IMG/VR virus record: IMGVR_UViG_3300036851_000259
Location: 1-26,932 of that record
Length of the DNA stretch: 26,932 nucleotides
Reading direction: 5' to 3' (one strand)
Origin: a virus
Positions 1 through 26,932 of this stretch are shown in pieces (position 1 is the first letter of the stretch; each line of letters begins with the position of its first letter). The notes below the pieces were generated by a model. That model had not been told where the DNA came from and searched no databases. It saw only the letters and a program-made list of their open reading frames with translations. Both the position numbers and the translations under genes were made by a program.

Positions 1-1251
1 GTCGGTCTCATCATCACCGACGAGTGCCATCACGGCGTGGCGGCCACCTACCGGGCCATCTATGACGACTTCCCGGACGCGCTGAACCTCGGGGTCACGG
101 CGACCCTGGCTCGCGGTGACGGGGTGGGCCTCGGTGACGTCTGGGACGAAGTGGTCTATTCCCGAACCATCCTATGGATGATCGGAAAAGGGCACCTTGC
201 GGATATCCGCATGAAGAACATCGACGTGGGCCACCTGGATCTCGGCGGTGTGAAGCAGTCACGCGGCGACTTCCAGGTGGGTGATCTCGGCCGCGCGCTG
301 GAAGACAGCGACATGGCCGAGAAGCTGCCAGCCGCCTACAGGGAGCACGCGGGCGAGCGCCCGGGGGTTGTGTTCACCCCGACCGTGGCGACTGCTCAGG
401 CGGTCGCTGAGTCCTTCAACGGGGCCGGTATCCGTACGGCCGTCATCTCCGGCGAGACTCCCCGCGAGGAACGTCAGCAGATCTTCGCCGACTACCAGTC
501 GGGACGGGTGCAGGTGCTCGCCAACTGCATGGTCCTGACGGAGGGGTTCGATGCCCCGTGGGCGAGCTGTGCGGTCATCGCCCGTCCCACCCAGTCCGCC
601 CCGCTCTACACGCAGATGGTCGGCCGCGTGCTGCGTCCCTACCCGGGCAAGGCTGACGCGCTGGTCCTGAACGTGGCCGGTCCGGGGCGCCGGATCTGCA
701 CCCTGGTGGACCTTGAGCCAGGTGCAGTCAGCGCGGTGGAGGAGGATGAACTCCTCACGGATGCCGTGGTCCGGGAAGCCGAGGCGGCCGAGCAGACCGT
801 GAAGCGAGGCAGCCTGGCCTTTGACCTCAAGTTCCGTGACGTGGACGCGTTCTCCGCGAGCACCGCGGCGTGGCTGAGCACCGCGGGCGGGGTCATGTTC
901 ATCAGCTGTGGGCAGACGACCGTGTTCCTCTGGCCCTCGGACCAGTCCGGATTGTGGGACGTGTGCCGGGTGACCAAGGGTGACAAGTGGCGCCGGACCC
1001 AGCACACGGGCATGGACATCGGTTCGGCCATGGCCTGGGGTGAGGCGGTCGCGGAAGACTTCCAGGACTTCTCGGTGCAGAAGTCGGCACGCTGGCGCAA
1101 GGGCAAGCCGTCCGAGGGCCAGGTCAGCTTTGCTACCACGCTCGGGATCAAGGGCATCGAGACCGTCAGCCGGGGCCAGCTGTCCGACGCGATCTCAGTC
1201 GTCATGGCCAGCCGTCAGTTCGATCCGTTCATGGTCAGGGTCTCACGGTAG
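1..1251 (+). CDS. SF2 DEAD/DEAH-box DNA helicase, 5'-truncated by the window edge
   Basis: The reading frame is open from base 1, so the N-terminal part with Walker A lies outside the window. Counting from base 1, motif II (DECH) is at residues 7-10, and a motif III-like GVTATLAR is at about 31-38. The second RecA lobe follows with GVVFTPT, LTEGFDAP (motif V) and QMVGRVLRPYPGK (motif VI, arginine finger). About 150 further residues after motif VI match no family I can name; similar tails occur on actinophage helicases. The expected role is ATP-driven unwinding during phage DNA replication or recombination. It ends just before a strong promoter, so it is the last gene of its upstream operon. 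The family call is secure; the precise role (replicative, recombination or branch migration) is inferred. The GTG at 37 is an internal codon, not the start. Confidence 0.93.
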   Translation, partial: VGLIITDECHHGVAATYRAIYDDFPDALNLGVTATLARGDGVGLGDVWDEVVYSRTILWMIGKGHLADIRMKNIDVGHLDLGGVKQSRGDFQVGDLGRALEDSDMAEKLPAAYREHAGERPGVVFTPTVATAQAVAESFNGAGIRTAVISGETPREERQQIFADYQSGRVQVLANCMVLTEGFDAPWASCAVIARPTQSAPLYTQMVGRVLRPYPGKADALVLNVAGPGRRICTLVDLEPGAVSAVEEDELLTDAVVREAEAAEQTVKRGSLAFDLKFRDVDAFSASTAAWLSTAGGVMFISCGQTTVFLWPSDQSGLWDVCRVTKGDKWRRTQHTGMDIGSAMAWGEAVAEDFQDFSVQKSARWRKGKPSEGQVSFATTLGIKGIETVSRGQLSDAISVVMASRQFDPFMVRVSR

Positions 1252-1255
1252 GGGG

Positions 1256-1285
1256 TTGACACGATCGTCTCTCACGGTGTCTACT
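1256..1285 (+). promoter_or_regulatory. Sigma70-type promoter, copy 1 of a duplicated promoter/leader
   Basis: A perfect TTGACA -35 box (1256-1261) is followed after 18 nt by a TCTACT -10 box (1280-1285, 4 of 6 to consensus). It lies 4 nt after the helicase stop and about 40 nt before the next start. A second copy at 3623 is identical at 33 of 37 positions from the -35 box through GGACA. Both copies end in the same ribosome binding site, GAGGAGCAGACC. The match to consensus and the duplication together make this a convincing promoter. Confidence 0.75.
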
Positions 1286-1324
1286 AAGGACATCGCAAGG
1301 CAAACGGGAACAGAGGAGCAGACC

Positions 1325-1771
1325 ATGAGCCGCACCGCAGAGATCCAGGCCAACATCAACGACTGGACCGACAGTCACCGCCGTTGGCTCAAGGAAGGCA
1401 TCCGCGAGTGCGGCCACCACGAAATGTATTTCCACAAGGGTCGCAACGTGTGCATCGTATGCAAGCGCGAGGCGGACCGCGGTTACGTGAGCCTGGAAGA
1501 AGCCCTGGCCCTGGCGTACGCCGACTCGGATGACGACAAGATCCTGGCCAAGGTCTACATGCCGAACGGGTCCCTGGTGGGCTACGGCTTCAACGGTGGC
1601 GGTCCGGCCAGCGACCGTCAGAAGCACGCGGTTCGGGTCCTCTTGGCCAAGCACGCAGGGAACCCCACCGTTGAAGCGATTCGCCGGTACCTCAACAAGC
1701 GGGCCAGGTCGGGGGAGACCGTGACCGTATCGGATGTGTCACCGGCCATTTCATGGATGCGGACGCTCTGA
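1325..1771 (+). CDS. Small protein with a Cys/His zinc-binding-like motif, unknown function
   Basis: This is the first gene after promoter copy 1. The ATG at 1325 was chosen because GAGGAG lies just upstream and because it falls about 40 nt after the predicted transcription start; the frame is open further upstream but only through the promoter. The product is 148 aa. Residues 29-46 hold C29, H31, H32, H37, C43 and C46 (CIVC), a plausible metal site. The middle is acidic (YADSDDDK), followed by a Gly-rich stretch (GYGFNGGG) and a basic, possibly helical C-terminus (AIRRYLNKRARSG). I do not recognise the family. A small nucleic-acid- or protein-binding early phage protein is a reasonable inference only. 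Confidence 0.85.
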   Translation: MSRTAEIQANINDWTDSHRRWLKEGIRECGHHEMYFHKGRNVCIVCKREADRGYVSLEEALALAYADSDDDKILAKVYMPNGSLVGYGFNGGGPASDRQKHAVRVLLAKHAGNPTVEAIRRYLNKRARSGETVTVSDVSPAISWMRTL

Positions 1772-1795
1772 CCCACCCGCACGACAACCGAATCG

Positions 1796-1820
1796 GACCG
1801 GGCCCGCAAGGGCTACGGTC
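1796..1820 (+). terminator. Short GC-rich hairpin with a GNRA-type loop, weak terminator or mRNA element
   Basis: GACCG (1796-1800) pairs with CGGTC (1816-1820). Inside, GCCC (1802-1805) pairs with GGGC (1810-1813) across a GCAA loop. It sits in the 76-nt gap before the gene at 1848. No T-run follows, so it may be an RNA-stabilising or attenuating structure rather than a true terminator. Confidence 0.35.
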
Positions 1821-1847
1821 CCTTCGGGGTGAGAGCAAGGAGGAGCA

Positions 1848-2051
1848 ATGGCCAGACACAGTGATGTGCTGCGCAAGGCCGTCAAGGACGGCAAGACGAT
1901 CGAGGTAGACGACTGCTTCGCCGATGAAGTCCTCTACCGCCCGCGTCCGTGGGCCAAGCCGGGGGACAAGCGACCCTGGCTCCTCGCGGGCAAGCCGGAC
2001 GAATCCTGCTTCCGGTTCCGGTCGGGGGAGGTACGGGTGCGCCGTGACTGA
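1848..2051 (+). CDS. Small hypothetical protein (67 aa)
   Basis: The ATG at 1848 follows AAGGAGGAGC, a strong ribosome binding site. The 67-aa product is charged and soluble-looking. Its N-terminus (MARHSDVLRKAVKDGKTIEV) could be a helix, and a Pro/Trp-rich middle (RPRPWAKPGDKRPWLLAG) precedes a basic end (RVRRD). There are two cysteines and no recognisable domain. The last 8 nt overlap the nuclease gene that follows, so the two are probably translationally coupled. The function is unknown. A role alongside the nuclease can be suggested only from proximity. Confidence 0.75.
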   Translation: MARHSDVLRKAVKDGKTIEVDDCFADEVLYRPRPWAKPGDKRPWLLAGKPDESCFRFRSGEVRVRRD

Positions 2052-2469
2052 GCGCAAGCGGCGCAGGGCCGTCAACACCTCGGCGCAGGGCAGAGACCTT
2101 GAGCTGGCGGTGATGGCGCTCCTGGCCGAGCACGGCTGGACCGGCATGCGCAGCGCCGGGAGCAAGGGGGTGGCTGATGTGGTGGCCATCCCGAGGAGGC
2201 CCATCAGGCCGTGGCTCCTGGTCCAGTGCAAGCTGACCAACCCGCAGATCCCACCGGCCGAGCGGCTGGGCCTGACCCTACTGGCCGTGGGAGCACGGGC
2301 CCTGCCTCTCGTCGCCTCACGGGGCGATCGCGGTGAGGGTACGAGGATCGAGTACAACACCGGTCACGCGATGTGGGTGGTTTTCCGGGAACTCACCGGC
2401 CCCGGGCCCAAGGAGTGGCGGCCGTGGAGCGCGGCCGACCCCGACAGCGAGGAGCAGACGAATGCGTAA
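2044..2469 (+). CDS. PD-(D/E)xK nuclease, Hjc/Mrr-like (Holliday junction resolvase candidate)
   Basis: The start is GTG 2044, inside the previous gene, with GGGGAGG upstream; the frame continues further upstream but would overlap that gene almost entirely. The 141-aa product has the core of the PD-(D/E)xK fold. GRDLELAVMALLAEHGW (E20 on helix 1) is followed by SAGSKGVADVVAI (D45), then LLVQCK (Q61-x-K63) as the third element. QxK in place of ExK is seen in Mrr-type and many phage resolvase-like proteins. The probable role is Mg-dependent cleavage of branched or recombination DNA intermediates, which fits the helicase upstream. The C-terminal 50 residues are less conserved-looking. A restriction-type or repair endonuclease is the main alternative. 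Confidence 0.8.
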   Translation: MTERKRRRAVNTSAQGRDLELAVMALLAEHGWTGMRSAGSKGVADVVAIPRRPIRPWLLVQCKLTNPQIPPAERLGLTLLAVGARALPLVASRGDRGEGTRIEYNTGHAMWVVFRELTGPGPKEWRPWSAADPDSEEQTNA

Positions 2470-3211
2470 CGACGACGTGATCGCAGCCATACAGATCATG
2501 CGGCAGGGGGTGGACATGCTCGGCCGTGCCTTGTCGCGGGTGACGACCGAGCTGGCCGAGTCGCTGCCCACGGACCGTCCTGAGAATTCGGCTGAGCCTG
2601 GCGAGTTCCAGCACGAAGACCAGGACGGGGACTTCCTGAGGTTCTCGGAGCGGAGCGACGGGTCTCTCCGGGCCAGCATCAATGAACGCCACGACGACGA
2701 TGCGAACCTGCATGCGGTGGACCTCGGCCAGGAGACGGTCAACCAACTAACACAGTATCTGGACCGGTACCGGACGGATACACCGTGCTCGTTCCCCGCG
2801 GACTTCCAGTGTGCTGGGATGCGTGGCCATGACGGACTGTGCGATCCCGATGCGGACGACATGGATACGCCGTTGGACGCGTGCCCGTGGTCCATCCGTG
2901 ACATGACCCCGGGCACAGTTGAGCACAAGGACTGTGAGAAGCCCGCCGGTCATCAGCTGCACCGGGCTGGCGAGCGTTCATGGTTGGAGAGTACAAGCGG
3001 GGCATACGACAGGCGGGAGCTGCCCGGTGGGCTGGAGCATGACGCAAACGCCGAGGAGCGCCAGCACACCCGCGACGTTCGGGCGTTGTGCGCCGGACAC
3101 TTCCCCGACCGGCCTGACGACAGCACCGGGTGCCACCACTTCCGTGTGAATCACGGCGCGCTCGGATGCACCGCGCCTTGGTGCCCGTGCGAGAGGCGTG
3201 GCGGTCGCTGA
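2462..3211 (+). CDS. Cys-rich hypothetical protein (249 aa)
   Basis: The start is ATG 2462, preceded by GAGGAGCAGAC, the same ribosome-binding string seen after both duplicated promoters. It overlaps the nuclease gene by 8 nt. Residues 1-35 look helical, residues 36-105 are acidic, and the C-terminal half carries ten cysteines (109, 117, 127, 141, 158, 210, 224, 236, 241, 243) and many histidines. Local motifs include EHKDCEKPAGHQLHR and CTAPWCPC. The spacing suggests two or more small metal-bound knuckles rather than disulfides, since it is a predicted cytoplasmic early protein. I recognise no named family. Confidence 0.8.
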   Translation: MRNDDVIAAIQIMRQGVDMLGRALSRVTTELAESLPTDRPENSAEPGEFQHEDQDGDFLRFSERSDGSLRASINERHDDDANLHAVDLGQETVNQLTQYLDRYRTDTPCSFPADFQCAGMRGHDGLCDPDADDMDTPLDACPWSIRDMTPGTVEHKDCEKPAGHQLHRAGERSWLESTSGAYDRRELPGGLEHDANAEERQHTRDVRALCAGHFPDRPDDSTGCHHFRVNHGALGCTAPWCPCERRGGR

Positions 3212-3408
3212 TGCTGGAGATCAATATGTGGCATGCGCTCCCTGCCGAGGCCGTCACTCTGGCCGTCCTGGTGGTCATCGCCCTGGTGACGGCCAAGCCG
3301 GGGGAGCGCTCGTTCTTCATCGGCATCGCGGTCATGGTCTGGGGCACCATCATCCTCACCGTGTTCGGCATCGCCTGGTATTCGGGGTGGGTGGTGCTGC
3401 GGGCATGA
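3211..3408 (+). CDS. Small membrane protein, two predicted transmembrane segments
   Basis: The start is ATG 3211, sharing its A with the upstream TGA (TGATG coupling); a second in-frame ATG at 3226 is possible. The 65-aa product contains two hydrophobic stretches, roughly AVTLAVLVVIALVTA and SFFIGIAVMVWGTIILTVFGIAWY, joined by a short basic loop (KPGER). This hairpin topology is typical of small phage inner-membrane proteins: holin-like, superinfection-exclusion or host-takeover factors. It sits far from the endolysin, so I do not call it a holin. Confidence 0.75.
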   Translation: MLEINMWHALPAEAVTLAVLVVIALVTAKPGERSFFIGIAVMVWGTIILTVFGIAWYSGWVVLRA

Positions 3409-3548
3409 ACTGGGAGACAAGGTGTCCCAGGTGCAGGCATCCGGTCCAGGACCACGGAGACCATGGGTGCACGCGTATGGACTTCCGGTACGGAAAACCC
3501 GGTCAGCCCCGCCAGTGCCCGTGTGAGAAACCCAGGTGGTCCATGTGA
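3405..3548 (+). CDS. Zinc-ribbon-like microprotein (47 aa)
   Basis: ATG 3405 overlaps the upstream TGA as ATGA. The 47-aa product is MNWETRCPRCRHPV... with C7-x2-C10, then C22, C38 and C40 plus several histidines, consistent with a single small zinc-binding knuckle. It is basic overall and ends KPRWSM. Its stop overlaps the next start as GTGA. The tight coupling on both sides, and the repeated occurrence of Cys-rich microproteins in this operon, support it as a real gene despite its size. The function is unknown. Confidence 0.7.
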   Translation: MNWETRCPRCRHPVQDHGDHGCTRMDFRYGKPGQPRQCPCEKPRWSM

Positions 3549-3697
3549 TCCAGCTGCTCATGGTGTGCTGGCTGATCGCCGCGGTCACCTTCATCGGGAC
3601 CGTACTGGTTCACCTCGGGCACTTGACACGATCATCTCCCAGGGTGTCTACTGAGGACACGACGACGGAGCACGGAAGACCGAGGAGCAGACCGTGA
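3545..3697 (+). CDS. Single-pass membrane microprotein (50 aa), 3' end overlapping promoter copy 2
   Basis: GTG 3545 overlaps the upstream stop (GTGA), and TGA 3695-3697 overlaps the next GTG start (again GTGA). The first 26 residues are one hydrophobic segment (IQLLMVCWLIAAVTFIGTVLV). The last 24 residues are polar and basic (TRSSPRVSTEDTTTEHGRP...) and are encoded by the promoter/leader repeat itself. A conserved promoter inside the frame could mean the C-terminal tail is fortuitous. The coupling at both ends and the clear membrane segment favour a real gene. The function is unknown. Confidence 0.55.
   Translation: MIQLLMVCWLIAAVTFIGTVLVHLGHLTRSSPRVSTEDTTTEHGRPRSRP
3623..3652 (+). promoter_or_regulatory. 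Sigma70-type promoter, copy 2 of a duplicated promoter/leader
   Basis: TTGACA (3623-3628) is followed after 18 nt by TCTACT (3647-3652). The sequence is 33/37 identical to the copy at 1256. The following start (GTG 3694) lies 71 nt from the -35 box, against 69 nt in copy 1, and is preceded by the same GAGGAGCAGACC. It lies inside the 3' end of the membrane microgene 3545-3697, so it is an internal promoter for the genes at 3694-5003. Confidence 0.72.
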
Positions 3698-3891
3698 AGA
3701 TCAGGGCTTCTAGGTACAGCGAGCGTTACCTCACCTGTTGCAAGTGCCGCCGCTGGGCCACGGTCAAGCTGTCGGTCACCGACAGCGCCGGGGCTCCGGT
3801 CATGAAGGGCCGCGGGTTCACGGTTACCTGCGACCAGCACGCCAAGGCCGTGGCCCAGACACTCCGTACCCGTCACAACACCGAGAACTGA
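3694..3891 (+). CDS. Zinc-ribbon-like small protein (65 aa)
   Basis: This is the first gene after promoter copy 2, starting at GTG 3694 seven nt after GAGGAG. The 65-aa product is basic and has a CCxC cluster (C15, C16, C18) followed at about 28 residues by C46-x2-H49 (CDQH). That spacing fits a treble-clef or zinc-ribbon fold. Position after the promoter parallels the Cys-containing gene at 1325 after copy 1, and the two proteins could be distant relatives, although I see no clear similarity. The function is unknown, and nucleic-acid binding is an inference. Confidence 0.75.
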   Translation: MKIRASRYSERYLTCCKCRRWATVKLSVTDSAGAPVMKGRGFTVTCDQHAKAVAQTLRTRHNTEN

Positions 3892-3900
3892 GGAGCGGAT

Positions 3901-4122
3901 ATGGCACGACACGGCAGGGCAAGCAACCAGACCCCCGACACTCCCGAGCAGAAGGCCGCATGGCTGGACGCCTCGTGGGAGGCGAACAAGGCGGTGGCCG
4001 AGGCCAAGCGCGAGGCTGACCCCTCGGTGGACCTTCAGCCCCTGGTCATCAAGGGCGACAACAACCGCGGCGGGAACATCGGCATCAGCGCTGACGGCAA
4101 GCACGCGAAGCGCAAGAGCTGA
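3901..4122 (+). CDS. Small basic/polar hypothetical protein (73 aa)
   Basis: ATG 3901 is preceded by GAGGAGCG. The 73-aa product begins with a polar stretch (MARHGRASNQTPDTPEQ) and has a helical middle (AAWLDASWEANKAVAEAKREADP). Its C-terminus is Gly/Asn-rich and basic (GDNNRGGNIGISADGKHAKRKS). It contains no cysteines and no membrane segment. Its stop overlaps the next ATG (TGATG). I recognise no family. Confidence 0.72.
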   Translation: MARHGRASNQTPDTPEQKAAWLDASWEANKAVAEAKREADPSVDLQPLVIKGDNNRGGNIGISADGKHAKRKS

Positions 4123-4262
4123 TGGGAAAGATCTTCCGGACCAGGACTGCGGGCGTCGTGCTCGTGGTCCTGGTGACCCTCACCATCTGGTTCGCTCCGT
4201 GTCTCTCGGTGATTCCGGCCGGAGTGTTCTTCTGGTGGTTCAACGAGAGGTACAACGTATGA
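4122..4262 (+). CDS. Membrane microprotein (46 aa)
   Basis: ATG 4122 overlaps the upstream TGA, and its own TGA overlaps the next ATG (ATGA at 4259). The 46-aa product has a basic N-terminus (MGKIFRTRT) and then a hydrophobic run (AGVVLVVLVTLTIWFAPCLSVIPAGVFFWWF). That run is long enough for one long or two tightly packed membrane segments with a Pro/Cys break. The C-terminus is NERYNV. Coupling on both sides supports expression. The function is unknown. Confidence 0.65.
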   Translation: MGKIFRTRTAGVVLVVLVTLTIWFAPCLSVIPAGVFFWWFNERYNV

Positions 4263-4573
4263 GCAACACGCACGAGGGCATCCGGATCTTCACCGGAGTC
4301 CTCACGGCCCGGTTCGAGGGGGACTACGTCCCCGCCTCGGACATCCCCCAGTATCTGGACGAGTGGCTGACCAGTGGTCTGGAGGACCGCGACGACCTGC
4401 GTGGCTGGTCACTGGAGACCCTGGCCGTTGCCGAGGCCCCTCAGCCGATGGTCAACCTGGTCTGGCAGTGGATCGTCAATGCCAACAACGGACTCGGCAG
4501 CGATGTCGGCGACCTGATGGAGGCTCTGGAGCGAGCTGGTTACGGGTGCCCCGAAGGGATTGGTGACGAATGA
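4259..4573 (+). CDS. Small acidic hypothetical protein (104 aa)
   Basis: The start is ATG 4259, overlapping the preceding stop; earlier in-frame starts would run through the membrane microgene. The 104-aa product is acidic and looks like a compact alpha/beta protein. It opens MSNTHEGIRIFTGVLTARFEG, followed by DIPQYLDEWLTSGLEDRDDLRGW, and ends in a helical region (LMEALERAGYGCPEGIGDE). No catalytic motif is visible. Its stop overlaps the next start (ATGA). It could be an anti-host factor or a protein-interaction module, but nothing in the sequence proves this. Confidence 0.78.
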   Translation: MSNTHEGIRIFTGVLTARFEGDYVPASDIPQYLDEWLTSGLEDRDDLRGWSLETLAVAEAPQPMVNLVWQWIVNANNGLGSDVGDLMEALERAGYGCPEGIGDE

Positions 4574-4902
4574 GCACCACCGACCCCACCCAGTTCGACC
4601 CCGAGTCCACGGGCCAGTACCGCGTCATGAGCCTAGCCGAGGCGATGGAGACCAGGAACCCGCTGGTGGACCCCGTTCCAGTACAGGCAGTTCTCCCGGT
4701 CCAGCCCACGCCGCCCTACGTCAACCAGCCGTACGTCTCGCTGGTCTACGTCGGCACGGACGGGGTGTCCCGCCGCGTGGACGGGGACCACAACCTGATC
4801 AGCCACCACGAGAGCACCGACGCTGACCACCGGGAGCGCCTGATCCTCAAGGCGCTGCTCCGGCACGCTCTCGCCATGCTCAATGGAGAGGACGTCAGCT
4901 GA
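4570..4902 (+). CDS. Hypothetical protein (110 aa)
   Basis: ATG 4570 overlaps the previous TGA. The N-terminal 60 residues are Pro/Val-rich and probably extended (VDPVPVQAVLPVQPTPPYVNQPYV). The C-terminal half has an acidic/His stretch (DGDHNLISHHESTDADH) and a helix (RERLILKALLRHALAMLNGED). No membrane segment or known motif is seen. It is coupled to the next microgene by TGATG. I recognise no family. Confidence 0.78.
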   Translation: MSTTDPTQFDPESTGQYRVMSLAEAMETRNPLVDPVPVQAVLPVQPTPPYVNQPYVSLVYVGTDGVSRRVDGDHNLISHHESTDADHRERLILKALLRHALAMLNGEDVS

Positions 4903-5003
4903 TGCCGCTGTTCGGATGGGTGTGCAAGCTGTGCCATGTCCGCAACGGACCGACCCGATTCGTGTGCAAGCACTGCGGGTACCCGAGACTGGGCCAAGAG
5001 TAG
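4902..5003 (+). CDS. Zinc-ribbon microprotein (33 aa)
   Basis: ATG 4902 overlaps the upstream TGA (TGATG), and the frame ends at TAG 5001-5003. The 33-aa product is almost entirely a zinc ribbon: VCKLC (C8, C11), an eight-residue basic/polar loop, then FVCKHCGYP (C22, C25). Two CxxC knuckles 10 residues apart are the minimum needed for a rubredoxin-like zinc knuckle. It is the last gene of the early operon, 55 nt before the terminator. The symmetric CxxC pair and the coupling make it convincing at this size. Confidence 0.68.
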   Translation: MPLFGWVCKLCHVRNGPTRFVCKHCGYPRLGQE

Positions 5004-5058
5004 TAGCCTGGTACCGATCGCATCTGCTGCGGACTGCTCCTCTGTAGCTGCTCGCCCT

Positions 5059-5094
5059 AGCCCCTCAGGTCCAGTACATCCTGAGGGGCTTTGT
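5059..5094 (+). terminator. Rho-independent terminator closing the early operon
   Basis: AGCCCCTCAG (5059-5068) and CTGAGGGGCT (5081-5090) form a perfect 10-bp stem with a 12-nt loop, followed by TTGTG. The rest of the 134-nt gap (5004-5137) holds no gene. A TACACT (5102-5107) could be a -10 box for the lysis genes, but I see no matching -35. Confidence 0.75.
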
Positions 5095-5137
5095 GCTGTC
5101 CTACACTGTCAACAGACGACGGATCGGAGACGACTCC

Positions 5138-6175
5138 ATGGCTACACCGCTCACCCCGGACCAGACGACCGCAGCCCTCAGGAACGAGGGGGTGACCTTC
5201 CTCGAATACCGCGACTGGGACACCCACAACCGCAACCACAGGGGTCCGTGGGGCCCTGTCCACGGCGTGATGATCCACCACACCGTGACCGGCCCGGAGA
5301 CCGATGCGGTAGCTCTCTGCTACACCGGGCACTCCGCATTGCCGGGGCCGCTCTGTCACGCGGTGGGCGAGCGTGACGGGCGGGTGTACCTGGTCTCCAA
5401 CGGGCGCGCCAACCATGCGGGACTGGGAGACGGGGACGTCCTGGCTGCCGTGAAGAACGAGGCTGCTCTCCCTCAGGACAACGAGACCGACACCGACGGC
5501 AACCGGTATTTCTACGGGATCGAACTGGCCAACCGCGGCGACGGCAAGGAGCCCTGGCCGCTGCGCCAGTACTGGGCTGCCGTCCGCTACGCGGCTGCGA
5601 TCTGCCGGGCCCACGGCTGGAGTCAGCGCAGCGTCATCGGCCACAAGGAATGGCAGCCTGGGAAGATAGACCCCACGTTCGACATGGGGCAGTTCCGGGC
5701 CGACGTCGCCACCCAGCTGCGCAGGCCGGAGACACGGACTCCTGCCCCGTCCACCCCAACCGCAGGAGACGACATGCAGTTCACCTCCCTCGCTCTGACC
5801 GACGCTCCCGAGACCATCGCGGCCGGACAGTCCAAGGTCATCTACTGGGATGCCGAGTACCAGGATGGTGCCGGTGACCACGGTGCGGGCGGCAAGACGA
5901 TCGTGAGCGGTGAGCACTTCACCGGCATGGTGGCCCTCAGGTTCGCCGACGAACTGCCCACCGGGGTCAAGGTCCGCATGGTCCATGAGCTGGACGCGGG
6001 CGGCACCAGCGACGACTTCACGGCTGCGCTCGCCGCCGACCTGGCCGAGCACACCGTGCCCTACACGGGCCGCGTGGCCGAGGACCGCAACCTGGTATTC
6101 GAGATCGAGAACAACTCCGGTTCGCCCATCGTCCTCAACTGGGCTGCGGTGCGCGGCGGCACCTGGGCTCTGTAG
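5138..6175 (+). CDS. Endolysin: N-acetylmuramoyl-L-alanine amidase (Amidase_2) with C-terminal beta-rich domain
   Basis: This zinc amidase should cleave the MurNAc-L-Ala bond of host peptidoglycan at the end of infection. ATG 5138 follows CGGAGA. The 345-aa product has an Amidase_2 (PGRP-like) domain at residues about 25-195. Zinc ligands are probably in GVMIHHTV (H47 or H48) and VIGHKEWQPGKIDP (H169), with further residues K175 and D178 of the conserved GHKEW..GKxDP motif. A Pro/Thr linker (about 198-210) leads to a C-terminal domain (about 211-345) rich in predicted strands, which is probably a cell-wall-binding or oligomerisation module. There is no signal peptide, so release needs a holin. 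It is the first gene of the lysis cassette, directly after a terminator. Confidence 0.93.
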   Translation: MATPLTPDQTTAALRNEGVTFLEYRDWDTHNRNHRGPWGPVHGVMIHHTVTGPETDAVALCYTGHSALPGPLCHAVGERDGRVYLVSNGRANHAGLGDGDVLAAVKNEAALPQDNETDTDGNRYFYGIELANRGDGKEPWPLRQYWAAVRYAAAICRAHGWSQRSVIGHKEWQPGKIDPTFDMGQFRADVATQLRRPETRTPAPSTPTAGDDMQFTSLALTDAPETIAAGQSKVIYWDAEYQDGAGDHGAGGKTIVSGEHFTGMVALRFADELPTGVKVRMVHELDAGGTSDDFTAALAADLAEHTVPYTGRVAEDRNLVFEIENNSGSPIVLNWAAVRGGTWAL

Positions 6176-6181
6176 GCCCGG

Positions 6182-6466
6182 GTGCAACCGCCGACAGAGG
6201 CGGAGATGATCAGGGCCCTCGGGGTCAAGGTCGACTCCCTCACTCAGGCCATTACGAACCTGAGCACCACCCTGGGTGGATACGTCACCCAGGAGCGGTA
6301 CGAGGCGGACAGGCGTCTGTCGGAACTCCAGCACACCCAGCTTGCTGAATCGGTGAAGGCGGACAGGGTCAAGGCCGAGGGGAACCGGCGCCTTGCCTTG
6401 TCCGCCTTCATCGCACCCCTCATCGTTGGACTCGTCATCTGGTACCTCACCAAGGGCGGATCCTGA
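6182..6466 (+). CDS. Tail-anchored coiled-coil membrane protein, holin candidate
   Basis: The start is GTG 6182, 6 nt after the endolysin stop. ATG 6206 with GAGG upstream is an alternative that would remove 8 residues. The 94-aa product has a heptad-rich N-terminal region ([23 protein letters not shown]), a charged helix ([13 protein letters not shown]...[13 protein letters not shown]) and one membrane segment near the C-terminus ([19 protein letters not shown]). It ends TKGGS. Single-pass proteins of this design commonly sit beside endolysins in actinophages and are often annotated as holin or lysis-accessory. The holin role rests on position and topology only. Confidence 0.8.
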
Positions 6467-7008
6467 TGGACAGGCGTGCGGCGCGCTACTGGGCGGTGCT
6501 GGTCACAGTCTCGGTCGTGGTGGCCTGGCTCGCGGTGTTCAGCTACCGGACGGCCGGTCGTCTGGACCGTGCGGAGAACGACAGGGACGCCCTGCGCAGA
6601 CAGGTGGTGCGCCTGGGTGGCACACCGGTCGCGGGCGAGCCCGGCAGGGACGGGGCTGTGGGCCCCTCAGGAGCAGCGGGAAGGGACGGAGCAGATGGTG
6701 AGGACGGCAGCCCCGGGACTCCGGGTGAAGCGGGACAGCAAGGGTCACCAGGTCCTGGTGGACGGCCCGGGGATGCGGGCGCGAGCGGCGCTCCGGGACG
6801 GGACGGGTCGCCCGGGCCTACAGGCCCACCGGGTGCTCCGGGGCCGACTGGCCCGACAGGGGCTCAGGGTCCGGCCGGTGAACGTGGGGAGAAGGGCGAT
6901 ACGGGAGAGCCCGGCGAGTCGGTGATGTGCGCCGAGGGGTATCACCCCGAGGACATCACCATCGCCCCGTACCAGGGCGTTTATCAGGTGTGCAGGAAGA
7001 ACGAGTGA
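6466..7008 (+). CDS. Membrane-anchored collagen-like protein
   Basis: ATG 6466 overlaps the upstream TGA. The 180-aa product has a short basic N-terminus (MDRRAARYW), an uncleaved-looking membrane anchor ([15 protein letters not shown], residues 11-25) and a helical stalk ([19 protein letters not shown]). Then come 32 uninterrupted Gly-X-Y triplets (residues 57-152), rich in GRDG, GSPG, GPTG and GEKGD, which are typical triple-helix formers. The final 28 residues contain two cysteines (C155, C176) that could lock the trimer or form a small cap. Collagen-like phage proteins are usually tail fibres. Here the anchor and the place between the lysis genes and terminase suggest an envelope role. 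There is no AxA signal-peptidase site. Confidence 0.88.
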
Positions 7009-7017
7009 GGAGGAGCC

Positions 7018-7500
7018 ATGGCCGACAGCGGCAACAACTTCCCGTGGGTCCGGCAGGAGAACGAGACCCCCCAGTCGTACGAGGCATTCAAGATCTACCT
7101 CAACCTTCAGGGCTCGCGCAGCCTGGCCAAGGTGTGCGAGGCGACGGGCAAGAGCTGGGCTCAGGTGAGCCACGCGTCGTCCAAGTACGGCTGGGTGGAA
7201 CGGTGCCGGGCCTACGACATCCACGTGTCCGAGGCGATGACGGACGGGCTGGTCAACGCCCTGGCCGTGAGCCGTGACAAGAACCTGGCCCTGGTCGACA
7301 AGCTCCGTGACCACCTGTCCAACCGGCTGGACCGGTTCATCGAGCGCGACCAGGATCCCTCCGTCCGCTGGACCCAGGCACTGACCGCCATGGCCAGGCT
7401 GGAGACCAACTGCTTCGCCATCAAGGACGACGCCAAGACGACTGAGAAGCTGGAGCGGATCGAGGCTCTGATCGACCGCGTCATGGCCGAACGGGGCTGA
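7018..7500 (+). CDS. terS: Terminase small subunit
   Basis: ATG 7018 follows TGAGGAGGAGC. The 160-aa product has the layout of small terminases: a DNA-binding helix-turn-helix in residues about 30-60 (SRSLAKVCEATGKSWAQVSHASSKYGW), then a long helical oligomerisation region (NLALVDKLRDHLSNRLDRFIERDQ) and an acidic/basic C-terminal helix (TTEKLERIEALIDRVMAERG). It recognises the packaging site on the concatemer and feeds DNA to the large subunit, whose gene starts 2 nt after its stop. The order small then large subunit then portal further supports the call. Confidence 0.88.
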   Translation: MADSGNNFPWVRQENETPQSYEAFKIYLNLQGSRSLAKVCEATGKSWAQVSHASSKYGWVERCRAYDIHVSEAMTDGLVNALAVSRDKNLALVDKLRDHLSNRLDRFIERDQDPSVRWTQALTAMARLETNCFAIKDDAKTTEKLERIEALIDRVMAERG

Positions 7501-7501
7501 C

Positions 7502-8971
7502 ATGAGGCCCACCCGGGCGCAGCTGGCACAGCTCAGCCCTGCCGATCTGGACCGGCTGGCTGAGCGTCTGGAGGCCATGGCCCACGACATCGAGACCGGC
7601 AAGGTCCCGTGGCTGTGCTCGCGTCCGGACTGTGACGGCAGCCCGCACAAGGGGCGCCCGGGGCCCCACGCCCGCCCGAGCCAGCGTCCTCCGGCGGATG
7701 ACGACTGGGACGTGTGGATGGCGTTGGCGGGCCGCGGGTTCGGCAAGACCCGTATGGGTGCCGAGTGGGCCATCGACCAGGCCCGGCACCTTGAGCGAGG
7801 CGCCCTGGTCGGGGCAACCGCGGCCGACACGAGGGACATCCTGGTTGAGGGGGAGAGCGGCATCCTGGCCTGCGCCCCCGCCACGTTCCGGCCCCTGTAC
7901 GAACCGAGCAAGCGGCGCCTGACGTACCCCAACGGCTCGGTCCAGATGTGCTACTCGGCCGACGAACCCGACCGCCTCCGTGGGCCTCAGCACCACTACG
8001 GCTGGTTTGATGAGCTGGCCGCGTGGCGGCGCCTTCAGTACGCGTGGGACATGGCGCAGCTCGGCATGCGCCTGGGTGAGCACCCGCGGATCTGCATCAC
8101 CACCACGCCCCGTCCGCTCCCGCTCATCAAGGAGCTGTTGAAGGACGGGATGTGCCGGGTGGTGCGGGGCTCGACCTACGACAACCTGCACAACCTGGCA
8201 CCGACCTTCCGCCGTGCCGTGGTCGCCAAGTACGAGGGGACCACGCTCGGCCGCCAGGAGCTGAACGCAGAGGTACTGGACGACCTGCCCGGCGCGCTGC
8301 TCACCCGGGCGCTGATCGACGCCGCACGGGTGGACGCGACGCATGCCGTCAACTGGCGTCTGCGGGTGGTGGCCATGGACCCCGCCGGTACCGGTCTCGG
8401 AGACGAGACCGGCCTGATCGCGGGCGGACGCGGCATGGACGGGGACGACTACCTGACCCACGACTGGTCGGACCAGCTGGCTCCCAAGGCCGCCGCGGTG
8501 CGGGCATGGGACCTGTTCGCGTACGTCAACGCTGACGTGCTCGTGTACGAAGACAACTTCGGCAAGGGCTGGGTGAAGGAAGTCCTCACCAAGATCTGGC
8601 AGGAGCGCTATCCGGATGCGCAGCGGGCAGGCACCCCGTGCCCGCTCGCGGAGGTCCACGCCAGTCACGGGAAGCAGCTGCGGGCGCAGCCCGTGGTCAT
8701 GCGCTACGAACAGGGCCGCGTCCACCACGTCGACTTCCTGCCGGAGCTGGAGGACCAGTACACGACGTGGATCCCCGAGGAGGAGCCGTCCAAGTCTCCC
8801 GACCGGGTGGACGCCGCCGTGCACCTGGTCAGCTACCTCATGAAGCGGTTCGACCGGGGACAGGCGGAGCTCGTATCGCCCCACGGGCGCGCGTCCAAGG
8901 GGACCAAGGTGCACCCGCTGTACGTGGCGCGTGAGGCACGCAGACGCCGGGAGATCGAGAGGGGGGCATGA
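7502..8971 (+). CDS. terL: Terminase large subunit (ATPase-nuclease packaging motor)
   Basis: The start is ATG 7502. The 489-aa product translocates DNA into the procapsid and cuts the concatemer. The ATPase domain has Walker A AGRGFGKT (76-83), Walker B YGWFDE (167-171, with E171 catalytic) and coupling motif ITTTPRP (199-205). The nuclease domain shows AMDPAGTG (D293), VLVYEDNFGKG and a final DRVDAAVHLVSYLM with the third acidic site. The N-terminal 70 residues include a small Cys/His patch (LCSRPDCDGSPHKG) of unknown role. The length is normal for the family. Its stop overlaps the next start (ATGA). Confidence 0.95.
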   Translation: MRPTRAQLAQLSPADLDRLAERLEAMAHDIETGKVPWLCSRPDCDGSPHKGRPGPHARPSQRPPADDDWDVWMALAGRGFGKTRMGAEWAIDQARHLERGALVGATAADTRDILVEGESGILACAPATFRPLYEPSKRRLTYPNGSVQMCYSADEPDRLRGPQHHYGWFDELAAWRRLQYAWDMAQLGMRLGEHPRICITTTPRPLPLIKELLKDGMCRVVRGSTYDNLHNLAPTFRRAVVAKYEGTTLGRQELNAEVLDDLPGALLTRALIDAARVDATHAVNWRLRVVAMDPAGTGLGDETGLIAGGRGMDGDDYLTHDWSDQLAPKAAAVRAWDLFAYVNADVLVYEDNFGKGWVKEVLTKIWQERYPDAQRAGTPCPLAEVHASHGKQLRAQPVVMRYEQGRVHHVDFLPELEDQYTTWIPEEEPSKSPDRVDAAVHLVSYLMKRFDRGQAELVSPHGRASKGTKVHPLYVAREARRRREIERGA

Positions 8972-9285
8972 TAGTGCACATGGGACACACGCTCACGCTG
9001 CTCCTGGCCATGCTGGCCACGGCCAGGCTCACCCGTCTGGTGACCACGGACCGCGTGTTCCTCGCGCCCCGGCGCGCTCTGCTGCGCAGGCTGATCACCC
9101 GGTACGGAGAGGATCATCTCCTGCCCTACCTGGTGACGTGTGACTGGTGTGTCAGCATCTACACGGGTAGCGCGGTCGCCTCCGCATGGATATGGGCGGG
9201 GCACACGCTGTGGTTCCAGGTACCCGCAGCGGCACTGGCGTTCAGCTACGCGGCGGGATTCCTCGCCACCAGGGAAGGTGAGTGA
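8968..9285 (+). CDS. DUF1360 family small membrane protein
   Basis: ATG 8968 overlaps the terminase TGA and follows GAGGGGGG; ATG 8980 is possible. The 105-aa product carries the DUF1360 signature, where a first helix (LTLLLAMLATARLTRLVTTD) is followed by YLVTCDWCVSIYTG (C58-x2-C61) and a second hydrophobic region (AVASAWIWAGHTLWFQVPAAALAFSYAAGF). This family is common beside terminase/portal genes in actinophages. It also occurs in Gram-positive chromosomes, where it is linked to membrane or sporulation functions. Its role in phage assembly is not established, and the CxxC may bind metal or form a disulfide. Confidence 0.85.
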   Translation: MIVHMGHTLTLLLAMLATARLTRLVTTDRVFLAPRRALLRRLITRYGEDHLLPYLVTCDWCVSIYTGSAVASAWIWAGHTLWFQVPAAALAFSYAAGFLATREGE

Positions 9286-11102
9286 TGGGGATCCTGAGCC
9301 GCAGGAGCAAGGGCGGGGACGCCGGTGGAGGCGGGGCGACGCCACGCGCCGTGATGGCCGCCGCGGTCCCGCTGTCGGGCCCGAACGCGGTCGCCGTGTC
9401 CAAGGCCATCAAGCCGGGCACCGAGGACTGGCAGAAAGAAGCCTGGTACCACTACGACGCGTGCGGCGAGTTCCGTGCTGCGGTCACCTGGATCGCCAAC
9501 GCGGTCAGCAAGGCCGAGGTCTACGCGGCCGAGACCGACCCCGAGACAGGCACGGTCACAGGACCGACCGAAGACCTGCGGGCGCAGAAGGCCGCGGCCC
9601 TGGTCCTGGGTGGTCTGACCAAGCGCGGCCAGCTGCTCAAGACCCTCGCGGTGCAGTGGCAGGTACCGGGCGAGTCGTTCATCATCATCCGTCCCGTGGC
9701 GCCCAAGAACGGCGTACCCCAGCCGGACGAGTGGATGGCCATCTCCGGCACCAAGGTCATGTACAAGGGCGGAGGCTGGCAGTACCAGGACCCGTGGACC
9801 CTGGCCATGGTCCCGCTGAAGCAGGGCACCGACCGGCTCATCCGCATATGGTCCCCGCACCCCAACGACGGGGCCAAGGCGGACAGTGCGGCCCGCCCCG
9901 CCCTGCCCATCCTGCGTGAGATCGAGAAGGCGTCCCAGTCCATCGCGGCCCGGCTGGACTCGCGCATCGCGGGCAACGGCGTGTACTGGATCCCCGCGGA
10001 GATGGACTTCCCCCGCGATGAAGGGACCAGCCTCGGCCAGGCGTTCTCGGACCATCTCCTGGAAGTGGCCGAGGCGGGGATCCAGAACCCGGGAACGGCT
10101 GCTGCTCAGGTGCCCGTCGTGGCCGTGGTGCCGGGTGAGCAGATCGCCGCGGCTCGGCATGACGACCTGGCCACCGAGTTCAACAACACCGTGGGCGAGC
10201 TGCGGGAGCGAGCCCTCGGCCGTCTCGCGTCCACGCTCGACATGCCTAACGAGACGGCCGAGGGCTCGACCGGCGGCATGAACCACTGGGGCTCCTGGCA
10301 AGTGGAGGAGACCACTTACAAGATCTTCATCGAGCCTCTTCTCGGCATGCTCGGTGACGCGGTCACACACGAGTGGTTCTGGGACGTGCTGCGCGCCATG
10401 GGCGAGAGCAGCCCGGAACGGTTCGTCCTCGGCTGGGAGACCAGCGGGATCGTCGCCCGTCCCGACCGGCAGGGCGAGCTCAAGGAGTTCTGGGACGACG
10501 TACTGATCAGCGACGACTACCGCCGCTCACAGGCGGGCATCCCGGACGACGCGGTGCCCAGCGAGGATGAGAAGCGCAGGCGCGAGCTCCTTGAGATGGT
10601 CAAGGTGGCGCCCACACTCCTGGCCGACCCCCGTATCGGAGCCGAGCTGTTCGGGTTCGAAGTGGCGCCCGCGGCGGTCAGCGTCGACCCCGGCGCAGCT
10701 GAGGTGCAGGCAGGTGAGGAGGCCCCGGCGCTGCCCCCTGCCCCGGACGGGGGTGCGCGCCCGGACGAAGAGGAGGACGTGCCCGAGGGTCTGGTAGCAG
10801 CGGCTGAACTGATCGTCTACGACGCCCTGTCACGGGCGGGCGGGCGGCTGCTCACCCGCGAGTACCGGGGCCGGTTCCAGAGCATCCCCAAGCATGAGCT
10901 GTATCTCTCCATTGACCAGGGCCCGAGCAGCGAGACTCTGATGGAGGGCTCGTTCGTATTCACGGACCGTGTGGCCGAGCAGCTCAGCGTCGACCAGCAC
11001 CGCTTGGAGGCCACACTCAAGGGGCACGTGTGGGGTCTGCTCCGGTGGCGGCAGCCGTACAGCCGTGACGCACTGCGACGCGATCTCAGGATGATCAAGT
11101 GA
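9285..11102 (+). CDS. Portal protein
   Basis: The start is ATG 9285 (TGATG overlap), 6 nt after GGAAGG; GTG 9282 is the alternative. The 605-aa product has the arrangement of SPP1/HK97-type portals. An N-terminal mixed domain includes EFRAAVTWIANAVSKAEVY and a wing region (GQLLKTLAVQWQVPGESFIIIRPV), with helices such as ILREIEKASQSIAARLDSRIAG. A stem/crown region follows (IAAARHDDLATEFNNTVGEL, EETTYKIFIEPLLGMLGDAVTHEW). It forms the dodecameric vertex through which DNA enters. A Pro/Glu-rich linker (about 485-510) and about 100 further residues make it longer than usual. Position after terminase and before MuF confirms the call. Confidence 0.9.
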   Translation: MGILSRRSKGGDAGGGGATPRAVMAAAVPLSGPNAVAVSKAIKPGTEDWQKEAWYHYDACGEFRAAVTWIANAVSKAEVYAAETDPETGTVTGPTEDLRAQKAAALVLGGLTKRGQLLKTLAVQWQVPGESFIIIRPVAPKNGVPQPDEWMAISGTKVMYKGGGWQYQDPWTLAMVPLKQGTDRLIRIWSPHPNDGAKADSAARPALPILREIEKASQSIAARLDSRIAGNGVYWIPAEMDFPRDEGTSLGQAFSDHLLEVAEAGIQNPGTAAAQVPVVAVVPGEQIAAARHDDLATEFNNTVGELRERALGRLASTLDMPNETAEGSTGGMNHWGSWQVEETTYKIFIEPLLGMLGDAVTHEWFWDVLRAMGESSPERFVLGWETSGIVARPDRQGELKEFWDDVLISDDYRRSQAGIPDDAVPSEDEKRRRELLEMVKVAPTLLADPRIGAELFGFEVAPAAVSVDPGAAEVQAGEEAPALPPAPDGGARPDEEEDVPEGLVAAAELIVYDALSRAGGRLLTREYRGRFQSIPKHELYLSIDQGPSSETLMEGSFVFTDRVAEQLSVDQHRLEATLKGHVWGLLRWRQPYSRDALRRDLRMIK

Positions 11103-11902
11103 CCACGCCGTCCCCGGACGACGGGCTACCGGCACGGCTGCGGGCACTCGCCTTCATCCGTGAGGGGGAGGCAGCCGTGGGCCGCTCCTGGTTCCGGTCT
11201 CTGACACGGTGGCTGGACCGGGTACGGCCCGGGGTCCTGGCGGGGGGACGGCTGGACCCCGGGCGCGTCTCCGACCATAACGGCTACTGGACCGGCCAGG
11301 TGAACACCGAAGTCGTGCCCTCGGTGAGCCAGGTGCTCAGCGACGCGTGGGCCCGTGTGAGGGGCCAGGAGCCTGCCCGTGACCCGTGGGTGGCCCACTA
11401 CCTGAACGATGTCGGCAACCGTCTGGTGCGCCTGCCTGATGAGGTCTATGCCCTGATCGTCGCGGAGATCGAGGCGGGTATCCGGGACGGCAGAGGCATC
11501 CCGGAGGTAACGGCGGAGGTGAACCGCATCCTCACATCCACGGGTTCGGAGCGCTGGCCGAACCGGGCGCGCACGGTGGCCAGGACCGAGACGATAGGGG
11601 CCGTCAACGCGGGTGTGTTCCGGGCCGCTCAGCTCGATGCGCAGGACCGCGGCGACCCCGCCCCGTTCAAGGTGTGGCTGGCCACCGACGACACCCGTAC
11701 GCGGCACACGCACAGCAAGGCGGACGGACAGCGCACGCTCCTTGACTCGCCGTTCCAGGTGGGCACGGCGCAGCTGATGTTCCCCGGCGATCCCAGGGGA
11801 CCGGCTGGGGAGGTCATCAATTGCCGCTGCTCCCTGCTGCCGGTCATCCTCGGCGACGTGCTGGACTGGACCGACAGACAACGACCGAGAGGGACGGCAT
11901 GA
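11099..11902 (+). CDS. MuF-like minor head protein
   Basis: GTG 11099 overlaps the portal TGA. The 267-aa product has the Phage_Mu_F C-terminal signature. ARTVARTETIGAVNAGVF is followed by FKVWLATDDTRTRHTHSKADGQ, LMFPGDPRGPAGEVINCRCSLLPV, with the conserved His and Cys positions. Proteins of this family sit on the portal inside the head and are sometimes ejected with DNA; some carry C-terminal toxins. None is present here because the chain ends soon after the MuF core. The N-terminal 150 residues are mostly helical. The gene order portal-MuF-protease is typical. Confidence 0.88.
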   Translation: MTTPSPDDGLPARLRALAFIREGEAAVGRSWFRSLTRWLDRVRPGVLAGGRLDPGRVSDHNGYWTGQVNTEVVPSVSQVLSDAWARVRGQEPARDPWVAHYLNDVGNRLVRLPDEVYALIVAEIEAGIRDGRGIPEVTAEVNRILTSTGSERWPNRARTVARTETIGAVNAGVFRAAQLDAQDRGDPAPFKVWLATDDTRTRHTHSKADGQRTLLDSPFQVGTAQLMFPGDPRGPAGEVINCRCSLLPVILGDVLDWTDRQRPRGTA

Positions 11903-12075
11903 GCGAGCTGGAAGCACTCCGGAAAGTAGCCGGAACAGCGGACCGCCTTGTACAGGAGTGGTCCGATGCGGGTGAGGAGACCAGGCTCGGTCTGGTCAAG
12001 GACATCGGACAGGCACTGAAGGGTCTGGAGGCTGCCGAAGTGGCTGCTGGAACATGGGAGGAGACCCATGCCTAG
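11899..12075 (+). CDS. Small helical head-module protein (58 aa)
   Basis: ATG 11899 overlaps the MuF stop (ATGA) and follows GAGAGGGA. The 58-aa product is highly helical and acidic (SELEALRKVAGTADRLVQEW, EETRLGLVKDIGQALKGLEAAEV), with heptad-like leucines that would suit a coiled coil. It overlaps the protease start by 8 nt. Its position among capsid-assembly genes suggests a small assembly factor or scaffold helper, but I recognise no family. Confidence 0.75.
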   Translation: MSELEALRKVAGTADRLVQEWSDAGEETRLGLVKDIGQALKGLEAAEVAAGTWEETHA

Positions 12076-13234
12076 GACATGGAGCGCCGTACTGGCGCGT
12101 ATCGGCGTGCCGACCGGTGACGGCAGGATCCTGGCCCCGGGGGGCGGGACGAGTCGTGCGCTGCCCCTGCCGATCGCGTACCAGGCCGAGAGCGGGGAGG
12201 GCCACGGAGGCTCGGTCGTGGTCGCACGCATGGAGACCGTCCAGTTCGCGGACGGCATGGTGACCGCCACGGGATCACTGCTCGACTCGGCACCGTGGGA
12301 GATGATCGAGCAGCTGGAGGCCGGAGTGATCGGGCCCTCGGTCGATCTCGATGACATCGAGTACGTCATGGACGAGAACGAGCTCCTGGTGCTCACCAGA
12401 TGGCGGGTGGCCGGAGCGACCTTGGTCGCGATCCCGGCGTTCGCGGATGTGTCCCTCACGCTCGATCCGCTTCCGGCTGTCCCTGCGGACTGCAACCCGG
12501 CTACCGAGGACTGCTCCCCCATCAGCAACTACGCTCTGACTGCCTCCGTTACCTCCACTCCCTCCGAAGTGCTTCCCCCGCTCGACTGGTTCCGGGCGCC
12601 GGACCTTGACCGGCTGACCCCGCTGACCATCAGCGACACCGGCCGCGTGTTCGGGCACATCGCCCCATGGGGCCAGTGCCATGTAGGACTGCCGGGGTGC
12701 GTCACGGCCCCGAGCTCGGTGAGCGGGTACAGCTACTTCCATCAGGCTGAGCAGCCGACCCAGGAAGGCGTCACGCTGCCCGTGGGGACGCTGGTGGCGG
12801 GACCGAGGCACGCCGATGCCCAGCTCGCCTTCCACGCGGCCACAGCGCACTACGACGACGTGGACGCGGCCGTGGCGAAGGTGATCGCCGGAGAGGACGA
12901 GTTCGGCATCTGGGTGGCGGGGTGGATGCTGCCGGGGGCCAAGGCCGAGGCGGTGGAAACCTTCAGAAATTCGCCCATATCGGGCGACTGGCGACGTATC
13001 GGAGGGGCGCTGGAACTCATTGCTGTCTGTTCTGTCAACAGTGCGGGGTTCCCGGTGCCCCGGGCCAGGGTGGCGTTTTCTTCCGGTCACCAGCGGAGTC
13101 TCATCGGATCGTTCGGGATCACTCCGGTGGCGGGTACCGAGGAACAGGCACGAACGGGTGAGTCGTTCGTGGCGGAGTACGACGCTCAGACGGCCCGTGC
13201 CCGGTGGGCCTGGTTCAACGCACAGAAGGGATGA
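12068..13234 (+). CDS. Capsid maturation (prohead) protease
   Basis: ATG 12068 lies within the end of the preceding gene, with GGGAGGAG upstream. The 388-aa product has an N-terminal region with the order expected for HK97-type prohead proteases. GEGHGGSVVVARMETV (H46 candidate) is followed by AGVIGPSVDLDDIE (S91 candidate) and then RWRVAGATLVAIPAFADVSLTL, matching the usual 'effects on PA..A' strand. The C-terminal 240 residues are a second domain (APWGQCHVGLPGC, FHAATAHYDDVDAAVAKVIAGED, ELIAVCSVNSAGFPVPRARV), as in many actinophage proteases. It would trim the scaffold domain of the capsid protein. The family role is likely; the catalytic residues are inferred. Confidence 0.8.
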   Translation: MPRTWSAVLARIGVPTGDGRILAPGGGTSRALPLPIAYQAESGEGHGGSVVVARMETVQFADGMVTATGSLLDSAPWEMIEQLEAGVIGPSVDLDDIEYVMDENELLVLTRWRVAGATLVAIPAFADVSLTLDPLPAVPADCNPATEDCSPISNYALTASVTSTPSEVLPPLDWFRAPDLDRLTPLTISDTGRVFGHIAPWGQCHVGLPGCVTAPSSVSGYSYFHQAEQPTQEGVTLPVGTLVAGPRHADAQLAFHAATAHYDDVDAAVAKVIAGEDEFGIWVAGWMLPGAKAEAVETFRNSPISGDWRRIGGALELIAVCSVNSAGFPVPRARVAFSSGHQRSLIGSFGITPVAGTEEQARTGESFVAEYDAQTARARWAWFNAQKG

Positions 13235-13239
13235 CGATC

Positions 13240-13419
13240 ATGGCTTGCGGATCTTGCGGGTCGCGTAAGAGCGGGACCGCCAACGCGGGAATGGAGTACC
13301 TCATTACGTACAGAGACGGCACAACGGACACGGCACCGGACCTCGCGTCAGTGAGGCGGAAGCTGGCCCTCTCAGATCAGGGCGGCCAGTACCGGCTGGT
13401 AACCAAGAAGTCGGCTTAA
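13240..13419 (+). CDS. Small CxxC protein (59 aa) at the end of the protease operon
   Basis: The start is ATG 13240, 9 nt after GAAGGG; ATG 13231 overlaps the protease stop but would leave no room for that ribosome binding site. The 59-aa product begins MACGSCGSRKSGT, with a CxxC and a basic patch. The rest is a short alpha/beta-like stretch (YLITYRDGTTDTAPDLASVRRKLALSDQGGQYRLVTKK). Small proteins of this kind between the protease and capsid genes are common in Streptomyces phages but have no known role. It is followed immediately by a strong hairpin. Confidence 0.78.
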   Translation: MACGSCGSRKSGTANAGMEYLITYRDGTTDTAPDLASVRRKLALSDQGGQYRLVTKKSA

Positions 13420-13423
13420 CGGA

Positions 13424-13474
13424 CAAAAGCCACTTGGTTTCAGCTACGGGGCGTAGCGGGCCAAGTGGCTTTTG
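13424..13474. terminator. Composite hairpin terminator between protease and capsid operons
   Basis: CAAAAGCCACTTGG (13424-13437) pairs perfectly with CCAAGTGGCTTTTG (13461-13474), a 14-bp stem whose 3' arm ends in TTTT. The loop itself contains a second perfect hairpin, GCTACG-GGG-CGTAGC (13443-13457). The A-rich 5' arm makes it potentially bidirectional. It should stop or reduce transcription into the capsid gene region. Confidence 0.8.
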
Positions 13475-13594
13475 CATGGGCGAAGGTGGGCGAACTACCC
13501 CACATTTTGGAGGTGTGGAGGGAACCGGAGGGAGGGCTACACCCCCCGCGTATAGAAAAGAACGTCATCTCTGATGATCGTGATGGGTGACGTG

Positions 13595-13608
13595 TTTTCA
13601 CGTGAAAA
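13595..13608. promoter_or_regulatory. Perfect 14-bp palindrome resembling a ParB site (parS-like) or operator
   Basis: The sequence is TTTTCACGTGAAAA. Its 12-bp core TTTCACGTGAAA equals the core of the Streptomyces parS consensus (GTTTCACGTGAAAC), and only the outermost base of each half differs. It is intergenic and unique in the window as far as I could see. It could equally be an operator for an unrelated phage or host regulator. Confidence 0.5.
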
Positions 13609-13671
13609 GGAGCGGGCAGCCCACCTCCCACCCCTCCTTACCTCCAGAGGGGGTGACAAGACAGGGCCAAT

Positions 13672-13748
13672 CCCCCGATTGCCTCACCTATCACTTTACC
13701 TTTGGGCAGACAAACCCCCCGATTGCCTCATCTATCACTTTACCTTTG
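13672..13748. repeat. 33-nt direct repeat, two copies with period 44
   Basis: Copy 1 (13672-13704) and copy 2 (13716-13748) read CCCCCGATTGCCTCA, then C or T, then CTATCACTTTACCTTTG, with one difference in 33. The 11-nt spacer is not conserved. The period of 44 nt is close to four helical turns, which would place two bound proteins on the same face of the DNA. They lie about 130-200 nt upstream of the capsid start. Confidence 0.75.
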
Positions 13749-13879
13749 ATGACGAGTAGGGTCATTCCGGACACCCGGAGTACAGGCGTACGCTGGGGCG
13801 CAGCGCTGCTGTGCTGTGGGCCGAGCGTGAGCGACGAAGAGACCGACCGTCCCTGCGTGCCCACGAGGAGGCACCCGCC

Positions 13880-15631
13880 ATGGCCGATGAGCCGACCACC
13901 CCCGAGGCGTTCGACGCCACCACGCTCGATGACGCCGCACTCGCGGCCGAGCACGAGCGCATCCGCACCCGCGGCCAGGAGCTCGCCTCCAAGGCCGATG
14001 CCTCGGCCGAGGAGCTGGCCGAGCTGACCGAGCTCGCCTCCCGCGTCACCGCCGTACAGGCCGAGATCGCCTCCCGCACCGCCGCGGTCGAGACTGCCAA
14101 CGCCAACCGTGAGCTGTTCGCCACCCTGCCCGAGGTTGCGCTCCCCACGGCCGTCATCCCGACCGCGATCCAGAAGAGCGACGAGAACGCCCCTGTGGCC
14201 GTCTCAGAGCCTGCTAGCACCCAGGTGGCCCCGGTGCCCAGCGTGGGGGATCTGAGCGCTCAGGCGGCCGTACAGCCCCCTCCGGGCGCCATCCGCAAGG
14301 ACACCATCCGGGCCGAGCTCTCCGTTCAGGCCGCCGGACTCCTCGGCATGCGCGCCGGAGACGAGTTCAGCGGTGACAACAACGTCGGCATGGCGCTGAT
14401 CAAGAACGCCCAGTCGTTCGGCCGCCGCGGCGCGCCGGGGCAGCGCCAGACCATCGCCCAGTTCCGCCGCACCCGCGACCCGCGTCACGTCGTGGACACT
14501 GACGACGGGGCCACGACCATGGGCATCCTGCGCGATGTCCGCAACGAGCGGCGCCTTGACGGAGGGAACCTGGCCCAGACCTGGTTCCAGTCCATCGAGA
14601 ACGGTGCCAGCCTCACCGCCGCAGCCGGATGGTGCGCCCCGTCCCAGAACGACTACGACCTGTGCCGCAACTGGGACTCCCCGGTGGGCATCCTCGATCT
14701 GCCCACGGTCACTGTCACCCGCGGCGGCATCAACTACACCGACGAGCCCGACTTTCCGACCATCTACGCCAACGCGGTGGCGGTCGGCGGAGGCTCCAAC
14801 TTCCTCACCGAGGCTCAGGTCATCTCGGACACGGCCAAGACCTGTTCCGAGATCCCCTGCCCGACCTTCGAGAACCGGCGCCTTGACGTACTAGCGCTGT
14901 GCATCCGCGTGAGCTTCCTCCAGGCCGCCGGATACCCGGAGGTTGTCGACGCCTGGGACGCGGGCCTGAGGGCCGCTCATGAGGCCGAGATGAACCGCAC
15001 CATCATCGCCGACATCCTCACCCGTGCGGGTGCGGCGACCGTGTTGCCGGACGTCGACGCGAGCGTGGGTCAGCAGGACAGCTTCACCTCCGCGCTCCTC
15101 GGGGGCATCGAACTGGCGGCCGAGGACATCCGCTACCGGTTCCACATGTCTTTCAACGCCACGGTGGAGATCGTCCTCCCCCACTGGGTGCTCCCGCAGA
15201 TGCGCGCCGACATCTCCCGCCGCTCGGGCTGGAACGGCCTGAACGTCACCGATGCCGAGATCGCGTCCTGGTTCGCCACCCGCAACGTGCGCGTCCAGTT
15301 CGTCCGCGGCTGGCAGGACGGACTCATCACCGGCGGCGCGCTCGACCCCGCGTTCCCGGGCGGCATCGCCGCTACCCCGTTCCTCACGGCGCTCCCGTCC
15401 TCGGTCAACTTCCTGGCCTACCCGGCGGGCTCGATCGCGGTGGCGCGCCAGGACGTGGTCACCCTGACCAACGTCTACGACGCCGCCTCCCTCGCGGTGA
15501 ACGAGTTCACGAGCCTGTTCGCGGAAGAGGGCTTCGCGCCCGTCTACCCGTGCCCGGGCCAGCGGCTCTACACCGTGACCGGCTGCCCGGCGGGTGTCAC
15601 CGGCGCGTCCGACATCAACTGTGTCGCCTAG
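13880..15631 (+). CDS. Major capsid protein with N-terminal scaffold-like domain
   Basis: The start is ATG 13880, 9 nt after GAGGAG. The 583-aa product opens with a charged helical region (residues about 14-75, ELASKADASAEELAELTEL, VTAVQAEIASRTAAVE), equivalent to the HK97 delta/scaffold domain. A Pro/Ala-rich linker (about 85-135) follows. The rest (about 140-583) looks like a HK97-fold shell protein, with GASLTAAAGWCAPSQ, a beta-rich N-arm/E-loop region, and NATVEIVLPHWVLPQMRADIS with EIASWFATRNVRVQFVRGWQ toward the end. Eight cysteines are unusual for a phage shell. The protease upstream would remove the N-terminal domain. Length, position and strong isolation by hairpins on both sides support the call. 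Confidence 0.9.
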   Translation: MADEPTTPEAFDATTLDDAALAAEHERIRTRGQELASKADASAEELAELTELASRVTAVQAEIASRTAAVETANANRELFATLPEVALPTAVIPTAIQKSDENAPVAVSEPASTQVAPVPSVGDLSAQAAVQPPPGAIRKDTIRAELSVQAAGLLGMRAGDEFSGDNNVGMALIKNAQSFGRRGAPGQRQTIAQFRRTRDPRHVVDTDDGATTMGILRDVRNERRLDGGNLAQTWFQSIENGASLTAAAGWCAPSQNDYDLCRNWDSPVGILDLPTVTVTRGGINYTDEPDFPTIYANAVAVGGGSNFLTEAQVISDTAKTCSEIPCPTFENRRLDVLALCIRVSFLQAAGYPEVVDAWDAGLRAAHEAEMNRTIIADILTRAGAATVLPDVDASVGQQDSFTSALLGGIELAAEDIRYRFHMSFNATVEIVLPHWVLPQMRADISRRSGWNGLNVTDAEIASWFATRNVRVQFVRGWQDGLITGGALDPAFPGGIAATPFLTALPSSVNFLAYPAGSIAVARQDVVTLTNVYDAASLAVNEFTSLFAEEGFAPVYPCPGQRLYTVTGCPAGVTGASDINCVA

Positions 15632-15644
15632 TCCCTCCTGATCC

Positions 15645-15681
15645 GGTGAGGGGCGCCCCGTCGTCCCTGGCGCCCCTCACC
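15645..15681 (+). terminator. Strong hairpin after the capsid gene, no T-tract
   Basis: GGTGAGGGGCGCC (15645-15657) pairs perfectly with GGCGCCCCTCACC (15669-15681) across an 11-nt loop. No run of T follows, so read-through is likely. It may act as a partial terminator or as a 3' stabiliser that raises capsid mRNA relative to downstream genes. Confidence 0.6.
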
Positions 15682-15706
15682 ACTCACACGGAAGGGAGGG
15701 AGACAC

Positions 15707-16576
15707 ATGGCAGTCATCACGACCAACCACGAGATCGTGGCCACCCCGCCCCCGGGCAGGCTGCGCTACGGACTGTTCACCGCGGCCACGGTCACGGAAG
15801 GCATGGAAGACCATGTCATCGGTGCCGGGTTCCAGTTCGCCGGGCTCGACTGCGGCGTGGCACGGCTGTACGACTCCAGCTGTGAGCCCGGCGCCTCGGA
15901 CCCCAAGACGTTCGACGAAGGTCTCGGCTACCAGACCGCTGACCCGTTCTGGGTCTACTCCACCCGCCAGTGCGGCACGGTCGGCACTACCGCGGCCGAG
16001 TTCACGGAGAGTGTCCGGCGACGGCTGCTCGGCGGGGAGCAGACCCAGGTAGAGGCTGCGATCTGGGGCGGTACCGCTCCCCCGGTCGACCCGAACCTGA
16101 CCGGCCATGCGGGCACGGTCACTGCTGTTCCCATAGCCCCGGGTTCCGGTGCGGCCATCGCGGCGCTGGAGGAGTCGTTCTACTCGGCCTACGGGTACAT
16201 CGGCACCATCCACGTCAACACGGTCGCGTACGCCGCAGCCGCGTACTCCAACCTGGTGGAGCACGGGAGCGGCGGCCAGCTGGTCACGCCTCTGGGCTCC
16301 GTCTGGTCCTTCGGCGCCGGGTACGACATCACCGGCCCCGCCGGTGTCGCTCCGGCCGCCGGGCACGTGTGGGCCTTCATGACGCCGCCCGTGTGGATCC
16401 AGCGCTCCGGGATCATCCCCCAGAACGACCCGCGTTCGTTCCTCAACCGGATCAGTAACCAGTACATGGGGCTGGCAGAGCGCGTGTACGGCGCTGTGTG
16501 GACTTGTGACGTGGTCCATGCGGTACAGGTGCCGGTTGCTGCTCCCGCGGTCGCCACAGCCCCGGTGGTGCCCTGA
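15707..16576 (+). CDS. Putative structural protein of the head module (289 aa)
   Basis: ATG 15707 follows GGAAGGGAGGGAG, one of the strongest ribosome binding sites in the window, which fits an abundant protein. The 289-aa product is mixed alpha/beta with extended Ala/Gly/Val-rich stretches (GTIHVNTVAYAAAAYSNLVEHG, VSLGSVWSFGAGY-like region, HVWAFMTPPVWIQRS) and a low-complexity C-terminus (VPVAAPAVATAPVVP). A segment IIPQNDPRSFLNRISNQYMGLAERVYGAVW is well ordered-looking. It sits directly after the capsid gene, the usual place for cement, decoration or minor capsid proteins. I do not recognise a named family, so the structural role is from context. Confidence 0.78.
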   Translation: MAVITTNHEIVATPPPGRLRYGLFTAATVTEGMEDHVIGAGFQFAGLDCGVARLYDSSCEPGASDPKTFDEGLGYQTADPFWVYSTRQCGTVGTTAAEFTESVRRRLLGGEQTQVEAAIWGGTAPPVDPNLTGHAGTVTAVPIAPGSGAAIAALEESFYSAYGYIGTIHVNTVAYAAAAYSNLVEHGSGGQLVTPLGSVWSFGAGYDITGPAGVAPAAGHVWAFMTPPVWIQRSGIIPQNDPRSFLNRISNQYMGLAERVYGAVWTCDVVHAVQVPVAAPAVATAPVVP

Positions 16577-16797
16577 TGAGCGACCTGTTCAAGGACTGGG
16601 TCTCCGTCATCCCCGCCTCCGGCGAGCTGAAGGAGACCGCCAGGGAGCTGCTGACCCTGGCGGGAGACCCGTCCCTGGTGCGCACGGACGGCAACGGGAC
16701 CGAGTTCCTGGTTCCCGCATGGGTCGCCGACGCGTACACGACCCCGTCTCCGGCGCCCAGGAAGCGTGCCGCCAGGCCCAAGCCGAGTGAGGAGTAA
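16576..16797 (+). CDS. Small protein before the major tail gene (73 aa)
   Basis: ATG 16576 overlaps the previous TGA (TGATG). The 73-aa product is MSDLFKDWVSVIPASGELKETA..., with a helix (ELKETARELLTLAG), a beta-like stretch (TEFLVPAWVADAY) and a basic Pro/Lys tail (RKRAARPKPSEE). A similar layout (short globular part plus basic tail) is common for small connector-region proteins in actinophages, but I cannot name it. Its stop is 2 nt before the next ATG. Confidence 0.75.
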   Translation: MSDLFKDWVSVIPASGELKETARELLTLAGDPSLVRTDGNGTEFLVPAWVADAYTTPSPAPRKRAARPKPSEE

Positions 16798-16799
16798 CC

Positions 16800-17498
16800 A
16801 TGGCTACGCTCTGTTTCCCCATGGCACGCGGGCGCATGATGCGTCTCACGCGCCTTGACGAGTGCGGCGCGCCCGTAGAGGGCACGTGCTCGACCGTGAC
16901 CACGGACGGATTCGTGTCCGTCACCGACACCCCGAACTACCAGGATGCCGAGGAGATCTCGGTACCCAACGCCAACGGCGGCCTGTGCATCGATGACCAG
17001 TCCAACCCCGCCCTGCGGTGGCTGGATCTGGCGATTCAGATGTGCATCACCGACCCCGACGCGATCAACATCATGACCGGTGACCCGCTGGTTCTGGACG
17101 ACGCGGGGACCCCGAACACGGTGGGCTACCGCATCGACCAGAGCCTGACCGGATCGGCGGACTTCGCCCTGGAAGTCTGGTCCGGCATCCCGAACCAGGT
17201 CTGCCCCGCCTCGGGGTTCCCGTTCTACGGCTACTGGCTCTACCCGTGGGTCAAGGACGTCCGGTGGGGTGAGTCGGTCGTCTCCAACTCCGGCTACCTC
17301 CTCAACTTCACCGCCCGTACCCAGATCGGCGGCACGTGGGGCGTAGGCCCGTACAACATCCGCCGTGACGCGACCCTCCCGGCGACGCTGGAGCCGCTGC
17401 TCACGCCCATCGGGACCGACCAGCCCAAGCATTTCCAATTTGTGACACTGGCTCCGCCCGCATCCGTCTGTGGATGCACTGAGTTGGTAATTCCGTAG
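16800..17498 (+). CDS. Major tail (tube) protein
   Basis: ATG 16800 follows GTGAGGAGTAAC. The 232-aa product has the hallmarks of actinophage major tail subunits. An N-terminal strand region (GFVSVTDTPNYQDAEEI) precedes DFALEVWSGIPNQVCP, FYGYWLYPWVKDVRWGESVVSNSGYLLNFTARTQIGGTWGVGPYN, where the 'lEvW ... lyPw ... f.l.a.T..g..WGvGPy' pattern is characteristic. It polymerises as hexamer rings around the tape measure. It carries eight cysteines. The gene precedes the head-tail connector genes, not the chaperones, an unusual order. It ends TELVIP, very like the end of the next gene. Confidence 0.85.
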   Translation: MATLCFPMARGRMMRLTRLDECGAPVEGTCSTVTTDGFVSVTDTPNYQDAEEISVPNANGGLCIDDQSNPALRWLDLAIQMCITDPDAINIMTGDPLVLDDAGTPNTVGYRIDQSLTGSADFALEVWSGIPNQVCPASGFPFYGYWLYPWVKDVRWGESVVSNSGYLLNFTARTQIGGTWGVGPYNIRRDATLPATLEPLLTPIGTDQPKHFQFVTLAPPASVCGCTELVIP

Positions 17499-17516
17499 CG
17501 AATACGGTGTTACAGT

Positions 17517-17546
17517 GAAGGCCCCCGGTGACCGCCGGGGGCCTTC
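17517..17546 (+). terminator. Strong hairpin terminator after the major tail gene
   Basis: GAAGGCCCCCGG (17517-17528) pairs perfectly with CCGGGGGCCTTC (17535-17546) over a 6-nt loop. The stem is very GC-rich and no T-run follows beyond TTC, as is frequent in actinobacteria. It separates the highly expressed tail gene from the HNH gene. Confidence 0.78.
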
Positions 17547-17572
17547 ATGGTTCATCGACGGTAGGAGTCGAC

Positions 17573-18028
17573 GTGCGTAAGCGTAAGCCAGTTGAGGAAC
17601 GATTCTGGTCCAAGGTGGCGCTGCCCAACGAGGCGGGGTGCATGCTCTGGAAGGCAGCTCTCCCACCTAGCGGGTACGGCAAGTTCACGACTGATGGCGT
17701 TACCAGGTACGCGCACCGCATGGCGTATGAGTGGCTGGTCGGCCCGATCCCGGACGGATTTCAGATCGATCATCTGTGTCGGGTCCGGAACTGCGTAGCT
17801 CCGGATCATCTGGAAGCGGTGACGCAACAGGAGAACTTGCGACGCGGTGAGGCTGGGGCTAACAACAAGATCAAGACGCACTGCCCTCACGGGCACGAGT
17901 ACACCCCTGAGAACACGCTCGTGAACCGGTCCGGCAGTCGAGTCTGCGTCATCTGCAAGCGCGTAGCAGCGCGCCTCAGTGCACGTCGGGTACGCGCACG
18001 TAAGCGCCAGAAGCTGGTCATCCCGTAG
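17573..18028 (+). CDS. HNH homing-type endonuclease
   Basis: The start is GTG 17573, 5 nt after AGGAG (17563-17567); the longer frame from 17528 would begin inside the hairpin. The 151-aa product has the HNH_3-like core YAHRMAYEWLVGPIPDGFQIDHLCRVRNC (H48; catalytic D66-H67; N73), followed by APDHLEAVTQQENLRRG (H79, N88). The C-terminal zinc-ribbon-like part has CPHGHEYTPENT and VCVICKR (C104, H106/H108, C125, C128), as in phage free-standing HNH enzymes. The end is very basic. Such genes are mobile and insert between essential phage genes. It sits alone between two hairpins, interrupting the tail/head gene block. The enzyme family is certain and the target is unknown. Confidence 0.93.
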   Translation: MRKRKPVEERFWSKVALPNEAGCMLWKAALPPSGYGKFTTDGVTRYAHRMAYEWLVGPIPDGFQIDHLCRVRNCVAPDHLEAVTQQENLRRGEAGANNKIKTHCPHGHEYTPENTLVNRSGSRVCVICKRVAARLSARRVRARKRQKLVIP

Positions 18029-18048
18029 CCTGAACGCGGTGATGGTCA

Positions 18049-18080
18049 CAGAACCCCGGGGCGACCACCCCGGGGTTCTG
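18049..18080 (+). terminator. Strong hairpin terminator after the HNH gene
   Basis: CAGAACCCCGGGG (18049-18061) pairs perfectly with CCCCGGGGTTCTG (18068-18080) over a CGACCA loop, a 13-bp stem. It mirrors the hairpin before the HNH gene in stem length and loop length but not in sequence. Confidence 0.75.
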
Positions 18081-18100
18081 CCGTGTGCAGGGGGTTACGC

Positions 18101-18676
18101 ATGGCCGTTGAGAAACCACCCAGGATCACAGGGAGCAGCGCCCCGGTCAGGCAGCCCGGGAATCTGCCGGTCATCCGTGCGGGGGCCTGGCACTCGCTGC
18201 CTCCGTTCGGTGCCGCGGGATCGGCGAACGTTCCGGACGGGCGCCTGTTCGCGCTCCCGTTCTGGCCAGGGCGGCGCTGTGCCCTTCTCGGCATCGCGGT
18301 GAACGTCACCGCGGCTCTGGTCGGCGGGAGCCTGCGCATGGGGCTCTACACCTCCGCCAACGGGTTGCCGAACCTTCTCGTGAGGGAGTTCGGGTCCATG
18401 GGCACGGGGGTGCTCGGGACAGCAGAGTTCTCCGGCTTCTCCACCACGGTGGAACCGGACCTCCACTTCCTCGGCATCTGCCGTCAGGGCGGGGCGTTCA
18501 ACCTGGGGCTGTCCACCCGCGACACCTGGGACCCGATCATCTCCGAGACCACTCCGGTGATCGGTTCTAACCTGAACACGTACTTCACCGATGGCGTGGG
18601 CGGGGCGTTCCCGTCTCTGTTCGGTCCCGTGGCCGGATCGGTGCAGGGTCCGAGCGCAGCTGTTCAGCTGACCTGA
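18101..18676 (+). CDS. Stand-alone beta-rich structural protein resembling a fibre-tip domain
   Basis: The start is ATG 18101 with AGGGGG upstream; the frame opens earlier but inside the hairpin. The 191-aa product has a flexible N-terminus (residues 1-35, Pro-rich) and then a pattern seen in C-terminal domains of many phage tail fibres. GRLFALPFWPGRRCALLGIAVNVT is followed by GSLRMGLYTSANGLPNLLVREFGSM, a stretch ending in TVEPDLHFLGICRQGGA, then closing strands. This is a jelly-roll-like beta-sandwich by analogy. As a separate gene between the HNH and connector genes it could be a head decoration or head-fibre protein. I infer the fold from the sequence pattern only. Confidence 0.75.
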   Translation: MAVEKPPRITGSSAPVRQPGNLPVIRAGAWHSLPPFGAAGSANVPDGRLFALPFWPGRRCALLGIAVNVTAALVGGSLRMGLYTSANGLPNLLVREFGSMGTGVLGTAEFSGFSTTVEPDLHFLGICRQGGAFNLGLSTRDTWDPIISETTPVIGSNLNTYFTDGVGGAFPSLFGPVAGSVQGPSAAVQLT

Positions 18677-18706
18677 GCCGTATCCTGACCGGGAAGGAGG
18701 GACGAC

Positions 18707-19510
18707 ATGAGCACATGCGGATGGACGGTCAACACCCAGTGCTGCCCCGACTGGGCTACGTACGACCCTGCGGTGCAGACCGCAGCCACGACGATGGCCA
18801 CGGCGCTGCTCGACCGGCTCACGGGCTACCAGTTCGGCCAGTGCCCGGTCACTGTGCGCCCGTGCGGCAAGCCCTGCCAGGACTTCCACGGATACCTGAC
18901 CTGGCCCGTGGGCCAGCCTTCTTCCAGCGGATCGGGCTCTCCGTGGATGATCCCGTTCGTGGACAACGGCATCTGGCGCAACTGCGGGTGCTCGGGGGGC
19001 TGCACATGCCGGGCCGCGTGCGAGATCTTCATCGGCGCGCCCGCGTATGCAGTGACGGAGGTGAAGATCGACGGCATCATCCTGGCTGCCTCCGCCTACC
19101 GTCTGGACTTCACCCGGTCGGGCGCCGTCCTGGTCCGCACGGACGGGGACTGCTGGCCCGAATGCCAGGACATGGACGTCGACCACGACGCCGTGGGCTC
19201 CTTCACGGTGACCTACTCACCCGGTAAGGCTCTTCCGGCCGACGCGCCGTTCTACGCGGGGATGCTGGCCTGCCAGATCGCCAAGGCGTGCATCGGCGGA
19301 GGTGACTGTGTACTGCCTCCGCAGCTCCAGTCACTGAGCCGGAACAACATCGAGGTGCAGGTGCTCGACCCAGCCACGCTCCCTGACTCGATCCTGACCG
19401 GGATCGCGGAGGTAGACAGATGGGTCCGCTCGGTCAACCCGGGCAACTTGCGCACCCGCTCGCGCGTCCTGTCCCCTGACGTCCGTCCGCACCGGGTGGT
19501 GACGCCGTGA
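18707..19510 (+). CDS. Head-to-tail adaptor protein, Cys-rich
   Basis: ATG 18707 follows GGGAAGGAGGG. The 267-aa product starts WTVNTQCCPDW...AATTMATALLDRLTGYQFGQCPVTVRPC, a pattern found in actinophage head-tail adaptors (the protein that sits under the portal). The middle holds a Cys-dense stretch NCGCSGGCTCRAAC. The C-terminal part (FYAGMLACQIAKACIGGGDC, LPDSILTGIAEVDRWVRSVNPG) looks helical. Sixteen cysteines in 267 residues is exceptional for a phage connector. It is followed by a GTGA-coupled gene. The connector role is supported by order and pattern; the reason for the cysteines is open. Confidence 0.78.
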   Translation: MSTCGWTVNTQCCPDWATYDPAVQTAATTMATALLDRLTGYQFGQCPVTVRPCGKPCQDFHGYLTWPVGQPSSSGSGSPWMIPFVDNGIWRNCGCSGGCTCRAACEIFIGAPAYAVTEVKIDGIILAASAYRLDFTRSGAVLVRTDGDCWPECQDMDVDHDAVGSFTVTYSPGKALPADAPFYAGMLACQIAKACIGGGDCVLPPQLQSLSRNNIEVQVLDPATLPDSILTGIAEVDRWVRSVNPGNLRTRSRVLSPDVRPHRVVTP

Positions 19511-20019
19511 CCATCTACATGGACGCGGCGCAAGAGCTGCTGCTCTGCTACTCGGCTGCTCTCAATGAGCTCCCCGCGGCGGATGTGCCGGGCACCATCT
19601 GTCTGCGTCACGGGGAACAGGTCTCGCCTCTCCTGGGTACCCAAAGTGATGAGTGCTGTGATGGCCTGGCCTGGGTGCGGGTCAAGTCCGTTGTTCCGCT
19701 GCGTGAGGAGACCCTTCCAGGCTGTCCTTCGGCCGAGCGCCGGGTGACCCTCGAAATGGGGGTGGCGCACTGTCTGCCGTGGGGGACGACCGAGACTCCG
19801 CCGACGTGCGCGCAGTGGACGGATGTGGCCCTGCGCTCCGATGCCTATCACGGGGCCATGGAGGCAGCCCTGTGCTGCCTCAGGGGCTCGATGAGCCGGG
19901 ATGACGCGGCACAGATCGAGGCAGGTCTGTACGAGCCCACCGGGCCCGATGCGAACTGCGTGGGCGGCACGATGGAAGTGATCGTTGAGACTAGCTGCGG
20001 ATGTGGAGTGACGACGTGA
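19507..20019 (+). CDS. Head-closure or tail-terminator-like connector protein, Cys-rich
   Basis: GTG 19507 overlaps the adaptor TGA. The 170-aa product begins with a helix (MDAAQELLLCYSAALNEL). It then alternates strands with conserved-looking motifs (PGTICLRHGEQVSPLL, GLAWVRVKSVVPL, RRVTLEMGVAHCLPW) and a helix (YHGAMEAALCCLRGSM), ending in a strand (GGTMEVIVETSCGCGVTT). That order, and its place between the adaptor and the gp10-like gene, fits a head-closure or tail-terminator protein. It contains twelve cysteines (7 percent). The specific role between these two is not settled by sequence. Confidence 0.68.
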   Translation: MTIYMDAAQELLLCYSAALNELPAADVPGTICLRHGEQVSPLLGTQSDECCDGLAWVRVKSVVPLREETLPGCPSAERRVTLEMGVAHCLPWGTTETPPTCAQWTDVALRSDAYHGAMEAALCCLRGSMSRDDAAQIEAGLYEPTGPDANCVGGTMEVIVETSCGCGVTT

Positions 20020-20294
20020 CGGCAAAGAAGATCGCGAAGGTCCCCGCCCCGGCCAGGACTCTGCGCGTGCTCAGGTCGTTCGACCTGATGCGCAAGGGCG
20101 AGACGTTCGAGAACGTGGTCACTGACCGTGTGCTGGCACTGGTCGGGCTGGGCTTTCTGGAGGTGGTCGACGATGGCGAGAATCCGTCTGGACCGGCCGC
20201 AGCTCAGCCGGGTGATCAAGGGGGAGAGCCGAAGGGCCCTGAGGCTGAGGGCTCCGCAGGTGCTGAACCGGGCGAAGATCCTCGCTCCGGTTGA
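20016..20294 (+). CDS. Small connector-region protein with low-complexity tail (92 aa)
   Basis: GTG 20016 overlaps the previous TGA and follows GGAG. Residues 1-53 are a compact basic/hydrophobic unit (TAKKIAKVPAPARTLRVLRSFDLMRKGETFENVVTDRVLALVGLGFLEVVD). Residues 54-92 are Gly/Pro/Glu/Ala-rich and disordered (GDQGGEPKGPEAEGSAG), and this part is encoded by DNA that overlaps the next gene by 122 nt. The disordered tail may simply reflect the overlapping frame. The first half resembles small actinophage head-tail proteins with no named family. Confidence 0.7.
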   Translation: MTAKKIAKVPAPARTLRVLRSFDLMRKGETFENVVTDRVLALVGLGFLEVVDDGENPSGPAAAQPGDQGGEPKGPEAEGSAGAEPGEDPRSG

Positions 20295-20580
20295 CACCGG
20301 CCGTCTGCGCGCGTCGGGCAAGATCAAGTACTCCGGCCTGTTCAGCTTCCGCCCCAAGGCAACCGTCGTGTTCGATGTCGAGTACGCGGCCATGGTCAAC
20401 GACGGGACCAGGCCGCACATCATCAGGCCCAAGAACGCCAGCGTGCTGCGCTTCACGGTCGGCGGACAGGTCGTGTACGCGCGCGTCGTCCACCACCCGG
20501 GCACCAGGCCCAACCCTTTCCTCGACCGGGCGCTGAGGGAAGTGGTCGGCGGCCGAGGCTGGACCGTGACGAATGGGTAA
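20173..20580 (+). CDS. HK97 gp10-like tail-completion/neck protein
   Basis: The start is ATG 20173, inside the previous gene; upstream in-frame starts would extend the overlap further. The 135-aa product matches the HK97-gp10/SPP1-gp16-like family. It has a helical start (RLDRPQLSRVIKGESRRALRLRAPQVLNRAKILAPVDTGRLRASG), then VVFDVEYAAMVNDGTRPHII, then FTVGGQVVYARVVHHPGTRPNPFLDRAL. The motif 'PVDTGRLRaS ... YA..v..GTrPh.I ... hpG..p.pFl..Al' is characteristic. It acts at the neck, joining tail to head or finishing the tail end. The 122-nt overlap with the gene before is unusual. Confidence 0.88.
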   Translation: MARIRLDRPQLSRVIKGESRRALRLRAPQVLNRAKILAPVDTGRLRASGKIKYSGLFSFRPKATVVFDVEYAAMVNDGTRPHIIRPKNASVLRFTVGGQVVYARVVHHPGTRPNPFLDRALREVVGGRGWTVTNG

Positions 20581-20589
20581 GCTGTGTCC

Positions 20590-20928
20590 ATGGACGACAT
20601 CGCACGCACCCTGAAAGTCACGGTCAAGGACGAGACATACGCCGCTGCGCCTCTGGACGAAGGACAGCTGGTCGCGCTCCAGCTCCTGCGCTCGGTCCCC
20701 GAAGTGAAGATCCTCGGAGTCCTCGGAGCCCTCTTCAAGTCCTCCTTCGGAGAGGACGCGTACACCGACATCGTCACCCGCATGGCCCTCAACCAGGTGG
20801 ATATTCACGACCTGATGGGCGCCCTGACTGACCTGGCCAAGGCCACGGGTGAGGTCAAGGAGAAGACCAGGACCGCGAAGAAGACGGCCAAGCTGCCCTT
20901 GCCGGGCACAGTCAGTGAAGGGAACTGA
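20590..20928 (+). CDS. Tail assembly chaperone, upstream (G-like) frame
   Basis: The start is ATG 20590; GTG 20584 is possible, and neither has a strong ribosome binding site. The 112-aa product is helical and charged (DIARTLKVTVKDETYAAAPLDEGQLVALQLLRSV, ILGVLGALFKSSFGEDAYTDIVTRMALNQVDIHDLMGALTDLAKATGEV), ending in a Lys-rich tail. It has the size, charge and place (right before the tape measure) of the first of the two tail chaperones, which bind the tape measure and major tail protein during assembly. The next ORF begins in another frame within it, as in the classical G/GT arrangement. Confidence 0.75.
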   Translation: MDDIARTLKVTVKDETYAAAPLDEGQLVALQLLRSVPEVKILGVLGALFKSSFGEDAYTDIVTRMALNQVDIHDLMGALTDLAKATGEVKEKTRTAKKTAKLPLPGTVSEGN

Positions 20929-21451
20929 CCCGCTCCGTCTCCTCTCCCGCGCGCCCGTGCGCGTGCCCGTGTGCGGGCATGAGCTGACCATCGTCTGGCA
21001 CCCGGCACTCGACTGGCTTGAAGCCATCCGTCACGATCACCGCGGCCTGGTGCTGCGCCTGGCCGAGGACACCGAGGATCTGGTGCTCGGCATGGCGGAC
21101 CTCTCCGTGCCCCTGAGCGGCGTTGAGAAGGCGTCGATGGAGTTCCTGGAAGAGGAGACTGGGCGGCGCTGGTGGATCGCCCTCAAGCTGGCCTACAGCT
21201 CCGCAGGGGAGAGCGTCCTCGGGGAGCTCACTCTGTGTGGTGTCGACCCCGGACGGGTCTCATTCGGCCAGTGGTGCGCAGCCGTCTACCGGATCCTCAC
21301 CAGGAACTGCGATGACAAAGAGCGGATGAAGCTTGATTTTGAGCTGGAGCTCCCTCCGCCCGGGTACGAAGAGTCATGGGACGATGGCAATGACTGGAGC
21401 GAGTTCAACGCGCTGATGGACCTGGCGCGCGAGCAAGAGGGACAGAGGTGA
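20915..21451 (+). CDS. Tail assembly chaperone, downstream (T-like) frame; candidate programmed frameshift product
   Basis: The frame is open from about 20828 to 21451. A possible independent start is GTG 20915 (178 aa, VKGTDPLRLLS...), but no ribosome binding site precedes it. The product (HELTIVWHPALDWLEAIRHDHRGLVLRLAEDTEDLVLGM, ...YRILTRNCDDKERMKLDFELELPPPGYEESWDDGNDWSEFNALMDL) looks like the second chaperone. Its frame is +1 (or -2) relative to the upstream gene, whose stop is at 20926. A CCC-TTG at 20896 is a candidate +1 site. The likely mature form is a fusion of 20590 to about 20900 with this frame. Confidence 0.68.
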   Translation: MKGTDPLRLLSRAPVRVPVCGHELTIVWHPALDWLEAIRHDHRGLVLRLAEDTEDLVLGMADLSVPLSGVEKASMEFLEEETGRRWWIALKLAYSSAGESVLGELTLCGVDPGRVSFGQWCAAVYRILTRNCDDKERMKLDFELELPPPGYEESWDDGNDWSEFNALMDLAREQEGQR

Positions 21452-21455
21452 TCCG

Positions 21456-24023
21456 GTGGCGTCCGATGCTGAAGTTGACCTTGTGGTCAATGCGACGCGC
21501 GCACTGGCCACGATCCAGCGGGACCTCGATGAACTGGTGCGGACGGCCGAGAACAACGCCGATCCCGTTCAGGTGCAGGCAGCCCTCAACCGGATCATCT
21601 CTCTCAACCGGGTGCAGGACGATCTCAACCAGGTCATCCGTACGGCGCAGGCCAATGCCGACCCGATTCGTGTGCGCGCCGACGTCGACACGGACGATGC
21701 CGATAACGACACGCGCCGGTTCACAGCCACCCTGGGGAACCTGGTCAGTACCGCTGGCAGGGCCCTGGGGCCCCTGGCCGGTCTGGCGGGCGGTCTGGCC
21801 AGGGCGGGAGGTGCTGCGGGCGCAGCTGTGCCCCTCCTGGCCGGTGTGGTGGCCGCTACCGAGTCGATCGCGCCCGCCGCTGCCGTGGGGACTTCCGCCC
21901 TTCTTACGCTCGGGCTTGCGACCGCCACGGTCAAGATCGGCATGATCGGTGTCAAGGAAGCCATCGCCACGGCTTTCGACCCCGATGCCAGTCCGGAAGA
22001 CCTGGCCAAGGCGATGGAGAAGCTGGGCCCCCATGCCCGGTCCTTCGTCAAAGAGCTTTCCAATATGCGCAAGGGCTTCAAGGCTGTCCAGATCGACGTG
22101 CAGAACCGTCTCTTCGCGGGACTGGACAAGTCACTCGAACGCCTGGGCAAGGCCGTCCTCCCCTCGCTCCACGGAGCTCTGGACCGTACGGCTGACTCGC
22201 TCAATGACATGGCGCGCGGGGCTGCTGAGGCCGCCACCGATCTGGGTGAGAGCGGGATCCTGGGCAAGGCCCTGGCCAGCTCGACCAAGTCGTTGTCCCT
22301 CCTGGAACGCATTCCAGGCCAGGCGGTCACCGGGTTCGGCCAGCTCGCCGCCGCGGCCGGTCCCTCGCTGGAGCGCATTGCGGCCAAAGCTGCGGATGTG
22401 GCTGACCGTATCTCGGAGAAGCTGAGCCGAGCGTTCGAGTCAGGCGCCCTGGAAAAGGCCATTGACCAGGCCGTTGACAATATCGCTCAGCTCGGCCGCG
22501 TTGCGGGCAACGTCTTCAGCGGTATCAGCAACATCATCAAGGCCGTGTCGGTCGACGGAGAGGGCCTGTTCGGCACGTTGGAGAAGGTCTCCCAGGCGTT
22601 TGAGGACCTGACCGCCAGCAAGGAGTTCCAGAGCGCGCTTCAGGCCCTGTCCCAGACGATGAACGTCCTGGTCACCACGGCCCTGCCTCTTCTCAGTGAC
22701 GCCTTCAAGGCGCTGCTCCCCGTCATCGAGATCCTGGCCCCGCCCGTTCAGCAGCTGATCGAGGATCTGGGTCCGATACTCAGACCAATCATTGAAAAGC
22801 TGGCTCCCGTACTGGAGAGCCTGGCGACGGCTTTCGGAAAGCTGCTCCCCGTCCTCACTCCGATCATTGAACTGGGTGGGCGTCTGATCGTTGCCATCCT
22901 GCCGTCGCTGACCAAGCTGTTCGAATTCCTGGGTGACGTATTCGAACGTCTGGCCCCGGTCGTTGAGCAGCTGGCGGACAACCTGGCCAGCCAGTTCGAA
23001 CCGGTCCTGGCAAAGCTCCCGGAGATCCTTGACCAGATTCTCCCGAAGTTCCTTGAGCTTGCGGACAGGCTGCTTCCGCTACTTCTGGACGTCCTTGTCG
23101 AGATCGGGCCAGAGCTCGGACAGGCTGCCGAAGCATTCGCCGATCTCCTGGTCGAGCTGACTCCCCTCCTGGTGAAGTTCCTGGAATTCCAGATCTTCCT
23201 GGTGGACAAGATGCTTCCGATCATCGGGCCCATTGCCCACGCGATCGGGGTCATCTTCGGAAGCGCACTCATGGCGCTGGTCGACATCATTCGGGAGTTC
23301 GCCATCCCCATCATCAGGGGGATCGTCGCTCTCCTGGAAGGCGACTTCAGCGAGGCGACCCGCCAGGCCGTCATTGTGGTCAACAACCTGCGCGACAACG
23401 TCAGCAGGGCATTCGACAACCTGAAAGCCAGGGTCACCCAGGCCATCACGGGTATGGGTGCCCAGGTGATCGCACGGATCATCGGCATGAAGGACTCGTT
23501 CATCCGTACGGTGCAGGACCTGGTGAACCGGGCGATTGAGCGTATGGCCGCCCTGCCACGAGGGATCCTGAACGCCATGGCCGGTCTCGCCGGAGCCCTG
23601 TTCAGCATCGGGTCCGACATGGTGCAGGGGCTCATCAACGGCATCACCTCCCGCATCGGCGGGGTGGTCGCGGCTGCTGCCAAGCTGGCCGCCGCGGTGC
23701 CGGACACGGTGAAGGATCTTCTCGGGATCAGTTCCCCATCCACCGTGATGATCGGTGTCGGCGGGGATGTCATGGCCGGTCTCACAAAGGGGCTCAGGGA
23801 CTCGTTCCCGGAGCTCCGCAGGGAACTGACCGGGATCGCGCTCACGATCCCGCAGACGGTCATACAGCCCGTTCAGGGGCTCACTCCCGGGGCGCTCGGC
23901 CTGCGCCAGCCGACAGTCAACGTATTCATCGGGGCTGAGCGGCTGGACCAGCGGATCGACTTCCGGGTGAACACCCGCAATATCCAGAACACCCGGCTAC
24001 TGGCACACGGAGTGAGGCGGTAA
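21456..24023 (+). CDS. Tape measure protein
   Basis: The start is GTG 21456 with GAGGTGAT upstream; its beginning lies 4 nt after the chaperone stop. The 855-aa product sets tail length. The N-terminal 100 residues are helical and include repeats (RDLDELVRTAENNADPVQ, QDDLNQVIRTAQANADPIR). Gly/Ala-rich hydrophobic segments follow (LGPLAGLAGGLARAGGAAGAAVPLLAG). A large region (about 410-630) consists of hydrophobic helical repeats (LAPVLESLATAFGKLLPVLTPIIEL and similar). The C-terminal part has the common tape-measure block GALFSIGSDMVQGLINGITSRIGGVVAAAA, followed by LLGISSPSTVMIGVGGDVMAGL. At about 1.5 angstroms per residue this suggests a tail near 125 nm. No peptidase or lytic motif was seen. 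Confidence 0.93.
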   Translation: MASDAEVDLVVNATRALATIQRDLDELVRTAENNADPVQVQAALNRIISLNRVQDDLNQVIRTAQANADPIRVRADVDTDDADNDTRRFTATLGNLVSTAGRALGPLAGLAGGLARAGGAAGAAVPLLAGVVAATESIAPAAAVGTSALLTLGLATATVKIGMIGVKEAIATAFDPDASPEDLAKAMEKLGPHARSFVKELSNMRKGFKAVQIDVQNRLFAGLDKSLERLGKAVLPSLHGALDRTADSLNDMARGAAEAATDLGESGILGKALASSTKSLSLLERIPGQAVTGFGQLAAAAGPSLERIAAKAADVADRISEKLSRAFESGALEKAIDQAVDNIAQLGRVAGNVFSGISNIIKAVSVDGEGLFGTLEKVSQAFEDLTASKEFQSALQALSQTMNVLVTTALPLLSDAFKALLPVIEILAPPVQQLIEDLGPILRPIIEKLAPVLESLATAFGKLLPVLTPIIELGGRLIVAILPSLTKLFEFLGDVFERLAPVVEQLADNLASQFEPVLAKLPEILDQILPKFLELADRLLPLLLDVLVEIGPELGQAAEAFADLLVELTPLLVKFLEFQIFLVDKMLPIIGPIAHAIGVIFGSALMALVDIIREFAIPIIRGIVALLEGDFSEATRQAVIVVNNLRDNVSRAFDNLKARVTQAITGMGAQVIARIIGMKDSFIRTVQDLVNRAIERMAALPRGILNAMAGLAGALFSIGSDMVQGLINGITSRIGGVVAAAAKLAAAVPDTVKDLLGISSPSTVMIGVGGDVMAGLTKGLRDSFPELRRELTGIALTIPQTVIQPVQGLTPGALGLRQPTVNVFIGAERLDQRIDFRVNTRNIQNTRLLAHGVRR

Positions 24024-24853
24024 TGCCACTTACGGTCACACCCGACGCGGCCACAGCCACGTTCGGCCTGCACATCGACTACATCGCCGCGGCCGGAACC
24101 CAGGTCACCGCCGACATTTACCGGGGCCTGAGCGCCACGGGTCCGTGGGAGTTCCTGCGCACCGTGGATCTCCTGGCTCAGGAGGCGTACGCGTTCGACA
24201 ACACGGCGCCTCTGGACACGCCTGTCTGGTATCGCACGGTGGCCGATGACGGGACTGAGTTCATCACTGGCCCCAACACCATCGTCACGGACGGGGTGAC
24301 GGGGTGGCTCAAGGATCCCGGTCGGCCGTGGGCGGACATCGCGCTGACCGTGTGTGAGGCACCTGACCCCCTCTGCGATCCGGCAGACGTTCTGTCATGG
24401 GTCGGGTTCGACACCTTCGGCAGGCCCACCGACGCGGGCCTGATGGAGATCTCGAACGACGAGAAGCCCTCGGATGTGTGGGCCCGGCGCAAGAACATGT
24501 CGGGGACCATGCGGTTCTTCAGCCGCACCCTGGCCATGAAGACCCGCGTGTACGAACTGTTCACCGCGGGCGGCCCGCTGTTCCTCCAGCTGCCGCCGGT
24601 CTACGGGTGGGCGGACGACTTCCTCCAGACCACGGCCGATCTGACCGAGGACTACGTAGCCCAGGACCAGCGGAAGCCCTGGCGCCGGTGGGAGGCGCCG
24701 TTCCGCACCGTACGCCGCCCCTCGGGACCGATCCAGGGCACCAGCTGCGCCAACTGGTGCGCGGTCAACGACGCGTTCACCACCTACGCCGACCTGACCG
24801 CCGCGGCCGGTGACTGGGGAGACATCGCAGACGGAAGCTTGGTGTGCCCCTGA
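24023..24853 (+). CDS. Minor tail / distal tail-like protein (276 aa)
   Basis: ATG 24023 overlaps the tape measure TAA. The 276-aa product begins with a fibronectin-III-like strand pattern (LTVTPDAATATFGLHIDYIAAAGTQVTADIYRGLSATGPWEFLRTV..., residues about 1-95). A region typical of actinophage minor tail proteins follows (GWLKDPGRPWADIALTVCEAPD, LSWVGFDTFGRPTDAGLMEISNDEKPSDVWARRKNMSGTMRFFSRTL), and it closes TTYADLTAAAGDWGDIADGSLVCP. Its position directly after the tape measure fits the distal tail/baseplate ring. The exact ring role is inferred. Confidence 0.82.
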   Translation: MPLTVTPDAATATFGLHIDYIAAAGTQVTADIYRGLSATGPWEFLRTVDLLAQEAYAFDNTAPLDTPVWYRTVADDGTEFITGPNTIVTDGVTGWLKDPGRPWADIALTVCEAPDPLCDPADVLSWVGFDTFGRPTDAGLMEISNDEKPSDVWARRKNMSGTMRFFSRTLAMKTRVYELFTAGGPLFLQLPPVYGWADDFLQTTADLTEDYVAQDQRKPWRRWEAPFRTVRRPSGPIQGTSCANWCAVNDAFTTYADLTAAAGDWGDIADGSLVCP

Positions 24854-25941
24854 TGCTGACCTCAACCGCCACGTACAAGCAGGCCATCCACTTCCCTCAC
24901 AAGCGCCGCACGGTCATCGACGTGGTGGACGCCTCGGGTGCGGTGCTCGCCTCGGACATCCCGTTCAACGACGGAGCGGTCAAGGCCAGCCTCACCCAGC
25001 GAGTCACCCGGCAGGCGGACATCACCGTGTCCGAGGATCTGTTCCCGGATCTGGACACGGACCCGCTCTCGCCGACACACGCGATCCTGAACATCAGCTC
25101 CGGAATCGAATACCCGGACGGCTCGGTCGAGATCTTCCCGGTCTTCCACGGGCGGGTTCAGGAGCCGACTCTGAACCCAGACGGATCGGTGAGCATCTCG
25201 GCTGAGGACCGGGCGCTCGACGTGGTGGGGATGCGGTTCGAGCAGCCCCGCAACCACACGCCCGGAACCGTGATCCAGATGATTCACGAGCTCATCACCG
25301 AGGCCGTACCGGGCGCCGTGTTCGGGACCGATGACGTGGCCGATGCGCCGGTTCCCGAGCTCACCTGGGACGAAGACCGGGGCCAGGCCGTAGACGACCT
25401 GGCTGAGGCGCTGGGCGCACGCTGGTATGCGCAGGGGGACGGGGCGTTCGTGGTCCGGGCGTTCCCCTATGACGACGGCACCGTGGTCCAGACGCTGGAA
25501 GACGGGGAGGAAGGGCTGCTGTCCGACGCGACCCTGCACAAGTCCCGCAGCGGTACAGCCAACTCCGTCACCGTGGTCAGTGAGCGGCTGGACGGGACGG
25601 ACCCCGTCCGCGTGACGGCCAGGAACACCGTGCCGACCAGCTCCACCCAGTACGGCGACACCTTCGGCCGCGTCACCCAGATCATCAAGATCCAGACCCC
25701 CCTCACCAGCTCCGAGGCACAGCGCCTGGCCCGGGCTCAGCTCAACGCTGCTACTGCGCTGATCGAACAGTGGACGCTCACCTGCACCCCGGACCACACG
25801 CTCGAACCGGGAGACCCCATCCGCATCCGCTCGCGCGGGCGCACCACGGTGCAGGTCATCGACTCCATCGCCTACCCCCTCGGGACTGGCTCCATGTCCA
25901 TCGCCACCAGGGCATTCACCACACTGCCCGTAACCTTGTGA
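24853..25941 (+). CDS. Minor tail / baseplate hub-like protein (362 aa)
   Basis: The start is ATG 24853 (TGATG with the previous stop); GTG 24844 is an alternative that adds three residues. The 362-aa product is beta-rich. Its N-terminal half (HKRRTVIDVVDASGAVLASDIPFNDGAVKASLTQRVTRQADITVSEDLFP, FPVFHGRVQEPTLNPDGSVSISAEDRALDVVGMRFE) and C-terminal half (TVIQMIHELITEAVP, WYAQGDGAFVVRAFPYDDGTVVQTL, TLEPGDPIRIRSRGRTTVQVIDSIAYPLGTGSMSI) look like the two-domain hub fold of gp27/Gp37-type proteins. It is similar to actinophage minor tail proteins sometimes grouped as DUF5047. The hub would hold the fibres and the tape tip. Confidence 0.82.
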   Translation: MLTSTATYKQAIHFPHKRRTVIDVVDASGAVLASDIPFNDGAVKASLTQRVTRQADITVSEDLFPDLDTDPLSPTHAILNISSGIEYPDGSVEIFPVFHGRVQEPTLNPDGSVSISAEDRALDVVGMRFEQPRNHTPGTVIQMIHELITEAVPGAVFGTDDVADAPVPELTWDEDRGQAVDDLAEALGARWYAQGDGAFVVRAFPYDDGTVVQTLEDGEEGLLSDATLHKSRSGTANSVTVVSERLDGTDPVRVTARNTVPTSSTQYGDTFGRVTQIIKIQTPLTSSEAQRLARAQLNAATALIEQWTLTCTPDHTLEPGDPIRIRSRGRTTVQVIDSIAYPLGTGSMSIATRAFTTLPVTL

Positions 25942-25956
25942 CAGGAGGGACGACGC

Positions 25957-26526
25957 ATGGACACAACTGACAACCTGGGGCTGCCATACCCTCAGTGCAA
26001 TCCGCCGCTGACCAAGGACGCATCCGACATCGAGCAGTTCCGCGACCTGGCCGAGGCGGTAGACGCCGCGGTGCAGGTGCTGGCTGACGAGATCACTCAG
26101 CAGCTGGTGCGCCCTGATGCGTGCCGGTTCAACAGCTCCACCCAGACCAGCACGGTCACGGACAACGTGATGTTTCTGACCACGCTGTCGTTCGACAACA
26201 CTGCCGGAAACTCCATGACCGACACGGTCAACGGCGTGATCAGGATCCAGCGGGACGGCTGGTACCTGTGCGGATTCTGGGTTACGTCCACGGTCGCCAC
26301 CGATGTCCAGACCCGTGGCCGGTTCCTGGTCAACGGTGAACCGGCCAGCAACTTCCAGGGGCCCGGCGGCATCGCGCAGCCGGGTATCCAGGACTGCAAC
26401 GGTGCGGAGGTGCTGTTCCTGCGTGCGCAGGACGGACTCACCATCGCCACACGCAACGGATCTCCGGGCACGTCGGTCGACTACCTTGCCCGCGTGTGGA
26501 CAGTTCTGGTGGCGCCCAATGTCTAG
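25957..26526 (+). CDS. Minor tail/fibre protein with C1q-TNF-like C-terminus
   Basis: ATG 25957 follows ACAGGAGGGACG. The 189-aa product has an anchoring N-terminus common in actinophage tail proteins (NLGLPYPQCNPPLTKDASDIEQFRDLAEAVDAAVQVLADEI, residues about 5-50), a helix that probably trimerises. The C-terminal jelly-roll-like domain (about 60-189) has TVNGVIRIQRDGWYLCGFWVTSTV, RGRFLVNGEPASNFQGPGG, and VDYLARVWTVLVAPNV. Strand order resembles C1q/TNF-like trimer heads that bind receptors or sugars. A short host-contact fibre is likely, inferred from fold and position. Confidence 0.8.
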   Translation: MDTTDNLGLPYPQCNPPLTKDASDIEQFRDLAEAVDAAVQVLADEITQQLVRPDACRFNSSTQTSTVTDNVMFLTTLSFDNTAGNSMTDTVNGVIRIQRDGWYLCGFWVTSTVATDVQTRGRFLVNGEPASNFQGPGGIAQPGIQDCNGAEVLFLRAQDGLTIATRNGSPGTSVDYLARVWTVLVAPNV

Positions 26527-26932
26527 TCCCACCCCGGTCGTACTCGCCGCGGAGAACGGGCCCTGGGCACAGGTGCGGACCGGCACCATCACGGCAGCCA
26601 GTTCGACCAACGTCACCGTGCTGGTGGGCGGCACCCAGGTACCGGCCGCGTTCGAGAGGGGCGCCACCTTCGCCGCTGGCGATCTGGTCGCGCTGATCCG
26701 GCAGGACGCCACGTGGCTAGTTCTCTACCGTCTCGCGGGCGCGGGCCCGAACGAGATCCAGAACCCCAGCTTTGAGCTGTCCGGCACGGGCATGCCGCCG
26801 ACCCTGTGGTTCTTCGCCGATCTCACCGGAATCAGCCAGGCATCCGTAGCTCAGAGCGCTTTCGCCCCGGACGGGGACCAGTTCGCGCAGGTCTTCTCGG
26901 ACTCGGCCACATCGAACAGTTACCTTTACAGC
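26519..26932 (+). CDS. Tail fibre/adhesin-like protein, 3'-truncated by the window edge
   Basis: ATG 26519 overlaps the preceding gene by 8 nt; the frame stays open to base 26932 (138 codons visible). The N-terminal part (VRTGTITAASSTNVTVLVGGTQVPAAFERGATFAAGDLVALIRQDATWLVLYRLAG, residues about 20-75) has the pattern of a small OB-like beta barrel found at the start of actinophage minor tail proteins. After a short linker, NPSFELSGTGMPPTLWFF resembles the start of a carbohydrate-binding jelly-roll module. It is probably a distal tail adhesin. The missing 3' part could change the call. Confidence 0.7.
   Translation, partial: MSSPTPVVLAAENGPWAQVRTGTITAASSTNVTVLVGGTQVPAAFERGATFAAGDLVALIRQDATWLVLYRLAGAGPNEIQNPSFELSGTGMPPTLWFFADLTGISQASVAQSAFAPDGDQFAQVFSDSATSNSYLYS

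Follow-up and report, generated by a model that had tools for sequence, protein, structure and literature searches.

The gene for a collagen-like protein at positions 6466–7008 (plus strand) of the window, the 26,932-nucleotide stretch of viral DNA analyzed here, and the small gene directly upstream of it (6182–6466, plus strand) form, as far as their sequences and those of their relatives indicate, a co-inherited two-gene envelope unit of wall length that travels with the lysis genes. The best explanation of the pair, which we regard as evenly balanced between right and wrong, is that it serves the final stage of lysis or release as a wall-spanning, membrane-anchored rod with its partner.

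The collagen-like protein consists of 180 residues arranged in four parts. The basic N-terminus and membrane anchor (6466–6546, plus strand) were recognized from a hydrophobic span and the positive-inside rule, and the anchor corresponds to a hydrophobic helix of 20 residues (about residues 8–27). This is followed by a heptad stalk of 29 residues (6547–6633, plus strand) that ends in LGGTPVA; its 4-3 hydrophobic spacing, which is conserved in 38 members of the same class (class A, described below), is that of a coiled coil, and the stalk is the probable trimerization neck. The rod is formed by 32 Gly-X-Y triplets without interruption (residues 57–152; 6634–6921, plus strand), and the open reading frame matches the Pfam Collagen profile (PF01391) with an E-value of 1.2e-15. 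With 8.5% Gly in the other window proteins, Gly at these 32 set positions would occur by chance with a probability of ~10^-34. The C-terminal cap (6928–7005, plus strand) contains Cys155 and Cys176 within the motif C..GY...VCR, which is kept in all relatives, a set that was itself gathered through one cap motif. An N-terminal anchor, a helical stalk, 32 perfect Gly-X-Y triplets and a Cys-containing cap had been described in the original prediction, and this architecture is borne out.

An AlphaFold2 model of the window collagen was generated for a single chain using a six-sequence alignment. The model shows one helix from residue 3 through residue 49, with a pLDDT of ~91 in the membrane part, a rod that is disordered as a single chain, and a cap predicted to adopt a β-hairpin (residues 159–165 and 172–178) with a pLDDT of ~70. 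Confidence over the whole model is low (52.9), which is what one chain of a trimer would be expected to give. A search of the PDB with a profile of the cap revealed no solved relative, and the matches at E 0.2–1 are those of chance.

The window collagen is a real, translated gene under purifying selection, because its dN/dS with respect to the sister phage L246 is 0.20 over the whole gene; by part, the values are 0.16 for the anchor and stalk, 0.22 for the rod and 0.27 for the cap. The gene order around the collagen is common to the window and two sister contigs, L246 and L247. The collagens of the latter two are identical outside the rod, and within it the sequence differs at equal length, a first hint that the sequence is labile while its length is constrained.

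A tblastn search of 50,697 phage records with the window protein, or with its N-terminus and cap, retrieved nothing specific. The relative L003 was needed as the query to reach the isolated Streptomyces phages OnionKnight (gp25), Kromp (gp28), SF3 and SF1, which are the only four isolated phages of the phage collection that match the collagen family. Six IMG/VR contigs with the same architecture as the window collagen were found, and their cap motif, CPDGYSxQ...VCRxDG, served as the query in a scan of IMG/VR and of genome contigs. This yielded 119 distinct homologues with transmembrane segment, stalk, rod and cap from IMG/VR and Streptomyces genomes, almost all of them in Streptomyces prophages and related contigs. 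The window displays the hallmarks of the family, namely an N-terminal transmembrane segment, a heptad stalk ending in LGGTP/TPVA, a Gly-X-Y rod and a C..GY..VCR cap. In 65 of the 119 members (L002, L003, L006 and many relatives), the cap is followed by a proline-rich linker and a conserved C-terminal LDPxRRQY tail. The tail is absent from the window, L246 and L247; it is, therefore, a frequent trait that does not define the family. In phage SF1 (L245, 7524–8051; NC_028807.1, 38602–39129), the collagen region is annotated as a hypothetical protein on the opposite strand, and the SF3 counterpart of this gene is named 'collagen like minor tail'. A literature search on collagen-like proteins in Streptomyces phage lysis, with most subscription journals outside the search, returned no prior description.

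When the 12 residues on either side of the transmembrane segment are compared, the N-terminal flank carries more positive charge in 118 of the 119 homologues, and the two sides are equal in the remaining one. The collagen protein is accordingly predicted to have an N-in/C-out orientation, as a type II membrane protein, and these flanks support the membrane anchoring that had been proposed. That the anchor is uncleaved, as was also claimed, is likely: its uncharged span has a median of 20 residues (interquartile range 19–21, none below 16 in the 119 homologues), a length more in keeping with a retained anchor than with a signal peptide. However, an A-x-A lies near the end of the hydrophobic segment in 51 of the 119 homologues, and a simple A-x-A test cannot settle signal-peptide cleavage.

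Two classes of collagen are distinguished in the family. Class A combines a short stalk (31±2 residues) with a long rod, and class B a long stalk (66±4 residues) with a short rod; the window protein belongs to class A. Across the family, the gene directly 5′ of the collagen encodes a small single-transmembrane coiled-coil protein. The overlap of the two genes is exactly 4 nt long in 111 of 116 pairs, but only 1 nt long in the window, where the ATG of the collagen shares this nucleotide with the stop of the upstream open reading frame (TGATG). The window partner has 94 residues, with a predicted cytoplasmic coiled coil and a C-terminal transmembrane segment typical of class A, and matches phrog_38457 (1.2e-9), which carries the function label 'unknown'. 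Its AlphaFold2 model shows two helices (residues 6–49 and 58–92) with a pLDDT of 64.5. As a query, it finds only the sister phages L246 and L247, and the alignment of class A partners is too diverse for a profile search. The collagens of class A follow partners with a C-terminal transmembrane segment, and those of class B follow partners with an N-terminal one, for which the flanking charges predict an N-out/C-in orientation.

Partner class and stalk class correspond without exception (48:65); outside this count lie three class B members without a clear partner call and three members without usable upstream sequence or partner open reading frame. Of the six endolysin types, five were found with both collagen classes, as was each of the four holin types. 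Because the endolysin and holin types mix across the classes and the pair is never broken, we argue that the partner and the collagen work together. Judged by these associations, the endolysins and holins have been exchanged many times around an unbroken pair.

Assignment of the partner to XhlA is not supported (best E 0.082, with 1 of 12 partners matched), nor is assignment to DUF2746, which is absent among the matches listed. The window partner has no significant match in Pfam, and a comparison of the partner families with Pfam holin models gave no convincing one. The class B partners (e.g., L083, 8234–8497, and L106, 8222–8485) end in LxxxVxxLGGTP, a motif that also ends the class A collagen stalk, and this likeness points to a possible shared origin of the partner and the collagen anchor.

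The reach of the proteins was calculated with the standard helix rises, namely 0.15 nm for each residue of the stalk and 0.286 nm for each residue of the rod. In the window, the rod up to the first Cys of the cap (98 residues) and the stalk together give 32.4 nm. The 49 class A members in phage loci have a reach of 33.7±2.2 nm. For the 60 class B members in such loci, the value is 32.3±2.0 nm, and would be ~3 nm longer if their proline-rich linker is extended and not helical. The wall of Streptomyces coelicolor sacculi has a thickness of 30.16 nm (PMC7300013), and that of Streptomyces albus vegetative hyphae measures 35±5 nm in situ (PMC7541840). The reach is therefore approximately the thickness of the Streptomyces wall (30–35 nm), and is held constant in the phage members. 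The rod had originally been estimated at ~27 nm and placed in the order of wall thickness; the match with the wall stands, but the estimate counted the rod alone, and with the stalk the value rises to ~32–33 nm.

The observed standard deviation of the reach is 2.7 nm, compared with ~4.8 nm when the rods are shuffled, and none of 2000 shuffles gave a value as small. The same holds among representatives that are >30% apart outside the rod. The coefficient of variation of rod length is 0.16 in the family versus 0.34 in other phage collagen open reading frames; most of the 80 initial collagen loci were such unrelated frames, and served only as this length control. In class A, rod lengths differ already between close relatives, and the mean difference reaches a plateau of 7–8 residues up to a non-rod distance of 0.7. 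Class A rod length is, thus, labile but bounded. Stalk and rod lengths show no correlation within class A and a weak one within class B (rho -0.27), and the length compensation between the classes is largely one old contrast between two lineages.

In the window, the pair is preceded by an endolysin, an N-acetylmuramoyl-L-alanine amidase (5138–6175, plus strand; Pfam Amidase_2, 8e-23; phrog_880 endolysin, 4.7e-59). The listed open reading frame begins at a GTG at 5093, and the ATG at 5138 agrees with the relatives. The endolysin and the single-transmembrane holin-like frame thus both lie immediately upstream of the collagen, as had been described at the outset. The small terminase subunit lies directly 3′ of the collagen gene (7018–7500, plus strand; phrog_6299, 1.1e-20). 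An endolysin is located no more than 4.5 kb upstream of the collagen in 101 of the 109 homologues with enough upstream sequence, and a canonical holin precedes it in 68 of the 109. OnionKnight, Kromp, SF3 and SF1 share the order endolysin, holin, second holin-like gene and collagen.

Tail genes are found within 9 kb upstream of the collagen in 75 of 107 relatives, because lysis follows tail in most of these phages. In the window, L246 and L247, the cassette directly precedes the terminase genes, and only these three have the terminase downstream. The stretch of the window upstream of the cassette yielded no tail gene; the tape-measure and tail genes are located far downstream, after a structural module with phrogs for the portal, major head protein and adaptor. 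The collagen gene of the window therefore follows lysis genes, not tail genes. Its placement in a lysis cassette, read at first from this one DNA, is now supported across many phages.

Other features of the window were also recorded. A short open reading frame with two apparent transmembrane segments (3130–3408), located ~1.7 kb before the endolysin, has no PHROG or NCBIfam match; it is a possible canonical holin outside the cassette, none being seen inside. A membrane protein with weak similarity to DUF1360 is encoded between the terminase and portal genes (8968–9285; phrog_781, function label 'unknown'), and a free-standing HNH endonuclease between structural genes (17573–18028; phrog_826, 1.3e-56). 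The neighbouring frames at 18707–19510 (head-tail adaptor, phrog_783) and 19507–20019 are rich in Cys (6.0% and 7.1%), and the tape measure and the frame at 20001–20294 contain no Cys. The two Cys-rich products may constitute a disulfide- or metal-stabilized connector.

In the mechanism that we infer for lysis, the pair would be co-translated late in infection, after the endolysin. The collagen protein would reside in the membrane in the N-in/C-out orientation of a type II protein, with three chains trimerized by the coiled-coil neck. The Gly-X-Y segment would form a triple-helical rod across the peptidoglycan, placing the cap, with its presumed disulfide, on the outer surface of the wall or close to it. 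The partner would work at the membrane in a holin-like or lysis-regulating manner. The rod, by virtue of its wall length, would tie the membrane to the outer wall layer and, after the endolysin has cut the peptidoglycan, rod and partner would help to break or release outer material, an action comparable to that of spanins or of LysZ of corynephages. In Streptomyces, this outer material is a lamella of glycans that teichoic acids hold in place (PMC7300013).

The cassette position, the co-inheritance of the pair and the constrained reach count in favour of a role in lysis, as do the precedents LysZ and LysF1b. Against it counts that Streptomyces has no outer membrane for the rod to disrupt, and that class B copies are maintained on chromosomes under purifying selection with no endolysin detected nearby. 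Moreover, only four isolated phages matched, so that Streptomyces phages do not, as a rule, require the unit for lysis. A bolder proposal, that the pair is a two-gene collagen lysis device of Gram-positive phages and a functional spanin for hosts lacking an outer membrane, whose triple-helical rod is a molecular ruler tuned to the 30–35 nm wall, and which has been taken over by Streptomyces chromosomes, is possible, but we lean against it. Three functions had been suggested at the outset: wall-spanning lysis or release is now the best reading, the blocking of superinfection stays in contention as a rival, and the spacer holding lysis proteins apart has found no specific support.

Superinfection exclusion or surface shielding, in which the rods would carpet the wall and the cap would block or capture phages, or stop progeny from re-adsorbing to debris, is in our judgement unlikely. 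The cap is predicted to reach the wall surface, but it is conserved and not diversified. In most temperate relatives, the collagen gene is directly followed by the immunity/integrase region, a position in which accessory genes classically occur; the window copy, however, is embedded in the late cluster, and no attachment region adjoins it. Although the chromosomal copies could be kept for defence, the gene should be off in a lysogen, since its start overlaps the late partner gene and no promoter of its own is visible (a promoter and terminator scan found none, and is uninformative for a high-GC actinophage).

The chromosomal copies also bear on a host-envelope function (hyphal adhesion, wall stabilization or sensing), in which a host gene pair would have been picked up as phage cargo. 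Class B collagens occur on chromosomes in L209, L212, L218, L220 and L235 (L227 elsewhere), five of them with a recognizable partner gene, and three of these contigs share the neighbours of one Streptomyces locus. From reading the sequences, we take these neighbours to be fdhD, isochorismatase, sialidase and acyl-CoA ligase. The chromosomal copies that were tested have no detectable endolysin in their vicinity. The chromosomal collagens show dN/dS values of mostly 0.1–0.4, indicative of purifying selection, and a longer reach of 38–45 nm. In a sample of 150 genomes from the genus to which L220 belongs, 24 are matched by the class B anchor profile, with prophage and chromosomal matches pooled. 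That the pair is maintained without phage lysis genes speaks more strongly than anything else against a purely lytic role, and means that it can have a use outside phage lysis. The occurrence of the class B pair at one locus common to several Streptomyces species, and a reach that equals wall thickness whichever endolysin is present, favour a host-envelope function. Nevertheless, the great majority of the members are found in phage or prophage lysis cassettes, and the chromosomal copies form one class B subgroup that looks more like a domesticated branch, which makes a host-envelope function quite unlikely as an explanation of the family.

A tail fibre or minor tail protein of the virion, as which the family is filed in PHROGs (phrog_18350 'tail fiber protein', which matches the relatives over their full length, together with phrog_1806 'collagen like minor tail') and named in GenBank (Kromp gp28 and SF3 gp25), is highly improbable for a protein with a 20-residue membrane anchor and positive-inside flanks, whose gene follows the endolysin and a single-transmembrane partner even where the cassette is far from the tail genes, and whose rod length varies about half as much as that of other phage collagens. 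These labels are probably wrong, and most likely rest on Gly-X-Y similarity. The equation of collagen with tail fibre misfiles a distinct family of membrane proteins.

Whether Gram-positive phages need a third, envelope-spanning lysis step is an open question, to which LysZ and LysF1b gave the first hints. The unit described here is widespread, occurring in more than 100 Streptomyces phages and prophages, and has a measurable design rule, a reach equal to the wall thickness. As the rod can be changed by whole Gly-X-Y triplets in laboratory phages, the question is directly testable.

A comparison of the unit with known systems reveals partial similarities to several of them. The Scl/Lcl adhesins (NCBIfam NF038329, NF038330 and NF046116) are likewise collagen rods of the bacterial cell surface. 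Identification of the window protein as an LPXTG collagen adhesin (SclA/SclB) was rejected, with a score of 52.2 bits against a cut-off of 325, no LPXTG, and a transmembrane anchor at the opposite end. Collagen tail fibres (phrog_18350, phrog_1806 and phrog_6320) share the Gly-X-Y repeat, and homologues of the window gene are filed among them, but the family is set apart by its membrane anchor, its position in the lysis cassette and its constrained length.

Corynebacterium has a mycolate envelope with lipoglycans, which Streptomyces lacks. LysZ of the Corynebacterium phages CL31 and Cog is a single-transmembrane protein of 177 residues with an N-in/C-out orientation that has been proposed to be spanin-like in a Gram-positive host (PMC13056207). 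Compared by description only, it resembles the window collagen in size, in its single transmembrane segment and orientation, and in the company of lysis genes; in contrast to the window protein, no collagen rod is reported for it (PMC13056207). LysF1b of mycobacteriophages is a single-transmembrane, holin-like lysis regulator (PMC13056207). With it and with other single-transmembrane holin-like proteins of actinobacteriophages, the class B partner shares a predicted layout (N-terminal transmembrane segment, N-out/C-in orientation and charged cytoplasmic coiled region) and a place in the lysis cassette. The window partner, which belongs to class A and has its transmembrane segment at the C-terminus, differs from it in this respect.

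Spanins, both the Rz/Rz1 pair and the unimolecular type, have in common with the unit the end of the lysis cassette, an overlapping gene pair and an envelope-spanning protein with a length that matters. The collagen is indeed predicted to be an envelope-spanning, anchored protein at the end of the lysis cassette. The unit differs from spanins in that the host has no outer membrane and that the rod is collagen and not a helix; among the immediate neighbours of the collagen gene, no lipoprotein partner was seen. By analogy, the collagen unit may work like a spanin or like LysZ, a likeness of action that does not identify it as either.
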